Below, in pieces: positions 1 to 64,000 of a stretch of 64,000 nucleotides of DNA. A model generated the notes under the pieces. The model did no database searches. It was given only the letters and a program-made list of their open reading frames with translations, and was not told the DNA's origin. Every line of letters begins with the position of its first letter. Position 1 is the first letter of the stretch. The position numbers and the translations under genes are program-made. Where the stretch lies: assembly GCA_027858995.1 (NCBI GenBank), contig JAQIBP010000110.1:1-64000 (forward strand), written 5' to 3'. The DNA comes from Deltaproteobacteria bacterium. Lineage in GTDB: Bacteria; Desulfobacterota; Desulfobacteria; Desulfobacterales; Desulfobacteraceae.

Positions 1-63
1 AATATTTACAAGTTGTCCATGGATAGAATCTCTCTTTGCCTCAAGTTTTTCAAGTTTTTTCAT
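1..63 (-). CDS. N-terminal fragment of an unidentified protein, cut by the window edge
   Basis: An ATG at 63-61 opens a frame that runs off the left edge after 21 codons, beginning MKKLEKLEAKRDS. A strong Shine-Dalgarno (GGGGGAG) lies just upstream, and a promoter and large palindrome precede it, so this is very likely a real gene start. The visible part is a charged helix and is too short to assign a family. The operator arrangement would suit an autoregulated small regulator or antitoxin, but that is inference only. Confidence 0.5.
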   Translation of the reverse strand, partial: MKKLEKLEAKRDSIHGQLVNI

Positions 64-73
64 GTCTCCCCCT

Positions 74-106
74 ATTATCTGATTGCTTATTAAGCATTCA
101 GATAAT
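74..106. promoter_or_regulatory. 33-bp near-perfect palindrome, probable operator
   Basis: The sequence reads ATTATCTGA, T, TGCTTA, T, TAAGCA, T, TCAGATAAT: both arm segments are perfect reverse complements and only the single-base joints mismatch. It overlaps the -10 box of the promoter at 102-130 and ends just before the Shine-Dalgarno of the truncated gene at 63. That position would let a bound dimer block transcription initiation. The regulator is unknown; the truncated gene itself is a candidate. Confidence 0.6.
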
Positions 107-130
107 AACGCAAAAAAAAGCTTTTGTCAA
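102..130 (-). promoter_or_regulatory. Sigma-70-type promoter of the truncated left-edge gene
   Basis: On the minus strand a perfect -35 TTGACA (130-125) is separated by 17 bp from a -10 TATTAT (107-102). The -10 box overlaps the palindrome at 74-106, which supports repression by a factor bound there. Confidence 0.6.
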
Positions 131-275
131 ATTTACCCATATTTTGTCTCAGACCCCAATCCACCGAGCCTTTTGTGGATGGTTTATTTTGGATAAAAAT
201 GGAGACTAACAGAGGAAAGTCTGGGGGTGTTCATTCTGCTAAAAAAAAGAACCTGTCGTGCAAGTAGTCCTCTCC

Positions 276-365
276 TCAATTTACTTCGGTATGACCTGCC
301 AGAACTTCATAAATTTCATCAAGATTACAAATCATATCATTGATATCTTGAGCGTTTTCAGGCGG
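276..365 (-). pseudogene. Possible C-terminal remnant of a small gene
   Basis: On the minus strand a frame without a start codon reads NAQDINDMICNLDEIYEVL and ends AGHTEVN-stop. It is closed upstream by an in-frame stop at 368-366. The composition looks coding, but no start or ribosome-binding site is present. It may be debris of a deleted gene. The rest of 64-396 holds only the promoter and palindrome of the left-edge gene. Confidence 0.2.
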
Positions 366-396
366 TTAGCCATTGGATAATTATTGTTGATTTTCC

Positions 397-1638
397 TTAA
401 ATTGACTTTTTAATTGGGAAGGACTGACATAGTTTTAATACTTCTTCTTTTATCTCAGACAAAATTCGTTTTTCCCCACGGTTACTCAATGTGGTGTCCA
501 TCAAATCTACTATTTGTCGCATCTGTAACTCTCCCATTCCTCTTGCGGATACAGCACCGGTTCCAATTCTTATACCACTAATTTTACCAGGATTGTCTGC
601 ATCGTTAGGCACTACGTTCCTGTTTAAAATAATTCCAACCTTTTCAAGGCAGTTTTCAGCAGCTTTACCTGAGATATTTTTAGAACTAAGGTCAATCAAT
701 ACTTGATGATTGTCCGTACCTTTCGATACAATATGGTATCCTTTTTTCATAAAAGCCTGAGCCATAGCCTTTGCATTTTTGAGCGTCATTTTTTGAACTG
801 AAATAAATTTCTCTTCAGCGGCAAGTTTAAAAATCAATGCCTTTGCTGCCAAAAGGTTGACCGCACTAGTTCCTTGGCAACCCGGAAATACAGCACTATC
901 TATTTTTTTGCCATATTTTTTTTTACTTAAAATTATTCCGCCACGTCCTCCCATCATTGTTTTGTAGCAGGTAAATGTAACAAAATCACAATAAGGTACC
1001 GGGCTTGGGATCAATTTTGCTGCCACCAGACCTGCTAAATGGGCCATATCTGTTAAGAATAATGCTGACACTTCTTTAGCGATTTTGGAAATTTTTTTAT
1101 AATCAATTAATCTAGGATAAGAACTGGCGCCCGCAACAATCATTTTAGGTTTTACTGAATGAGCAAAATTTCGGATTTGCTCATAATCAATCAATTCAGT
1201 CTTTGGATCTAATTTATAATGTGTAAAATCAAAACATTTACTGGTAATAGATGCTAAGTGCCCGTGGGAAAGGTGGCCTCCAGAAGGTAAGCTCATTGCA
1301 AGAATGCGATCTCCGATATTCAGGACACTAAAATAAACCGCTAAATTGGCTGAGGTACCGCTATGGGGCTGGACATTGATATATTCTGCTCCAAAAAGTG
1401 ACTTTCCTCTGTCAATTGCTAAGCTTTCAATACAGTCAACATTTGTGCAGCCTGCATGAAATCTTTTCCCAGGGTATCCTTCAATGGTTTTAGTGTTTAA
1501 CACAGATCCCATAATTTCTAATATTGAAAAGGGGGAATGATTTTCAGCTGCAATAAGGTTCAAAGTACTATCAAGTCTATTGGCTTCATCACTGATAAGG
1601 TTTTTCAATTCGGGGTCATCTTTGGATAAATATGACAT
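397..1638 (-). CDS. Divergent serine hydroxymethyltransferase-family PLP enzyme
   Basis: The 413-residue protein has the full fold-type I SHMT layout and length: LIAAEN near residue 28, EGYPGKR near 53, VQPHSG near 89, DMAHLAGLVAA near 195 and the PLP-lysine motif TCYKTMMGGRGG near 225. SHMT transfers the serine C3 unit to tetrahydrofolate. Several near-invariant active-site positions differ here: the His before the PLP lysine (THKT in typical SHMT) is Tyr, the YYGG after EGYPGKR is FHAG, and SENY is AENH. It may therefore be a paralogue with another aldol or transaldol role. It stands alone, with debris upstream and an empty stretch downstream. Family membership is firm; the substrate is not. 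Confidence 0.85.
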   Translation of the reverse strand: MSYLSKDDPELKNLISDEANRLDSTLNLIAAENHSPFSILEIMGSVLNTKTIEGYPGKRFHAGCTNVDCIESLAIDRGKSLFGAEYINVQPHSGTSANLAVYFSVLNIGDRILAMSLPSGGHLSHGHLASITSKCFDFTHYKLDPKTELIDYEQIRNFAHSVKPKMIVAGASSYPRLIDYKKISKIAKEVSALFLTDMAHLAGLVAAKLIPSPVPYCDFVTFTCYKTMMGGRGGIILSKKKYGKKIDSAVFPGCQGTSAVNLLAAKALIFKLAAEEKFISVQKMTLKNAKAMAQAFMKKGYHIVSKGTDNHQVLIDLSSKNISGKAAENCLEKVGIILNRNVVPNDADNPGKISGIRIGTGAVSARGMGELQMRQIVDLMDTTLSNRGEKRILSEIKEEVLKLCQSFPIKKSI

Positions 1639-1862
1639 GACAAAACTCTCTACTTAAAGGTTGAAAAAAGCTGTATATAAATAATATAGAAAAATAGATA
1701 TCAGGAGATTTGTTAAATTTCAAGTACAGAAGAAGATTGTCTTTGGTATCTCTAAAAAATTCCAGTTCCTGAATTTTTAGAGATGGGATAATACATAACT
1801 GCTGAATTTTATAAACCAGGTCAATACTTCTTTTTTGTGGGTATAATTCAACTGGTACCTTT

Positions 1863-1936
1863 CAGAATAATTGATGTTGTGAATGTGTGAGAGTTTTTCA
1901 AGCTCACTCACACACATTCATGGCTCAATTATTCTG
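1863..1936. repeat. 74-bp imperfect inverted repeat (long hairpin)
   Basis: The outer arms CAGAATAATTGA (1863-1874) and TCAATTATTCTG (1925-1936) are perfect complements. An inner pair TGAATGTGTG / CACACATTCA continues the stem after a small internal loop, with a short apical loop. There is no T-tract, so it is not an ordinary terminator. It could be a miniature transposon or a recombination/REP-like site. The surrounding 1639-2610 region holds no intact gene. Confidence 0.55.
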
Positions 1937-2166
1937 GGGCAAACAGTTTCGCTTTTTCAACATAATCTAAGCTGAAAACGGAATTATTTTTTATTAAAAA
2001 GGGTGAGGCTCCCCATAAACAAAATGTACCATCTAAATAGGTGTATTTAGTGATATTTTAAAAGATCAATCTGCAATGAAGCAGTTGAAAAGTTATAGGG
2101 AGCTTCACTATTAAAAAACGTAACGTTTTTCAAAATCAAGGTCAAGAAATCCTGTCGTTGTTCGAG

Positions 2167-2259
2167 ATGGCAAAAGACAGATCCAAAGTGATGTGTATCC
2201 CAATTGACTACGCGAAAAAAGATCATCTGGAATTCATATTCAATTTTACTACAAGTTAA
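2167..2259 (+). pseudogene. Possible N-terminal fragment of an IS110-type transposase
   Basis: A 30-codon frame begins MAKDRSKVMCIPIDYAKKDH and stops soon after. The pattern of a hydrophobic strand followed by an acidic residue and AKK-H resembles the first catalytic Asp region of IS110/IS116-type DEDD transposases. The rest of the gene is absent, so if the assignment is right it is a dead remnant. The match is by eye and weak. An antisense 81-codon frame at 2047-2292 has no ribosome-binding site and is not called. Confidence 0.25.
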
Positions 2260-2610
2260 GTTTAATATTGATAGAGTGATAGGCAATGCCAAGATATTGT
2301 GTTTGGCAGACGATTAAAAATCATGACCAATGTTTCAGATATGTTTTGAATCTTTAACTACATGAAATATAAAAACTGATGCAAGTATCTTTGACTTTCT
2401 GATCAGTGTTTAATGTTTTTGGAAGCCATCGGTCTTTTTTAGTTTTTCTTCGTCACTGATTATACCATCATTGTGCGGTTGAGTACCGCTGCGGGTTTAC
2501 GCTAATGATCACCTAAGTTCAATACCAATTAAGATTGGTCATAATGCATTTCACATGATATGTTGACATCAAAAATTTATAATAAATTTTCAAGAACGAC
2601 GCTACCAAAT

Positions 2611-3720
2611 ATGGATATAATTTTACAAACTTGGAATATTGGGCAAATTGAAATTAAAAATCGTCTGGTACGGAGTGCCACTGTAGAAGGCCTGTCTACG
2701 GAAGATGGTAGGCCGACACAAAGGCTGATCGATAAAACCACAGAGCTTGCCATTGGAGGCGTGGGGCTGATAATAGCAGGAACCGCATATATCAGCTTTG
2801 AGGGGCAGGCTGACAAGAACACCACTGGACTGCATAACGATCACGTCATCCAACCTTTAAGCTTGATGTGCTGGGTAGTACGGGAAGCCGGTGGTATTCT
2901 TGTTTCCCAGTTGCTACATTGTGGTTCAACAGTGGATCTTGAAATCCTTGATCAAAAAGAAGCTCTTTTCGGTCCTTCGGCAATCCTTGATCCTGTAACC
3001 AATTTCCCCGTTGAAGAGTTGAGCAAAGATCATATTCATAAGATTATTAATGACTATGGAAAAGCTGCCATAAGAGCAAAAAAAGCTGGATTTCATGCCG
3101 TTCAGATCCATGCTGCCCACGGTTATCTTATTAATCAGTTTCTGAGTAAATCACGAAATCATCGTAGAGATCAATATGGAGGATCAGTAAAAAATCGTGC
3201 CCTATTATTGTATCAGGTATATGAAGAAATTAGAGGGGCTGTTGGCCCTGATTTTCCGATAATGGTAAAGATGAGCGCCCATGACGGATTTTCTGGAGGT
3301 GTGATGCCTGAGGAATCGGTAGAAGTAGCATTAACACTTGACACCCTGGGGATTGATGCCATTGAGGTAAGTGCTGGAACTCCCGAAGGAGAAAAAGCCG
3401 GAGGATGGGATCATATTATTCCAGCACCTTTTCCTGAAGGTTCCTTTTTTAAATACGCCCTGCAGATAAAAGACAAAGTTGAATGTCCGGTTATCACAGT
3501 AGAGGGATGGCGTGACCCTTTAAAAATCATGAAAGCATTGGAGAAAATTGATGCAGTTTCTATGAGCCGTCCTTTTATTCGAGAACCTGACTTGATTAAA
3601 CGGTGGTCAGGTGGTGACCTATCTCCTGCTCAATGCATCTCCTGCAACAAATGTCTTGAGTTAATTTCAAAGTCAGGATTGGGTTGCATATTCCATAACA
3701 AAAAGAGAGACGCTGGTTAG
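2611..3720 (+). CDS. NADH:flavin oxidoreductase, old-yellow-enzyme family
   Basis: This 369-residue TIM-barrel flavoprotein starts IGQIEIKNRLVRSATVEG, the usual OYE beginning. The family signature HAAHGYLINQFLS followed by a QYGGS motif lies near residues 170-200 and carries the His pair that binds substrate. A C-terminal CISCNKC cluster ends the barrel, but there is no additional [4Fe-4S]/NAD domain. It probably reduces an activated C=C bond with NAD(P)H in the cytoplasm; the substrate is unknown. The frame is open from an ATG at 2560, but 2611 matches the family start better; neither has a clear Shine-Dalgarno. Confidence 0.85.
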   Translation: MDIILQTWNIGQIEIKNRLVRSATVEGLSTEDGRPTQRLIDKTTELAIGGVGLIIAGTAYISFEGQADKNTTGLHNDHVIQPLSLMCWVVREAGGILVSQLLHCGSTVDLEILDQKEALFGPSAILDPVTNFPVEELSKDHIHKIINDYGKAAIRAKKAGFHAVQIHAAHGYLINQFLSKSRNHRRDQYGGSVKNRALLLYQVYEEIRGAVGPDFPIMVKMSAHDGFSGGVMPEESVEVALTLDTLGIDAIEVSAGTPEGEKAGGWDHIIPAPFPEGSFFKYALQIKDKVECPVITVEGWRDPLKIMKALEKIDAVSMSRPFIREPDLIKRWSGGDLSPAQCISCNKCLELISKSGLGCIFHNKKRDAG

Positions 3721-4124
3721 GGATCTTTAAGAAATTTTGAGGAATCCATGCCTATTGATACAGGTAGGCCAAGACTGATGTTGGAGGTTTTCAATCTGTC
3801 TATCATTAAACCCTGAAACCACTTTTTAAAAAGGCGTTTATATCTTTCGGTATTAGTGGCTACCTTTTGGTCATTACAGGCCTCTAAATCTAATATGGTA
3901 TTCAAGGATTAATTATCCGAAGGTGGAGTATTCAAAAATCGAAATTTTCCAGGATACTAAAAATATAAACAAGCAGGTTTTTGACGGAAAACTCTTCTAA
4001 TCGATGCAAGATAATGCTAAAAATCAGTTAATGTAAAGTTGCCCTATTAAACAGGGCTACATATATTTTTCTGGTTATATTGGACAGACAATATTTTTAA
4101 TCTATCTGTATCGGGAGATATAAA
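3721..4124. other. Intergenic stretch with a small hairpin
   Basis: No gene is supported here. A short stem GCCCT/AGGGC (4041-4057) precedes an A/T-rich run and may terminate readthrough or belong to the leader of the next gene. A 62-codon antisense frame at 3717-3905 lacks a ribosome-binding site and resembles nothing known to me. Confidence 0.3.
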
Positions 4125-4559
4125 TTGAATATATTATTTTTGATTCTTGTTGCAGTAATTGGAGGGGTTGCAGTTACTCTCCAAGGGCAATTTATAGGCA
4201 TTATAGATAAAAATGTAGGAACAGTTGAGAGTGTGTTCATAACGTATGGAGGAGGAGGGCTTATTGTTGGGATTATTATGCTGCTTTTGAGAGGCGGGAA
4301 TTTATCCTCACTACAAAATATCCCAGGTTATGTTTTTTTAGCTGCCCCTTTAGGTCTGGTTATAATCGCAAGTATTGGATATAGTGTCCCTCGCTTAGGG
4401 CTTGTCACTGCATTCACAATTATTGTTGCATCCCAGTTTATCCTAGCAGCAATAATTGATCATTTTGGTTTTTTCGGCACAGATATACACCAAATTAATA
4501 TTTCCCGTTTATTTGGCATAGTCATTATGCTCTTTGGTATTTGGCTTACAATTCGTTGA
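4125..4559 (+). CDS. Small multidrug/metabolite transporter of the YdcZ (DUF606) type
   Basis: The 144-residue product is almost entirely hydrophobic, with about five transmembrane helices and the opening MNILFLILVAVIGGVAVTLQ. The conserved N-terminal QGxF region (QGQFIGIIDKNVGT) and the later RLFGIVIMLFGIW helix fit the DUF606 branch of the drug/metabolite transporter superfamily. Such half-size proteins usually work as dimers in the inner membrane. The start is a TTG, chosen because GGGAG lies eight bases upstream and no ATG is available. The substrate is unknown. Confidence 0.75.
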   Translation: MNILFLILVAVIGGVAVTLQGQFIGIIDKNVGTVESVFITYGGGGLIVGIIMLLLRGGNLSSLQNIPGYVFLAAPLGLVIIASIGYSVPRLGLVTAFTIIVASQFILAAIIDHFGFFGTDIHQINISRLFGIVIMLFGIWLTIR

Positions 4560-4782
4560 AGTTTGAATTTGGCCGACTCAATGATAATCATCCTATGCAT
4601 AATTTTCTGAAGCAGTGAATTATTTAGGATACCAAATTTATTCAAAACTTTTCATGGTTGGAATAAGACACAAGATCTTGTGGTGAAATTTTTGATCTGG
4701 TTATCATTAAAAACCTTGGTAGAGACCCCATATAAAAATATAAGTTTATTGAGCTGGTATGTTACTATCAGAAAAAGTTATA

Positions 4783-4905
4783 ATGAAAAAATATGGCTGT
4801 TCTGATAAGGAAATACAGCAAGAACGGGTTGATTTTGGTGGAGGTCTACTGCCACCAATCACGTACTTAAACTTCATTATATGCTTTTGCATTTTTATAG
4901 CCTAG
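4783..4905 (+). CDS. Possible 40-residue membrane peptide or gene remnant
   Basis: An ATG opens a 40-codon frame (MKKYGCSDKEIQQERVDFGG at the start) ending in a hydrophobic, Cys-containing helix. There is no convincing ribosome-binding site. A 7-bp hairpin TTGGTGG/CCACCAA (4835-4858) lies within the frame. It could be a small membrane protein or the leftover of a longer one. The rest of 4560-4975 shows nothing. Confidence 0.2.
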   Translation: MKKYGCSDKEIQQERVDFGGGLLPPITYLNFIICFCIFIA

Positions 4906-4975
4906 ATTTGCAATATTAAATATATTGCAAAAACCCATCTACTGAGTGGGGGATATGGTGGAGGATTGTATTTCT

Positions 4976-5011
4976 ACAAAATAAAAAAGCTCTCAGCAAA
5001 ACGCTGAAAGC
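4976..5011 (-). terminator. Rho-independent terminator after the tRNA pair
   Basis: On the minus strand GCTTTCAGC-loop-GCTGAGAGC forms a 9-bp stem with one G-U pair, followed directly by TTTTTTATTTT. It lies just downstream of tRNA-Glu and ends that transcript. Confidence 0.85.
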
Positions 5012-5024
5012 CTTGTTATCAAAG

Positions 5025-5102
5025 TGGCGTCCCCAAGGGGATTCGAACCCCTGTCGCCGGCGTGAAAGGCCGGTGTCCTGGACCAGGCTAGACGATGGGG
5101 AC
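5025..5102 (-). tRNA. tRNA-Glu (anticodon TTC)
   Basis: The minus strand reads GTCCCCATCGTCTAG, an anticodon loop CTTTCAC giving anticodon TTC, the T-arm GGTTCGAATCC, the acceptor complement TGGGGAC, discriminator G and an encoded CCA. All arms pair. It follows tRNA-Lys by about 20 bases and is surely cotranscribed with it. Confidence 0.97.
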
Positions 5103-5121
5103 GCAATGTCATTTTGTTTGG

Positions 5122-5197
5122 TGGTGGGCCGTGCTGGGCTCGAACCAGCGACTCTCTGCTTAAAAGGCAGATACTCTGCCAACTGAGTTAACGGCCC
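5122..5197 (-). tRNA. tRNA-Lys (anticodon TTT)
   Basis: The minus strand reads GGGCCGTTAACTCAG, an anticodon loop CTTTTAA giving TTT, the T-arm GGTTCGAGCC, the acceptor complement ACGGCCC, discriminator A and an encoded CCA. It is the first gene of a two-tRNA transcript. Confidence 0.97.
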
Positions 5198-5237
5198 TTA
5201 ATCAAATAAATCCGGAACCAATCAAAAAAACACAAAA

Positions 5238-5266
5238 TATTTATATGATTTAAAAGAATTTGTCAA
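5238..5266 (-). promoter_or_regulatory. Promoter of the tRNA-Lys/tRNA-Glu transcript
   Basis: On the minus strand TTGACA (5266-5261) is followed after 17 bp by TAAATA (5243-5238), about 40 bp upstream of tRNA-Lys. The -35 box is perfect and the -10 box moderate. Confidence 0.55.
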
Positions 5267-5273
5267 TAAGTTT

Positions 5274-5810
5274 TTAATATTTTGTTTTTTTAAGATCAAT
5301 AACCAGTAGAACTTCGCCTTTTGGAATTGATAGTCTTTGGGCAATGGAATCCACATCAAAATTTTGATTATACATATCAATTATCTGATTCTGCTGATCA
5401 TACACAGTAGAGGTTGAAGATGATTGTAACCTGGATCTATTTTGTTTCTCTTCCATCTTTTTTTGCAGCGCATCCGCCCTGGACAGAAGAAGATTGATAC
5501 TTATAATCCTGGAATCCAGAGCATTGTTTAACTCTTTTATTAATCTCTTTTTTTCTTTTATCTGTTCATCAAAGGTTAAAGCGACCTTTTTGGATTCTTT
5601 AACGAGAGGTTCAATGATTTCAATGATATCCACTGCAGATCCGGATACATGTCCGAAATCTCCCTGATTGTCGCCACTATGTCCATGAATCAGATCACCA
5701 GAATTCAAATGATTTACTTTTTTAACCAATAAAAATAAAAAAATTATAAAAATAAAATTGATAAGAAAAAGGATTGCAATCCAGAATTCTATTGAGAATA
5801 ATTCTATCAT
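5274..5810 (-). CDS. Membrane-anchored coiled-coil protein, DUF2802-like, flagellar-cluster associated
   Basis: The 178-residue protein has one N-terminal transmembrane helix (about residues 8-30), a Gly/His/Asp-rich linker, a coiled coil (about 75-125) and a C-terminal helix-turn-helix-like segment (YDQQNQIIDMYNQNFDVDSI). This architecture resembles the DUF2802 proteins found in polar flagellar clusters. It is the last gene of the flagellar block, 41 bases after the FliL-like gene. Its function is unknown; a role in flagellar assembly or motor placement is inferred from context. Confidence 0.7.
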   Translation of the reverse strand: MIELFSIEFWIAILFLINFIFIIFLFLLVKKVNHLNSGDLIHGHSGDNQGDFGHVSGSAVDIIEIIEPLVKESKKVALTFDEQIKEKKRLIKELNNALDSRIISINLLLSRADALQKKMEEKQNRSRLQSSSTSTVYDQQNQIIDMYNQNFDVDSIAQRLSIPKGEVLLVIDLKKTKY

Positions 5811-5851
5811 ACTGTTTTGTATCCAGGTACGGTTGTCATTTTAAAGTCCCT

Positions 5852-7078
5852 CTAACTTGCTCTAAAAGATTGAAATCTAACCCGATCAATATAAGTCCCA
5901 GGCAATACCTTTTTCAAAGTCTTTTCAATATTCCATAAAATATATGCTTTTGTGATCTGATCTTGTTTTCCGGAAGCAAGGCTTTCATTAATGGAATTGT
6001 AAATTAGATCCCGATAAAATGATAAATTATTCTGAATTTCATGATATGCTCTTTGATCAGAATAATCAATGGAGACATCAGTAGTGATATAGACCATATC
6101 CTTTGACAAGTCAGATACAAGAATTACAAAATTCCTGATAACCATATTTCCTGCTCTATTGATATCTCCCGCTATTCCAGCATTCCTCCCCACTGTCTCT
6201 ATTTCAATTTCCCTTAATCCTTCAACTGCATATTGTTCCATGGTATCCTTTGTCTGGCTTGAATCACCTGAAAAAAAAAGCAAATAAACTGCAGGGACGA
6301 TAATTCCTATGGCAATCAGTGCAGAGGCAAAGGCAGTTACAAATTTTGACTGATACCATTTGGTCTTGGAATCTGTATCTTCCGCCTCTTCATTATAATC
6401 ATCTTCAAGGACAACCTGATATTCATCTTCTTCCAGTATATCCTCTTCATAATCCTCTTCATAATCCTCTTCATCATCCTCTTCATCATCCTCTTCATCA
6501 TCTATACCATCATCAGAATCCACATCCATTAGATCACCAAGAACATCTTCATCTTCCTGATCTGCTGCCATTAAAATAGAATCAATATCATCCTGGGAGA
6601 TAAGAAGATCATCATCAAGCAGAAGCACATCAATGTCTTCCCGGGACACATCTTCATCACCCTCTTCCAGGTCAAGCCTCGGAACATCGGGATCATGCTT
6701 CAAAAGGTCTTTGGATGTCGTATTTCCGGATGTATCGTCTTTACTGTCACCATATTCAGGAACCTGTTCAGCTTCCGGCTCAAATTCTTCTTTAGATTCT
6801 GATGTATTTAAATTCATCAGGCTGTCAATATCTTCCTGGGAGATCATTTCCAGATCATCGTCATCATCATATGTATCTATATTGTCTTCTGAGTCAAGTG
6901 GATTGGAATTCATAAGAGTGTCAATATCATCCTGAGAGAGTTCCCCGAACTCCTCACCATTATCATATTCCTCAGATGAAACTTTTTCTTCTGCTTCCTC
7001 AATTGAAAAGGAATCTAAAAACTTATCTATATCAACCTGAGAGATTAAACTATCTTCTTTAGTATCTGGATCAGACAT
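5852..7078 (-). CDS. FliL-like membrane protein with an acidic tail carrying five FliM-N-type motifs
   Basis: The 408-residue protein has three parts. Residues 1-240 are very acidic and contain five short motifs: SQVDIDKFLD (13), SQDDIDTLMN (48), SQEDIDSLMN (80), SREDIDVLLL (145) and SQDDIDSILM (161). These match the start of FliM in this window (SQDEVDSLLDGL), which in other bacteria binds phosphorylated CheY. Residues 190-235 are nearly all Asp/Glu. One transmembrane helix follows (about 246-268). The C-terminal 120 residues have a FliL-like pattern (NFVILVSDLSKDMVYITTDV, then an RDLIYNSI helix and a final strand). The repeats would lie in the cytoplasm and the FliL-like domain in the periplasm. 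It follows flhG by 15 bases. I know no named family with this architecture. Confidence 0.75.
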   Translation of the reverse strand: MSDPDTKEDSLISQVDIDKFLDSFSIEEAEEKVSSEEYDNGEEFGELSQDDIDTLMNSNPLDSEDNIDTYDDDDDLEMISQEDIDSLMNLNTSESKEEFEPEAEQVPEYGDSKDDTSGNTTSKDLLKHDPDVPRLDLEEGDEDVSREDIDVLLLDDDLLISQDDIDSILMAADQEDEDVLGDLMDVDSDDGIDDEEDDEEDDEEDYEEDYEEDILEEDEYQVVLEDDYNEEAEDTDSKTKWYQSKFVTAFASALIAIGIIVPAVYLLFFSGDSSQTKDTMEQYAVEGLREIEIETVGRNAGIAGDINRAGNMVIRNFVILVSDLSKDMVYITTDVSIDYSDQRAYHEIQNNLSFYRDLIYNSINESLASGKQDQITKAYILWNIEKTLKKVLPGTYIDRVRFQSFRAS

Positions 7079-7093
7079 TTGATGATTTCCCTT

Positions 7094-7987
7094 CTAATTT
7101 ACTGCCTGAAACACCTTATTCATAAAAAATGTTAAACTCCCATTTGAATTAGTCCTTGCAGGAGTGTTTCCAAGATTTAAAGCAATATCTTCAATGGCTT
7201 TTGCAGCCATTGAATCCGGAAAATTATCCATGACAAGTCCCCGCTTTTGAACTGCTGTCTGCAATTGCCTGTCAAAAGGGATATGGCCTGTATATTCCAA
7301 TACAACATTGTTCAAATATTTATCAAGTGCTGCACTTAAACTTGCATACACTCTCTTTGCCTGGGCAGCAGAATCAACCATATTGACAATTAATTTAAAA
7401 TATTTTGTTCCGTATTCACCTGATAAAATTTTCATCATTGCATAGGCATCGGTTATTGATGTAGGCTCTCTTGTGGCAATTACAATACATTCATCACAGG
7501 CTGAATTAAAGTATAATACATTTGATGAGATTCCAGCACCAGTGTCAACAAAAATAATATCTGCTTGATCGCAAAGAGATTCAAACTCACTTAAAAGATT
7601 TAGTTTTTCACCTTCGTTAAGTTGAGTCAACTCATCAAAACCACTGCCTCCCGGGAGAATCTTAATACCATGGTCTGAAGTTACCATAACCTGATTAAGG
7701 GTTTTTTGAGAGTTTATTATATGACGAATATTATATTCAGGTCGCAGATTGAAAATAATATCAATATTGGCAAGACCTACATCAGCATCAATGATAACCA
7801 CTCTTTTACCCATACGGCTTAAGGCAACAGCCATATTACCCACCACATTGGTTTTACCGACCCCGCCTTTACCGCTGGTAACGGCAATAACACGTGGCAG
7901 GCTGTTTTTTTTTGATGCCATATTTGCCTTTCTCCTTGAAAGCGCTTGTTTTTTAACGACTTTATGAAGCCCTTGTGCCTGATTCAA
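7094..7987 (-). CDS. flhG: FlhG (YlxH/FleN), MinD-type ATPase controlling flagellar number
   Basis: The 297-residue protein carries the deviant Walker A SGKGGVGKTN near residue 38, VIIDADVGLANID and FVDTGAGIS. Its N-terminus reads NQAQGLHKVVKK, which fits the DQAxxLR-type segment FlhG uses to activate the FlhF GTPase. FlhG limits flagellar number and links C-ring parts to FlhF. It follows flhF by 11 bases. The C-terminus is amphipathic, as expected for membrane targeting. Confidence 0.95.
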   Translation of the reverse strand: MNQAQGLHKVVKKQALSRRKANMASKKNSLPRVIAVTSGKGGVGKTNVVGNMAVALSRMGKRVVIIDADVGLANIDIIFNLRPEYNIRHIINSQKTLNQVMVTSDHGIKILPGGSGFDELTQLNEGEKLNLLSEFESLCDQADIIFVDTGAGISSNVLYFNSACDECIVIATREPTSITDAYAMMKILSGEYGTKYFKLIVNMVDSAAQAKRVYASLSAALDKYLNNVVLEYTGHIPFDRQLQTAVQKRGLVMDNFPDSMAAKAIEDIALNLGNTPARTNSNGSLTFFMNKVFQAVN

Positions 7988-7998
7988 CGTATGTTCTC

Positions 7999-9120
7999 TT
8001 ATCCTCTTCTCAAAATTATCTTGAGCAATCTGCCTCTGTCCGGGATAATCAAATCCTCAGGAACTCTTTGCCCATTTGTAATTAAAGAGACAGGCAGCTT
8101 AGTATCACATACCTGATCCATTATTTTACCGCACCTTTTTGCTTCATCAATCTTTGTAAATACAATAGTGTCAGGATTAAAGACTGAAAATGCAGATACT
8201 GCTTCCCGCATAATATTAGATTCAGAGGTAACACTCAATACCAAATGAATAGAAATTGCAAAACCGTTTTTAATTAATTGCAGTATTTCATCAATTTTTG
8301 GTTTATCAAAATGACTGTGCCCGGCAGTATCGATCAATACCATATCCATTGATCTCATTGAGTCCAAAGCGCAGGAGAGGTCCTGGGAATTGAATGCAGG
8401 CACACAAAACAACCCCATGATTGAAGCATAGGCTTTGAGCTGTTCAAATGCACCCACTCGATAATTATCAATGGAAATCAAGCCAACTTTCATTTTTTTT
8501 TGAAAATGCAGCAGAGCTGAAAGTTTTGCAATGGTTGTTGTTTTTCCAACCCCTGTAGGACCAACAAAAGCAGCCACATGGGGAACCTTGGAGCTGTTAT
8601 CTCCATTGAAAAAGTCAATTGTATTAATTTGATTTAAACATTGATGCATCACATGTTGTTTTAAAGATTTAATTTTTGAATCCTGGTCACAGTTTTTATC
8701 CATGAATGAACTTGCTTTTTGTATGATATAACTTGCCTGTGTTTCACTTACACCTGCCCGTAAAAGTGAAGCAAGAATGCCAACCGACTCAAAATGATTA
8801 CAAACCATATTATGCATGCCATTTCCAAAACCTGCAATGGAAATCATATCTTTAATATCAGCGATATCATCCTTGATAGAGGCTGTTATATCGTTTTGCT
8901 TAAAACCTGAACTTGATTTTTTTTTTACAGGCTGTACATCTGCATATTCCGGGACTGATGCTTCAACCTCAAACATAATTTTTTTCTTTTTTGAATATGG
9001 GTCAATGGATTTTGGAGAAATTTTCCTGGTACTTAAAATCATTGCATCAGACCCAAGTTCTTGTTTAATGTTTGATATGGCTTGTTGAATATTTCGAGCT
9101 CTATAAATTTTCTTGTTCAT
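7999..9120 (-). CDS. flhF: FlhF, SRP-type GTPase for flagellar placement
   Basis: The 373-residue protein has a variable N-terminal B domain, an N domain and an SRP-family GTPase G domain with GPTGVGKTTTIAKLSA (G1), ISIDNYR, DTAGHSHFD (G3) and FTKIDEA (G4). FlhF sets the cell-pole position of the flagellum together with FlhG. The usual upstream neighbours flhA and flhB are missing; fliN lies 183 bp upstream instead. That gap shows no clear promoter beyond an A/T-rich stretch. Confidence 0.95.
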   Translation of the reverse strand: MNKKIYRARNIQQAISNIKQELGSDAMILSTRKISPKSIDPYSKKKKIMFEVEASVPEYADVQPVKKKSSSGFKQNDITASIKDDIADIKDMISIAGFGNGMHNMVCNHFESVGILASLLRAGVSETQASYIIQKASSFMDKNCDQDSKIKSLKQHVMHQCLNQINTIDFFNGDNSSKVPHVAAFVGPTGVGKTTTIAKLSALLHFQKKMKVGLISIDNYRVGAFEQLKAYASIMGLFCVPAFNSQDLSCALDSMRSMDMVLIDTAGHSHFDKPKIDEILQLIKNGFAISIHLVLSVTSESNIMREAVSAFSVFNPDTIVFTKIDEAKRCGKIMDQVCDTKLPVSLITNGQRVPEDLIIPDRGRLLKIILRRG

Positions 9121-9303
9121 TTATCAAACTTACCTTTCCACTTTCCTGCAAATTAATATCATCCACTATTTGTGGGATACAACCATAAATGTTGATAAAA
9201 AAGGTTTAATCAATTTTCTTACATGACGGCACAAGCTTGGCGATGTCATGGGAACAGGCTGTGTATTAAATGCCACCTGTTGTTCCACAGCATTGGGGTT
9301 TGT

Positions 9304-9678
9304 TCATTCTTCAGCTGCCAGGGATTTAACCCTGTCAATTGGTGTGATAACATCTGTAAGCCTGACCCCAAATTTTTCATTGACCACAACCACTTCTCCC
9401 CTGGCAATCAGTTTATGATTGATATAAACTTCCAGGGATTCTCCGGCAAGTTTATTCAGCTCAATAATTGAGCCCTGCCCCAGTTGAAGGAGATCATTGA
9501 CTAACATTCGTGTCTTTCCAAGCTCAACAGAAAGCTCCAGAGGAATATCAAGGATAAAATCCAGATTCATCTCCCCCTGCTCCTGCTCTTCTATTTCTTC
9601 AACACTGTTTTGGGCTACTGAGTCCTGTATACTCTCCTCACTCTCTCCATTTTCTGTGTTTTCATTTTCTTCAGCCAT
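9304..9678 (-). CDS. fliN: FliN, flagellar motor switch protein
   Basis: The 124-residue protein has an acidic N-terminal extension and a SpoA domain (about 40-120) with LDIPLELSVELGKTRM, LLQLGQGSIIEL, EVYINHKLIARGEVVVVNEK and FGVRLTDVI. FliN forms the bottom of the C-ring with FliM and docks the FliH export component. It lies 100 bases after fliM in the same orientation. fliOPQR, which often follow fliN, are absent. Confidence 0.95.
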   Translation of the reverse strand: MAEENENTENGESEESIQDSVAQNSVEEIEEQEQGEMNLDFILDIPLELSVELGKTRMLVNDLLQLGQGSIIELNKLAGESLEVYINHKLIARGEVVVVNEKFGVRLTDVITPIDRVKSLAAEE

Positions 9679-9778
9679 TTTTTATTCTCTCAATTATTGT
9701 TTTTTCTCTCAATTTTATCTTTAATGAAAAAATTAAGTTTATTTTTAAACTTCAAAACACCAAAGCTGCACACGGTTG

Positions 9779-10771
9779 TTAATTCTTACAATCTGTAATT
9801 ATTTTATCTTTTATTTTAAACGCCTGAAACCCGCGTTGTACACCTGCATATCCTCTTAATTTTTCAAGCCCGTCAACATAGCATGTCAACGGTTCACCGG
9901 CAGAGTTATCCAGCTGGATAACATCTCCCTTCTGCATATAAATAAGTTTTTTTCCGGTTATCTCAACTCTTCCCAATTGAATTCTCATGTCGACTGTAGA
10001 ATTTAAAATCACATCCTTTATTACCCTGCGCCAGTTTGAATCAACTTCTTCGGCCTCAGCCTGAACACCTGAGGATAATTTTTTTCTCAGGGGTTCAATC
10101 ATGGAATAGGGGTAACAGACAACCAGATTCCCGGCAGACTGTTCAAGCTCAATTTCAAATCGAGTGACAATAACAATATCAGTTGGCAGAACAATAGCGG
10201 TAAACTGCGGATTCATTTCTGATCTGGTCAGTGTTATTGTAACATCTTCAATTGGAGCCCAGGAGGCCTGGATATTATCAAGGACTGCAACTACAGCCTT
10301 TTTAATCATGACCTCTTCTATGGCAGTAAATTCTCGCCCCTCCACCCTGGCTTTGCCAAGAGCTTCTCCACCAAAAAAAGTATCTATTAAATTATAGACA
10401 AGCTGGCTTTCAAATACAATCAGACCATGCCCGCGCAAAGGTTCCATACGAAATACATGGAGACTTGTGGGAACTGGCAGGCTTCTTACAAATTCAGAGA
10501 ATTTCAGTGTATCAAAAGGGCTGGCACTGACATCCACATTGGTTTGAAGCAAATTAGACAAGGTTACTCTGACTTCCCTGGAGAGCCTTTCATTGATGAC
10601 ATCAAAGGTGGGCATTCTTGCCCGTACAACCTTATCCTGGCTGGTAAAATCATATGCCGCAATACCTTCAACAGGTTCAGGTTTTTCAACATCTTTTTCA
10701 GTTTCAATTTCACCTGAATCCAATCCATCTAACAGACTGTCAACTTCATCTTGTGATAATATTTCACTCAT
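9779..10771 (-). CDS. fliM: FliM, flagellar motor switch protein
   Basis: The 330-residue protein starts with the CheY-binding motif SQDEVDSLLDGL (residues 5-16). A CheC-like middle domain follows, with LRGHGLIVFES and DTFFGGEALG, and then a C-terminal SpoA domain (RVEITGKKLIYMQKGDVI). FliM binds phosphorylated CheY and reverses rotation. It starts 4 bases after fliL ends, so fliL, fliM and probably fliN form one operon. Confidence 0.96.
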   Translation of the reverse strand: MSEILSQDEVDSLLDGLDSGEIETEKDVEKPEPVEGIAAYDFTSQDKVVRARMPTFDVINERLSREVRVTLSNLLQTNVDVSASPFDTLKFSEFVRSLPVPTSLHVFRMEPLRGHGLIVFESQLVYNLIDTFFGGEALGKARVEGREFTAIEEVMIKKAVVAVLDNIQASWAPIEDVTITLTRSEMNPQFTAIVLPTDIVIVTRFEIELEQSAGNLVVCYPYSMIEPLRKKLSSGVQAEAEEVDSNWRRVIKDVILNSTVDMRIQLGRVEITGKKLIYMQKGDVIQLDNSAGEPLTCYVDGLEKLRGYAGVQRGFQAFKIKDKIITDCKN

Positions 10772-10775
10772 GGTT

Positions 10776-11342
10776 TCATCGCTGCATTATAAAGTATGTA
10801 AAATAAATATTTCTAACCGTTAATTTTGGAAAAATTGCATTAATACGTTTAAGCAAATTATATTTAAGAGTAATCTTTCCTTCAGGGTTCCTTAATTCAA
10901 GCCACATCATTTCCTCTAACTGGCTTGTGATAATTTCTCTAATCCTGCCTTCCATGGTAAAAATCTGTTTTTTATATCTTGGATCTGTCAATTCGAGAGA
11001 CAGATTCATTGAGACTAAACCCATTGTTGAGCTTGATTTCAGGGGAATCCGTTCAAAGGGCTCAAGTTCAACAATATCATTAAAAATAATTTCCCTCTCC
11101 TGGGTCTCTGCCTTTTCAATCTTTTTTTCAACGACAGTTATGGCTTGTTCTTCTTCAGGGACTGCTTTAAAAAAGAAGAACCAGGCACCAGCTCCAAGAT
11201 CTATTAACAAAACAAAAGATACAGCTATAATAATGATGGATTTTTTTGATTTGAAAATATTTTTAAAGACTCCTCCTGTTTTCCCAAACAGACTTTGTTT
11301 CTCAGGTTTTTCCAAATCATTTTCTACACTATCTTCAGCCAC
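10776..11342 (-). CDS. fliL: FliL, flagellar stator-associated membrane protein
   Basis: The 188-residue protein has one transmembrane helix (about 35-55, IIIIAVSFVLLIDLGAGAWF) and a periplasmic FliL domain with SMNLSLELTDPRY and a final VRNIYFTYFIMQR strand. FliL rings surround the MotAB stator and stabilise torque generation. It is the first gene after the sigma-54 promoter at 11412-11428. Confidence 0.93.
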   Translation of the reverse strand: MAEDSVENDLEKPEKQSLFGKTGGVFKNIFKSKKSIIIIAVSFVLLIDLGAGAWFFFFKAVPEEEQAITVVEKKIEKAETQEREIIFNDIVELEPFERIPLKSSSTMGLVSMNLSLELTDPRYKKQIFTMEGRIREIITSQLEEMMWLELRNPEGKITLKYNLLKRINAIFPKLTVRNIYFTYFIMQR

Positions 11343-11411
11343 AACAGCTCCTGATATTAAACAGTGAAATATTTTATATATGGTTAAATATTATTATTCT
11401 ATATATGGAAA

Positions 11412-11428
11412 AGCAATCCTTGTGCCAA
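11412..11428 (-). promoter_or_regulatory. Sigma-54 promoter of the fliL-fliM-fliN operon
   Basis: The minus strand reads TTGGCACAAGGATTGCT, a full match to the -24/-12 consensus YTGGCAC-N5-TTGCW. The GC of the -12 box is about 70 bases upstream of the fliL ATG. A sigma-54 activator gene (18962-20026) lies in the same cluster. The rest of 11343-11675 holds no gene. Confidence 0.85.
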
Positions 11429-11675
11429 AGTATTATATTACCAGGGCTCAAAGGTATCACAACAAAAAAGAATGCTTTAAAGACAAGTATAAATATACTC
11501 TGCAATATTTGCAAAGTATTTTATTTTAAATAATGGATTAAAAACCATGGGAACAATTACAAGAAAATATTGTCAATCACTATGATAAAACGTCATAATA
11601 ATGACAGAGAAATGAAGTTTGAGTTATTAGATTTGCGGAATAGAGGGGTTAACTGCGCATTGGAATAAATCACTT

Positions 11676-12317
11676 TTATTTTTTTCTTTTAAGAACAAGG
11701 CCTTCACTTATTTTAGCTGCTTTGGAACTATCCACAAAGGATAAAATCTGGGAAGCCGGTGCTTGACGCATTCTTAAAAATATCTCCTGGGCTACCTCAA
11801 GATTCATTTCATCAACAATTAAAGCAGCTTTGCTAGGTCTCATGCCAGCATACATTTTTACAAGCCTGTTAACCTTTTCTTCCCATGCAGCTTCTTTTTT
11901 CTCTTCCCACTGGGTTTTTTTTTCTGCAAGAAGTGCCATATCTTCTTTGATCTTTTTTCCCATAGCTTTTAGATTCTCAAGCCTCTCATCAATCTGTTTT
12001 TCAAATATTTCAAGCTCTTTTTTTGCCTGAATTAGACTCTCCTGTTCTTTAGCAATTTTTGTTTTTTTATCTTCAAGTCCGCGCAATACAACTTTTGCAG
12101 GGTCTGGGCATTCCGGGCACTCTGGACAGGGATCTTCACTACCCTCTTTTGCATCAGATTTTTTACCTTTTTCAGATTCTTCTTTTTTATCATCTGCTGC
12201 AAAAACATATACTTTTTTAATAAAAATTGAGTAATCTTTAATTTGAAAAGAGTCAAATCCAGCAAAACAGAACAGAGCAATTCCTGTATAAATTAAAATT
12301 TTTTTATATTGTATCAT
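11676..12317 (-). CDS. motE: MotE-like flagellar protein (MgtE-N domain)
   Basis: The protein is 213 residues from the chosen start MIQYKKILIYTGIAL, which has AAGGA upstream and overlaps fliH by 14 bases. It has an N-terminal membrane helix, a charged segment, a Cys-Pro cluster CPECPECPDP, a long coiled coil (about 80-155) and a C-terminal MgtE-N-like domain (VNRLVKMYAGMRPSKAALIV). This matches MotE, the periplasmic chaperone that stabilises the stator-linked protein MotC. The three closely spaced Cys residues are unusual. fliI and fliJ, often found between fliH and motE, are missing. Confidence 0.8.
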   Translation of the reverse strand: MIQYKKILIYTGIALFCFAGFDSFQIKDYSIFIKKVYVFAADDKKEESEKGKKSDAKEGSEDPCPECPECPDPAKVVLRGLEDKKTKIAKEQESLIQAKKELEIFEKQIDERLENLKAMGKKIKEDMALLAEKKTQWEEKKEAAWEEKVNRLVKMYAGMRPSKAALIVDEMNLEVAQEIFLRMRQAPASQILSFVDSSKAAKISEGLVLKRKK

Positions 12318-13308
12318 TGGATCTTGTCCTTGCTGTTTTAACCGCTTCAAAGATAGCTTTTAATCTTGATTCAACATCTGATGAGATGGAAGCTGTTATA
12401 TTCTCTATCTTACAACTTCCTCTTTTAATGGAAGGATCTGATCTCACAGAGACACTTGTTAAAGAATCAACAGTTTCAAAAAACTCATCTTTGATCATCT
12501 CAATATATTCGTAATCATCCTGAGATACGCTCAAAACAACTTCTTCTGCCTGTACAAGAGTTTTGAAAGCATCAAGAATCATGGATTTGATAATTTCATC
12601 ATCAATTTCCATTTCTTCCATAATATTTTTTTTTACAACCTGCTCAATAAGTGAGATTACACTTGTTTTATATTTTTCCACCAGCAGATCCAAGGTTTGG
12701 TCTGCTGTTTTTAAAGATTGCTCAAGTAAATTTAAAATTTCGACAGCACCTTCTCTAACCTTTATTGTTCCTTTTGCCTGACCTTTTTTAACTCCCTGTT
12801 CAAGGTCCTGTTTTGTCCTCTGTTCTACTCCTTTTTGTTCTCGAGCTTCAAGACCTTGTTCCTTACCTTTTTTAAACCCATCCTTGAAGCCCTCTCTTTT
12901 CCCCTCTTCAATACCTTTTTCAAATCCCTGCCTATACCCTTTTTCTTCAGTCGCATCTTCTGATTTTGCAAGATCTTTATCTACAGCTGTTTCACTGTAT
13001 TCCAAATCCTCTGCCTTCTTTTGTGATTTATCTAATTTGCCTGACTGATCTGGGTCAGCGGATTCTTTCCCAGGATTTATTAAGGGTTGAAAAACAGTCT
13101 CTTCCTCTTCTTGATTATCATCATGAAGCGTTATAAATTCATCGGATTCTCCCTTTCCAAACTCTGGTTTTTCAAACAAGGCTTTAAACCGATAAAAATC
13201 AGGTTTGGTTTCTTCAGTTCTGTTTGAATATTCTTTATTAAAGCTTTCAATAGCACTTACAGCAATTGGTTCAAACTGATCACTATCCGTATCAGACAAG
13301 GACATCAT
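12304..13308 (-). CDS. fliH: FliH, flagellar export ATPase regulator
   Basis: The 334-residue protein has an acidic N-terminal half, a run of GxxxG repeats (GFEKGIEEGKREGFKDGFKK, about residues 130-185), which is the hallmark of FliH, and a C-terminal FliH/YscL domain. FliH dimers bind the FliI ATPase and tether it to FliN. The start at 13308 is preferred because GGAAAGGG precedes it closely; an in-frame ATG at 13323 overlaps fliG further. It overlaps fliG by 17 bases, so the two are translationally coupled. Confidence 0.88.
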   Translation of the reverse strand: MMSLSDTDSDQFEPIAVSAIESFNKEYSNRTEETKPDFYRFKALFEKPEFGKGESDEFITLHDDNQEEEETVFQPLINPGKESADPDQSGKLDKSQKKAEDLEYSETAVDKDLAKSEDATEEKGYRQGFEKGIEEGKREGFKDGFKKGKEQGLEAREQKGVEQRTKQDLEQGVKKGQAKGTIKVREGAVEILNLLEQSLKTADQTLDLLVEKYKTSVISLIEQVVKKNIMEEMEIDDEIIKSMILDAFKTLVQAEEVVLSVSQDDYEYIEMIKDEFFETVDSLTSVSVRSDPSIKRGSCKIENITASISSDVESRLKAIFEAVKTARTRSNDTI

Positions 13309-14311
13309 CTTTTCCCTTTCCAAGTGTTATAGCACCGTCAGCCTCCAGCTCTTTGGCTGTATGAACAACTGCCTGTTGGGCTTCTTCAACTTCTATAAGA
13401 CGTACCGGACCCATGACGTCAAGATCATCCTTAAGCATCTCTCCTGCTCTTTTGGAAAGATTGGAGTATATCTTCTCTTTCATTTCATCTGTTGCTGTTT
13501 TTAGTGCGCATGTCAGCTGCCGGCTTTCAACGTTCTTTAAGATCTCCCTCATTGCATTATCATCAATACCTGTAAGATCTTCAAATACAAACATCAGGTT
13601 ACGGATATCATTGGCCATTTCAGGATTATCTTCCTCAACAAATTCCATAACCATGTCTTCTGTTGTCTTGTCCACACCATTGATAATATCCACAAGCACC
13701 TGCAACCCTCCTGCTTTCCCACCAAGACCTACAGCACCTGAAAGTTCATGTTTTAATGCTTTATCAATATCCCGGACAACATCTTCTGAAATCTGACCTA
13801 ATCTTGCAATTCTCATTGAAATATCTCCTTTTTGATCGTCGGAAAGAGACATTAAGATTTCTGAAGATATTTCAGAGGGCATATGTGCCAGGATCATTGC
13901 AATGGTCTGGGGATGCTCTCCTTCCACATAACCCGCAAGAATGCCGATATTAATATTTCTGCTCCAGATAAATGGTTGTTCCTGTTTTTTCTTTTCAATA
14001 TCATCAAGAACTGCATCTGCATCTTGACTTTTTAAAGTCTTTTTAACGACATTTTTAATAAAAGAATCACTCTCTATAATCATTCTTGATTCACCCTCAA
14101 ATTTACCCACAAAATCTAAAGAGGCTTGTTTTAACATTTCAGGCGTAATACTATCAATTAAAGACATTTCAAAGGCAACATCGCTGATTTGGCGTTCATT
14201 CATATTTTCAAATGCGCGGGTGGCATAGTCCTCACCCATGGACATCAGGAAAATAGCAGCTTTCCTTGCTCCTGGTATTTTTTTTTCTTCTGCCTTTTCA
14301 GTTTCAGCCAT
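13292..14311 (-). CDS. fliG: FliG, flagellar motor switch protein
   Basis: The 339-residue protein has the standard three-domain layout. It begins GARKAAIFLMSMGEDYATRA, has the armadillo-type middle domain (HPQTIAMILAHMPSEISSEI) and a C-terminal torque domain with the charged helix (RAGEMLKDDLDVMGPVRLIE). FliG sits on FliF and meets MotA. It starts 2 bases after fliF ends. Confidence 0.96.
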   Translation of the reverse strand: MAETEKAEEKKIPGARKAAIFLMSMGEDYATRAFENMNERQISDVAFEMSLIDSITPEMLKQASLDFVGKFEGESRMIIESDSFIKNVVKKTLKSQDADAVLDDIEKKKQEQPFIWSRNINIGILAGYVEGEHPQTIAMILAHMPSEISSEILMSLSDDQKGDISMRIARLGQISEDVVRDIDKALKHELSGAVGLGGKAGGLQVLVDIINGVDKTTEDMVMEFVEEDNPEMANDIRNLMFVFEDLTGIDDNAMREILKNVESRQLTCALKTATDEMKEKIYSNLSKRAGEMLKDDLDVMGPVRLIEVEEAQQAVVHTAKELEADGAITLGKGKDDVLV

Positions 14312-14313
14312 GA

Positions 14314-16002
14314 TTACTCTTTTTCCTCCTCTGCTTCACTTATCCAGTCCTTAAGTATATTAACAGTTTTATAAAAATCTTTGTTGGCGTAATGTCTGGC
14401 TTTTTCATTGACAGATATATTGGCCAGATATGATGCGCGTTCAGATGCTTTCATATTCTGGACAAAATTTTCTTTTTGTTTCTCAGTCATGAGATCCAAG
14501 TACTCTTTTTGCTGGGCTGCATCCATATCAATAAATTCAGGCTCTTTCTCCTCATCTTCAAGCAAATCAAGTTCTTCAGGACTTTGCAATGATTCCTGAT
14601 CCACACTTGTCTTTATCTCTTTAACAGTTTTTATAATTGGACGTATTACAAGAAGGAACAGTAAAATTACAAGAAGCAGATTTGCAATGGTTCTGCCATA
14701 CTCTTTTTGAACCAATTCCAATCCTGTAACAGCAGGCTGCGGTTCTATTTGTGCAATGGATGCAAAGGGGAAACACTCCATGGACATCTGGTCACTGCGA
14801 TTTTCATTATATCCCATGGCTTTAATGACAATATTTTCAAACTGCTTCATCTCTTCAGCAGATCTTGGTACATATATCTTTTTTTGATTACCGCTTTCAT
14901 CGGTTCTATTTTCATATTTTCCATCCACCACAGCCGCCACTGACAGTCTTGTTAATAAAGCCATGGGCTTCTTGGTTTCCCTGATTCTTTTACTTATCTC
15001 ATAATTATATGTATCATCTGTTTTTTCAACCAGCTCACTGTTTTGTCCAACTGCCAGGTTTTCGTCTCTAACAATTGGATTTACACTGGAGGGGGTTGGA
15101 CTTTGTTCCGAAGCAGAAGTAATTTTTTCTCTTCTGTTTTTCCGGCTTCTGACAAAGTCTCCACCTATCTCAAAGGGATCGTAGATTTCTTCATTTATCC
15201 TGTTTTTTGAAAAATCCATTTCCGAAGTTACCCTGACAATAGCCTTATCCTTTCCAACAATTCTTTCAAGCATCGTCTGAATTTGTTTTGTAAGATTCTC
15301 TTCATATCTGACCTTATATTTATAATGGGCATCGGCAAAATTTTGAGCGTTTATCTCGGCCTGTTCTTCTTGAGATTTCCCTTCAAAAAGGATACTGCCT
15401 GCTGTATCAACAATGGTAACAAGTCTGGGTGTTAAATCCTGAATAGAGCTTGCCACAAGATGAGCAATAGCTGCAATTTTTTTTCTTTCAAGATCAGCAC
15501 TGAGCTCCAATAAAATAGAAGCCGATGGTTTTTTAACCTCTTCTGCAAATACAGAGTCTTGTGGCATAACGATCATGACATGGGCTGTTTTAACTTCATC
15601 AAAGGCAGAAATAGTCCTTGCAAGTTCTCCCTGGATTGCTCTTTTTTTATTAGTTTTTTGTACAAATTCAGTTGGTTCAAACCCAATCCCCCCACCTTTT
15701 GGAATTCCTTCTCTTGCCATGGAAAGCCTTACATCATAAACAATATCTTCAGGTACCATAATCGTGGCACCATCTTCTGTAATCCTGTAAGGAGTGTTGG
15801 ACTCTTGAAGCTGGTCAACAACCAGTGAAGCATCATCTTGCGAAAGCCCGGTATATGCAGCTTGAAACTTAGTTTTGTTCGCCCAGACAAACAGGGTTGT
15901 AAACCCTGCAACAACAATCATTGTAAAAATTCCAAGGGAAATTTTTCTGTACATGGACATATCTTTAAATGTCGTGATTATTCTTTTAATGACAGGATTC
16001 AT
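14314..16002 (-). CDS. fliF: FliF, flagellar MS-ring protein
   Basis: The 562-residue protein has an N-terminal transmembrane helix (about 20-42), the YscJ-like ring domains with YTGLSQDDASLVVDQLQESN and VAAVVDG, a second transmembrane helix (about 440-460, IANLLLVILLFLLVIRP) and a C-terminal cytoplasmic FliG-binding tail (MTEKQKENFVQNMK). It starts a fliF-fliG-fliH-motE operon. A sigma-54-like promoter is at 16086-16102. Confidence 0.95.
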   Translation of the reverse strand: MNPVIKRIITTFKDMSMYRKISLGIFTMIVVAGFTTLFVWANKTKFQAAYTGLSQDDASLVVDQLQESNTPYRITEDGATIMVPEDIVYDVRLSMAREGIPKGGGIGFEPTEFVQKTNKKRAIQGELARTISAFDEVKTAHVMIVMPQDSVFAEEVKKPSASILLELSADLERKKIAAIAHLVASSIQDLTPRLVTIVDTAGSILFEGKSQEEQAEINAQNFADAHYKYKVRYEENLTKQIQTMLERIVGKDKAIVRVTSEMDFSKNRINEEIYDPFEIGGDFVRSRKNRREKITSASEQSPTPSSVNPIVRDENLAVGQNSELVEKTDDTYNYEISKRIRETKKPMALLTRLSVAAVVDGKYENRTDESGNQKKIYVPRSAEEMKQFENIVIKAMGYNENRSDQMSMECFPFASIAQIEPQPAVTGLELVQKEYGRTIANLLLVILLFLLVIRPIIKTVKEIKTSVDQESLQSPEELDLLEDEEKEPEFIDMDAAQQKEYLDLMTEKQKENFVQNMKASERASYLANISVNEKARHYANKDFYKTVNILKDWISEAEEEKE

Positions 16003-16085
16003 AGATTATCTGCCTCCCTGGCCTATTGAATAGTTCAGTATTTTCATTTAACACATATAAATTATTACCACTGCAATGGATATAT

Positions 16086-16102
16086 TGCAATTACTATGCC
16101 GA
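16086..16102 (-). promoter_or_regulatory. Sigma-54-like promoter upstream of fliF
   Basis: The minus strand reads TCGGCATAGTAATTGCA, with GG and GC at the correct -24/-12 spacing and two deviations (TC for TT, T for C after GGCA). It is nearly identical to the site before the TPR gene. It lies about 85 bases upstream of fliF. The rest of the 266-base gap shows nothing else. Confidence 0.6.
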
Positions 16103-16268
16103 AGAAACACAAGAGAACACTCCTTCATTCAAAATCTGAATCCGCAGGAAGAATTGCCCTGTGAATTATATTTTCAAGCTCCTGTACACTACCTAAAAAG
16201 GATCAAAATTCAAGATTGCTTGAACCTGTTTTGTCAAGCCTTTGACACGACAGCCGTCAATTTTACAA

Positions 16269-18803
16269 TTAAGAATTTTGAACAATCTGTACCAATTCAA
16301 GTGTGCTGAGTCTCTGCTGCGCCATTCTTGCCCATATTGAATCATAGGCTTCAACCACCTGTTTAAAGGCTTTTTTGGCTTCTGGAAGAATATTCCCTTT
16401 TTGGTATGCATCTCCAGCCAGAAATCCAAGGTTTGCTTTCTCTTTGTTATCCTGGGAAAAACTCAATGCTTTTAGATAAGAATCTGCTGATTTTATATAT
16501 TGTTTAAGATATATGTATGTATGACCCAATTGTTTATGGGCTTTTGTTAAAATCTCATAGTTTTCCCCGGATGCCAAAGCAAGTTCTTTGATGGCATTTT
16601 CTCGAAATTTTGCAGCAGTTTTCATGTCTGACTTTTTTTCATATACATTTGAATGCAAAAGCAAAACTTCGCCTTTTTCAAGATGAGTTTTTGCAATTTT
16701 GTATGCCAGCTTAAACTTTGAAGAGGACATTTTATATCTCTTTTTTTCAAGATAAATATTTCCTGCCCGCGAAAGTATTTCCTCTCTTTTTTTGCTCTTT
16801 GGAAATTGTTTTGAAAATGCATCAAACAATTTAAGCGCATCATCATCACGCCCGGATTCATCCATGGCAACACCCAGTCCAAAAAGCAGTTGAGAAGGTC
16901 TTGAAGATATTTTATATTGTTTGTATGCATTGATCAAATGATTAAATGCTTCTTCATATAATTTTGCCTGTAGATATGCAAGTCCGACACTTAAAGCAAT
17001 ACTGCGGCTTCCCATTCTATCAATTCTGGTGTGTTCAAGTTCATATCTGTTTAATATTTTTGTATATTCATCTGATTTTAACTCTTTGCTAAACAATGCT
17101 TCATAGGCCATTTGCATGAGTTGTACAGCTTCGTACCGCAATCCTTTCGGGTGTGTTGATAATAAATCCTCTATCTCTTCAATACATTTATTGTGTTTTC
17201 CATTAATCTGGTAGATTTCTGCAAGCCGCATCATGGCAATTCGGGCATACTTGTCTTCAGGAAATCTGTTTTTAATCATTTCATATATTTCAATTTTTTC
17301 CCCATCTGTTTCAAGATATCTTGCAATCCCTATTGAACTTGAAATATATCCTTTTGAGTCAGGAAATTTTTCTCTGACCAGTTTATATATCTTAATTGCT
17401 TTTGCACTATTATTTTCCATACCATAGGTATCACCGATTCTACTTAAAATAACATCTGGATTTTTAATTTCAGGGAACAGATTTAATAGACGTGTAAGAT
17501 TTATTCTTGCCAGCTTATTATTGCCAATCTCAAAATTAGCATTTCCGATATGGAGCAATAATTCACGGAAGTCATAAACTTTCTTGGGATTTAATTTCAA
17601 AACATAATTTAAAATCATTAATGAATCAAGATATCTACGTTTTTTAAAAAGGACTCTGCCATATCCAATACCGGCATCTGGTATATAATCATTTTCAATA
17701 CTCTCTTCAAAAACATGTTTATAGTATCTTAAAGCTTTATCAAGATAACCCTGTTGGTCATAGATATCAGCAAGATGAAACATGATTTCAGGTATCCCTG
17801 AGTATTCAAGATATCCCTGTTTGACAATATTAAAATATCCCAAAGCTGTAGAGATATTATTCATTTTTTTTTTAATCATTCCAATAGATCCATATCCATA
17901 TGGGATATAAGCTGATCCCGGATAGGAGACCAGGGCTTCCTGGAACAATTGTTCGGCTTTGAGCAATTGAACAAAATCATCTTTTTTGACATTTTCGTAA
18001 AAGGCATGGGCCTTTAAAAAATATGCCTCTTCAAGACAGGTGAATTTTCCCTGCACAATGTATTGATCGAGAAGATCAAAGGCTTTGGCAAACATACTCT
18101 TTTTTAACAAAACAATGGCGCTGTGGATCAGCTTTGAATCACATTCCGAATCATCAATCTCACGGACAATATCACTTATATCCCCTCTATATTTAGTTCT
18201 TTCCCGTTTTGGGGGAATATAGACAGATGGTGATAGAATGTTGGCAGATTTCTTTAAAATTCCAACCTTTTGCTTTTTCTCAGGCTCTTGTTTTATTGGT
18301 TGTTCAACAGATTTTGGGACAGATTTCTTTTTTGGTTCAATTGTGAATTCTCCGGGAATTTCTTTTTTTTCAAGGTTAATACTAAAAACTGAACCTGATT
18401 TATTAAATCCTGATTGAATATATTCAAACGGCTGATCACCGGTTAAAATCACAGCCAGCACATTGCCCTGCAAAGTCTCTATGCCAATATGTTTAATTCC
18501 AGATTTTTCTCTCCCTTTTATCTTAAATTTTTTTGACAGTTTTATATTTTTAAATGCAATTAAAAGCTCATTTTTTTCAACCTTAATAACTTTAACCGGA
18601 ATATTGTGGACAATGGAAAATTTGATAATTAGAGGGTTTTTCTCTATTTGAATTTCTTCCATTACTGCCTGACTTGCCATTGAAACAGGCGGTATAATAG
18701 ATAAAACAAGAGTTAATACAGCCAAAAGCATCCAGATTTTATATAACCTGTGATTTGTCCAGTAATTCGCCCCATGATTTGATTGATAGTTTGATCTATT
18801 CAT
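16269..18803 (-). CDS. Large periplasmic TPR protein of the flagellar cluster
   Basis: The 844-residue protein has an N-terminal membrane or signal helix (about 28-48), an AMIN-like beta domain (about 50-150, GIETLQGNVLAVILTGDQPF), a basic linker and then about fifteen TPR-like helical repeats to the end. AMIN domains target proteins to the cell wall and TPRs bind proteins, so a periplasmic scaffold for the motor is plausible, comparable to PflA-like motor proteins. Its sigma-54-like promoter and its place beside fliF support a flagellar role. The exact function is unknown. Confidence 0.75.
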   Translation of the reverse strand: MNRSNYQSNHGANYWTNHRLYKIWMLLAVLTLVLSIIPPVSMASQAVMEEIQIEKNPLIIKFSIVHNIPVKVIKVEKNELLIAFKNIKLSKKFKIKGREKSGIKHIGIETLQGNVLAVILTGDQPFEYIQSGFNKSGSVFSINLEKKEIPGEFTIEPKKKSVPKSVEQPIKQEPEKKQKVGILKKSANILSPSVYIPPKRERTKYRGDISDIVREIDDSECDSKLIHSAIVLLKKSMFAKAFDLLDQYIVQGKFTCLEEAYFLKAHAFYENVKKDDFVQLLKAEQLFQEALVSYPGSAYIPYGYGSIGMIKKKMNNISTALGYFNIVKQGYLEYSGIPEIMFHLADIYDQQGYLDKALRYYKHVFEESIENDYIPDAGIGYGRVLFKKRRYLDSLMILNYVLKLNPKKVYDFRELLLHIGNANFEIGNNKLARINLTRLLNLFPEIKNPDVILSRIGDTYGMENNSAKAIKIYKLVREKFPDSKGYISSSIGIARYLETDGEKIEIYEMIKNRFPEDKYARIAMMRLAEIYQINGKHNKCIEEIEDLLSTHPKGLRYEAVQLMQMAYEALFSKELKSDEYTKILNRYELEHTRIDRMGSRSIALSVGLAYLQAKLYEEAFNHLINAYKQYKISSRPSQLLFGLGVAMDESGRDDDALKLFDAFSKQFPKSKKREEILSRAGNIYLEKKRYKMSSSKFKLAYKIAKTHLEKGEVLLLHSNVYEKKSDMKTAAKFRENAIKELALASGENYEILTKAHKQLGHTYIYLKQYIKSADSYLKALSFSQDNKEKANLGFLAGDAYQKGNILPEAKKAFKQVVEAYDSIWARMAQQRLSTLELVQIVQNS

Positions 18804-18862
18804 AATCTTTACTTTGCCATATGGATTTATTGATACGCATCATATCATCATGCATCAACCCA

Positions 18863-18879
18863 AGCAATTAGTATGCCGA
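18863..18879 (-). promoter_or_regulatory. Sigma-54-like promoter upstream of the TPR gene
   Basis: The minus strand reads TCGGCATACTAATTGCT, with correct -24/-12 spacing and one base different in the -24-to-spacer part from the fliF site. It is about 60 bases upstream of the TPR start. A compact palindrome CGACAGCCTGTCG and the repeat terminus CCTTTGAATAATG lie directly beside it at about 18882-18910. Confidence 0.6.
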
Positions 18880-18961
18880 GACCTTTGAATAATGCGACAG
18901 CCTGTCGGCAAGGAAAATAAATAGATGATAAATCGTCAAAAACATGACGAACAACTGTAAA

Positions 18962-20026
18962 TCAAAAAACAGGCATTTCACTTTTGGGTTCTATCTTCAT
19001 CTTTTTTATTTTTTCTACCAGAGTAGTTCTATTCATCTTTAAAAGCTCAGCAGCCCTTGCTTTTACCCATCTGGTTTCATCTAAAGCATGGAGTATCAAA
19101 GATTTTTGATATTGATCCACTGCCTGGTTAAACCCGATACCACTGTCAAAGACAGACGTCACTGAGGTAGATATATTTTCACAGGAGTTGTTGATAATAT
19201 AATCTGGTAAATCATGAAGTTCAATTGTTTGATTCTCAATAAGAACAGATATTCTTTCAATTAAATTTTCAAGTTCCCGAATATTTCCAGGCCAGTCATA
19301 GCTGAGTAAAGCTTGTTGAACGCTTTTACAAAAGGTCTTTTTCTCATAGCCATTCACTCTTTTAGTGAGGGCTTTTTGAAAATAATCAGATAAAATAAGA
19401 ATATCTTCTCTTCGTTCACGCAAAGGCTGGATATGAATGGGAATAACGTTAAGACGGTAATATAGATCCTCACGAAACAGGCCATCTCCAATGGCAGATT
19501 GCAGATCTTTATTGGTTGCTGAAATGACTCTGATATCGACTTTAATAGTAGTTGAACCACCAACACGTTCAAATTGTCTTTCCTGAATTGCTCTTAATAA
19601 TTTAACTTGTAATTCAGGACTCATATCCCCTATCTCGTCAAAAAAAATTGTTCCCTGATCTGCAAGCTCAAACCGTCCAATCCTGGAACGATGGGCACCT
19701 GTAAAAGCTCCTTTTTCATGTCCAAACAATTCACTTTCAAGCAACTCCCCTGGAATAGCGCCGCAATTAATCACCACCATGGGACCCTTGTGTCTTGAAC
19801 TGTTTTGATGAATGGAGTTTGCTATTAATTCTTTGCCAGTACCGCTTTCCCCGTATATCAGTACTGAAGAATCTGATTTTGCTACCTTTCTTGCAGTATC
19901 AAGAACCTTTGTCAATCCTTTGCTGGTTCCTGCTATTCCGATTCGATTAAAAACATCTGTTGAGGATTTTGATTCACAAGATATCCTGGATTGATTCTGG
20001 ACAGAAGATGATGGAGCAAGAGTCAT
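18962..20026 (-). CDS. Sigma-54-dependent activator without receiver domain (FlrC/FleQ-like)
   Basis: The 354-residue protein is essentially an AAA+ domain plus a DNA-binding tail. It shows GESGTGKE (Walker A), the sigma-54 contact loop GAFTGA, TIFFDEIGDMS (Walker B) and a C-terminal Fis-type helix-turn-helix (KARAAELLKMNRTTLVEKI). The first 30 residues contain no receiver or sensor domain. It overlaps the upstream response regulator by one base, so the two are coexpressed and may work together. It is the likely activator of the sigma-54 promoters nearby. Confidence 0.9.
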   Translation of the reverse strand: MTLAPSSSVQNQSRISCESKSSTDVFNRIGIAGTSKGLTKVLDTARKVAKSDSSVLIYGESGTGKELIANSIHQNSSRHKGPMVVINCGAIPGELLESELFGHEKGAFTGAHRSRIGRFELADQGTIFFDEIGDMSPELQVKLLRAIQERQFERVGGSTTIKVDIRVISATNKDLQSAIGDGLFREDLYYRLNVIPIHIQPLRERREDILILSDYFQKALTKRVNGYEKKTFCKSVQQALLSYDWPGNIRELENLIERISVLIENQTIELHDLPDYIINNSCENISTSVTSVFDSGIGFNQAVDQYQKSLILHALDETRWVKARAAELLKMNRTTLVEKIKKMKIEPKSEMPVF

Positions 20027-21573
20027 TATAAATCTACCGGTAAGCCCTGTTCGGCTATTTTTAACAGGGCAAGTACAACTTCAGGATCAAATTGTGAACC
20101 GGAATTTTCCTCTATAATACCAAAGGCCTTACTTTCTTCCATCTTTTTTCTATATGACCTGTCAGAGGTCATGGCATCAAATGAATCAGCAACACATAAA
20201 ATTCGTGCAAGTCTTGGAATTTTATTCCCTTTTAAACCATCAGGATAACCTTTACCGTCAAAGCGCTCATGGTGATGCCTGATAATGCCCATTTCCTTGC
20301 CCCACAAACCCATCTTGCTTATAATATCAGTACCAATCACAGGATGCTCTTTAATTTTTTCAAACTCTTCATCAGTCAGCTTACCCGGTTTTAATAAAAT
20401 GTCATCCCTGATGCCGATTTTCCCAATATCATGAATACTTCCGGCAAAACGGATAATATCAAGTTCTTCCTTGGTACACTCCATCTCTTTGGCAATCACA
20501 TGTGCATATTTTGCAACTCGTGTTGAGTGTTTCCTGGTGTAGAGATCCCTTACCTCAAGTGCTGTAACAAATGCATAAAACGTTGCGAAAAGATTGTCAT
20601 AGATATTTTCATATAACGCAATATTTTCAATAGCAGCGGCTGCTTTCTGTGTGATAAAATTCATATAATAGAGATCTTTTTCATCAAAAAGCAACTCCTG
20701 TCTGAATGAAAATGCAGTGGCAATGCCAAAGATATTATCCCTGATTTTCAATGGTACCATCATTAATGAATGAACCACATCATCAAGACGCCTGTTTTCC
20801 TTAGATCCTGCAATCAGACAGGGATTGTGATCTGTATTTAAAATTTCAAGGATAAATTCATTGGCGGCTTTTGAAAGATCTCTTCCAAACAGAGAATTAA
20901 TGGTCTCATCTTCAATGCCGCAATCTTTGCTTGCCACATGTACGAGAGATTTAGTGTCATGGGAATATATATGGAAAAAAACTTTATCTGCTCTTAATTC
21001 CTCCACACCAAGATCAACAATTTTATTAAAAATACCATAACTTGAATCTGTTGAGGCAAAATCCTCCATCACCCTGTTTAGAGTATTAACTTCATCAATT
21101 CTTTCAAGCAGTTCAATGTTTAATTCCTTTAACCGCTTCTGACGTTCCACCTCTTCTTTTAAAATTAAGTTTTCAATAAAGAGCTGACGTTCACGCAAAA
21201 TTCTTTTAAGTGTCAACTCCATCTGCTCAAGATTAACAGGCTTGATCAGATAGTCAACAACACCATTTTTCAATGTTTGTATGGAGTTTTCCAGGGAGGG
21301 ATATCCCGTCATTATAACCACAGGCAGAGTATTATCTTTTTTCCTTAGTTCTGCAGCCAGCTTTAAGCCATCCATCTTTGGCATGTTGATATCAGTAAAC
21401 ACACACCCGATTGATACTCCGTTCAAAACCTCAAGGGCTTCTATCCCGTTGCCGGCAGTATAGACTTCATAACCCTGCCTCTGAAAATATCCTTCAGTTA
21501 CATCAAGGATACCCTCTTCATCATCAACAACCAAAATTTTTATTGCATTATCTTCCATCTCTATCAGCTTCAA
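20026..21573 (-). CDS. Response regulator with GAF and HD-GYP domains
   Basis: The 515-residue protein has a receiver domain (VVDDEEG at about 15, phospho-acceptor in TDINMPKMDG, conserved K in YLIKPVN), a coiled linker, a GAF-like domain (about 160-310) and an HD-GYP domain (about 325-510) with HSTRVAKYAHVIAKEM, HDIGKIGI and HHERFDGKGYPDGL. All the metal-ligand and GYP motifs are present, so it should degrade cyclic di-GMP. Being coupled to the sigma-54 activator, it probably ties c-di-GMP level to flagellar gene expression. Confidence 0.92.
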   Translation of the reverse strand: MKLIEMEDNAIKILVVDDEEGILDVTEGYFQRQGYEVYTAGNGIEALEVLNGVSIGCVFTDINMPKMDGLKLAAELRKKDNTLPVVIMTGYPSLENSIQTLKNGVVDYLIKPVNLEQMELTLKRILRERQLFIENLILKEEVERQKRLKELNIELLERIDEVNTLNRVMEDFASTDSSYGIFNKIVDLGVEELRADKVFFHIYSHDTKSLVHVASKDCGIEDETINSLFGRDLSKAANEFILEILNTDHNPCLIAGSKENRRLDDVVHSLMMVPLKIRDNIFGIATAFSFRQELLFDEKDLYYMNFITQKAAAAIENIALYENIYDNLFATFYAFVTALEVRDLYTRKHSTRVAKYAHVIAKEMECTKEELDIIRFAGSIHDIGKIGIRDDILLKPGKLTDEEFEKIKEHPVIGTDIISKMGLWGKEMGIIRHHHERFDGKGYPDGLKGNKIPRLARILCVADSFDAMTSDRSYRKKMEESKAFGIIEENSGSQFDPEVVLALLKIAEQGLPVDL

Positions 21574-21706
21574 CCTAATATAATATATTTAACCAATGTT
21601 GATAATATGATAATATGTATATTAATCATTTCATTTTATCAACAAAATTCAGAAGTTTCAGCAAAGCCTCCAAGTAAATAAAGATCATTCGTTGAAACAA
21701 ACTATC

Positions 21707-21866
21707 TAGTGTCTGACCGAAAACCTGATAATTTGTTCAAGTACAAGGCGGGAAAAAATTTTAACCACAGACATACAAGTAGTATTTCGAGGATTATCTG
21801 ATTTTATAGAATTGGTTTTTACCAACGCCGTAATTGGGCAAATTAGCGGTTTTCGGTCGGGCACTA
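21707..21866. repeat. Palindromic intergenic element, copy A
   Basis: This 160-bp imperfect inverted repeat has termini TAGTGTCTGACCGAAAACC and its complement ending GGTTTTCGGTCGGGCACTA. Its centre is ATAC-AAGTA-GTAT followed by CGAGGATTA. It is nearly identical to copy B at 58231-58375 except for a roughly 20-base insertion to the right of the central hairpin. It lies between the HD-GYP gene and the amidohydrolase gene. Confidence 0.85.
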
Positions 21867-21895
21867 TCTATATAATATGTCCTTAATATTTCAGG

Positions 21896-22744
21896 TCATT
21901 GATCAATGTTAAAAATAAGAGCAGCATTACCCCCGAGTATCTGTTTTTTCTGATCAGGCTTGATATTGGAATTATCAATATCTTTGTAATATCTGTCAGG
22001 GGTGAGCAGGGGAAAATCAGTCCCAAAAAGAACTTTGTCTAAAACTCCTGCATTAGAGGCTATATCATAGATTTGAGAATCATATAAATATGGAGATGCA
22101 GCAGTATCGTACCAGATATTTTTGAAAACTTTTTTAGCCTCTTTTTCCATGATATTGTAAAAAAAGATTCCTCCTCCCCAGTGTGCCAGGATGATTTTAT
22201 TATCAGGAAAAGTCCTGGCAAGGTCGTAAATCTGCTCCAGGGTGATGGGTGTTTTACCTGGATATTTATGACCCACAGGTTCATTTGTATGGATCATGCA
22301 GGGCAGGTTGCCGTTTTTCCTTAATACTGACATGACCGGTTCAAGCAATGCCAGAGCCTGTTTATCAATTCCAGAAAGATAGAATGCAAGTTCACCCGCA
22401 CCACAAAGCCCTTCATCAATACATCTTTGAGTTTCATTGGCAGCCCCTTCCCAGGCTGTATCAAAACAGGCAAGTCCTTTAATCCTGTCAGGATACTTCA
22501 GAACAGATTCAATAACAGTGTCATTATTCAACTTTGTGTAATCAGGATTACGCCAGGGGAATCCGCAGATAATAGAGATATCAACACGGTATTTATCCAT
22601 TGATTCTATTAAATCATTAATATTGCTGATCCCGGCTTTTGGTGAATCATAGAGTAATTTGAATTCAGGTTCATTGTTAAAATAGAGGGAACGATCCTGT
22701 TTAATTTTTTCCGGAAAAATATGGGTATGTGAATCAATAATCAT
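21896..22744 (-). CDS. Metal-dependent amidohydrolase (amidohydrolase-2 family)
   Basis: The 282-residue TIM-barrel protein begins MIIDSHTHIFPEK, the metal-binding HxH. It has HTNEPVGHKYPG near 165, LAHWGGG near 205 and GTDFPLL near 245, which supply the other ligands. These motifs match the amidohydrolase-2 family of decarboxylases and hydrolases. The substrate is unknown. It stands alone, divergent from the siroheme/heme operon. Confidence 0.82.
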   Translation of the reverse strand: MIIDSHTHIFPEKIKQDRSLYFNNEPEFKLLYDSPKAGISNINDLIESMDKYRVDISIICGFPWRNPDYTKLNNDTVIESVLKYPDRIKGLACFDTAWEGAANETQRCIDEGLCGAGELAFYLSGIDKQALALLEPVMSVLRKNGNLPCMIHTNEPVGHKYPGKTPITLEQIYDLARTFPDNKIILAHWGGGIFFYNIMEKEAKKVFKNIWYDTAASPYLYDSQIYDIASNAGVLDKVLFGTDFPLLTPDRYYKDIDNSNIKPDQKKQILGGNAALIFNIDQ

Positions 22745-22776
22745 TGCAGCTGCCCCACAATATAGAAGGTTAAATA

Positions 22777-22805
22777 TTGAAAAATATTGCAGATCAATAT
22801 ATACT
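22777..22805 (+). promoter_or_regulatory. Promoter of the siroheme/hemA operon
   Basis: TTGAAA (22777-22782) and TATACT (22800-22805) are separated by 17 bp, 51 bases upstream of the first ATG of the operon. Confidence 0.5.
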
Positions 22806-22856
22806 AAATATTTTATGTAAACAAGGATTGAATAACAGGATTTAAAAAAGGCAGCA

Positions 22857-23525
22857 ATGAAATATTATCCCATTTTTATGGATATCAAAGAGAAAAATTG
22901 CCTTGTTGTAGGAGGTGGCAATGTCGGTATGAGAAAGGTGGCCACACTTGAAAAATGCCAGGCTAATGTCACAGTGGTAAGCCGTATATTTTCCCATGAG
23001 CATGACAGTATAAAAACAACATCCATTGTTTTTAAAAAAAAAGAGTATGAAAAAGAAGATATTAAGGGTATGTTTTTTGTATTTGCGGCTACTGCTAATG
23101 CTGAATTAAACCAGGAGATAAAAAATGATGCGGCAAAGATGGATATCCTCTGTAATATATCAGATTCCCCGGATAAAAGTGATTTTATACTTCCTTCAAT
23201 AGTGGACAGAGGCGATCTTTCCATAGCTATTTCAACTTCAGGATCAAGTCCTGCCATGGCAAAGAAAATAAGAGAGGATCTTGAACACTGTTTTGGATTT
23301 GAGTATGCACACTTTTTAACTTTAATGGCAAACATACGCAAAAAACTACTGCTGTCCGAGCATGACCCTGATGGACATAAAAAGATATTCCATACTCTTA
23401 TTGAAAAAGGAGTTCTTAAGTTGATCAAAGATAAGGATGAAAAAAAGATAAATTTGATTTTATATGATGTTCTTGGAAAGAGATATCTGTATCAAGATCT
23501 TATCTCTTTAAGGGGTAGTGAATAA
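22857..23525 (+). CDS. Precorrin-2 dehydrogenase / sirohydrochlorin ferrochelatase-type protein (CysG N-terminal type)
   Basis: The 222-residue protein has an N-terminal Rossmann domain (CLVVGGGNVGMRKVATLE) and the conserved CNISDSPDKSDFILPS and SIAISTSGSSPAMAKKIRE motifs of the Met8p/CysG-N family. It makes sirohydrochlorin, and perhaps siroheme, from precorrin-2. Sulfate reducers need siroheme for dissimilatory sulfite reductase and also make haem from it. It overlaps the next gene by one base and opens an operon ending with hemA. Confidence 0.9.
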   Translation: MKYYPIFMDIKEKNCLVVGGGNVGMRKVATLEKCQANVTVVSRIFSHEHDSIKTTSIVFKKKEYEKEDIKGMFFVFAATANAELNQEIKNDAAKMDILCNISDSPDKSDFILPSIVDRGDLSIAISTSGSSPAMAKKIREDLEHCFGFEYAHFLTLMANIRKKLLLSEHDPDGHKKIFHTLIEKGVLKLIKDKDEKKINLILYDVLGKRYLYQDLISLRGSE

Positions 23526-24358
23526 TGAATCTTCAAACAGCTGATATGGTACTTCAAATATCCGCCATGCTATACTTTACAAGCATGGCCGGATATTTTC
23601 TGTTTTTATTTAACCAGAAGCAGGTATGGCAGAAAACTTCTCTTTATGTGATTTCAACAGCTATTGTATTACATTTTATCAGCATGGTGGTTTATACCAT
23701 AACAATCAGGCAGATTCCCATACAGAATCTCTCTCAGAGTTTGTCCATTGCAGCATTTTTCTTAGGGTGCATGTTTCTCTTTTTTCAATATAAATTTGAT
23801 CTTAAAATTCTCGGTGTGTTTGCTTCAATATTGCTGTCTGCAACCATGCTTGTTGTATTGATACTCCCTGATGCACCCATTGAGAAAAACTCTGTGCTAA
23901 AGGGTTTCTGGCTTTATTCCCATATTATCCTTGTATTTGCCGGAGAAGCTGCTCTGGCTCTGGCATGCGGGGCAGGAATATTATATCTGCTCCAGGAGAA
24001 AGGAATTAAGGCAAAAAAACCGGGATTTTTTTTCAAACGTTTACCATCAGTTGATCTTCTCGACAGTGTAGGATATACATGCCTGACCACTGGATTTGCC
24101 CTGCTTACTATCGGGCTTATAACAGGATTTATATATGCAAAAGCCATCTGGGGAAGATTCTGGGGCTGGGATCCCAAAGAGATATTTTCTGTGGGAACAT
24201 GGCTTATATATGCAGCCTTATTGCATCTTCGCCTCTATTCAGGGTGGCGGGGTCGCAAATCAGCCATAATGACTATTATAGGATTTTTAATTATTATATT
24301 TACTTTTCTCGGGGTCAATATATTGCTCGGTGGACATCATCAACCATTTACCAAATAA
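23525..24358 (+). CDS. Cytochrome c assembly (CcsA/HemX-type) membrane protein
   Basis: The 277-residue protein has about eight transmembrane helices and the haem-handling motif WGRFWGWDPKE near residue 215, followed by conserved His residues. That motif defines the CcsA/CcmC family, which presents haem for cytochrome c maturation. The position directly before hemA is typical of HemX-like members, which influence HemA level in some bacteria. Either a haem-transport or a HemA-regulating role is possible. Confidence 0.85.
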   Translation: MNLQTADMVLQISAMLYFTSMAGYFLFLFNQKQVWQKTSLYVISTAIVLHFISMVVYTITIRQIPIQNLSQSLSIAAFFLGCMFLFFQYKFDLKILGVFASILLSATMLVVLILPDAPIEKNSVLKGFWLYSHIILVFAGEAALALACGAGILYLLQEKGIKAKKPGFFFKRLPSVDLLDSVGYTCLTTGFALLTIGLITGFIYAKAIWGRFWGWDPKEIFSVGTWLIYAALLHLRLYSGWRGRKSAIMTIIGFLIIIFTFLGVNILLGGHHQPFTK

Positions 24359-24394
24359 ATTTGAAGCAGCTTTTATATAAAAAAGAAAAAAATA

Positions 24395-25675
24395 ATGTCA
24401 CAAATCATATTAATCGGCGCAAACCATAAAACAGCACCTGTTGAACTCAGGGAAAAACTCTCCTTTTCAAATGAAGAGACAATAGCTGCACTTGATTTAT
24501 TAAAACAGGACAAAGATATTAAAGAGAGTCTTATATTTTCCACCTGCAATAGAACAGAAATCTTATATATTCCTGCAAGCGGTAAACAGGTCGATAAAAT
24601 AATTGAATTTATCTCCCTTCAAAGAGATATAGATATATCCGAGTTTAAAAGTTCTCTCTATATATATAAAAATGATGATGCAATAAGACATATTTTCCAG
24701 GTTGCATCAAGCCTGGATTCAATGATGGTTGGAGAACCTCAAATTTTAGGCCAGATTAAAGAATCCTATCGAACTGCGGTGAGCAACAAATCGTCGGGTG
24801 TACTGCTAAATCGCCTAATGCACAAAACTTTCAGCATTGCAAAAAAAGTCAGAAAAGAGACGGGAATAGGGGATAATGCGGTTTCCATCAGCTATGCAGC
24901 CATTAAGCTTGCCAATAAAATTTTTTCAAATTTATCCCAAAAGAGTGTTATGCTGCTTGGAGCCGGTGAAATGGCTGAACTTGCTGTAGAACATTTGATA
25001 TCCAATAGAGTAAAAAACATTCTGGTGGCAAATAGAACTTTTAAAAATGCTGTGAATCTAGCCCAGAAATTCAATGGCCAGGCTGTCAAATTTGAAGAGA
25101 GACAGGATGCATTAAAAGATGTTGATATTATCATCAGTTCAACCGGTGCAACAGACTATGTACTGACAAAAAAAGAGGTTAAACAGGCCATGAAAAAAAG
25201 GCATCACAACACGCTTTTTTTTATTGATATAGCTGTTCCAAGGGATATTGATCCAAAAATCAACAAAATTTCCAATGCCTATGTTTATGATATTGATGAT
25301 TTAAAAAATATTATTGAATCAAATATGAACCAGCGGGAAAAAGAGACTGTCAAAGCCCAAAGATTTATAGAAGAAGCTGTGTTGAAATTCCGTAAATGGC
25401 TGGAGAGCCTTGCAATTGTACCAACTATCAAGGCTTTGAATGATAAGATATCTTCCATTGTGGAGATTGAATATGGAAAAACCATCTCAAGTTTAGACCA
25501 TCTCTCCCAGCAGGATATTGACGCAATTAAACGCATGACCCAGGCCATTGCCAGCAGAACCATCCATGACCCCATCCTTTTTTTACGCAATACCGGGGAT
25601 CATAGAGATGACAACCTTTATCTTAATATCAGCAGGCAGCTGTTTAATCTGGATATACCGGAAAAAGAAGATTAG
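24395..25675 (+). CDS. hemA: Glutamyl-tRNA reductase
   Basis: The 426-residue protein shows NHKTAPVELREKLSF at the N-terminus, the catalytic-cysteine motif STCNRTEIL, SLDSMMVGEPQILGQIKES and the NADPH domain motif MLLGAGEMAELAVEHL. It reduces glutamyl-tRNA to glutamate-1-semialdehyde, the first step of C5 tetrapyrrole synthesis. It is the last of three genes linking siroheme, haem handling and precursor supply. Confidence 0.97.
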   Translation: MSQIILIGANHKTAPVELREKLSFSNEETIAALDLLKQDKDIKESLIFSTCNRTEILYIPASGKQVDKIIEFISLQRDIDISEFKSSLYIYKNDDAIRHIFQVASSLDSMMVGEPQILGQIKESYRTAVSNKSSGVLLNRLMHKTFSIAKKVRKETGIGDNAVSISYAAIKLANKIFSNLSQKSVMLLGAGEMAELAVEHLISNRVKNILVANRTFKNAVNLAQKFNGQAVKFEERQDALKDVDIIISSTGATDYVLTKKEVKQAMKKRHHNTLFFIDIAVPRDIDPKINKISNAYVYDIDDLKNIIESNMNQREKETVKAQRFIEEAVLKFRKWLESLAIVPTIKALNDKISSIVEIEYGKTISSLDHLSQQDIDAIKRMTQAIASRTIHDPILFLRNTGDHRDDNLYLNISRQLFNLDIPEKED

Positions 25676-25691
25676 CCGAATCATTTTATTC

Positions 25692-25720
25692 TTTACTTTT
25701 TTGTAAATCTTAAGTATAAT
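25692..25720 (+). promoter_or_regulatory. Promoter of the DksA-like gene
   Basis: TTTACT (25692-25697) and a perfect TATAAT (25715-25720) are 17 bp apart, 46 bases upstream of the ATG at 25767. It may also serve the PHP-RNase III gene that follows closely. Confidence 0.6.
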
Positions 25721-25766
25721 ATTCTTTATAGTTGCTCTTACTAATCTTTGATGAAGGACAAATATA

Positions 25767-26129
25767 ATGAAAACAAAAGATTTGGAATTTTTTAAAAATC
25801 TTTTAAATGACAGGCTTCAAGAACTGCTTTCCAATGCCGACGGCACAGTAACCGGAATGACCAAGCAAAAAGAAAATTTTCCTGATCCAACTGACAGGGC
25901 TTCCCATGAATCTAATAGAAGTTTTGAGCTGCGTATCAGGGATAGAGAACATAAATTGATCAAGAAAATCAAAAAAACTCTTTCACGTATTGACAATGAG
26001 TCATTTGGTATATGTGAAACATGTGAAGAAGAGATTTCCATTAAACGTCTTCAAGCAAGACCTGTAACAACTCAGTGCTTTGATTGCAAAAAACGTGAAG
26101 AGGAAATGGAAAAGGCTCTTGGCATCTAA
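25767..26129 (+). CDS. DksA/TraR-family zinc-finger regulator
   Basis: The 120-residue protein has a coiled-coil N-terminal part with an acidic-tip-like DPTDRAS segment and a C-terminal four-cysteine zinc finger (CETCEEEI ... CFDCKK). This is the DksA/TraR fold, which enters the RNA polymerase secondary channel and modulates transcription, often with ppGpp. A GGA-containing ribosome site precedes the ATG. It is 18 bases before the PHP-RNase III gene. Confidence 0.9.
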   Translation: MKTKDLEFFKNLLNDRLQELLSNADGTVTGMTKQKENFPDPTDRASHESNRSFELRIRDREHKLIKKIKKTLSRIDNESFGICETCEEEISIKRLQARPVTTQCFDCKKREEEMEKALGI

Positions 26130-26147
26130 TCCGTACAAGATAGTTCA

Positions 26148-27710
26148 TTGATTGATCTTCATATACATTCAACAGCTTCAGATGGATCACTCTCCCCTCT
26201 TGAAATTCTAAATCTGGCAGAAAAAATAAAACTCAGAGCTATTTCCATAACTGATCATGATACCATTGACGGTGTCAGAGAAGTTATAGAACATCCTATA
26301 TCCACCGGTCCTGAATTTATTACCGGGGTTGAAATTTCCTGCGAGCCCCCTGGTGAATTCAAGGATGTGGGAAGTGTCCACCTTCTTGGATATGGATTCA
26401 GTATTTATGATAAAAATCTTAATACCATTCTTGATAAGGCAAAAAAAGCCAGGGATCAAAGAAATCCTGCAATAATTAAAAGATTAAACAGTCTTGGATT
26501 CAGCCTGACCATGGAACAGGTTGAACAACGTTTTGGTGCTGATCAGACAGGCCGCCCCCATATAGCAGAACTTATGAAAGAAAAAGGATATGTTAAAACT
26601 TTTAAAGAAGCCTTTGATAAATACCTTGGCAAGGAATGCCCTGCCTATGTGGATAAATACAAAGTATCCTGCTCAAAGGCAATCAGGACAATCCTGGAAG
26701 CTGGAGGGATACCCATACTTGCACACCCTGGATTGTTGACCTTTCATAAAAGCCATGAGGTTGAAGATTTTATTGACACCTTTGTAACTTACGGGCTAGC
26801 GGGCATGGAGGTTTATTATACAGGGCATGATGATTCATTGACATCTTTTTTCCAAAAGCTTGCAAAACAGAAGAACCTGATGGTCACAGGCGGTTCTGAT
26901 TTCCATGGAGAATTTAATAAGGGTGTTGCAATGGGGAGTGGTCTTGGTAATCTCAAAATAGATTACTCTCTGTTTAAGGCATTAACTGTGCAGATAGAAA
27001 AAACTAAAGAAAAATATTCTAATTTAAACACCCTGGAGAATAATATCGGGTATTCATTTAAAGATAAATCATTGATAAATACAGCCCTTTGTCACAGATC
27101 CTTTTTAAATGAAAACCAGGATTCGTGTACAATGAATAATGAGCGCCTTGAGTTTCTTGGAGATGCAGTTTTAGGGCTTTGTATAGGACATCTTTTGATG
27201 GACAAAAATCCTTCTAAAAATGAAGGAGAACTTTCAAAATTGAGATCCAATCTTGTCAGTGAACCTGCCCTGGCAGATATGGCAAGATTTATTGATCTTG
27301 GCAGGTTTATCAAGCTTGGAAAAGGTGAAATGCTCTCCAGAGGGTTTGATAAAAATTCAATCCTGTCCGATGCCTTTGAAGCGGTTATTGCAGCTGTTTA
27401 CCTTGATGCAGGCTTTAAAAAAGTTTATCAGTTGACCCATGATCTTTTCAGTCAGATCTTTGAAAAAATCATGTCAACTGAAAAAATCATTGATTATAAA
27501 AGTATGCTGCAGGAACTGGTGCAGGACAAGGGACCTGAAACACCACAATATAAAGTTCTTAAGGAGATCGGCCCTGATCATGACAAAACTTTTGAAATCA
27601 GTTTAAGCCTTTTGGGTGTTGACTCCAAAGGTCTTGGTAAAAATAAAAAAACAGCAGAGCAGGATGCTGCAAAAAAAGTTTTAAAGATTCTTAATAAAAA
27701 AATGTCCTGA
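26148..27710 (+). CDS. rnc: PHP phosphoesterase (RNase AM/TrpH-type) fused to ribonuclease III
   Basis: One uninterrupted 520-codon frame carries two enzymes. Residues 1-285 form a PHP domain with MIDLHIHSTASDGS, SITDHDTIDG, GVEISCE, LAHPG and GSDFHG, so all expected metal ligands are present; it is closest to TrpH/YciV (RNase AM). Residues 295-520 form a complete RNase III: HRSFLNE, the signature NERLEFLGDAVL, the second catalytic site DAFEAVIAAVYLDAG, and a double-stranded-RNA-binding domain (ELVQDKGPETPQYKVL ... KKTAEQDAAKKVL). RNase III cuts double-stranded pre-rRNA, and RNase AM is known to trim rRNA 5' ends in E. coli. The start is a TTG that matches the PHP beginning; no better start is seen. 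No other rnc is present in the window. Confidence 0.9.
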   Translation: MIDLHIHSTASDGSLSPLEILNLAEKIKLRAISITDHDTIDGVREVIEHPISTGPEFITGVEISCEPPGEFKDVGSVHLLGYGFSIYDKNLNTILDKAKKARDQRNPAIIKRLNSLGFSLTMEQVEQRFGADQTGRPHIAELMKEKGYVKTFKEAFDKYLGKECPAYVDKYKVSCSKAIRTILEAGGIPILAHPGLLTFHKSHEVEDFIDTFVTYGLAGMEVYYTGHDDSLTSFFQKLAKQKNLMVTGGSDFHGEFNKGVAMGSGLGNLKIDYSLFKALTVQIEKTKEKYSNLNTLENNIGYSFKDKSLINTALCHRSFLNENQDSCTMNNERLEFLGDAVLGLCIGHLLMDKNPSKNEGELSKLRSNLVSEPALADMARFIDLGRFIKLGKGEMLSRGFDKNSILSDAFEAVIAAVYLDAGFKKVYQLTHDLFSQIFEKIMSTEKIIDYKSMLQELVQDKGPETPQYKVLKEIGPDHDKTFEISLSLLGVDSKGLGKNKKTAEQDAAKKVLKILNKKMS

Positions 27711-28750
27711 TGGTTGAATCCATGGTCAAACCTCTAGTGATACCTCTATTTATCCCCCATTCAGGATGCCCTCATCAATGTGCATTCTGTAATCAGTCCA
27801 TAATTACAAATCAAAAATCAAACCTTCCTGACAAAGATCAAATTGATGATATTATCACTCAATATCTGCAATATAAAGGAAAGCGGGAAAGAGTAGAGCT
27901 GGCCTTTTTTGGAGGAAATTTTCTGGGATTATCCCACAAAGATATCCTCAAACTGCTTAAAACAGTTAATCCCTATATCATTAACAACAAAATTGATGGT
28001 GTAAGATTTTCCACCCGCCCCGAAACTATTAATCCGCAGACACTTGACCTTATCAGACCCTTCAAGATCTCTGCCATTGAACTTGGTGTCCAGTCCATGA
28101 ATGACAGTGTTTTGTTAAAATCAAGAAGAGGGCATACTGCCGGGGATACAATCAAAGCAGTAGAGCTTCTTCAAAAATATTCTTTTAAAATCGGGGTTCA
28201 GGTTATGGCGGGTCTGCCCGGAGACCATGAGGATTCACTGTTAAAAAGCACAAGACAGGTCACAGAACTCAAACCTGATTTTGCAAGGATTTATCCTTTG
28301 ATGGTTTTAAAGGGCAGCCTTATGGAACAATGGTATAAAAAGGGTTTATACCAGCCTTTAAGACTTGAAGAGAGTGTAAAGTTTGTAAAACAGATGTATC
28401 AAATATTTAAGGCAGCTAACATTGATGTTATTCGTATGGGATTGCAGGCATCGGATATGATAGAAAATGAGTCAATGGTGCTTGCAGGCCCATGGCATCC
28501 AGCCTTTGGCCATCTTGTTTTTTCCCGGATTTTTTACGATATGATTTGCAGAAAAATAGATCAAAGCCCTGAACTGTTAAAAGCTGAAAACCTGATTTTA
28601 AATGTGCACCCCAAATCAGAGTCACGCCTTCGGGGTGATAAAAACAGTAATCTAAAAAAACTTAAATTACGTTATCCAGGGATCGATTTTCTGGTTGATT
28701 CAAATAACCCAATGCAAGAAAATGATTCTGTAGGTATAAAGCCTTTATAA
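27710..28750 (+). CDS. Radical SAM protein, Elp3/coproporphyrinogen-oxidase-like
   Basis: The 346-residue protein has the cluster motif CPHQCAFCNQ near residue 20 and the radical SAM features AFFGGNFLG and ELGVQSMNDSVL with MAGLPGD. It overlaps the RNase III stop by one base (TGATG), so it is translationally coupled to it. A similar radical SAM gene beside rnc occurs in other bacterial groups, but the reaction is unknown; a tRNA- or protein-modifying role is a guess. Confidence 0.88.
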   Translation: MVESMVKPLVIPLFIPHSGCPHQCAFCNQSIITNQKSNLPDKDQIDDIITQYLQYKGKRERVELAFFGGNFLGLSHKDILKLLKTVNPYIINNKIDGVRFSTRPETINPQTLDLIRPFKISAIELGVQSMNDSVLLKSRRGHTAGDTIKAVELLQKYSFKIGVQVMAGLPGDHEDSLLKSTRQVTELKPDFARIYPLMVLKGSLMEQWYKKGLYQPLRLEESVKFVKQMYQIFKAANIDVIRMGLQASDMIENESMVLAGPWHPAFGHLVFSRIFYDMICRKIDQSPELLKAENLILNVHPKSESRLRGDKNSNLKKLKLRYPGIDFLVDSNNPMQENDSVGIKPL

Positions 28751-29246
28751 CGTAGTTCTATTGGGTTGAAAAAACTACCCGTTCCGGCATTTTTACCTTC
28801 CAGTCGCTTGGATGGAACTTGCAATACCCTGAAGGGCAGAAACCAGGTTTTAAGGTTGGCTCCACTGGAAGCGGTAGCAGACCTTTACAATCCTTGACAA
28901 ACAAAAACCCGATAAAATATATAATACCCCCACCAGATGTGTGAACAGGAATTCTATTCTTCAAATATGTTGAATAACTGCTCTCAGATTTGGTTATATT
29001 TATGATTTCACTTTGAATTGCAATTTTTAAATTGACTTTCCATAACAAATTGAATAGTGCAGTAATTACTATAAAGTAAAAAATAAAAAGTTAATATAGA
29101 TAAAGTTTCCTTGTTTAGATGAGAATATCGGAATAGATGGAAAATAATTCCACCTATCACAACCAATATCATAGAAAATTTTCCATATATTAATACTGTT
29201 ATGTCCTCATTCTAAAACTTTGCATTGGAGAAGGGGCGTTGTACAT
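28751..29246. other. Unassigned stretch with one doubtful minus-strand frame
   Basis: A 96-codon minus-strand frame (29048-28758) ends with FCPSGYCKFHPSDWKV and lacks a ribosome-binding site. It may be chance or a remnant, so it is not called as a gene. A GTAGTT/AACTAC stem (28752-28778) follows the radical SAM stop. GTTATG at 29198-29203 resembles the left boundary of a cassette (see the attC-like entry). Confidence 0.3.
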
Positions 29247-30005
29247 ATGAAAATTAAAAAGCATGTATTCACCTGGGAATCAGACGAATCTCAAAAGATA
29301 TTTCTAAAATACCATAGGAGGGTTCCCGAACAGGTACAAATTGAAGTAAAAAAAATAATTGAATGCTTTCAGCTAAAGGCTCCGGGCAAGGTTCTCGATG
29401 TAGGCTGTGGCTTGGGCTATCATTTGATGGCTTTTGAGCAGTATGGATTTTCTGGTGTGGGGATTGATATTTCTGATTATATAATTAAAGAAGCCATGAA
29501 GAACTGCAAGGATTGCAGCTTTTGCGAGATAATTAAGATGCGTGCTTCTGAAATACACTGAAAAAACGAATTTGATTTCGTTTATGCTATAGGTGTGCCA
29601 ATTGGTTTCATGGATGAAATTGAACTACAGTACCATATTAAGAAAATGTGGGGAGCCGTTAAGTCAAACGGGATATTTCTTCTAAATGTACCATATTCAT
29701 TAGAATCGGCTATCGAAGAGATGCCAGTGAATAAGTGGGAAATAATAGAAGGTAAATATTCGCTTACTGACAAACGCATCGTAAATGAAAATGTAAAGCG
29801 AGAACATTGTGTTATTATAGATCCTTCCTCTGACCAAATAGATGAGTGGTTTGAAGAACAACGTTATTTTTATGGAAATGAAATTTTGGATCTATTGAAA
29901 CGATGCGGTGTGAAGGAGGCGATAGGGCTCATTGATATTGATGGTAAGGTTGCCGCTAATGGTGAGAATGCCAAGTTTTTTATTGCAAGAAAAAATCAAA
30001 CATAA
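29247..30005 (+). pseudogene. SAM-dependent methyltransferase interrupted by an in-frame TGA
   Basis: The frame codes for a class I methyltransferase with VLDVGCGLGYHLMAF (motif I) and GVGIDIS (acidic loop). A TGA at 29559-29561 stops it after 104 codons, but the same frame continues at once with KNEFDFVYAIGVPIGFMDE and runs to 30005, giving a full-length enzyme. The expected family residue at the TGA is not a conserved Cys, and a TGG-to-TGA change would explain it. A 7-bp hairpin begins three bases later, so recoding cannot be fully dismissed. ATG 29247 is preferred because AAGGGG lies upstream. Confidence 0.75.
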
Positions 30006-30100
30006 CAGGGTTTTTGCAGCGGAGCGCAAAAAGCGTGCACCCGCTGAAAAGCGACGTTCGCTTTCAAAACCTTTCAAAATCTTGACTTAGAAACGTTATG
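30001..30100 (+). other. attC-like recombination site (tentative)
   Basis: CATAAC (30001-30006) and GTTATG (30095-30100) are complementary and about 90 bp apart. They flank a G/C-rich imperfect stem (CAGCGG/CCGCTG at about 30018-30047). The methyltransferase stop codon lies inside the left core, as is common in integron cassettes. GTTATG also occurs at 29198, before the methyltransferase, giving a cassette-sized unit of about 900 bp. The core deviates from the RYYYAAC/GTTRRRY consensus, and no integrase is in the window. Confidence 0.35.
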
Positions 30101-30110
30101 ACGTTATAGT
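30082..30110 (+). promoter_or_regulatory. Promoter of the relBE-like pair
   Basis: TTGACT (30082-30087), a 17-bp spacer and TATAGT (30105-30110) lie 30 bases upstream of the antitoxin ATG. The repeated ACGTTATGACGTTATAG in the spacer and -10 region may be an antitoxin-binding site. Confidence 0.55.
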
Positions 30111-30139
30111 GTTGGTATTAACAATTAGGAGGTAGAATT

Positions 30140-30373
30140 ATGACAACATTATCAAAACGCTCAACCATATATTTAGATCCAACACTTCATCATGCATTAC
30201 GACTTAAAGCTCTTGAAACATCCTGCTCAATGTCTAAAATAATTAATGAAGTGTTGAGAGAAGCCCTTGCCGAAGATGCTAACGATCTCTCTGTATTTGA
30301 CGAAAGAAAAGACGAGTCTTTAGTGAGCTATGAGCAAATGCTCAAGAGGCTTAAACAAAATGGGCGTATATAA
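30140..30373 (+). CDS. Ribbon-helix-helix antitoxin (RelB/CopG-like)
   Basis: The 77-residue protein has an N-terminal ribbon-helix-helix DNA-binding domain (KRSTIYLDPTLHHALRLKAL) and an acidic C-terminal tail suited to wrapping a toxin. A strong AGGAGG lies ten bases before the ATG. It overlaps the RelE-like gene by 14 bases, the usual antitoxin-first layout. It should repress its own promoter. Confidence 0.85.
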   Translation: MTTLSKRSTIYLDPTLHHALRLKALETSCSMSKIINEVLREALAEDANDLSVFDERKDESLVSYEQMLKRLKQNGRI

Positions 30374-30617
30374 GATTTTTTTCAAAAAATCAGTTTGGAA
30401 AGATTTTAAATCTATTCCAGATAAAGATTTAACGAAAATTCTTGCTTGCATTGAATCTCTTGGCGAAAACCCACGTCAATCAGGATGTAATAAGTTGAGT
30501 GGACAAGAAAAACATCGTTTAAGATATGGACAATACCGTATTATCTATTCTATTCAAGATAAAGAACTTTCTATTTGGATAGTTAAGGTTGGAAACCGAA
30601 AGGATGTATATAGCTAA
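30360..30617 (+). CDS. RelE/ParE-family toxin
   Basis: The 85-residue protein starts MGVYKIFFKKSVWKDFKSIP and ends with LRYGQYRIIYSIQDKELSIW and KVGNRKDVY, the standard RelE-fold pattern with basic catalytic residues. RelE-type toxins cleave mRNA in the ribosome. The upstream in-frame ATG at 30330 would give an atypical extension, so 30360 is chosen. Confidence 0.88.
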   Translation: MGVYKIFFKKSVWKDFKSIPDKDLTKILACIESLGENPRQSGCNKLSGQEKHRLRYGQYRIIYSIQDKELSIWIVKVGNRKDVYS

Positions 30618-30915
30618 AGCGAACGAATAAGGATTGTGTGAGGAACGAACCACAATCTTATCCGGTGGTTGGACAAGCCCGGTAGAATTTGTATTAATGT
30701 CTATTTATAAGAAAACTTTAAAGGATATATTTAAAAACGATTACTTTAATATAGGGAGTCTGTTTTTAGTTAACTCGAGTATAATCCATCAATGCAGTAG
30801 ACCACAAGGGGCAGCTTTGCCACCCCTTGTTCCCTCGCTGCGCTCGGTGGACACTGATCTCAATCGTTCTGTGCTTCCTACAAAATTGTGACGTTAAAGA
30901 ATTAAAAAAATAGTA
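30618..30915. other. Intergenic stretch between the two toxin-antitoxin pairs
   Basis: It contains a stem ATAAGGATTGTG/CACAATCTTAT (30627-30661) after the RelE-like gene, possibly a weak terminator. A G/C-rich hairpin AAGGGG/CCCCTT (about 30808-30830) and the string ACGTTAAAG near 30892 could be the debris of another attC-like site. An 85-codon frame here has no coding character. Confidence 0.3.
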
Positions 30916-30943
30916 TTGCGCATTGCGCACAATGCTGTATAAT
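30916..30943 (+). promoter_or_regulatory. Promoter/operator of the higBA-like pair
   Basis: TTGCGC (30916-30921) and a perfect TATAAT (30938-30943) are 16 bp apart. The -10 box ends six bases before the toxin ATG at 30950. The repeated ATTGCGC ATTGCGC and the near-palindrome around it (30914-30933) are a likely antitoxin-binding site. Confidence 0.6.
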
Positions 30944-30949
30944 ATATCT

Positions 30950-31228
30950 ATGATAAAAACTTTCAAACACAAAGGACTGCGGAAATTCTTTGAAAATGGT
31001 AATTTGGCTGGCATTCAGCCTGGGCACCGGCAAAAACTTCGACTTCGACTTATAGCTCTCGACACTGCTACTTGTATTGAAGATATGAATACTCCAGGCT
31101 GGCGGCTCCACAGTTTGAAAGGTGATCACAAAGGATTATGGGCGATTGATGTCAATCGAAACTGGCGTATCATTTTTAAATTTAAAGATGGTAATGCCTA
31201 TATTGTAGACTATGAGGATTATCACTAA
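30950..31228 (+). CDS. higB: HigB-type toxin (RelE superfamily)
   Basis: The 92-residue protein reads MIKTFKHKGLRKFFENG at the start and GDHKGLWAIDVNRNWRIIFK in the core, typical of HigB mRNA interferases. The ATG at 30950 is preferred to an upstream TTG in the same frame because the family starts there. The toxin precedes the antitoxin, the usual HigBA order, and the frames overlap by one base. No leader separates promoter and start, so the mRNA is probably leaderless. Confidence 0.9.
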   Translation: MIKTFKHKGLRKFFENGNLAGIQPGHRQKLRLRLIALDTATCIEDMNTPGWRLHSLKGDHKGLWAIDVNRNWRIIFKFKDGNAYIVDYEDYH

Positions 31229-31518
31229 TGGTTATGTATAACCCACCCCATCCAGGGGAATTCATCAAAGATGTATATTTGGAGCCGTTGGGAGTGACCC
31301 CAAGAGGTGTTGCATTGCGGCTTAAAGTTGCACCTTCGACTTTTTCTAGGCTTATAAAAGGACAGAGTTCAATTAGCCCTGGCATGGCTCTGCGCCTATC
31401 CAAATGTTTGGGTCGCAGCCCAGAAAGCTGGCTTCTTATGCAGGATAGTTATGATTTATGGCAAGTTAAACAAAACGTTGATCTCTCAAACATAGAACCT
31501 CTGACAATACCAGCGTAA
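31228..31518 (+). CDS. higA: HigA-type antitoxin (XRE family)
   Basis: The 96-residue protein begins NPPHPGEFIKDVYLEPLGVT and carries a helix-turn-helix (GVALRLKVAPSTFSRLIKGQ) with the HigA ending (ALRLSKCLGRSPESWLLMQ). It should neutralise HigB and repress the promoter. An in-frame ATG two codons downstream is an alternative start. Confidence 0.92.
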   Translation: MVMYNPPHPGEFIKDVYLEPLGVTPRGVALRLKVAPSTFSRLIKGQSSISPGMALRLSKCLGRSPESWLLMQDSYDLWQVKQNVDLSNIEPLTIPA

Positions 31519-31595
31519 CCCTCCAATTCAAAATTGCACAGAACAAGCCGCCGGAGGTGATGAAGTGCTTGATCCTTGCGGGGAATTTTGACAGA

Positions 31596-34001
31596 TTAAA
31601 TTCCTTTTTTAAAAAGATCTTCAGGATCAGATGCTGTGTCTGGTTTGGAGGTGTGTTCAGTTGGTACGGTACCCTCTTTAAAACATTCAAAAATTGTCTT
31701 TTCCGACTCTTTGATGGGAAGCAGCCCTGTTTTAGCATCAATTTTAGCAAAAACAATACCCTCGGGAACATTAAACGTCTTTGCAGGTTTTCCTTTAAGA
31801 ATATTTTTCATAAAATCAAGCCAGATCGGGCTTGCTGCCCTTGAACCTGTTTCTGATTTTCCCATGGGGGCTTCCTGATCAAGTCCAACCCAGACTCCTG
31901 TTGTGTATCTTGGTGTATAACCCAGAAACCAGGCATCAAAAAGATTATTGGTTGTACCTGTTTTCCCTGCCACCGGGCGTTTAAGGGCCTTAATCCGCCA
32001 GCCTGTTCCTGACTGGACAACACTCTCCAGAATATTAGTCATTATATAGGCAGTACTCATATCAATGACTTTTTTACGAATCAATTTGGAAGCCTCTAAT
32101 AATTTCCCGTCCCGATCGTAAATTTTTGTAATAAATACCGGTTCTATCAAATATCCAAGATTGGAAAACACAGAGTAGGCATTGACAATTTCAAGCAGAG
32201 ACAGTCCTGATGATCCAAGTGCAATGGAAAGATCACGATTCATATTTGATTTAATGCCAAGTCTGCGGGAGTAATCAATAATATAATCTATCCCTATTTC
32301 TTGAAGGATTTTTATGGTTATAACATTCCTTGATTTTACAAGGGCTTGACGGAAAAGGGTCGGGCCGAAGAATTTTTCTTTATAGTTATGGGGTTTCCAG
32401 ATAAAGTCACGTTTTGTATCTTCGTAAACAACAGGCGAATCAATGATCACACTGGCAGCTGTATATCCCTTATCAAGAGCAGCAGCATAAATTACTGGTT
32501 TAAAGGCACTTCCTGGCTGACGCCGGGATTGATATGCCCTGTTAAACTGACTGTCTCTGTAATCGCGCCCACCTATCATTGTTTTAACGTGACCTGTTTC
32601 TGCTTCAATACTTAACAGTGCTGACTGGGCAACGGGTTCCTGTTCCAGAGAGAATTCAAGTTCATTATCTTCAACAATATCATTCAGCAGTTTAACCTCA
32701 ATGATATCACCTGGTTTAAAAACCTGGGAAGGTTTTGTGATTTTGGTCTCATAATAAGCAATTTCAGGATCGGGTTCTCTTGCCCATGTCATAGTTTCAA
32801 GTTTAATGACTCCTGTAAAATCACCTACTCTTACATTGGTGAGGCTGTTTTCATCATCAACATTGAGTACGACTCCCTTATAACTCTCTCCTTTTTCTAA
32901 CAATTGATTTCCTCTTTCTTTGGAAACTTTTGCGCAGAAATCTTCTATTTGAAGAGCAGGGATATTTTTTAAAGGACCTCGATAACCTGTTCTCCTGTCA
33001 AGTTCAATCAAACCTCTGTTTACAGCATCTCTTCCTATTTTCTGAAGTTCAATATTAACGGCTGTGTGTATCTGCAGACCCTGGGTGTATATGGCATTTT
33101 TACCATAATGTTTTTCAACATATCTTCTGACATGCTCTGTATAACAGGGCACTCTCTCTATGAACCAGTTTTTACGTGGTTTTATATCAAGTTTAAGATC
33201 AATGGCTTCTGTAACTTCAAGATTAGTGATATGACCATCTTCTTTCATCCTGTTGAGCACATAAATCTGTCGCTGTTTTGCCCGTTTGGGAAATCTGAAC
33301 GGGGAATATCTGCTGGGAGCCTGGGGCAGACCTGCCAGCATTGAGCACTCTGCAAGATTAAGATCTTTTACATGTTTCCCAAAATAATTTTCAGCTGCAG
33401 ATTCTACACCATATGCCCCGTGTCCAAGATATATCTGATTTAAATAGAGATAAAGAATTTCATCTTTTGTAAATTTGTTTTCAATTCTGTATGCAAGAAT
33501 CGCCTCTTTGAGTTTTCTTTTATATGTTCGTTCCGGTGTCAGTAAAAAAGACTTTGTGACCTGCTGGGTAATGGTGGAGCCACCCTGAACAATGGTACCG
33601 GCTTGAAAATTTTTAATAAATGCTCTGACTATGGAGACCATATCAATACCGGGATGTTCTCTGAACCTTGAGTCTTCTGCAGCAACAAAAGCTTTTATCA
33701 ACTCTTCGGGCATCTGGGACAGGGGGATAACAATTCTTCTCTGTTTATAAAATTCACCGATTTTTCTTCCATCATCGGAAAATACGCTTGTAACAGTGGC
33801 AGGGCGGTAATCTTTTAATGTGTTGATTTTAGGAAGATCCTGGATCAAATAGTAGTAAAGTCCGGCAATACCTGCACAACTTAAAAAGCCTGTGAAAACA
33901 AAAAGAATAAAAACCCATTTAAAAATAACAAGGATAATACTCCTCTGTTTTTTTTTTCCTCTTTGCTTTAAAATTTTTGTTTTGTTTTTTTGTTTTACCA
34001 T
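31596..34001 (-). CDS. mrcA: Penicillin-binding protein 1A, bifunctional
   Basis: The 801-residue protein has an N-terminal transmembrane helix (about 25-50), a GT51 glycosyltransferase domain (EDSRFREHPGIDMVSIVRA, GGSTITQQVTKSFLL, YLNQIYLGHGAYGVE), an OB-like insert and a transpeptidase domain with SRRQPGSAFKPVIY (catalytic Ser in SAFK), SRN and KTGTTNNLFDAW. It polymerises and crosslinks peptidoglycan in the periplasm. It stands alone. Confidence 0.95.
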   Translation of the reverse strand: MVKQKNKTKILKQRGKKKQRSIILVIFKWVFILFVFTGFLSCAGIAGLYYYLIQDLPKINTLKDYRPATVTSVFSDDGRKIGEFYKQRRIVIPLSQMPEELIKAFVAAEDSRFREHPGIDMVSIVRAFIKNFQAGTIVQGGSTITQQVTKSFLLTPERTYKRKLKEAILAYRIENKFTKDEILYLYLNQIYLGHGAYGVESAAENYFGKHVKDLNLAECSMLAGLPQAPSRYSPFRFPKRAKQRQIYVLNRMKEDGHITNLEVTEAIDLKLDIKPRKNWFIERVPCYTEHVRRYVEKHYGKNAIYTQGLQIHTAVNIELQKIGRDAVNRGLIELDRRTGYRGPLKNIPALQIEDFCAKVSKERGNQLLEKGESYKGVVLNVDDENSLTNVRVGDFTGVIKLETMTWAREPDPEIAYYETKITKPSQVFKPGDIIEVKLLNDIVEDNELEFSLEQEPVAQSALLSIEAETGHVKTMIGGRDYRDSQFNRAYQSRRQPGSAFKPVIYAAALDKGYTAASVIIDSPVVYEDTKRDFIWKPHNYKEKFFGPTLFRQALVKSRNVITIKILQEIGIDYIIDYSRRLGIKSNMNRDLSIALGSSGLSLLEIVNAYSVFSNLGYLIEPVFITKIYDRDGKLLEASKLIRKKVIDMSTAYIMTNILESVVQSGTGWRIKALKRPVAGKTGTTNNLFDAWFLGYTPRYTTGVWVGLDQEAPMGKSETGSRAASPIWLDFMKNILKGKPAKTFNVPEGIVFAKIDAKTGLLPIKESEKTIFECFKEGTVPTEHTSKPDTASDPEDLFKKGI

Positions 34002-34079
34002 TGCAACCTGAATCAGCAGTCAAAATTTATATTTTTTTTTGAAAGCTTATTAACAAATTATTTGCCTTATGGCAATACT

Positions 34080-34128
34080 TAGTGCCCGGCCAAAAACCGC
34101 CAATTTGCACGATTACGGTGAGACACTA
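34080..34128. repeat. Collapsed palindromic element, copy I
   Basis: The 49 bases read TAGTGCCCGGCCAAAAACCG at one end and AGACACTA at the other. They equal one complete arm of copies A and B plus the last eight bases of the opposite arm, with the centre deleted. It directly follows the stop codon of the EAL/HDOD gene, which reads TAAATAGTGTC on the minus strand. Confidence 0.75.
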
Positions 34129-34129
34129 T

Positions 34130-35347
34130 TTACGCATTGATAAAGGAATTTGCCATTTTGACAGAACCAAGGTATATATCAGGCAGTTTTGATTCAATGG
34201 GTTTACCTGATATATAGGTAAAAAAATTATTATCCCAGTTCCCCTGATCAATACTGATGACAATATTTAAAATTTTATTAAACTCTTTATTATTCTCAAG
34301 CAGAGCTGCCTTCATTTTATCTGAAAAATTAATATATTCCAAAATATCTTCCATTTTACAGTCAAGCATGACATCCATCAGAGAAAAAAGTCCAAGGGTA
34401 AAGAGTTCATCCTCTGTTAAATCAGTCTTAAAAATTCTACCAAATTTTTCACACATGTTGGCTCTTATTAAACAAGTCCGGACTAATTCATTGGGCTTGC
34501 CTGAATTTAAATCCGATATTACAATGATTTTAATAAATTTCCTGAGTTCATCTATACCAATAAAGGTTATGGCCTCTTTAACAGTATCAATGGGATTGAT
34601 CCTGGTAAAATATGCAGAATTAATGAATCTTAATAATTTAAAGGAAATTGCTGCATCATTTTTAATGAGTTCCTCTGTTTTTTCTATATTTAATTCTTCT
34701 CTTCCCATTTCATTTATCAATTCTAATTTTGTTATTTGACTTGATGCAATACTTTTTGTTGATAACATTTCAGGTTTAGAGAAAAAATATCCCTGGAACA
34801 GAGTAAAATCCATCTCTTTTGCCAGTTCAAATTCATCATAGGTTTCAATTTTTTCTGCAAGAAGAGTTAAATTATTATATTTGGATTTAATCTGTTCCAC
34901 AATATCCACAAGATTATTTAAAGAAGTCTCTTTTATATCAAATTTAATAATTGTACTCAATTCCATCATTGGGTGAAATTTTTTATGATAAACAAAATCA
35001 TCCAGAGCAATGGCAAATCCTTTTTCCTTAAAAAGAGAAAGTGCTGAAATTATATCCTTGTCAGGCTCAATGTTTTCTAAAACTTCAACAATAAAATGTT
35101 CTTTGGGAAGGAGCAGTGGAATTTTCTGGAGAATTAATTCTTTTGTAAAATTTATCAGTCCTTGCTTGCCGTCAAGGATTGCATTAAAATCAAAGGGGGA
35201 AAAAATCTTTGATAAAAGAGTTGAAGTGGCAACATTCCCGTCAATTCCGGGAAATGCATTTTCAATTCCATTCCTGAATAAAAGTTCATACCCGAAAACT
35301 TTTTTTTCTACAGTGAAAATCGGGTGCCTTGCCATGAATACTTCCAT
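34130..35347 (-). CDS. EAL-HDOD signalling protein (YuxH/CdgJ-like)
   Basis: The 405-residue protein has an N-terminal EAL-like domain (residues 1-200) and a C-terminal HDOD domain (about 200-390). In the EAL domain the signature is YELLFRNG instead of EAL-type catalytic residues, while EVLENI and ALDDFVY remain, so c-di-GMP hydrolysis is doubtful. CdgJ and related proteins of this layout affect motility. The stop codon is part of a repeat terminus (see copy I). Confidence 0.85.
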   Translation of the reverse strand: MEVFMARHPIFTVEKKVFGYELLFRNGIENAFPGIDGNVATSTLLSKIFSPFDFNAILDGKQGLINFTKELILQKIPLLLPKEHFIVEVLENIEPDKDIISALSLFKEKGFAIALDDFVYHKKFHPMMELSTIIKFDIKETSLNNLVDIVEQIKSKYNNLTLLAEKIETYDEFELAKEMDFTLFQGYFFSKPEMLSTKSIASSQITKLELINEMGREELNIEKTEELIKNDAAISFKLLRFINSAYFTRINPIDTVKEAITFIGIDELRKFIKIIVISDLNSGKPNELVRTCLIRANMCEKFGRIFKTDLTEDELFTLGLFSLMDVMLDCKMEDILEYINFSDKMKAALLENNKEFNKILNIVISIDQGNWDNNFFTYISGKPIESKLPDIYLGSVKMANSFINA

Positions 35348-35464
35348 TGTTCACCCTTTGTTAAGATTCCGCCAACTTTGGACTTCAATGAATTCTCCCA
35401 CAATAAAATCAAATATAGACTACATATGCAACCATACCACGCAGATGTCAATAAATAAAATAAT

Positions 35465-35635
35465 TCGACAGGCTGTTACATAATGCAAATTTTTCCAAGT
35501 TCAAGGCGGGAAATAAATTTAACCACAGGCATACATGCAGTATGTGAGCATAAAGCTCCTCTTCGAGCCCGAGGATTAAATTTATTTTTCCAACGCTGAA
35601 ATTGGGGAAATTGGGGTTGTGTAACAGCCTGTCGA
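35465..35635. repeat. Palindromic intergenic element, copy D
   Basis: This 171-bp inverted repeat has termini TCGACAGGCTGTTACA and TGTAACAGCCTGTCGA. The core matches the other copies: CCAAGTTCAAGGCGGG, AACCACAGGCATAC-ATGCA-GTATGTGAG, and CCAACGCTGAAATTGGGG. An extra sub-hairpin (GAGCATAAAGCTC) follows the central hairpin. It lies in the divergent gap between the EAL/HDOD gene and hisI, of which the rest (35348-35856) shows nothing else. Confidence 0.85.
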
Positions 35636-35856
35636 CACCTGATGCATGGGCTTTGCCAGGGGGTAAGATTGCAACCAACCGTGGGCTGTTGACAGAACTG
35701 CATAGTGAATCAGAACCTGCTGCATTTCAAGACAGCATTGAAATTAGTTTGGTTTCTGTTGAGATCATAGAATAATTTTTTAAATTTGACTTTTTTAACA
35801 ATATCGGTTATTTAAATGCGTCTAAAGTGATGAGTTTTAAGGAGTTAGACCGCATT

Positions 35857-36234
35857 ATGATAAAACTTGATTTTGAAAAAACCAATGGATTGATCCCTGC
35901 CATTGCCCAGGATTATAGGTCAGGAGAAGTACTGATGCTGGGGTTTATGAACAGCCGGGCTTTTGAAAAAACCATAGAGACAAAAAAGGCTACATATTTC
36001 AGCCGATCAAGACAGGCTTTATGGACAAAAGGAGAAATCTCTGGTCATGTGCAGAATGTTAAGGAAATCCGGGTGGACTGTGACAATGATACCATCCTTT
36101 TAAAGGTGGATCAGGTTGGTGGGGCGGCATGCCATAAAGGCTATAAGAGCTGTTTTTTTTCAAAAGTTCAAGAGAGTGATTTAAAAATAGTGGAATCAAA
36201 AGTCTTTGATCCCAAAAAGGTATATAAAAAGTGA
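35857..36234 (+). CDS. hisI: Phosphoribosyl-AMP cyclohydrolase
   Basis: The 125-residue protein starts [20 protein letters not shown] and shows the conserved [34 protein letters not shown] and [12 protein letters not shown], with the Asp and Cys residues that bind Mg and Zn. It performs the third step of histidine synthesis and is not fused to HisE. The frame is open from a GTG at 35827, but 35857 fits the family. The spacing from AAGGAG is long (12 bases). It overlaps hisG by four bases. Confidence 0.95.
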
Positions 36235-37106
36235 AAAAAATATTGAAACTTGGAATCCCAAAGGGGAGCCTTCAAAATGCAACAATCAATCTTTTTAAAA
36301 GATCTGGCTGGAAAATAAATGTGGAAGGCCGAAGTTATTTTCCTGACATCAATGATGATACAATTGAATGTGCCTTATGCAGGGCGCAGGAGATGTCCAT
36401 CAATGTGGAAAGCGGTATCATTGATGTAGGATTGACCGGCCTTGACTGGGTTGCTGAACATGAATCAGATATACATGTAGTATGTGATCTCATCTATTCT
36501 AAAGTGAGTGCAAGCCATGCAAGATGGGTGATTGCCGTTGCAAAGGACTCTCCCGTAAAAAAACTTGAGGATCTTCGAGGAAAAACCATCTCCACAGAAC
36601 TTGTAAAATTTACCAAACGGTTTTTTAAAGAAAGAAAAATTGATGTAAACGTAAAATTTTCCTGGGGCGCCACAGAAGCCAAGATTGTTTCAGGTCTTGC
36701 TGATGCCATTGTTGAAATTACTGAAACTGAAAGTACCCTCAGAGCTCACAACTTAAAAGTAATCCATGACATAATGAAGACAAATACTCAATTGATTGCA
36801 AACAGGCAAGCCTGGGCTGACCCTAAAAAGAAAAAAAAAATAGAACAGATTGCAATGCTGCTGCAGGGAGCTCTGGTGGCAGAAAAGCTTGTGGGAATTA
36901 AGATGAATGTCCCTGAAAACAAAATTGAACAAATTGTATCTCTTCTTCCAAGCCTTAACGCACCCACGGTGGCATCTTTATATCAATCTGACTGGTTTTC
37001 CGTGGAAACTGTCATTGATACAAGGCAGGTTCGTGATTTGATTCCGCAACTGCTCAAAGCTGGTGCAGAAGGAATTATTGAATATTCATTAAATAAGGTG
37101 CTTTAA
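36231..37106 (+). CDS. hisG: ATP phosphoribosyltransferase, long form
   Basis: The 291-residue protein starts at GTG overlapping hisI. It has [28 protein letters not shown], and the catalytic region [20 protein letters not shown], followed by a C-terminal ACT-like regulatory domain (about 215-290). Long-form HisG is feedback-inhibited by histidine and needs no HisZ. It starts histidine synthesis. It is followed directly by the aminotransferase gene. Confidence 0.95.
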
Positions 37107-38261
37107 ATGAAACCTGCTGTTAGATGTGAAAAGATAACACCTTTCATTGTTATGGAGATAATGGAAAAGATCCATAAAATGGAAAAATCAGGTATTGATG
37201 TTATCCACATGGAAATCGGGGAGCCTGACTTTAATGTGCCGGAATGTGTTAATCAAGCCGCTGTTGACGCGTTGTCAGCAAATGCTACACACTATACCCA
37301 CAGCCTCGGTGATATAAGGCTTCGAGAAGCCATAAGTCAGTATCATAAAACAACATATAACACTATCATTGATCCAGGCCAGGTTCTGATTACATCCGGT
37401 ACTTCCCCTGGTATGCTGCTTCTGTTTTCTGCACTTTTAAATCCAGGTGATGAAGTTATCATTTCTGATCCCCATTATGCATGTTATGCAAATTTTATAA
37501 ATTATGTACAGGGTGTTCCTGTCACTGTCCCAGTCTTTGAAGAAGAGGGTTTTATCTATATTCCCCAGGCAATACAAGATAAAATAACCTCAAAAACAAA
37601 GGCAATTTTTATTAATTCTCCCTCCAACCCGACAGGCAATGTTATTTCACAAGAAAGAATGCAGCAGATTGTGAATGTTGCAAAAGAGAACAACCTTTAT
37701 GTGATTTCAGATGAAATTTACCATGGGCTGGTATATGAAGGCCAGGAGCATTCAATATTTGAATTTACAGACAAAGCCTTTGTATTAAACGGGTTTTCAA
37801 AACTTTTTGCCATGACAGGATTGCGCCTTGGCTATTTAATAGCACCACCTGAATTTGTACGGGCTTTGCAGGTACTTGAACAAAATTTCTTTATCTGTGC
37901 CAATTCAGTTATTCAGCTCGCAGGTATTGCAGCCTTGAAATATGCTCATAAAGAGACTGAAGAGATGAAAGCAACCTATAATAAACGCCGCATCTATGTA
38001 ATTGAGCGATTAAAAGAGATGGGTCTCGGGATTACCATTGAACCCACAGGTGCATTTTATATCTTTGCCAATGCAAAACATATTTCAAATGATTCCCTCA
38101 GCCTTGCCCATGATATCCTGGAAAAAGCCCATGTGGGAGTATCTCCTGGAATTGATTTTGGAGAACATGGAGAAGGATATTTAAGATTTTCCTATGCAAA
38201 TTCAATGGAAAACCTTGAAATCGGACTTGACCGCATGGAAGGGTATTTGAAAAATTTATAA
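37107..38261 (+). CDS. Class I/II PLP aminotransferase (aspartate-type)
   Basis: The 384-residue protein starts after hisG with no gap. It has IHMEIGEPDFNVPE, the substrate-binding SPSNPTGNV, and the PLP lysine motif NGFSKLFAMTGLRLGYL. The family covers AspC-like enzymes; it is not HisC by motif. Its place after hisG may mean it helps the histidinol-phosphate step or nitrogen supply, but this is inference. It overlaps engB by one base. Confidence 0.88.
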   Translation: MKPAVRCEKITPFIVMEIMEKIHKMEKSGIDVIHMEIGEPDFNVPECVNQAAVDALSANATHYTHSLGDIRLREAISQYHKTTYNTIIDPGQVLITSGTSPGMLLLFSALLNPGDEVIISDPHYACYANFINYVQGVPVTVPVFEEEGFIYIPQAIQDKITSKTKAIFINSPSNPTGNVISQERMQQIVNVAKENNLYVISDEIYHGLVYEGQEHSIFEFTDKAFVLNGFSKLFAMTGLRLGYLIAPPEFVRALQVLEQNFFICANSVIQLAGIAALKYAHKETEEMKATYNKRRIYVIERLKEMGLGITIEPTGAFYIFANAKHISNDSLSLAHDILEKAHVGVSPGIDFGEHGEGYLRFSYANSMENLEIGLDRMEGYLKNL

Positions 38262-38854
38262 TGATTATTAAAAATGTTAAATTTGTCAAAAGTGCTGTAA
38301 AACCACACCATTATCCTGAACATGATTTGCCTGAAATAGCATTTGCCGGGCGTTCCAATGTGGGTAAATCATCTTTGATCAACAGTTTGATTCAAAGAAA
38401 AAATATGGTGAAAACAAGTTCACAACCTGGCTGTACCCAGCTTGTCAATTTTTTTTTAATCAATGAAATCTTATCTTTTGTGGATCTTCCAGGATATGGA
38501 TATGCCAAAGTTTCAAAAAAAATCAGGGCTCAATGGCAGCCAATGGTGGAACAATACCTCTCCTTTCGCAAAAATCTTTTAGGGTTGATTTTATTGATAG
38601 ATATCAGACGAGATCCCAAAAAAGAGGAGTTTGATTTGATGGACTGGCTTGAAGCCCATGAAATGCCGTACCTTGTAATTTTAACAAAATCTGATAAATT
38701 ATCAAAAACTAAACAGAACAAACGGCTTTTATCCATTTGTTCACAGTTAAAAAGAGATGAAAACGAGGTCATCCTCTTTTCTACGAGAACCAAAAAAGGG
38801 AGAGACACTATCTTGGACGAAATTGACAATTTAATAGAGTGGCATGATGAATAA
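38261..38854 (+). CDS. engB: Ribosome-assembly GTPase EngB (YsxC/YihA)
   Basis: The 197-residue protein has GRSNVGKSSLINSLI (G1), TSSQPGCTQ (G2), VDLPGYGYAKVS (G3) and LTKSDKLS (G4), and matches the family length. EngB acts in assembly of the large ribosomal subunit. It overlaps the aminotransferase and era by a few bases on either side. Confidence 0.95.
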   Translation: MIIKNVKFVKSAVKPHHYPEHDLPEIAFAGRSNVGKSSLINSLIQRKNMVKTSSQPGCTQLVNFFLINEILSFVDLPGYGYAKVSKKIRAQWQPMVEQYLSFRKNLLGLILLIDIRRDPKKEEFDLMDWLEAHEMPYLVILTKSDKLSKTKQNKRLLSICSQLKRDENEVILFSTRTKKGRDTILDEIDNLIEWHDE

Positions 38855-39743
38855 GAAAAAACAAGAAGATATCCAATCAGGATTTGTGGGAATCATAGGC
38901 GCCCCCAATGCAGGAAAATCAACCCTGCTTAATCAGGTTCTTGGCCAGAAAATTTCCATTACATCAAAAAAACCTCAGACAACCAGGGATAGAATTCTTG
39001 GTATAATAAACAGACCGTTATCCCAGATCATTTTTGTTGATACTCCAGGAATCCATAAAAGTACAAGTCTGTTAAACAGAAGGATTATTGATCAGGCCAT
39101 TATGGCTCTCGAAGATGTGGATATTATCCTTTTTATGGTTGATGCTTCAAACAGGAATTATTCAGCTGAAAAATTAATAATTTCCCAATTAAATAAATCA
39201 ACAAAGCAGGTTGTTCTTGCATTAAACAAAATTGATTTGACAAAAAAGGCTATAATTTACAGCCTTGTTGAAGAGTTCCGGAAAATGTATGATTTCAAGG
39301 TGATTATCCCAATTTCAGCTAAAAAAAATCTTCAAATAAAAAATCTTCTTGAAGAAGTTGAAATTTTACTGCCCAGGGGTCATAGGCTGTTCCCGGAAGA
39401 GACATTTACTGATGTATCTGAAAAATTTATGGTTAAAGAGATAATACGGGAAAAAGTTTTTAGAATGACTGGAATGGAAATCCCCTATTCCAGTGCTGTT
39501 ACTGTGGACTCATTTGCAGTGGAGAAAAAACTCATTGTAATACATGCCAGCATCCATGTTGTCAGAAATTCTCAAAAAGGCATTATCATAGGGAAAAAAG
39601 GTTCCATGCTGTCAAAAATAGGTTCAAGAGCAAGAAAAGATATTGAACAGATGACAGGGCAAAAGGTTTTGCTTAAACTTTTTGTTAAAGTTACAAAGAA
39701 CTGGATTGGCAATGCAAAAATGTTGAACGAATTTGGTTATTAA
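38844..39743 (+). CDS. era: Ribosome-assembly GTPase Era
   Basis: The 299-residue protein has GAPNAGKSTLLNQVLG (G1), FVDTPGIHKS (G3), ALNKIDL (G4) and a C-terminal KH domain (IIIGKKGSMLSKIGSRARKD, ending NWIGNAKMLNEFGY). Era binds the 3' end of 16S rRNA during small-subunit maturation. It overlaps engB by 11 bases. Confidence 0.97.
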   Translation: MMNKKKQEDIQSGFVGIIGAPNAGKSTLLNQVLGQKISITSKKPQTTRDRILGIINRPLSQIIFVDTPGIHKSTSLLNRRIIDQAIMALEDVDIILFMVDASNRNYSAEKLIISQLNKSTKQVVLALNKIDLTKKAIIYSLVEEFRKMYDFKVIIPISAKKNLQIKNLLEEVEILLPRGHRLFPEETFTDVSEKFMVKEIIREKVFRMTGMEIPYSSAVTVDSFAVEKKLIVIHASIHVVRNSQKGIIIGKKGSMLSKIGSRARKDIEQMTGQKVLLKLFVKVTKNWIGNAKMLNEFGY

Positions 39744-39747
39744 ACCC

Positions 39748-40041
39748 ATGGATGTCAACTTGATATTCACAGATGATGAATTCATTAAAAAAGAGCGGGA
39801 TAAAGCAAGAAAACTTCGCTCAAGTCAATGGTGGAAGCGAAAACGCTCTTCAGGCATTTGCCACTATTGTGAAAACAATTTTATACCCAATGAACTTACA
39901 ATGGATCATGTTATTCCCCTTTCACGGGGTGGAGAATCCCAAAAGTTTAATCTTGTGCCATGCTGCAAAGAGTGCAATACAAAAAAGAGGCAGTTTCTAC
40001 CCTTTGAGTGGGAAGAGTATATGACTTTCCTTAAAAAATAG
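39748..40041 (+). CDS. HNH endonuclease-family protein
   Basis: The 97-residue protein has an HNH zinc fold: CHYCENNF, then LTMDHVIPLSRGGES, then NLVPCCKECNTKKR. The histidine, the second half-site and two Cys pairs are all present. It follows era by four bases, so it is likely cotranscribed and is probably a resident gene rather than mobile DNA. The ATG at 39748 is preferred to the TTG at 39733, which overlaps era. The substrate is unknown. Confidence 0.82.
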   Translation: MDVNLIFTDDEFIKKERDKARKLRSSQWWKRKRSSGICHYCENNFIPNELTMDHVIPLSRGGESQKFNLVPCCKECNTKKRQFLPFEWEEYMTFLKK

Positions 40042-40091
40042 GCAACCAGGCAATATTTTCCTGCCCATCTTTTATTTTTTAAACTTCAAAT

Positions 40092-40925
40092 TTATTTTTT
40101 ATTACAGAGCCTGTGAATGGTTTGCGCATGCCACTCCCCTCGACCGGAAAATGTTGGCTGGTTTAACTTAACCAAATGGGCAGCAATTTGACCGAATGTA
40201 ACACCCTCGTCTCTCATGGTGTAAATAATATTCATGACAGTTTCACGCTCAAGAAGTTTACCATTGGCTGAAGCAGTTTCAGCACTCTTTTTTTCAACTA
40301 TTTTTTTTCTTCTTCGAATAACTGGTTTAACAGATTTTACAGGTTTAACAGATTTCACTGGTTCTACTGATTTAACAGGTTCTTCTGATTTAACAGGTTC
40401 TACAGGTTTCACAGGTTTGATATTTTTAACAGGAGAGTTGCTGGATGTTTTACTTGGAACTGAAGTTTCAGGTTTTAATTTTGGAGATGTTACATAATGA
40501 TTTTCAAAAGTTTCTTTGACAGTTTTCTCTTTTTCAGGTGCTGCCTCCTGCAAAGGAGCGATATTAAGATGTTTTAAAATTCTTTCAACCGCATTAACCT
40601 GGCGTTCTAACATATTGGCTGTTTTTTGCTGAGCTTTTATTATCTCTTTCTGATTTTTACCCAGGGTTTCAATATGGCTGCTCAAGGTTTCAATGGTTTC
40701 AGCCAGCATGGATGTAACTAGATTGTCATCTGCTGAAACCTGGTTACCTTTCTGGGGCTGCATAGGTGGCCTTTTCATCTGCTGATTTCTGCTGTTTTGA
40801 TAACCTCCATAGGAGTGAAATCTTGAATTGGTGTAATGATGAGAGCTATCATAACTTTTACGTGTTTTCTGGGGACGTTGTTTTTCAGCCTGACCATTAC
40901 GAAGGTTTTGTAAAAAATCATTCAT
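40092..40925 (-). CDS. Low-complexity protein with a C-terminal recombinase-like helical domain
   Basis: The 277-residue protein is polar and basic at the N-terminus, has a coiled coil (about 65-125), a Lys-Pro-Val repeat (about 165-205, with units such as PVKSVEPVKSVKPVKS) and a C-terminal domain reading DEGVTFGQIAAHLVKLNQPT and GEWHAQTIHRLC. The last domain resembles the recombinase-type DNA-binding helices that follow serine-recombinase catalytic domains, but no catalytic domain is present. A DNA- or RNA-binding role is plausible. It converges with the HNH gene. Confidence 0.7.
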   Translation of the reverse strand: MNDFLQNLRNGQAEKQRPQKTRKSYDSSHHYTNSRFHSYGGYQNSRNQQMKRPPMQPQKGNQVSADDNLVTSMLAETIETLSSHIETLGKNQKEIIKAQQKTANMLERQVNAVERILKHLNIAPLQEAAPEKEKTVKETFENHYVTSPKLKPETSVPSKTSSNSPVKNIKPVKPVEPVKSEEPVKSVEPVKSVKPVKSVKPVIRRRKKIVEKKSAETASANGKLLERETVMNIIYTMRDEGVTFGQIAAHLVKLNQPTFSGRGEWHAQTIHRLCNKK

Positions 40926-41303
40926 TTAATTAATATCCTTCCTGAAGTATTTAATATTGTCAAACATGGAACTGCCAAATTTGACGATAAATATATTTTT
41001 TTTTTGACCATTGATTTTAAAAGATAGCTTTGAAAGCAATCTTTGCTTATCTTCTTTTATTTTCAGGTTTTTGTCAAGTTTTACTTTTTATTTTCATTAA
41101 AGAACAATGAAGAACAATATTGCAATAAGCATACCATGACATTTAACATCCTAACAGCCCCTGTTTTAAGGAGTTTTATAAAACAGATTGTAGAGTGTCG
41201 GTTATAAAGCTTTCTTTTTATAACTTTTTTTGCATAATTTTAGAACATTTATTGCTCAATTATCTCTTAACAGCCTTATAATTGACACCAAACTATATAT
41301 TTT

Positions 41304-41332
41304 TTGACGCCAAAATAAATTGATTCTAATAT
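41304..41332 (+). promoter_or_regulatory. Probable promoter of queF
   Basis: TTGACG (41304-41309), a 17-bp spacer and TAATAT (41327-41332). Transcription would start near 41340, leaving an untranslated leader of about 140 bases. The rest of 40926-41303 shows no gene. Confidence 0.5.
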
Positions 41333-41339
41333 TTAAATG

Positions 41340-41482
41340 CAGCAAAAACTAATGTCGGGGTGTTTCATTTGTCGGATTTAAATGATTTTTGAATTTTAAT
41401 TATTTGAAACATGATTGCCTTTATGGTAATTTGTGCAATAAAATTTAAGAAAAGTATAAAAAAAACATAAGGTATATAAACA
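41340..41482 (+). promoter_or_regulatory. Long structured leader of queF
   Basis: The leader contains TGTTTCA (41361-41367) pairing with TGAAACA (41405-41411) and a short ATTGCC/GGTAAT stem (about 41414-41430). QueF genes are often under preQ1 riboswitches, but neither class I nor class II preQ1 motifs are visible by eye. It could be another type of control element or simply unstructured. Confidence 0.25.
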
Positions 41483-41887
41483 ATGATTGAAAATAAAAAT
41501 TATAAAACAAATTATAAAATTGAGAATCCAGATATTGTAAAAACTGATCTTATAGAGCCTGTTCCATATGCTTATAAATCCAAACGCAGCATTGATATAA
41601 TCATAAAACAGCCTGAATACACCTCGGTATGCCCCATGACAGGCCTGCCGGATAACGGCTGTATCACAATAAAATACAGGCCTGATGCAACCATTGTAGA
41701 ACTTAAATCACTGAAATATTATCTGTTGCAGTTTAGAAATGTAGGCATGTTTTATGAACATGTAGTCAATAAAATCCTTGACGATCTTGTAGAGGTGTTA
41801 CAACCTTTGAAAATGGAAATCACAGGTGAATTCACACCAAGAGGCGGTATCAGCTCCATTGCCACTGCACTCTATGAAAAAGAATAA
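41483..41887 (+). CDS. queF: 7-cyano-7-deazaguanine reductase (short form)
   Basis: The 134-residue protein has the catalytic-cysteine region YTSVCPMTGLPDNG, the family block VELKSLKYYLLQFRNVGMF, and YEHVVNKILDDL. QueF reduces preQ0 to preQ1 with NADPH for tRNA queuosine. The stop codon is immediately followed by ATAGTGCCCG, the repeat scar shared by other genes here. It is convergent with a dihydrouridine synthase gene 21 bases away. Confidence 0.95.
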   Translation: MIENKNYKTNYKIENPDIVKTDLIEPVPYAYKSKRSIDIIIKQPEYTSVCPMTGLPDNGCITIKYRPDATIVELKSLKYYLLQFRNVGMFYEHVVNKILDDLVEVLQPLKMEITGEFTPRGGISSIATALYEKE

Positions 41888-41888
41888 A

Positions 41889-41903
41889 TAGTGCCCGACA
41901 CTA
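41889..41903. repeat. Minimal scar of the palindromic element, copy K
   Basis: The 15 bases TAGTGCCCGACACTA consist of the terminal ten bases of one arm and the last five of the other. They lie in the 21-base gap between the queF and dus stop codons. It looks like the end product of internal deletion of a TAGTG-type element. Confidence 0.5.
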
Positions 41904-41908
41904 AAGAC

Positions 41909-42883
41909 TCAATTTATACTGGTTTCAAACTCTTTTATGAGCTCAATTATCTGATTTTTTGAGTTAATGGAAGACATTTTTTTTCTAAAAGCAGAACATC
42001 CGGGCATTGCCTTTACAAACCATGAGAGCCTGCTGCGAAGCATTTTACAGGCAGGTTCCTCTTCAAAATAATCAACATACATTTTAGTCAAAGATTCCAT
42101 TGCCCTGAAAATTTCATAATTTGAAGAACTTTCATAAGACCCGGTTTCCAAAAAATCATCAATCTGGGAGGGAAGGAACGGATTGATCATGGCAGCCCGG
42201 CCAACCATGACACCATCACAGCCTGTTGATTCCAGCATCCTGCCTGCATCTTCAACACTGTTAATATCACCATTGCCAATAACAGGGATTGCCATTTGCT
42301 TTTTAAGTTTTGAAATTAAATTCCAGTCTGCCCTGCCTTTAAATCCCTGACCTGCAGTCCTTGGATGCATTATAACGGCATCCACTCCACAATTTTGAGC
42401 AATTTGAGCAATTTGAAAAGCCTGTTCACCTGAATGGTCCCATCCTGAGCGTAATTTAACTGTCAAAGGCAGGTTTGTTGCCTCTCTAACAGCTGACAAA
42501 ATTGCTTTGGTGAGTTCAGGCTCTTTCATTAATGCAACTCCTGCTCCCTGTTTAACAACTTTCTTCACACTGCACCCAAAATTAATGTCTAAAATGCTGG
42601 CAATTTTAAGATTGTGTATAAATTTTGCTCCTTTTGCCATTGATTCAGGATCACCACCAAATATTTGAACCGACAGGGGCTGTTCCTCTTTTTGAGAAGT
42701 CAGCAGGTTTAAAGTGTTTTTTGAGTTATAAAAAATTCCTTTGGCACTTATCATTTCAGAACAGACAACAGAACATCCGCACTTTTTTACAAGGAGCCTG
42801 AAAGGAAGATTGGATATTCCTGCAAGGGGAGCTAAGAAAGTTTTCCCATGAATTGTTAAATTTTTAATCTGCATCGGAATCAA
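41909..42883 (-). CDS. dusB: tRNA-dihydrouridine synthase (DusB-like)
   Basis: The 324-residue flavoprotein has FLAPLAGISNLPFRLL, the catalytic-cysteine region INFGCSVKKVVKQGAG, LRSGWD, IMHPRTAGQGFKGRADW and GCDGVMVGRAAMINP. It reduces uridines in tRNA using NADPH and FMN. It follows the small conserved gene at 42892 by eight bases. A second family member is at 46430-47383. Confidence 0.93.
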   Translation of the reverse strand: MIPMQIKNLTIHGKTFLAPLAGISNLPFRLLVKKCGCSVVCSEMISAKGIFYNSKNTLNLLTSQKEEQPLSVQIFGGDPESMAKGAKFIHNLKIASILDINFGCSVKKVVKQGAGVALMKEPELTKAILSAVREATNLPLTVKLRSGWDHSGEQAFQIAQIAQNCGVDAVIMHPRTAGQGFKGRADWNLISKLKKQMAIPVIGNGDINSVEDAGRMLESTGCDGVMVGRAAMINPFLPSQIDDFLETGSYESSSNYEIFRAMESLTKMYVDYFEEEPACKMLRSRLSWFVKAMPGCSAFRKKMSSINSKNQIIELIKEFETSIN

Positions 42884-42891
42884 CAGCAGAT

Positions 42892-43266
42892 CTATCCAGC
42901 ATCATCAGGTTCATGGTTCTTTTTAAAACCGGGAAAATCAATAATGTTGCCTTGCTGTTTTTCCTGTGAGCCCATTTTATCCGGCAGTTTTTTATCATAC
43001 AGATTTTTACTTTTGGATAAAGGCAGCTCTTCCACAGGGCTTTCAACCTTTGTGATTTTCATTTTTTTACCATTCATATGAAAATCATCACCATTGATAT
43101 AATCATCTTTTAAAATCCATGTGACCACCTGTAAAGGAATCTGGAACATAAGAAATTTTACATGGTACCAGTCCTTTTTAGCATCGGGAAGTATACTTTC
43201 CACCCTAGCAAAGGATACAGGAGCATCTTCAAGATGAATCAATACAACATCATTAATAGTGGCCAT
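42892..43266 (-). CDS. Conserved hypothetical protein cotranscribed with dusB
   Basis: The 124-residue protein has a compact beta-rich N-terminal domain (VVLIHLEDAPVSFARVES and WYHVKFLMFQIPLQVVTWIL) and a disordered charged tail. I associate proteins of this type with Desulfobacterales, next to dus, but no function is known. The short gap to dusB suggests an operon. Confidence 0.7.
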   Translation of the reverse strand: MATINDVVLIHLEDAPVSFARVESILPDAKKDWYHVKFLMFQIPLQVVTWILKDDYINGDDFHMNGKKMKITKVESPVEELPLSKSKNLYDKKLPDKMGSQEKQQGNIIDFPGFKKNHEPDDAG

Positions 43267-43470
43267 TGCTACCCCCGTTTGCTCTGTTTTTTCTTGTTAA
43301 TTTTTTTTATATAACATAATCTTTCCATAACCGCCACGGCAGATCTTTATTTTCACCTTGGTCTGCCACAAAACTAAAGAATAAAAAAAGATGATAATTC
43401 TAAATATTTGTTATAACTTCCAGTGATAATTTTGCATCACTTTCATAGGAATTAAAAGAGTGGATAATGT

Positions 43471-44877
43471 ATGAGTTCTGTTTTAAAAAAAAAATGGATG
43501 GTTTTTTCCCTTGTTGCTACATCGATTTTCATGTCAACCCTGGATTCGAGTATTGTTAATATTGCACTTCCATATATTATGCAGGATTTAAAAACAGATC
43601 TGCAAACTATTCAGTGGGTGGTATTAATTTATCTGATTGTGGTTTCCTGCCTTTTATTAAGTTTTGGCAGGCTTTCAGACATTAAGGGCAGAAAATCTGT
43701 ATATGTAATAGGCTTTGCCATATTTACAGCAGGCTCTTTATTCTGCAGTGTTGCTCCAGGTCATCAAACTTTAATTATTGCAAGGGCGTTACAGGGGTGT
43801 GGAGCCTCAATGCTTATGGCATGCTCCCCTGCCTTGATTGTAGATGTCTTTCCTGCAAAAGAGAGGGGGAAAGCACTTGGAATGATAGGAGCAGTAGTTG
43901 CCGCAGGATTGACAACAGGCCCTGCAGTAGGGGGTGTTCTCCTGGAATATCTCTCCTGGCGGTATATTTTTTATATCAATATTCCAATTGGACTTGCAGC
44001 AGCCTTTGGTGCCCTGTCTGTTTTAAAAGGTGATTATGCGGTAAAAGGCAGTGATGAGCCCATGGATAAGGCAGGAAGTTTTCTTTTGATTATAAGTTTA
44101 TCAAGCCTGATTGTTTTTGTGACACAACTGTCCCGATGGGGGCTTATTTCAATTTCATCCCTTTTCTTTGCCGGAGTATGTGTTCTGGCAGGTATTGGTT
44201 TTGTACTGAATGAAAAAAAGACAGAATTTCCTCTGTTTGATATGAATCTTTTAAAAATAAAACTGTTTTTGTTTCCAGTGATCTCTTCAGCTGTTTTATT
44301 TGCAGCTCTTTTTGTTATCATCTTTATGATGCCTTTTTACCTGACATATCCATGTGGTTTTTCTGCATCTAAAACAGGAGGAATAATGATCGTTCCTTTT
44401 CTGTTTCTTCTGTTTTTCAGTCCAGTTGCCGGGATATTGTATAATAAATTTCGTTCAAGGGCTTTATGTATGACTGGAATGAGTACCTTAATGATATCTC
44501 TAATCTCTTTGATGACTGTTCACCCATCCATGGGAGTTGTATCAATTTTATGGCGTATTGCTCTTGCAGGTCTTGGCACTGCTCTTTATATATCTCCAAA
44601 TAATACAGCAATTATGAGTTGTGTTCCTTTACAAAGGCGTGGTACAGCCTCTGGAGCTGTGGCCACGGCAAGAAATCTCGGTATGGTGATAGGAGTGGCT
44701 CTGGCAGGATTAATTTTTTCAACATCTTTTTCAACTCTTACAAAGGGGGCAAGCCTTGAAAATTATTTTGCTGTAATGGAGCCTTTTTTTATGATAAGTT
44801 TCAAGAGAACAATGGCCATGGGTGCTGTTCTTTCAGTTTTGGGATTGTTTATCACCTGGGCAAGAGGCAAAGAGTAA
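43471..44877 (+). CDS. MFS drug exporter of the DHA2 (EmrB/QacA) type
   Basis: The 468-residue protein has about fourteen transmembrane helices. Motifs include DSSIVNIALPYIMQDL in helix 1, GRLSDIKGRK in the 2-3 loop, and AGLTTGPAVGGVL, typical of 14-helix DHA2 drug:H+ antiporters. It has its own transcription unit. The substrate is unknown. Confidence 0.87.
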   Translation: MSSVLKKKWMVFSLVATSIFMSTLDSSIVNIALPYIMQDLKTDLQTIQWVVLIYLIVVSCLLLSFGRLSDIKGRKSVYVIGFAIFTAGSLFCSVAPGHQTLIIARALQGCGASMLMACSPALIVDVFPAKERGKALGMIGAVVAAGLTTGPAVGGVLLEYLSWRYIFYINIPIGLAAAFGALSVLKGDYAVKGSDEPMDKAGSFLLIISLSSLIVFVTQLSRWGLISISSLFFAGVCVLAGIGFVLNEKKTEFPLFDMNLLKIKLFLFPVISSAVLFAALFVIIFMMPFYLTYPCGFSASKTGGIMIVPFLFLLFFSPVAGILYNKFRSRALCMTGMSTLMISLISLMTVHPSMGVVSILWRIALAGLGTALYISPNNTAIMSCVPLQRRGTASGAVATARNLGMVIGVALAGLIFSTSFSTLTKGASLENYFAVMEPFFMISFKRTMAMGAVLSVLGLFITWARGKE

Positions 44878-45093
44878 AATATAATATATTGATCACGCTT
44901 TTCAGGCTGTATACTTTGGGAATCCCTGTTCAAGTACCCTATATTGTGTTTATGATCAAACCCACTTATTCCACTTTATACATAAAAACATTAATCAAAA
45001 TATATTGGGTTGAATACTGAATGATGACTTTCAATACTTGGTTTGGCTCATATATTGTAATCAACAATCAGAGAAAAAGTGGTAAATAGAAAT

Positions 45094-45129
45094 AAAAAAG
45101 GCAGAATCAACTGAATAACCCTGCCTTTT
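45094..45129 (-). terminator. Terminator of the PEP-CTERM gene
   Basis: The inverted repeat AAAAAAGGCAG (45094-45104) and CTGCCTTTT (45121-45129) forms a stem flanked by A-runs and T-runs, so it can end transcription from either side. It is 25 bases beyond the PEP-CTERM stop. The stretch from 44878 to here is otherwise empty. Confidence 0.75.
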
Positions 45130-45153
45130 AAATAATTCTATGTTAATTTGTTA

Positions 45154-45870
45154 TTATTGTTTCTTCCTGCTGGTCCCCGCAAGACCGAGAAGACCAAGAC
45201 CAAAAAGAAGCATTGTTGCTGGCTCGGGAATGGGATCTGTTCCACCGCCGTTACCATTGCCACCGCCGTTACCTTCGCCATCGCCGGTGATCCATCCACT
45301 ATCTTCGCCCTCGGGGCCAATACTCTGGATATGTGCAGCCACGTATAGACCAACTGGACTGTTTCCTGCACCCGCACTTAAAAAGTTAAAGCTATCTGCG
45401 GTGATGCCACTACCGACAAGATTGATGAGAAGCGTTTCACCTGTGGTAAATCTTGGTCCGAAGCCACCCGGTGGTGGTGCAAGATCAATGTACAAGTCGA
45501 AATTTCCGTCACCGTCCGCCATGTATGAATCGGTTTGATAGAAAATATTGTTTATAGTTGCAGTACCTGAATAAATCGTGGGGAAGGGGGTCAAAAAATC
45601 ATTCACATCGGCTGTCAATGTGCCAGGGGAATCAAAGTTGAAGTAGAACCCAGACATGAACTCTGTGCCGGTGAGCCCTGAGCCACTGATGGTTAAACCC
45701 ACCGTTCCTGGTGAATCACCGTCATCGAAAGTCGCCGTGATCCAGGGGGCTGTTCCGACGGGTGATGTCGCCCCACTATACTCAATGTCAAGGTCGAAGG
45801 TGAGCGTAGTGGCATAGGCGCTTGAAATCAAGCCAAACATAACAAATACAGTGATTAAAAAAGATTTCAT
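45154..45870 (-). CDS. PEP-CTERM exported protein
   Basis: The 238-residue protein has an N-terminal signal peptide (MKSFLITVFVMFGLISSAYA), a beta-rich middle, a Gly/Asn linker (about 200-213) and a C-terminal sorting signal PIPEPATMLLFGLGLLGLAG followed by a basic tail. PEP-CTERM proteins are processed by an exosortase and often end up in the extracellular matrix. Exosortase and exopolysaccharide genes are not in this window. The body of the protein matches no known domain by eye. AAGGAG lies eight bases upstream of the ATG. Confidence 0.9.
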   Translation of the reverse strand: MKSFLITVFVMFGLISSAYATTLTFDLDIEYSGATSPVGTAPWITATFDDGDSPGTVGLTISGSGLTGTEFMSGFYFNFDSPGTLTADVNDFLTPFPTIYSGTATINNIFYQTDSYMADGDGNFDLYIDLAPPPGGFGPRFTTGETLLINLVGSGITADSFNFLSAGAGNSPVGLYVAAHIQSIGPEGEDSGWITGDGEGNGGGNGNGGGTDPIPEPATMLLFGLGLLGLAGTSRKKQ

Positions 45871-45910
45871 TTTTTTTCTCCTTAAATATTAGTAATTGGT
45901 ATAACTATTT

Positions 45911-45927
45911 TGCAGTTATCATGCCAG
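45911..45927 (-). promoter_or_regulatory. Sigma-54-like promoter of the PEP-CTERM gene
   Basis: The minus strand reads ACTGGCATGATAACTGCA, with TGGCA and TGC at -24/-12 spacing and one deviation in each box. PEP-CTERM genes in other bacteria are controlled by RpoN with PrsK/PrsR, so this is plausible. The site is about 45 bases upstream of the start. The rest of 45871-46429 is empty. Confidence 0.5.
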
Positions 45928-46429
45928 TCATCATCGTTTGGTAAGATTATGTCTGTAACTATTTAAAATTTAATTAGATTTTGCTATAAAAATACTAATA
46001 CTATTTTTTTTGATGAACAACTATTCAAGAGATATGAAGATAAAGTATTAAAAAAATAGGAACTTTTTATAACACTTTTGGGTAAATATTTTCCCAATGT
46101 TGTTCTTTTTGGGAAAGGAGATTCAAATATATGGAACTACGCATAATAAAATCAATCAAGATTCCATTAAATTTAATTGGAGAGTAACTTGATTTTGTTA
46201 CGTCAAGTTGGAGATATAGTTTATTAATTTAGATTTTACCAGAATGATTTTTATACATCATAAAGTTTCTTTCAATATATCTATTTTCTTCCCCACCCTA
46301 TTTTGCTTCCTCTCATCTCGACCTTTATACGGATAGAATAAATAATTGATAATTTTCAGGCCACCACAGAGAAAACCCGGATTGCTTTTTTAAATTTTTT
46401 ACAAGTGTCCTACAAAAAGACACTTTAAT

Positions 46430-47383
46430 TCACATGTGATGATAAATCCTCTCCACCATATCCTGATATTTCACAATGGAACTGGATTTTAATATATTTT
46501 TCAAAGGCTTTTTATACTCTTTAAAACATCCAGGTCCCAGATAGTTCCATAATCCTTTCATACGGCCTGTTAAATGGCCGGGACCTGAAAATATTTTTTT
46601 ATAATTTTCAAAAAGATCATCATGAAAATCTTTCAGGCGTTGAACAGAATCTTGATCTGAGATGACATCTTTTATTGTTTCTGCAAGAAATGGATTGGAT
46701 AATATACCCCGCCCGATCATGAATTTGTTGATACCAGAAAATTTTTCATGAACTATATTAAAAGAGCTTAAATCCTTTATATCACCATTATAAACAACCT
46801 TATGGCGGGTATTTAAAAGAACTTTTGCAAAGGCATCATGATCAGAAATGCCTTCATACATCTGTATCCCGGTTCTTGGATGGATAATAATTTCATCAAG
46901 TGGATATTTATCCAGAACAGGAAGAAGATCAAAAATTTCATGTTTTGATCTTCTTCCCAGTCTTAATTTCACAGAGAGTCTGTTGGAAATTTTCGGCAAT
47001 ACAGTTTCAAGAAAAACATCAATTTTTTCAGGATACATTAAAAGTCCTGACCCTTTCATCTTTTTGGCAATTTTTGAATGGGGGCAGCCCAGATTCCAGT
47101 TTATTTTTTTTATACCCATTTCATAAAGATGATCAGCAAGAAATATAAAATCTTCGGGAATATTCCCCAGAATTTGGGGAGTAGTAAAAAGTTTTTTATT
47201 ATTTTCAGGAATAATATCCTTGATTCTTGATGGCTTTAACCGTTTTTGGCCCATTGTTGAAATAAAAGGAGCTACTGCCTCGTCTACACCCGAGAAATGG
47301 TCTGAAAAGACATTTCGATATGTAACATCTGTGAACCCCTGAAGAGGAGCAAGAACGATAATAAAATTATTTTGATCCATCAA
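46430..47383 (-). CDS. tRNA-dihydrouridine synthase family protein (second copy)
   Basis: The 317-residue protein has LAPLQGFTDVTYRNVF at the start, the catalytic-Cys motif INWNLGCPHSKIAKKMKGSG, KLRLGRRSK, IIIHPRTGIQMYEG and VVYNGDIKD. It is clearly of the Dus fold but differs from the DusB-like protein, so it probably acts on another tRNA position (DusC-like). Copy E of the palindromic element lies just upstream. Confidence 0.87.
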   Translation of the reverse strand: MMDQNNFIIVLAPLQGFTDVTYRNVFSDHFSGVDEAVAPFISTMGQKRLKPSRIKDIIPENNKKLFTTPQILGNIPEDFIFLADHLYEMGIKKINWNLGCPHSKIAKKMKGSGLLMYPEKIDVFLETVLPKISNRLSVKLRLGRRSKHEIFDLLPVLDKYPLDEIIIHPRTGIQMYEGISDHDAFAKVLLNTRHKVVYNGDIKDLSSFNIVHEKFSGINKFMIGRGILSNPFLAETIKDVISDQDSVQRLKDFHDDLFENYKKIFSGPGHLTGRMKGLWNYLGPGCFKEYKKPLKNILKSSSIVKYQDMVERIYHHM

Positions 47384-47440
47384 TAATAAAAAGACTTTGA
47401 CAAATGTTAATGTGATAAACTATACAATCACTATTTTGAT

Positions 47441-47634
47441 TCGACAGGTTGTTACATAATGCAAATTTTTTGTGAGCATACGCTCTTTTACAAACCAAGT
47501 TCAAGACGGAAAATAAATTTGACCACAGATATACATGAAGTATGTGAGCATAAGCTCCTCTTCGAGCTCGAGGATCAAATTTATTTTTCCAACGTAGAAA
47601 TTGGGAAAATTGGCGTTGTGTAACAGCCTGTTGA
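47441..47634. repeat. Palindromic intergenic element, copy E
   Basis: This 194-bp inverted repeat has termini TCGACAGGTTGTTACA and TGTAACAGCCTGTTGA, the same type as copy D. It shares the central hairpin ATAC-ATGAA-GTATGTGAG and the GAGCATAAGCTC sub-hairpin, and carries a 25-base insertion in its left arm. It occupies most of the divergent gap between the dus gene and the acyl-CoA synthetase. Confidence 0.85.
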
Positions 47635-47680
47635 GTTTATAATTGAGATTCAAAGTGAAAGCAAGGAGTGTTTTAAGGGT

Positions 47681-49450
47681 ATGAAAGAAATTTTCAAAGA
47701 AATTATCAGAATAAATATGATGGAAGAGACTTCAGAAAAGGAAGAGTGTGCCGGAAACCTGTTTAAAAAGTTAAATTCCATGGAATTACCCCGATATTTT
47801 AACTGGACTTCTGACATATTTGAAGATCTTCACGTCAAAGAGAACCCTGATAAAAAAGCGTTGATCTGGACAGACCTTGATACGCTGGAGACTAAAACTT
47901 TTTCCTATAAAACACTCTTGGATAAATCCAATCAGTTGATTAACCTTCTTATAAAATCAGGGATTGAAAAAGGGGATAATTTTTATATGATGAGCCCTAT
48001 CCTGCCTGAAAACTGGTTTGCAACTCTTGCCTGCATAAAGAGAGGAATAATCAATATCCCCACGGCAACAACAATGACACAAAGAGATCTGGGATTCAGA
48101 TTTGAAACCTATGCCCCCAAGGTTATCATGGCAGATGTTGATTCTGCTGATTTGATTGATAAAATTTTAAGAGAGATAGAGACTGAACCAAAGCTCAAGC
48201 TTGTTTTAGGAAAAAAGGCAGGCTGGGTATCATTTGATATGATTGAAAATGAACCCTTTGAAGCTGACAAAGCCGAAACAAGATCTGATGATACTCTTTT
48301 TTGTTTTTTTACATCAGGTACAACCGGACTTCCTAAAAGAGTGGCGCATACAGCCATGTCATATCCTGTGGGTCATCTGTCAACAACTGTAATGGCTGGC
48401 TTAAAACCTGATGATATACATAATAATCTCAGTGCTCCCGGATGGTCAAAATGGGCATGGTCAAGCTTTTTTGCTCCATTTAATGTTGGCGCTGCAACAA
48501 CCGGATTTAAATTTTCAGTCCTGGATGGCGAGCAATATCTTGATGCAGTGTCAAGTCATAAAATAACAAGTTTCTGTGCACCTCCTACTGCCTGGAGAAT
48601 GTTTGTGAATATGAATCTTGATTCTTTTAGTTTTCCCTCTCTCAAGCAATCCATAAGTGCTGGAGAGCCGCTGAATGCAAATGTAATTAAAAAATGGGAA
48701 CAACACACCAAAACCCAGATCAGAGATTATTACGGCCAGACTGAATCCACTGCCATGATTGGAAATCCCCCATGGATCAAAGAGAGAATGCGCCCAGGTT
48801 CATTTGGATTTCCCTCTTTTATGTATGATATGACTCTGGCTGATAATGAAGGCAATGAGATTACCAAACCTGACCAGCCCGGACATATTGTCATCAAACT
48901 TGATAAATGGCGCCCGATCGGACTGTTTTCAGAATATATTGGCAGCCCTGAAAAGATGGGTTCTGTTTTTGTTGATAATTATTATTATACCGGGGATCGG
49001 GCATCCATTGATAAAGATGGATACTGGTGGTTTGTAGGAAGGGCTGACGATGTCATTAAATCCTCTGATTACAGGATTGGTCCATTTGAAGTTGAAAGTG
49101 CTCTTGTGGAGCATCCTGCAGTGACAGAAGTCGCAGTTATAGGTGCTCCTGACCCGAACAGGTATCAGCTTGTCAAAGCTTATATTATTTTAAATCCGGC
49201 TTTTAAAGCTTCAAAAGAGCTGGCTTTGGAGCTTTTTAAACATACGATAACTATTCTGCCAAAATTTAAAATACCAAGAATTCTTGAATTTGTTCCAGAA
49301 GTTCCAAAAACAATCAGCGGTAAAATCAGGCGGATGGAATTAAGACACATTGAGACTGTTAGACAAGACAAAGCCGCTGATGAAGGGCTTCAAGAGTATT
49401 TCTACTGGGATTTCCCGGAACTGAGCGCAAAAAACAGGAAAAGAAAATAG
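47681..49450 (+). CDS. Acyl-CoA synthetase, AMP-forming (medium-chain type)
   Basis: The 589-residue adenylate-forming enzyme has the P-loop-like TSGTTGLPKRVAHT, DYYGQTES, YYTGDRASIDKDGYWWFVGR and the catalytic lysine near the end (PKTISGKIRR). The order and length match the medium-chain acyl-CoA synthetase group. It makes acyl-CoA with ATP in the cytoplasm. It converges with the acetyl-CoA hydrolase gene with a nine-base gap, so both may take part in acid/CoA exchange. Confidence 0.92.
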   Translation: MKEIFKEIIRINMMEETSEKEECAGNLFKKLNSMELPRYFNWTSDIFEDLHVKENPDKKALIWTDLDTLETKTFSYKTLLDKSNQLINLLIKSGIEKGDNFYMMSPILPENWFATLACIKRGIINIPTATTMTQRDLGFRFETYAPKVIMADVDSADLIDKILREIETEPKLKLVLGKKAGWVSFDMIENEPFEADKAETRSDDTLFCFFTSGTTGLPKRVAHTAMSYPVGHLSTTVMAGLKPDDIHNNLSAPGWSKWAWSSFFAPFNVGAATTGFKFSVLDGEQYLDAVSSHKITSFCAPPTAWRMFVNMNLDSFSFPSLKQSISAGEPLNANVIKKWEQHTKTQIRDYYGQTESTAMIGNPPWIKERMRPGSFGFPSFMYDMTLADNEGNEITKPDQPGHIVIKLDKWRPIGLFSEYIGSPEKMGSVFVDNYYYTGDRASIDKDGYWWFVGRADDVIKSSDYRIGPFEVESALVEHPAVTEVAVIGAPDPNRYQLVKAYIILNPAFKASKELALELFKHTITILPKFKIPRILEFVPEVPKTISGKIRRMELRHIETVRQDKAADEGLQEYFYWDFPELSAKNRKRK

Positions 49451-49459
49451 TCTGAACAA

Positions 49460-51322
49460 CTATTCGTATTTGAAGGGCATTTCTACATCCAACTCACCAC
49501 TGCCAGTCCTTAAAAATTTTGCATCTGGATATTTTTTCTGGAAAACTTTAATCATTTTTCGATTTTCAGCCAGAACAGTTGCAAGAAATTGTTTATAATT
49601 GTTTTCCCTTGCAATGGTTTCAAGGATTTTAAGAAGATATGACCCGATCCCCATGCCATGGAGCCTCTCCTTAACAAGAAATGCAACCTCAGCACAATTT
49701 TCATCTACTTTTGCATAGGAGCCGATTGCTACAATCTGTTTTCGTTTACCACGCTGCATAAGTCCTATTATGGTCATATTTCTTCTATAATCCACTTGAG
49801 CCCACTGTTTTTGGAGCATGTCCCTTGAAAACACTTTTCGTTTATTAAAAAATCTGTAGTAGATGGAATCTTCCTGCAGAGAGTAGTAAAAATGCCTGGA
49901 TTCAAACTCATCAGAGGGTAAAAGAGGCCTGAAATCAACTGTTTTTCCATTGGGCAGTTTCAACGAATAAAGATATTGGTCTAAGAACAAAAGATCCTGG
50001 GTTGTCGGTGGAAGTTGATCCGGAAATATATAATGCCTTTTTTTAGCCTCTTCTATTAAATCTTTCCTGAATTTTGGGTGGGCAATCCTGGCAAGTTCCA
50101 TAACTCTCTGGTAAATACTTTTTCTTCGCATTTCAGCTATACCATATTCAGTGACAATAATATCAATATCACCTCTTGTGGTTGCAACACCTGCGCCTTC
50201 ACTTAAATGGGTAACAATTCGTGAAACTTCACCATTCTGGGCAGTGGAAGGAATGATAATAATGGAGAATCCACCCTTGGACATGGCAGAGCCCCTGATA
50301 AAATCAACCTGATCACCTATACCGCTGTAAAAAAGATAACCTTTTGAATCTGTACAGACCTGTCCTGTCAGATCCACCTCAAGAGCCGAACTGATGGAAA
50401 TAAAGTTGTCATTTTTTGCAATCACATTGGGATCATTTACAAATTCTGAAGATTTAAAATAAAAACTTGGGTTATTATTAACATAATCATATAATTTTTT
50501 AGAACCCATGCACAGGGATGCAACAACTCTATCCTGGAGATATGATTTTTTTTTGTTGGTTATGGCTCTATTTTTAAAAAGAGGTAAAAGCCCTTCTGTG
50601 ATGACATGAGTGTGGATACCAAGATCTTTTTTCCCGCCAAGATGAGAGACAACAGCATCTGGCAGATGTCCGAATCCAATCTGAAGTGTGGCGCCATCAT
50701 CCACAAGCATGTTTACATAATGGCTGATTCTTTTAACTATTTCCGGATTTTTCTTGAGAGGAAGAGCCTCCACTATTGGTTCTTTATGCTCGACAAGATA
50801 ATCAATTTCATCAATATTAATTATTCCGTCCCCCCAGGTTCTCGGCATTTCAGGATTAACCTGTGCAATGACAATGTCTGCATTTTTCATTCCCGAAAGA
50901 GTAATATCAACAGAAATTCCAAGACTGCAGTATCCGTGATCATCAGGCGGGCTCACCTGTATGAGAGCCACATCAAGGCCAATTTCATTTGTTTCAAAAA
51001 TTTCAGGAATCTGGGAAAGATAAACAGGAATATAATCAATTTTGCCTTCAAAGGCGAACTGACGCATGGAAACAGATATAAAAAAGAGTTTTATGGAAAA
51101 TCTTGAAAGGAAATCTGCATCATTAACATATTTCGACAGTGTTGAAGAAAGCATCTGGTAAATTACAATATCCTGAATAGACAAATCTTCAACCATGGCT
51201 TTTATTAATTCTTGAGGTTCCCCACACCCTGTACCAATAAAAACCCTTGAACCATTTTTAATTTTTCTTACACTCTGTTTTGCTGACAGCAGTTTGTCAG
51301 GATATTTGTCCTTGAGATCCAT
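49460..51322 (-). CDS. Acetyl-CoA hydrolase/transferase fused to a GNAT acetyltransferase
   Basis: The 620-residue protein has an N-terminal acetyl-CoA hydrolase/transferase module (residues 1-430) with GTGCGEPQELI, FGHLPDAVV and VTEYGIAEMR, containing the probable catalytic Glu, plus GQVCTDS and SGIGDQVDFIRGSAMS. A GNAT domain follows (about 455-615, VKERLHGMGIGSYLLKI). This fusion is a recognised family. The substrate pair is unknown, and the GNAT part may acetylate a protein. Its ribosome-binding region comes from a half repeat (copy G). Confidence 0.9.
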   Translation of the reverse strand: MDLKDKYPDKLLSAKQSVRKIKNGSRVFIGTGCGEPQELIKAMVEDLSIQDIVIYQMLSSTLSKYVNDADFLSRFSIKLFFISVSMRQFAFEGKIDYIPVYLSQIPEIFETNEIGLDVALIQVSPPDDHGYCSLGISVDITLSGMKNADIVIAQVNPEMPRTWGDGIINIDEIDYLVEHKEPIVEALPLKKNPEIVKRISHYVNMLVDDGATLQIGFGHLPDAVVSHLGGKKDLGIHTHVITEGLLPLFKNRAITNKKKSYLQDRVVASLCMGSKKLYDYVNNNPSFYFKSSEFVNDPNVIAKNDNFISISSALEVDLTGQVCTDSKGYLFYSGIGDQVDFIRGSAMSKGGFSIIIIPSTAQNGEVSRIVTHLSEGAGVATTRGDIDIIVTEYGIAEMRRKSIYQRVMELARIAHPKFRKDLIEEAKKRHYIFPDQLPPTTQDLLFLDQYLYSLKLPNGKTVDFRPLLPSDEFESRHFYYSLQEDSIYYRFFNKRKVFSRDMLQKQWAQVDYRRNMTIIGLMQRGKRKQIVAIGSYAKVDENCAEVAFLVKERLHGMGIGSYLLKILETIARENNYKQFLATVLAENRKMIKVFQKKYPDAKFLRTGSGELDVEMPFKYE

Positions 51323-51323
51323 T

Positions 51324-51388
51324 TCATTTCTCCGGTTATAATTTTCATCTTCCTTGCACTACGAACAAAATTGAACATTATTCAAAGG
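51324..51388 (-). repeat. Half palindromic element, copy G
   Basis: On the minus strand this matches the left arm of copy F with only a few differences (CCTTTGAATAATGTTCAATT, then CAAGGAAGATGAAAATTAT and AACC), up to the point where the central hairpin would begin. Instead it runs into GGAGAAATGAAATG, the ribosome-binding site and start of the acetyl-CoA hydrolase gene. Only one arm remains. Confidence 0.8.
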
Positions 51389-51612
51389 TCTCATGTAAAG
51401 AGCAGTTCAATCCAATGTTTTATATGAAAGATCAATTACGCAGCATAAATTCTTTCATAGTTTGGTGTGTACCCTAGCGCAGTTATTATAATTTAATATG
51501 ATTATCATGCAGTCATGTATGGTCACATGTCAATAAAATTTTACCTCTTGTAAATTTTAAATAAAGTTATAACTTGATAAAAATTGATAAAACCAGCAAG
51601 GAACATACTGAT

Positions 51613-51786
51613 ATGGGGAAATGTATAAAACACCCTTTAAGAGAGACATCTTACAAATGTTCAAAACACGATATCTATCTTTGCAGGGAGTGTCTCCACT
51701 GCAAAGATCCGAAAATTTACTGTAAATTCAGGCAGTCATGCCCCATCCATTTTATTACTGAAAAAGGATTTGATCCAGAGGGATAA
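51613..51786 (+). CDS. Small Cys/His-rich protein, B-box-like zinc binding
   Basis: The 57-residue protein reads MGKCIKHPLRETSYKCSKHD, then LCRECLHCKDPKIYCKFRQSC. Paired Cys/His residues suggest one or two zinc sites similar to a B-box. A TTG at 51574 in the same frame is an alternative start; ATG 51613 has AAGGA upstream. It lies eight bases before the next small gene and is probably cotranscribed. The function is unknown. Confidence 0.7.
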   Translation: MGKCIKHPLRETSYKCSKHDIYLCRECLHCKDPKIYCKFRQSCPIHFITEKGFDPEG

Positions 51787-51793
51787 TTTTTAA

Positions 51794-52042
51794 ATGAAAA
51801 AAGACAGACACAATTTTATTCAAGAGTATAAAGGAGTTGGAGCTTTTGGCATGGACAGGGAAACAGATGAAGAGACCATTATGTTTTACCTTCAAAAATT
51901 TTCCGAAGACTCTTTTTTACACACTTTTATACCAAGACTGTCACATGAGGAACTTGAAGAGATTTATCTCTTTATCAATAAAAAATTAAAAAAACACCTG
52001 GTAGAGGAGGAGTATCACACACTGTTCCTGAAAGATGAATAA
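51794..52042 (+). CDS. Small conserved hypothetical protein
   Basis: The 82-residue protein reads QEYKGVGAFGMDRETDEETI, followed by helices and a LKKHLVEEEYHTLFLKDE ending. No known domain is recognised. I associate the pair with the preceding zinc-type protein in Desulfobacterales, and the pairing suggests a shared job. It is 66 bases upstream of the tupA promoter. Confidence 0.65.
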   Translation: MKKDRHNFIQEYKGVGAFGMDRETDEETIMFYLQKFSEDSFLHTFIPRLSHEELEEIYLFINKKLKKHLVEEEYHTLFLKDE

Positions 52043-52107
52043 TTTTGTTATTATCTGTTATTTTTGGTAAGTATACTTCTTTTTTATCGATATATTTAAA
52101 TATTTGT

Positions 52108-52136
52108 TTGACAATTCTCCAATATTAACATATTCC
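52108..52136 (+). promoter_or_regulatory. Probable promoter of tupA
   Basis: TTGACA (52108-52113) and TATTCC (52131-52136) are 17 bp apart; the -35 box is perfect and the -10 box weak. CATATT/AATATG arms about 17 bases apart (about 52129-52157) could bind a tungstate-responsive repressor, but this is a guess. Confidence 0.4.
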
Positions 52137-52186
52137 AACCCTGTTTTAACCAATATGGCTTGTATATTACTATTTGGAGATTAAAA

Positions 52187-53017
52187 ATGAAGAAAATTTT
52201 ATTTACTGTTTTATCTGTTATTTTTGTCCTGAGCATGACTCTCATCAATGTCCATGCTGAAAATCAAAATTTGATGATGGCAACCACAACCAGTACAGAC
52301 AATACTGGTCTCTTAGATTATCTCATACCCCATTTTGAAAAACAGACCGGTATTCATCTGAAATGGACTGCAACAGGCACTGGAAAAGCATTAAAACTTG
52401 GACAGAAATGTGATGTTGATGTTCTCCTTGTCCATGCCCCGCCTGCAGAAAAAAAATATATTGCAAATGGGTATGGAAAAGAGAGAAGAGAGATCATGTA
52501 CAATGATTTTGTGATCATAGGTCCTGAAAATGATCCTGCCAACATCAAAGGCAAAAGCATATCAGATGCTTTAAAACTGATTAAAACAAAGCAGGCTCTC
52601 TTTGCAAGCCGCGGCGATGATTCCGGCACCAATAAAAAAGAGAAACTGTTGTGGAAAAATGCAGGAATCCAACTGCCTGACAAAGAGAAATGGTATGTCC
52701 AGACAGGCCAGGGGATGCTTGCAACCATCAATGTCTGCCAGGAGAAAGATGGTTATACCATGACAGACAGGGGAACATATATTAAATATCAATCTGTGCA
52801 GAAGGGCAATGCTCCGTTGAAAATAGTGGTTGAGGGTGACAGCGTACTGCTAAATCAATACAGTGTATTAACTCTTGATCCTGAAAACTGCGCCAATGCT
52901 AAATATGATCTGGCAGTTAAATTCTCCAACTGGATGGCTTCAAAAAATGCCCAAAACCTGATAAAAGACTTCAGGCTGCTTGGGCAAAAGCTATTTATAC
53001 CCAATGCAAAACAGTGA
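52187..53017 (+). CDS. tupA: Tungstate-binding periplasmic protein TupA
   Basis: The 276-residue protein has a signal peptide (MKKILFTVLSVIFVLSMTL) and the TupA motif MATTTSTDNTGLLDYL. It continues with WTATGTGKALKLGQKCDVDV and SRGDDSGTNKKEKLLWKNAG, which supply oxyanion ligands. TupA binds tungstate tightly for tungsten enzymes. ATG 52187 has TTTGGAGA upstream. tupB begins 198 bases later, beyond copy F of the repeat. Confidence 0.94.
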   Translation: MKKILFTVLSVIFVLSMTLINVHAENQNLMMATTTSTDNTGLLDYLIPHFEKQTGIHLKWTATGTGKALKLGQKCDVDVLLVHAPPAEKKYIANGYGKERREIMYNDFVIIGPENDPANIKGKSISDALKLIKTKQALFASRGDDSGTNKKEKLLWKNAGIQLPDKEKWYVQTGQGMLATINVCQEKDGYTMTDRGTYIKYQSVQKGNAPLKIVVEGDSVLLNQYSVLTLDPENCANAKYDLAVKFSNWMASKNAQNLIKDFRLLGQKLFIPNAKQ

Positions 53018-53038
53018 CAGCTGATTTATAAGATGAGG

Positions 53039-53172
53039 CCTTTGAATAATGTTCAATTTTGTTTTAGTTCAAGGAAGATGAAAATTATAACCAGGGGAAT
53101 ACATTGAGTATTCTGAGGATTATCATTTTCATATTCCGTGGAAATTGGGCAAAAGGGGGCGTTATTCAAAGG
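53039..53172. repeat. Palindromic intergenic element, copy F
   Basis: This 134-bp inverted repeat has termini CCTTTGAATAA and TTATTCAAAGG, the core AACC, the central hairpin AATAC-ATTGA-GTATT, then GAGGATTA and GGAAATTGGGC. It is between tupA and tupB, inside the operon. Copy G is a half copy of the same subtype. Confidence 0.8.
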
Positions 53173-53214
53173 TGTCAAAGCGTTGGGCTTAAATAGTAAA
53201 GGATATAGTGTATC

Positions 53215-53901
53215 ATGGATTTTATAGTTGCAGGCTTTATCAAAGCCATTGAGCTTCTGATTAGCGGTGACAGCTCAACATGGACTGCTATATTTGCAAC
53301 ACTGAAAGTATCGACCTGCTCCATGGTCTTGAGTATTGGAGCAGGACTACCCTGTGGATTCCTGCTTGGATATTTTGATTTCAGAGGGAAAAAAGCCTTG
53401 CGAACCTTTGTGGATACAATGCTTGCCCTTCCAACTGTTTTTATCGGTCTTGCTGTTTATGCATTTATCTCCCACCAGGGGCCTCTCGGTGAATTTAATC
53501 TTCTTTTCACGCTTACAGGAATTGCAATAGGTCAGACCATCCTTGCCCTGCCCATAGTAACAGCAATTACTGCTTCCACCATTGAAAATATTGATCATGA
53601 TCTTAAACTTACCCTTGTCACCCTCGGTGCAGGAAAACGCAATATTATTACTACCTGTCTATGGGAGGTGAGATATGGAATTCTTGCAGCAGCAGTTACA
53701 GCCTATGGCAGGGTTTTAACTGAAGTTGGCATATCAATGATGGTGGGCGGTAATATAAAATACCACACCAGGACCATTACAACAGCCATTGCCCTTGAGA
53801 CAAACAAGGGTCTATTTGCAAATGGTATTGCCCTTGGTCTTGTTTTAATTTTTATTGCATTTATTGTAAATTTATCTCTATCTTTTTTAAGGAAACAATG
53901 A
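53215..53901 (+). CDS. tupB: Tungstate ABC transporter permease TupB
   Basis: The 228-residue protein has about five to six transmembrane helices and the permease EAA-type loop (LGAGKRNIITTCLWEVRYGI). It starts DFIVAGFIKAIELLISGDSS, typical of TupB. AAGGAT lies 11 bases before the ATG. It overlaps tupC by four bases. Confidence 0.93.
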   Translation: MDFIVAGFIKAIELLISGDSSTWTAIFATLKVSTCSMVLSIGAGLPCGFLLGYFDFRGKKALRTFVDTMLALPTVFIGLAVYAFISHQGPLGEFNLLFTLTGIAIGQTILALPIVTAITASTIENIDHDLKLTLVTLGAGKRNIITTCLWEVRYGILAAAVTAYGRVLTEVGISMMVGGNIKYHTRTITTAIALETNKGLFANGIALGLVLIFIAFIVNLSLSFLRKQ

Positions 53902-54926
53902 CAATTAGAGAGCTGGCATACCATTTAAAAGATATCTGCCACTATTACGGCAATACAAAAGTGCTTGATATTGATGAGCTGAAGATAAAAAAAAGGTCAA
54001 TTACAGCTCTTATTGGCCCCAATGGAAGCGGCAAAAGCACACTTTTAAAACTTCTGGCTTTTGCACAGAAACCAACTCAGGGCCAAATCCTTTACAAAGG
54101 ACGTAAAGAGTATCCGTTTTCATCAGGAATACGTTCAAAAATAACACTTTTGACCCAGAAACCCTATCTTTTAAAAAGAACAATTTTTGAAAATATTGCC
54201 TATGGCCTGAAAATAAGAAAAGATACCGACAACCTTGAAAAGAGGGTAAAAGAGGCTCTTTTAAATGTCGGGCTTGATTATGAAAAATTCGAGAATAGAA
54301 AATGGCATGAATTATCAGGTGGTGAAGCCCAGAGAGTTGCCATGGCTGCAAGGCTGATTTTAAAACCGGAAGTATTACTGCTTGACGAACCTGTTGCAAG
54401 TGTTGACACAAAAAGTGCAAAACTTATCCGCAGAGCATCTTTAAATGCAAGACAAGAGTTGGGTACAACCCTTGTCATTGCAAGCCATGATCTGCAATGG
54501 CTCTATTCCATCAGTGACAGACAGATTTCCATGTTTAAAGGACAGCTGTTTTCCACTGGCATTGAAAATATAATCACACAACCCTTTGAAAAACAAAACA
54601 GTAAGACCCATATAAAAAGGCTTGATGATGGGCAGATCATCAAACTGCCGCCCCCTGCCCCGAAAACATGCAATGCCATTATAAGAAAAAAAAAAGTATT
54701 CATTGGCCTTGAACAACAAGAAGAGAGCGCAAGCCTTAATCAGTTGTACGGCCAGATAGCTTCCATGCTCTTTGAAAAGAAAACCGGCCTTATTATGACA
54801 ACTGTAACGGTTCATGACACCTCTTTTGTTTTAAGATTGAACCCGGATGAAATCACAAATCTGGAACTGCACCCGGGGAAAAAAGTTATTCTTAAATTTG
54901 ATATACACGATATTGAATGGATTTAA
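53898..54926 (+). CDS. tupC: Tungstate ABC transporter ATPase TupC
   Basis: The 342-residue protein has GPNGSGKSTLLKLLAF (Walker A), LSGGEAQRVAMAARL (signature), LLLDEPVASVD (Walker B) and a C-terminal MOP/TOBE-type oxyanion-binding domain (about 260-340, TTVTVHDTSFVLRLNPDEI). It powers tungstate import and may sense tungstate through the extra domain. Its stop codon reads TAAATAGTGCCCG, a repeat terminus. Confidence 0.93.
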   Translation: MTIRELAYHLKDICHYYGNTKVLDIDELKIKKRSITALIGPNGSGKSTLLKLLAFAQKPTQGQILYKGRKEYPFSSGIRSKITLLTQKPYLLKRTIFENIAYGLKIRKDTDNLEKRVKEALLNVGLDYEKFENRKWHELSGGEAQRVAMAARLILKPEVLLLDEPVASVDTKSAKLIRRASLNARQELGTTLVIASHDLQWLYSISDRQISMFKGQLFSTGIENIITQPFEKQNSKTHIKRLDDGQIIKLPPPAPKTCNAIIRKKKVFIGLEQQEESASLNQLYGQIASMLFEKKTGLIMTTVTVHDTSFVLRLNPDEITNLELHPGKKVILKFDIHDIEWI

Positions 54927-54927
54927 A

Positions 54928-54966
54928 TAGTGCCCGCTCGAAAACCGCTAATTCGTTCAGACTCTA
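54928..54966. repeat. Collapsed palindromic element, copy J
   Basis: The 39 bases TAGTGCCCGCTCGAAAACCG ... CAGACTCTA match one arm of a TAGTG-type copy plus the last part of the other. It fills the 44-base gap between tupC and mltA, which are convergent, and may serve both as a terminator remnant. Confidence 0.7.
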
Positions 54967-54970
54967 TATT

Positions 54971-56188
54971 CTATGGTTTTAAAACAAGAAAAAACAGTTT
55001 GCCATATTGATTCATATGGCCTGCTGTAAAAGTGGCATAATCACCATTGCCGCAAAAGAGATCTGCTCTTGCAGGACCATTAATGGCACCGCCTGTATCC
55101 TGGTTCAACACAAAAAAAGAGGTCTTTTCCCACTCCTTTAAAGAGTTGATATTTTCCGGGGCCGGCAGGCGTGACTGCATAAAACAAAGAGCGCCCTTAG
55201 GAAACATGCTGCTGTCTGTGGCAATGGAACGAAGAGGTGTAACTTCAACACCAAGAGATCCGTAAGGGCCGCCATCTACTGTTTGGAAAAAAACAAAACT
55301 TTCATTGTGGTGCAAAACTTCATCCATCCTGTCAGGATTGAGTTCAAGCCATTTTCTTATGGCCTGCATGGACATATCTTCCTTTAAAATTTCATTTTTC
55401 CCAATAAGATATCGCCCAATGGATTGGTAGGTATTCCCGTTGCTTTTCGCATAGTGAAGCCTTAATTCCTCTTTTGAATCAAGAACAACCCTGCCAGATC
55501 CCTGGATTTCAAGAAAAAACCTGTCCACACGGCTTTTAAGCCACACCAGAGGTTTTGATTTTACCTTAAAATCCTCCATAAAATTGATTTGTGCTCTTGA
55601 ATAATAGGGGACAATTCTGTTTTTTAAACCATCAACCCTTGCAACAAGACGTTTATGCCCGTCATACTTATCTGAAAAGAGTGATAGATCAATTTCCAAT
55701 AAATCATCCGGGATGGAATACAGAGGATATTTATAAATATCACTCTTTTTTAAACTGCCTTCATAAATGGGCTCAAAATACCCTGTAAAAAGAGTTTGCT
55801 CCTCCTCATTTCCTGCTGCCGCATAAACAGTAAACTTTGATTCTATGAATTTATTCAAAGCCTTAACAGATTGCTTTTCTTGTAAAAAATCCCTGAATGT
55901 CTCCAAAGAGGTAATCAGGTGGGCAGCATTGTATATCTCTTTTCCATATTGATATTTTCTTTGGAAAGGAACTCTTTTAAAATATGCAAGACTATTATCA
56001 ATGGAAGTGTTGAAGCCTTTAAAATCAAGATTATCGTCAAATATAGGATAATCCTTAAGTTTAAGTTTTTTTAAAGAGTTAAATTTTGTAATATCTTCTC
56101 TTACACCTGGAAAGCATCCACAAAAAAAACAGACCAGTGCAACAAAAAAACAAATCCGGATATTATTCAGTGATATCTTCTTTATCAT
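54971..56188 (-). CDS. mltA: Membrane-bound lytic murein transglycosylase A
   Basis: The 405-residue protein starts with a lipoprotein-type signal (VALVCFFCGCFPG). It contains MltA family blocks: LFTGYFEPIYEGSLKKSD, RAQINFMEDFK, IQGSGRVVL and the catalytic-Asp region LNQDTGGAINGPARADLFCG. It cleaves peptidoglycan glycan strands at the outer membrane. It overlaps rmuC by 26 bases. Confidence 0.94.
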   Translation of the reverse strand: MIKKISLNNIRICFFVALVCFFCGCFPGVREDITKFNSLKKLKLKDYPIFDDNLDFKGFNTSIDNSLAYFKRVPFQRKYQYGKEIYNAAHLITSLETFRDFLQEKQSVKALNKFIESKFTVYAAAGNEEEQTLFTGYFEPIYEGSLKKSDIYKYPLYSIPDDLLEIDLSLFSDKYDGHKRLVARVDGLKNRIVPYYSRAQINFMEDFKVKSKPLVWLKSRVDRFFLEIQGSGRVVLDSKEELRLHYAKSNGNTYQSIGRYLIGKNEILKEDMSMQAIRKWLELNPDRMDEVLHHNESFVFFQTVDGGPYGSLGVEVTPLRSIATDSSMFPKGALCFMQSRLPAPENINSLKEWEKTSFFVLNQDTGGAINGPARADLFCGNGDYATFTAGHMNQYGKLFFLVLKP

Positions 56189-57218
56189 CTTGATATTGCC
56201 TGTTAAATTCTCTAATTAAGGTTTTTGAATGCTCTATCTCCTGCAGATCATCTAAAGTCTGCAAAGATACATCCAGGCCATCCAGTTTTCTTGCCGAGGA
56301 CATAACCCTTGTCTCCATAGCACCCACTGTTCTATTATAGGTTGCCACACATTTTGCAATATCTTTTCCCAGACGGTTGATATTATCGGTCATGGTACAA
56401 AGCCTTGAAAAAAGCTCAACTCCAAGATTTCTGATCTCCTGGGCATTTTCATAACTCCTTTTTTGTTTCCATGAATACAAAATCGCCTTTAAAAGTGCTA
56501 TCAATGTTGTGGGTGTCGCAAGAATGACTCCTTTTTCTATTCCCCTCTCTATCAAATCCGGACAGTGGCTCACAGCAGCAGAGAAAAAGTTTTCTCCTGG
56601 AATAAACAGCACCACAAATTCAGGAGATGGAGAAATATGCTGGAAATAATTTTTAGAAGACAAATTTAATATATGCTTCATCACCTGCTGCCCGTGATGC
56701 TTCATACGCTCTTTTTTTTCTTCCTCCCCCGTAGCTTCAAGGGCATCAAGATAGGCCATTAAAGGCACCTTTGAATCAATTATGATTTTACGGTTTTCCG
56801 GCAGGGTAACAACCATGTCAGGCCGAACTAAGCCCTTGCCATTCCCGGATGAAAGCTGCTCTTCAAAATCACAGTATTCAGACATTCCGGAAAGCTCAGC
56901 CACTCTCTTTAAAGTTATCTCCCCCCAGCGCCCCCGGACATGTGGAACCCTTAATGCCTTTACAAGATTTGCCGTCTCAATATTAAGATTATTCTGCCCT
57001 CTTCCCATTTCAAGAAGTTTTTCAGTGATGGAACCATAAGCCTGCTGTCTCTCTTTTTCCATTTCAGCAAGGCGCTGCTCATATCTGTCAAGGCTTTTTT
57101 GAACAGGATCAATGGTCTTTGACAAAGAAGATCGACGTAATTTTGCAAAGATAATACATACAAGTACACCAAGAAAAAAACCAGCCGTACAAAACACCAG
57201 GTTTCCAAGGGTAATCAC
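56163..57218 (-). CDS. rmuC: RmuC-family DNA recombination protein
   Basis: The 351-residue protein has an N-terminal transmembrane helix (about 5-25), a coiled coil and the RmuC nuclease-like domain with RGRWGEITLKRVAELSGM, RPDMVVTLPENRKIIIDSKV and VVLFIPGENFFSAAV. The fold belongs to the PD-(D/E)XK group. The start is GTG. It lies between mltA and moaC in one transcription unit. Confidence 0.9.
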   Translation of the reverse strand: MITLGNLVFCTAGFFLGVLVCIIFAKLRRSSLSKTIDPVQKSLDRYEQRLAEMEKERQQAYGSITEKLLEMGRGQNNLNIETANLVKALRVPHVRGRWGEITLKRVAELSGMSEYCDFEEQLSSGNGKGLVRPDMVVTLPENRKIIIDSKVPLMAYLDALEATGEEEKKERMKHHGQQVMKHILNLSSKNYFQHISPSPEFVVLFIPGENFFSAAVSHCPDLIERGIEKGVILATPTTLIALLKAILYSWKQKRSYENAQEIRNLGVELFSRLCTMTDNINRLGKDIAKCVATYNRTVGAMETRVMSSARKLDGLDVSLQTLDDLQEIEHSKTLIREFNRQYQDDKEDITE

Positions 57219-57225
57219 GCTATTA

Positions 57226-57702
57226 CTATCTATCAGTATATGTTCCGCTTTTTCCCCCTGATTTGGATTTAAGTCTGATATCAGATATTCTCATTGCCCT
57301 GTCATAGGACTTGCACATATCATATATGGTTAAAGCTGCAACAGATACAGCAGTCAACGCCTCCATCTCCACACCTGTTTTCTCTGTCAAAGATACCTCT
57401 GCCTCAATATCAATACAAAAATTTTTTGTATCAAAGGCAAAATCAACCCTGGCATGGGTAATATTGATGGGATGACACATGGGAATCAGATCAGATGTTT
57501 TCTTTGCTGCCATAACTCCTGCAATCCTGGCTGTTTCAAGTACATTGCCCTTTTTCACTTTTGCATCCATGATCATGGCGAGAGTATCAGCCTCCATTGA
57601 AATTTTTCCTTTGGCCACAGCAATGCGTTTGGTTTTCTGTTTATCACCCACATCCACCATTCTCACCCTGCCCTCTTTATCAAGATGTGTAAAATCCGTC
57701 AT
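57226..57702 (-). CDS. moaC: Cyclic pyranopterin monophosphate synthase MoaC
   Basis: The 158-residue protein has MVDVGDKQKTKRIAVAKGKI, CHPINITHARVDF and KTGVEMEALTAVSVAALTIY, the family blocks including the catalytic Lys and Asp positions. It completes cyclic pyranopterin monophosphate for molybdenum and tungsten cofactor. GAGGGTGAG precedes the ATG. Copy C of the repeat separates it from moaE. Confidence 0.96.
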   Translation of the reverse strand: MTDFTHLDKEGRVRMVDVGDKQKTKRIAVAKGKISMEADTLAMIMDAKVKKGNVLETARIAGVMAAKKTSDLIPMCHPINITHARVDFAFDTKNFCIDIEAEVSLTEKTGVEMEALTAVSVAALTIYDMCKSYDRAMRISDIRLKSKSGGKSGTYTDR

Positions 57703-57730
57703 TTTCTCACCCTCAAATTATAGAAATCAT

Positions 57731-57853
57731 TGAAAAGTTGTAATTTTGTCCAAGTACAAGGCAGGAAAAAATTTTTACCGGAGCCATACAAATAGTATTG
57801 CGAGGATTAAAATTTTTCCCTAACGCCGTAATTGGAAAAATTACGGCTTTTCA
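57731..57853. repeat. Palindromic intergenic element, copy C
   Basis: This 123-bp inverted repeat has termini TGAAAAGTTGTAATTTTG and its imperfect complement ending GGCTTTTCA. It shares CAAGTACAAGGCAGG, ACC, the hairpin ATAC-AAATA-GTAT, GCGAGGATTAAAAT and AACGCCGTAATTGG. The last codons and stop of moaE (SEKP-TAA) lie in its right arm. It is inside the mobA-moaE-moaC operon. Confidence 0.85.
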
Positions 57854-58212
57854 CTTTTAAAATACTGTTTTTTGGTTGTGGCCTGAGCCTTAATAAGATT
57901 CAAAGTATCAGTCAAAGATTCAATCACATTCTCCCTGATATTACCTGCAACCACAAGGAACATAACATCATCACCAACAACAAGTTCTCTGTCTTCATTA
58001 ATATGAATCAATATTTCAATAATTCCAGGCCTTTTTTTCTGCTCTTTTATAATCTCATCAAGTTTTTTGTGATCAACTGAAACCTTGAGACCTGTAACTT
58101 CATCCCCTTCTCTTGATGTAGCCCTTACAACACCATTATGGCATAAAATCATCCCTGCCTTATGATAGTCAGGATGCTGCTTTATCTGATTCATCATGGT
58201 TTCCATATTCAT
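57841..58212 (-). CDS. moaE: MoaE-type molybdopterin synthase catalytic subunit
   Basis: The 123-residue protein reads GMILCHNGVVRATSREGDEV, IEILIHINEDRELVVGDDVM, and ends ATTKKQYFKS. This fits the short MoaE homologues found in deltaproteobacteria; the family lysines near the end are present (KKQ). The enzyme adds sulfur to make molybdopterin. A good GAGGA precedes the ATG. The C-terminal SEKP and the stop are encoded by copy C. Confidence 0.85.
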   Translation of the reverse strand: MNMETMMNQIKQHPDYHKAGMILCHNGVVRATSREGDEVTGLKVSVDHKKLDEIIKEQKKRPGIIEILIHINEDRELVVGDDVMFLVVAGNIRENVIESLTDTLNLIKAQATTKKQYFKSEKP

Positions 58213-58230
58213 AGTATATTCCTCTTTATT

Positions 58231-58375
58231 TAGTGTCTGAACGAAAACCTGATAATTTGTTCAAGTACAAGGCGGGGAAAAATTTTAACCACAGACATAC
58301 AAGTAGTATTTCGAGGATTAAAATTTTTTACCAACGCCGTAATTGGGCAAATTAGCGGTTTTCGGTCGGGCACTA
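58231..58375. repeat. Palindromic intergenic element, copy B
   Basis: This 145-bp inverted repeat has termini TAGTGTCTGAACGAAAACC and GGTTTTCGGTCGGGCACTA, centre ATAC-AAGTA-GTAT followed by TTCGAGGATTAAAA. It is the cleanest copy of the TAGTG type. It starts one base after the mobA stop and lies before moaE in the same operon. Confidence 0.87.
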
Positions 58376-58376
58376 T

Positions 58377-58979
58377 TTACCTGTTATCTGCCATCAACTG
58401 GGCTTTTTTCAAATCTTCCGGTGTATTTACATTAAAAATAAACTGCATCTGCGGATCTATTTTTTTTAACTGCTCCACAGGTATCTCTTTGACCTTTTTT
58501 TTTCTGAAAAACTTTTTAATCATAAAAATATTCTTTTCAAGATTATCCTCTATCAGAGGGATACAATCTTTTGAATAGACAGCAGACAAAGCCTCAAGCC
58601 CGTCATCGGTTCTGGGAACAATCACATCATATCCTGGTTCAATCTGACCCACAATATGTTCAACAACTAATTGATTAACAAAAGGGGTATCACAGGCTGT
58701 AACATATGCATATGGAAAAGATGCATAAAACAGCCCTGCATGGAGTCCTGCAAGTGCACATTTTGAAGGAATAATATCTGTCACAATTGACATGTCAAGA
58801 TCTGCAAATTCCCCGGGCTCATTTACAACAATAATAATTTCTTTGAACAGGCTGGCAACCATTGCAGAAATATTCTCAAGAATCATTGAATTCCCAACTT
58901 TTTGAAATGCCTTTCTCTTGCCTGGAAGCCTGCTGTTTTTCCCGCCGGCAAGAATAACCCCAGTACAATCAAATTTCAT
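58377..58979 (-). CDS. mobA: Molybdenum cofactor guanylyltransferase MobA
   Basis: The 200-residue protein has VILAGGKNSRLPGKRKAF at the start, the nucleotide-binding motif of MobA with changes in the SRMG part, and TACDTPFVN with the metal-binding Asp. It attaches GMP to molybdopterin. The stop is TAAATAGTGCCCG, the repeat terminus. Genes mobA, moaE and moaC run on the same strand. Confidence 0.9.
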   Translation of the reverse strand: MKFDCTGVILAGGKNSRLPGKRKAFQKVGNSMILENISAMVASLFKEIIIVVNEPGEFADLDMSIVTDIIPSKCALAGLHAGLFYASFPYAYVTACDTPFVNQLVVEHIVGQIEPGYDVIVPRTDDGLEALSAVYSKDCIPLIEDNLEKNIFMIKKFFRKKKVKEIPVEQLKKIDPQMQFIFNVNTPEDLKKAQLMADNR

Positions 58980-59160
58980 AAAATCTGCCCTGCTGTTTTT
59001 CTTTGATCCATTATAACAAACATCAAATCACATACACTGATTATAGCAACTTAAATTGAAAATCAACACCTTAATCCAAAATTAGAACTTCAAACTATTG
59101 CCCGCCATTAAAAAAAATGATACAAATTAGAATTTATCTAAACCATAACAGGGCTTTTAT

Positions 59161-59697
59161 ATGAAAAAGAGAACAACAATTCTGAATGATCAGGATTTTA
59201 AAAGAATCATCACAAGAATTGCCCATGAAATAATAGAAAAGCATAGAGGAACCCAAAACCTTGCCCTTGTAGGAATACAGACCCGTGGAGACTTTCTTGC
59301 AAAAAGAGTGGCAGATCAAATTCAAAAGATAGAGAATGTAGATCTTCCTTTTGGAAGCATGGATATAAACATGTACAGGGATGACTGGACAAAAATAAGT
59401 CACAAACCCATTGTAAGGCCATCCAACATCCCGTTCAGCGTTGATGACATGGATATTATTCTTGTGGATGATGTCCTGTTTACCGGCAGGACCATAAGAG
59501 CTGCCATGGATGCCTTAATGGATTTTGGAAGGCCTTCACGTATTGAACTTGCCATCCTTGTAGACAGAGGACACAGGGAGCTTCCCATACAGGCTGATTA
59601 CAAGGGGATATCAATGGATACTGCACATCAGGATATGATAACCGTACTTGTTAAAGAGAATGACAACAAAGATATTGTTTATATTGAACAGGATTAA
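59161..59697 (+). CDS. pyrR: PyrR bifunctional regulator/uracil phosphoribosyltransferase
   Basis: The 178-residue protein has RTTILNDQDFKRIITRIAHE, LVGIQTRGDFLAKRVA and the PRPP-binding loop ILVDDVLFTGRTIRAAMDAL. PyrR binds pyr mRNA leaders and salvages uracil. No pyr genes lie beside it, so it acts at other loci. It starts about 180 bases from mobA in divergent orientation. moaB follows three bases later. Confidence 0.95.
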   Translation: MKKRTTILNDQDFKRIITRIAHEIIEKHRGTQNLALVGIQTRGDFLAKRVADQIQKIENVDLPFGSMDINMYRDDWTKISHKPIVRPSNIPFSVDDMDIILVDDVLFTGRTIRAAMDALMDFGRPSRIELAILVDRGHRELPIQADYKGISMDTAHQDMITVLVKENDNKDIVYIEQD

Positions 59698-59700
59698 CAC

Positions 59701-60204
59701 ATGAGCACATTGCTGCATAAAAAAAATGTACCCCGGAATATTAAAATTGCCGTGATCACAGTTTCCACAACAAGAAAACTCTCTGAAGACAAATCTGGAA
59801 CGTGGATTAAAAAACAGGCAAAAAAAGAGGGACACGAAGTAATAATTCACCAGGTGGTAACAGATGATATTCAGGCCATAGCAGAATTAACTGAACATAT
59901 TACCCAGCAGATCTGCCCCGATGCTGTTATCATGACCGGCGGCACAGGCATAAGCCCGCAAGATGTTACAATTGAAGCAGTTAAACCCCTCTTTGCAAAA
60001 GAACTTACAGCCTTTGGTGTCCTTTTTGCCCAGTTAAGTTTTGAAGAGATTGATTCTGCTGCCATTTTATCCCGTGCCACAGCTGGAATTATAGAAAATA
60101 CAACAGTTTTTTGCATGCCCGGCAGTATAAAGGCGTGTAAACTGGCATGTAAAAACCTGATATTCCCGGAACTTGGACATATTTTAAAGCATATTAAGGA
60201 ATAG
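59701..60204 (+). CDS. moaB: MoaB/MogA-type molybdopterin adenylyltransferase
   Basis: The 167-residue protein has the MPT-binding motif MTGGTGISPQDVTIEAVKPL, followed by LSRATAGIIENTTVFCMPGS. It adenylylates molybdopterin before metal insertion. It sits in a plus-strand operon between pyrR and a hypothetical gene, opposite the minus-strand mobA-moaE-moaC genes. Confidence 0.92.
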   Translation: MSTLLHKKNVPRNIKIAVITVSTTRKLSEDKSGTWIKKQAKKEGHEVIIHQVVTDDIQAIAELTEHITQQICPDAVIMTGGTGISPQDVTIEAVKPLFAKELTAFGVLFAQLSFEEIDSAAILSRATAGIIENTTVFCMPGSIKACKLACKNLIFPELGHILKHIKE

Positions 60205-60208
60205 AAAG

Positions 60209-60613
60209 ATGAAAGCATTAGAAGAGTTTATTGAAAACTGGAAAGAGACTGAAGATAAAAACAGACAGGCCTTTATTGAACTTTATGAACATCTGCAGAC
60301 ACTTGAAAATACGGTTTTTGAATTCAATGCCCGGCCCAAGGTCAGTTATTCCCTTCGCCCTAAGCATAAAACACAAAAAAACCGTTCTCTTTTTGCCATG
60401 GTGGATGTTATTGATGATGACCCAGAAGCAAGATGGCTGTCTGTCTGCTTTTACGGAGAGATGATTACAGATCCGGATGAAGCAGGAGAACTCATACCCG
60501 AAGGCCTGCTTGGTGAGGACGGCTACTGCTTTGATCTGTATGAATATGACAAGGATGAAATTCAATATCTCAAACAGCGGCTGACCCAGGCCCATGAAAA
60601 TGCAAAAGAGTAA
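60209..60613 (+). CDS. Conserved hypothetical protein after moaB
   Basis: The 134-residue protein has a helical N-terminal half (about 1-45) and a compact domain with FAMVDVIDDDPEARWLSVCF, YGEMITDPDEAGELIPEG and GEDGYCFDLYEYDK. No known family is recognised. It begins four bases after moaB, so it belongs to that operon. Its composition is acidic, consistent with a soluble protein. Confidence 0.7.
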   Translation: MKALEEFIENWKETEDKNRQAFIELYEHLQTLENTVFEFNARPKVSYSLRPKHKTQKNRSLFAMVDVIDDDPEARWLSVCFYGEMITDPDEAGELIPEGLLGEDGYCFDLYEYDKDEIQYLKQRLTQAHENAKE

Positions 60614-60651
60614 TATGACTGATGCCTTAAAAAAAATGAATATCATTAACT

Positions 60652-60850
60652 TAGTGCCTGACTGAAAACACATGTTTGGATGAAAAATTGCCCATATGTG
60701 AGGCGCAAGGCTCGAAGAGATGCGCATGCATACAATTTTGAAACCGGAGTGTACTGTAGTACATGAGGCCAGTTTTAAAATTTGGCAAAAGTTTGAAGCA
60801 ACGAAGCAGATGGGTGAGTTTTCGTCCAAACAGACAATTTATAAACACTA
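60652..60850. repeat. Palindromic intergenic element, copy H
   Basis: This 199-bp inverted repeat has termini TAGTGCCTGACTGAAAACA and TAAACACTA. Its inner arms TGTTTGGATGAAAA and TTTTCGTCCAAACA pair well. The centre is GTACTGTAGTAC with GAAACCGGAG before it and GAGGCC after it, like the other copies. It belongs to a more divergent subtype. It lies 60 bases before the sat start. Confidence 0.8.
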
Positions 60851-60910
60851 CTCAAGTTTATTGCAGGGAGTGAATACCCCACCACCCTCTGTAACCGACA
60901 AGGCGGAGCT

Positions 60911-62602
60911 ATGCAAAAAAATCAATTAACAGATCTGCTTGTAAATCAAGAGCAGCATATATTATTAAAAAAACTGAGCACTTCAATGCCGGAAATTATT
61001 TTCAATGCCAGGCAGATATTTGATTTTGAACTGCTTACAACCGGTGTGTTCACGCCTTTAAAAGGATTCATGAAGCAGATTGATTATGAATCCGTGTTAG
61101 ATCGCATGCGTCTTGAATCCGGCGATCTCTGGCCGATCCCCATCTGTCTTGATATCCCGGAAAATCTGGGTTCAACCCTTGAAACAGGTCAATCTGTAAC
61201 CTTGCGAGATGCTGAAGGCTTTCTTCTTGGAATCATGAATATTGAGGATATCTGGCCCATTGAAATTGAAAAGGAAGCCCTTGCCGTTTACGGCACCACA
61301 GATAGAACCCATCCCGGAGTTGATTATCTTTATAATAAATCCGGTAAATATTATATAGGCGGTGAAATCCAGGCTCTGAACCTTCCTATTCATTCAGATT
61401 TTAAACAGATTCGAAATACACCTGCTGAAGTGAGAAAAACATTTTCCAAACTTGGCTGGAAACGCATAGTAGGATTCCAGACAAGGCAGCCCATTCACAG
61501 GCCGCAATTTGAAATGACCATACAGGCCATGCAGCAGGCCAAAGCAAATCTTCTTTTGCTGCCCATTGTAGGCATAACCAAACCGGGAGATTTTGACCAT
61601 TTTACACGAATGCGCTGCTACCAGAAAGTAGCAAAGCACTACCCTCCTGATTCACATGTCCTTAACCTTCTGCCCATGGCAATGCGAATGGCAGGACCAC
61701 GGGAAGCCCTGCTTCATATGATAATAGGCAAAAACTTTGGATGCACACATTTTGTTATTGGCCATAATCATTCTTCTCCGGGCAATGACAGCAATAACAA
61801 ACCTTTTTATAAATATGATGAAGCAACCAGTCTTGCAGCAGAGGCGACCAGAGAACTGGGTGTTGAGATCATCACATTTGAAGAATTAATCTATCTTCCC
61901 TTTGAAGATGAATATAAAATTGCAAGCAAGGTGGCAAAGGGTATAGATACGATTTCTTTTACAGGAACAGACATACAGAACAGAATCCGCAAAGGCAAAA
62001 AAGTTCCTGACTGGGCATCATTCCCCGAGGTTATAAAAGAACTCCGGAAATCCTGTCCCCTGCCTTTGAAACAGGGATTTACAATATTCTGTACAGGGTT
62101 GTCAGGAGCCGGCAAATCCACCATAGCAAAAATACTTTATTCAAAATTCCTTGAAATTGGAACACGACCGGTATCCCTGCTTGACGGTGATATTGTCAGA
62201 AGAAACCTCTCTTCCGAACTTAATTTTTCCAAAGAGCATCGTGATATCAATGTTAAACGCATCGGCTTTGTGGCAGCAGAGATTACAAAAAACAGAGGCA
62301 TTGCCATCTGTGCCCCGATAGCACCCTATGAAAAAACAAGAAAAAAGATAAGAGAGTCCATAGAAGCCCATGGCGGCTTTTTTGAAGTCCATGTTTCAAC
62401 TCCCATTACAGAGTGTGAAAAAAGAGATAGAAAAGGCATGTATGCCAAAGCAAGGGCAGGTCTTTTAAAAGGCTTTACCGGTGTCGACGACCCCTATGAA
62501 GATCCATCCAGCCCAGAACTTAAAATCGACACAACAAGCATGACCCCTGATGAAGCAGCCCAGGAAGTACTGCTGTACATCAGCCAGAATGGCTTTATTT
62601 AA
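60911..62602 (+). CDS. Bifunctional sulfate adenylyltransferase/adenylylsulfate kinase, with altered ATP-sulfurylase motifs
   Basis: The 563-residue protein has an N-terminal ATP sulfurylase domain (1-385) and a C-terminal APS kinase (390-563). The kinase is intact: GLSGAGKSTIAKILYS, LLDGDIVRRNL, FSKEHRDIN and ICAPIAPYEKTRKK. In the sulfurylase domain the usual QTRNP-HR-H motif is GFQTRQPIHRPQFEM, losing the Asn and the second His, and GRDHAGPG is GHNHSSPG; MRMAGPREAL remains. It may be a divergent active subfamily or a domain with altered function. The gene is alone. The Shine-Dalgarno is weak. Confidence 0.88.
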   Translation: MQKNQLTDLLVNQEQHILLKKLSTSMPEIIFNARQIFDFELLTTGVFTPLKGFMKQIDYESVLDRMRLESGDLWPIPICLDIPENLGSTLETGQSVTLRDAEGFLLGIMNIEDIWPIEIEKEALAVYGTTDRTHPGVDYLYNKSGKYYIGGEIQALNLPIHSDFKQIRNTPAEVRKTFSKLGWKRIVGFQTRQPIHRPQFEMTIQAMQQAKANLLLLPIVGITKPGDFDHFTRMRCYQKVAKHYPPDSHVLNLLPMAMRMAGPREALLHMIIGKNFGCTHFVIGHNHSSPGNDSNNKPFYKYDEATSLAAEATRELGVEIITFEELIYLPFEDEYKIASKVAKGIDTISFTGTDIQNRIRKGKKVPDWASFPEVIKELRKSCPLPLKQGFTIFCTGLSGAGKSTIAKILYSKFLEIGTRPVSLLDGDIVRRNLSSELNFSKEHRDINVKRIGFVAAEITKNRGIAICAPIAPYEKTRKKIRESIEAHGGFFEVHVSTPITECEKRDRKGMYAKARAGLLKGFTGVDDPYEDPSSPELKIDTTSMTPDEAAQEVLLYISQNGFI

Positions 62603-62840
62603 ATAAACAATTAACCTGAGGGGCAAAAATAAGATTCAAAATAAAGATAAAAATTGATTAATCTATCTCTAAAAAAGAGATAAATATCATAAGCATGAAA
62701 AATATTATCTCACAACTTATTGATGACTTCCGGCACAATTATTACATGGGATGATGAAGCTCAATTAAACAACAACATCAGCGCAGTCCCGATTTGGAAA
62801 TGGCTCTTAGAAGAATGAACCTCCATGATAATGACAATCT
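62603..62840. other. Gene-free stretch with a short coding remnant
   Basis: A 7-bp stem TATCTCT/AGAGATA (62664-62682) follows sat. An open stretch at 62699-62818 reads MTSGTIITWDDEAQLNNNIS, then AVPIWKWLLEE-stop, with no start signal; it looks like the tail of a deleted gene. No function is assigned. Confidence 0.25.
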
Positions 62841-62843
62841 AAC

Positions 62844-62872
62844 TTGACAAAGACACCATTATGATGTACATA
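62844..62872 (+). promoter_or_regulatory. Promoter of the DUF1778/GNAT toxin-antitoxin pair
   Basis: TTGACA (62844-62849), a 17-bp spacer and TACATA (62867-62872) lie about 40 bases before the antitoxin ATG. A palindrome CATATATATG lies at the -10 region and may be the operator. Confidence 0.5.
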
Positions 62873-62912
62873 TATATGAAATATATTGATCAAAATAAGG
62901 GAAAACTTCACC

Positions 62913-63200
62913 ATGGTTACAGCAACACAAAATAAAAACGAGAGAATCAACCTCCGTGTGAAAAGCAGTGCAAAACGTCTCATAGTACGCGCAGCAGGTT
63001 TCGAAGGCAAGACAATCAGTCATTTTATATTAACCAGTGCTTTGAAATGTGCAGAAGAAACCGTTCAGGAACACCAGATTATGGAATTGAATGCAAAAGA
63101 TTCAAGAACATTTTTTAATGCATTGGATGCCCCTGTGCAGTTTAACGATAAATTAACCGCTGCTCTCGAAAAATATGACAGTCGTGTTATAACTAAATGA
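62913..63200 (+). CDS. DUF1778-type antitoxin (TacA-like)
   Basis: The 95-residue protein has an N-terminal ribbon-helix-helix (NERINLRVKSSAKRLIVRAA) and a helix that ends LDAPVQFNDKLTAALEK, as in TacA. It represses its promoter and wraps the GNAT toxin. The ATG at 62913 has AAGGGA upstream; an upstream in-frame start is possible. It overlaps the toxin by four bases. Confidence 0.9.
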   Translation: MVTATQNKNERINLRVKSSAKRLIVRAAGFEGKTISHFILTSALKCAEETVQEHQIMELNAKDSRTFFNALDAPVQFNDKLTAALEKYDSRVITK

Positions 63201-63712
63201 CAAATTTCCATAACTTGGTTATAACACCGTTGGAGGCAGCTCACAACAGAGCCGGTTTCCACTGTAATGTTGAATCATTGGATCATTATATTCATAAGCA
63301 GGCAGGACAGGATATCAAGCGCAGTATCAGTCGTGTTTTTGTTGCAGCACTGCCTGACAATCCTGAAAGGGTGATGGGTTATTACAGCCTGAGCACATTA
63401 TCTATTAAACTAAGCCAATTGCCGGGAAAACTGTCCAAAAAGTTGCCAAGACATCCCATACCCGCTGCTCTGATTGGCAGGCTGGCAGTCAGCAAAAATG
63501 CGCAGGGATACGGTATCGGCAAAATGCTGTTGGCAGATGCCATTAAGCGAACCCTGTCAGTAAGTTCCCAGATTGCAATCTATGCCATGGTTGTTGATGC
63601 AATTAACAATGAAGCCAAAGATTTTTATGAACAATACGGATTTACCCTCTTAAGCGATAGCAGTTCAAGACTGTTTCTGCCTTTAAGATCTTTGAATACA
63701 CACTGGGCTTAG
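63197..63712 (+). CDS. GNAT-family toxin (TacT-like acetyltransferase)
   Basis: The 171-residue protein has the acetyl-CoA-binding motif IGRLAVSKNAQGYGIGKMLL and a catalytic Tyr in FYEQYGF, as in TacT toxins, which acetylate aminoacyl-tRNA and stop translation. The natural C-terminus would be near FLPLRSL; the last codons NTHWA are read out of DNA that in another frame encodes HepT (see next feature). Confidence 0.9.
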   Translation: MTNFHNLVITPLEAAHNRAGFHCNVESLDHYIHKQAGQDIKRSISRVFVAALPDNPERVMGYYSLSTLSIKLSQLPGKLSKKLPRHPIPAALIGRLAVSKNAQGYGIGKMLLADAIKRTLSVSSQIAIYAMVVDAINNEAKDFYEQYGFTLLSDSSSRLFLPLRSLNTHWA

Positions 63713-63939
63713 ATTATGATCACTGGTTGAAAGACCAGAAAACGATTGATGCTGTTGTCAGAAACCTTGAAATAATAGGCGAGGCAGCTGCTAACGCACC
63801 TGACAACATTCAAGAACAATTTTCCGATGTCCCCTGGTTTAAAATGAAAGGTATGTGCAATATTCTTATTCATGAATATTTTGGCCTTGATAATGAAGTG
63901 TTGTGGAAAACTGCCCATAATCAACTAAGTTGCAAATAA
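63685..63939 (+). pseudogene. HepT-type (HEPN) toxin remnant
   Basis: A frame shifted relative to the GNAT gene reads KIFEYTLGLDYDHWLKDQKT, then DAVVRNLEIIGEAA and ILIHEYFGLDNE, clearly the C-terminal two-thirds of a HepT RNase toxin. The first part overlaps the GNAT 3' end, no start codon is present, and the RNase motif that normally reads R-x4-H shows Cys for Arg (GMCNILIHEYF). It is truncated and probably dead. No MntA partner is in the window. From 63940 to the end I see no gene. Confidence 0.75.
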
Positions 63940-64000
63940 GATTTATAAAATGTATAATATCTTTAAACATATTAACTAAAATTTAAATAATGAAACAGGG

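Follow-up and report, generated by a model that had tools for sequence, protein, structure and literature searches.

The gene at the centre of this analysis, a fused php-rnc, occupies positions 26148-27710 (+) of the window, by which we mean the whole 64,000-nucleotide stretch of DNA that was analysed. It is a single open frame of 520 amino acids that runs from a TTG start, which lacks a strong Shine-Dalgarno sequence, to a TGA stop included in these coordinates. The N-terminal half is a PHP phosphoesterase domain (26151-26936, +; residues 2-263) with the metal ligands H5, H7, D12, H37, E62, H78, H193, D251 and H253. Within the same interval lie the 5'-phosphate pocket, R102, R105 and R136, and the stacking residue F156, with residue roles taken from PMC9410882. 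An inter-domain linker helix (26964-27017, +; residues 273-290), in which no internal start codon is conserved among relatives, leads to RNase III (27036-27686, +; residues 297-513) with the signatures NNERLEFLGDAVL (E335, D339) and SILSDAFEAV (D408, E411). The dsRNA-binding domain (27495-27692, +; residues 450-515) lies at the C-terminal end. Upstream, the gene is flanked by dksA (25767-26129, +), and downstream by a gene for an MnmL/Elp3-like radical SAM protein (27710-28750, +) that shares one base with the rnc stop. Small genes that by eye resemble RelE-type and HigBA toxin-antitoxin pairs appear in the open reading frame list at 30330-31518 (+), after the rnc operon and before a gene for a penicillin-binding protein. 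A flagellar cluster with FlhF, FlhG/MinD-like, FliM, FliG and FliF types, likewise recognised by eye, lies at 7094-16002 (-).

An earlier note on this DNA had described one frame holding a complete PHP domain with all metal ligands and a complete RNase III with its dsRNA-binding domain, and both the domain models and the individual residues agree with that description. The RNase III model TIGR02191 matches residues 297-513 with 238.2 bits, against a cut-off of 166.25. The Pfam models Ribonucleas_3_3 and dsrm (PF00035) cover residues 306-431 and 450-515, the latter with 51.8 bits against a cut-off of 23. For the PHP half, PF02811 (Pfam PHP) reaches 38.9 bits with a cut-off of 26.4. The top PHP model is the CV1693-type NF041577, which gives 165 bits over residues 2-263 and does not reach its cut-off of 400. 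NF047791 (RNase RNM) gives 146.7 bits over residues 1-254, also short of its cut-off of 375.

The php-rnc fusion is real, and is neither a frameshift nor an assembly artefact. It is present in 36 of 37 sampled Desulfobacteraceae genomes, isolates among them. These 36 comprise 34 of the 35 genus and family genomes plus two others (G141 and G174), and in all of them the junction at residues 280-300, where the earlier note had called for a check for sequencing error, contains no stop. The exception is a genome of 70% completeness (G031) in which no rnc locus was seen. The named isolates with a stop-free fusion include Desulfospira joergensenii DSM 10085 (L068), Desulfobacter vibrioformis DSM 8776 (L059) and Desulfobacter latus (L056), and the closest named relative, Desulfobacula (L064), is 78% identical. 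The window's own genome is spread over 172 contigs, which would suit an error of assembly or sequencing, or the remains of a degenerate PHP gene ahead of rnc. Such a reading is hardly credible, since it is refuted by the conservation of the fused frame in isolates. The same fusion also recurs in dozens of independent assemblies, single-contig genomes included, all PHP ligands are conserved and both halves are under purifying selection. Protein and profile searches of the window's own genome, which is 97% complete, detected no second RNase III, so the stand-alone rnc that might have spoken against the fused copy was not found there. Literature searches, incomplete in coverage, returned no description of a PHP-RNase III enzyme; as the earlier note had supposed, the architecture is apparently undescribed in the searchable literature.

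The residues of the PHP half were compared with the crystal structure of RNase AM, in which the metal ligands are His13, Asp20, His45, Glu72, His83, His198, Asp255 and His257, the 5'-phosphate pocket is formed by Arg107, Arg110 and Arg141, Phe161 stacks, and Arg201 contacts the phosphate (PMC9410882). We scored 15 positions, namely the eight metal ligands, Arg107, Arg110, Arg141, Phe161 and Arg201, all from that source, plus Asp11 and His15 of the D-x-H-x-H motif. Fourteen of the 15 are invariant across 80 fused and 89 split homologues: the residues of the three-metal site and the equivalents of Arg107, Arg110, Arg141 and Phe161 are conserved in all 169. The equivalent of Arg201 is absent from all 169, being Leu196 in the window's fusion and Leu, Ile or Ser in the fused homologues. 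In the RNase III half, every fused copy keeps the catalytic acidic residues E335, D339, D408 and E411 unchanged, as well as the signature motif. Between close pairs, dN/dS is about 0.12-0.34 for PHP and about 0.07-0.21 for RNase III. Judged from these comparisons of sequence, each active site is intact and purifying selection acts on both.

The AlphaFold model of the fusion has a mean pLDDT of 91.4 and a pTM of 0.82, with the helix of residues 273-290 connecting the two domains. Foldseek matches the PHP half to V. cholerae RNase AM (9ETK), BAD_1165 (3E0F) and CV1693 (2YB1), and the RNase III half to the enzymes of E. coli (7R97) and T. maritima. In the window, the RNase III part is preceded, at a distance of 30 nt, by a GTG with a weak Shine-Dalgarno-type site. 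Across the fused linkers, no start codon with a Shine-Dalgarno sequence is conserved, and an internal translation start yielding free RNase III was accordingly rejected.

With respect to known enzymes, the C-terminal half corresponds to bacterial RNase III (rnc, TIGR02191) over its full length, with its dsRNA-binding domain, a score above cut-off and all catalytic residues. What the fusion adds is a PHP phosphoesterase of some 270 residues at the N-terminus. The PHP half shares its fold and trinuclear metal site with RNase AM/RNase RNM (YciV, TrpH) of E. coli and V. cholerae, and keeps the Arg107/Arg110/Arg141 pocket and Phe161. However, RNase AM has an arginine at position 201 where the fusion has leucine, the fusion scores 147 bits where 375 are needed, and the two sit on separate branches of the PHP tree. 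RNase AM stands alone in E. coli, whereas here the PHP domain is joined to RNase III. CV1693, a 3',5'-nucleoside bisphosphate phosphatase (2YB1), likewise agrees with the fusion in fold and conserved residues, and is represented by the best-scoring PHP model; yet the fusion falls short of that model (165 against 400 bits) and lacks an arginine equivalent to Arg201, and CV1693 has no fused nuclease partner. In the PHP tree, RNase AM and CV1693 form a strongly supported group of their own on a long branch, apart from the fused clade, and the fused PHP domains group with stand-alone Desulfobacterota PHPs. Very long branches make the places of BAD_1165, the window genome's paralogue and L101 in this tree unsure. 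The label "RNase AM-like", used in the earlier note, thus holds for fold, metal site and 5'-phosphate pocket, and does not hold for Arg201, the NF047791 cut-off or tree position, and by these three tests it falls outside RNase AM proper. The PHP half is best described as belonging to a Desulfobacterota subfamily of PHP proteins with kinship to RNase AM and CV1693, and its mechanism is probably like that of one or the other.

The wider distribution was surveyed in 144 genomes of the order, with about a hundred loci read base by base. In nearly all surveyed loci php lies directly upstream of rnc, within the operon order dksA-php-rnc-radical SAM, and the dksA and radical SAM flanks are conserved in both the fused and the split state. 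Most loci consist of two genes, with the rnc start about -95 to +356 nt from the php stop and often within 20 nt. In many split genomes the two share a frame, with a single stop and a few codons between them. Within Desulfobacteraceae every scored PHP-carrying locus is fused, and the family forms one fused clade (SH-aLRT 99). Sporadic fusions occur in seven other families (L116; L121; L127; L132/L135; L137/L154/L156; L139; L146). When 116 concatenated sequences are placed on a tree, the fused or split state changes at least eight times, and strong branch support makes at least four of these changes unavoidable; owing to weak resolution of the backbone, the exact number is uncertain. Outside the order php and rnc sit apart, so we read separate neighbours as ancestral and the fusions as derived. 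On this evidence php and rnc fused once at the base of Desulfobacteraceae and on several further occasions in other families. The pairing of rnc with the radical SAM gene is older and extends to Syntrophales-type and Clostridia loci. One Desulfobacteraceae genome, MAG S145_18 (L073), groups inside the fused clade on the basis of RNase III and has no operonic PHP: at positions 5600-6690 of that locus, rnc comes immediately after dksA and begins at a GTG of its own. By its placement this lineage has lost the PHP part, and since it keeps rnc, the link to PHP is not indispensable. Among split Desulfobacterales rnc genes, the Asp of SILSDAFEAV (the D408 equivalent), invariant in fused copies, is Asn in 19 of 88 and Gly in 5 of 88.

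Cleavage by RNase III leaves 5'-phosphate ends. RNase AM degrades 5'-P RNA, both short oligomers and beyond (PMC9410882), and matures the 5' ends of all three E. coli rRNAs, according to the passages of PMC10250234 and PMC12506659 that cite Jain 2020. In view of these two activities, a tethered 5'-P-binding PHP domain fits a scheme of cutting followed by trimming or clearing. We postulate that php-rnc is a genuine bifunctional ribonuclease, encoded by two neighbours of a conserved operon that merged at the base of Desulfobacteraceae and remained merged, and we place this reading at roughly even probability. The RNase III half would dimerise and cut dsRNA, such as pre-rRNA stems or structured mRNA, leaving 5'-phosphate ends. 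The Arg/Arg/Arg/Phe pocket of the tethered PHP would then grip the 5'-phosphorylated nucleotide, and the three-metal centre would hydrolyse the phosphoester on the 3' side of the bound nucleotide. In this way the PHP half may trim 5'-P ends, or clear short 5'-P fragments, near the site of their production. DksA is a regulator of rRNA transcription, and the radical SAM protein of the operon is related to tRNA-modifying enzymes; this operon content fits a stable-RNA theme. Functional coupling of the two halves is a plausible hypothesis, as is the cutting and then trimming of rRNA, for which the operon content may be taken as indirect support; rRNA 5'-end trimming is one specific and less certain case. 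In its strongest form, the protein would be a single-chain rRNA maturase in which a dimer of RNase III cleaves the stems of pre-rRNA and passes the new 5'-P ends directly to two tethered PHP domains for trimming, the repeated fusions reflecting selection for coupling. We put this forward tentatively, as somewhat unlikely; if true, two steps performed by separate enzymes in E. coli are merged in one protein.

Specificity for rRNA is weakened by the presence of RNase J in the window's genome, which also rules out the PHP domain as the sole 5'-to-3' exonuclease, and by the prospect that PHP could act on pAp or nanoRNA instead. The latter leads to a rival reading, in which the PHP half is a housekeeping scavenger, a pAp phosphatase and/or nanoRNase with no link to RNase III substrates, and the fusion merely fixes the co-expression of neighbours. 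Its residues match CV1693, as does its best-scoring PHP model. Non-exhaustive profile searches of the 97% complete genome revealed no clear Orn, the sole RNase_T match being a DEDD exonuclease protein of 567 aa. Among DHH and inositol-phosphatase-family proteins, the same searches found none that attains the cut-offs for NrnA or CysQ. The window further encodes a fused ATP sulfurylase-APS kinase (sat-cysC, 60911-62602, +; NF004040, 807 bits); in a sulfate reducer this means that PAPS is made, and probably pAp too. A second stand-alone PHP of 314 aa is encoded in the same genome (G000:C171:34315-35223; also L002 and L003), with a pocket altered to Lys for Arg110 and Ile for Phe161. Such a protein occurs in most Desulfobacteraceae and is rare elsewhere in the order. 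Its retention in two genomes without an operonic PHP would suit scavenging, although the copy on C171 could relieve the fusion of that task. In ten fused genomes from other families no second PHP was found, leaving the fused copy as the sole PHP of its type detected; the idea that fusion requires a stand-alone PHP as back-up is thereby ruled out. Scavenging alone does not explain why php adjoins rnc across almost all of the order and has fused with it repeatedly, and we consider this reading rather improbable.

We judge it similarly doubtful that the merger was neutral, the intervening stop having been lost between in-frame neighbours whose halves work as before, the join being without consequence. 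It is favoured by the many split genomes with only a stop and a few codons between in-frame genes, by the sporadic recurrence in unrelated families and by the loss of the PHP part in one lineage. Against this, the fusion has been kept across at least ten genera of one family with a short and constant linker, and the linkers offer no conserved internal start for free RNase III, so that separation has not been restored within the sample. The bifunctional reading, for its part, has to accommodate the missing phosphate-binding Arg201 of RNase AM, a lineage (L073) that does without the PHP part, the sufficiency of separate proteins in most families of the order, and the fact that neighbouring genes, which often share a frame, may become fused with no functional need for it.

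RNase AM has only recently been recognised as the finisher of rRNA 5' ends in E. coli, and the enzyme responsible in other phyla is, to our knowledge, poorly known. That php almost always sits beside rnc in this order, and has fused with it repeatedly, points on comparative-genomic grounds to a pathway that RNase III and a 5'-P-dependent PHP nuclease may share. As a conserved and repeatedly evolved architecture that unites two known enzymes, the fusion is also a single purifiable protein in which a "cut then trim" RNA enzyme becomes directly testable, and it could possibly serve as a tool for cutting dsRNA and removing the resulting 5'-P ends. In another Desulfobacterota genome (G196:C1:676397-677080), RNase III lies in a frame of 670 aa and PHP in a frame of 486 aa, perhaps representing other fusions.
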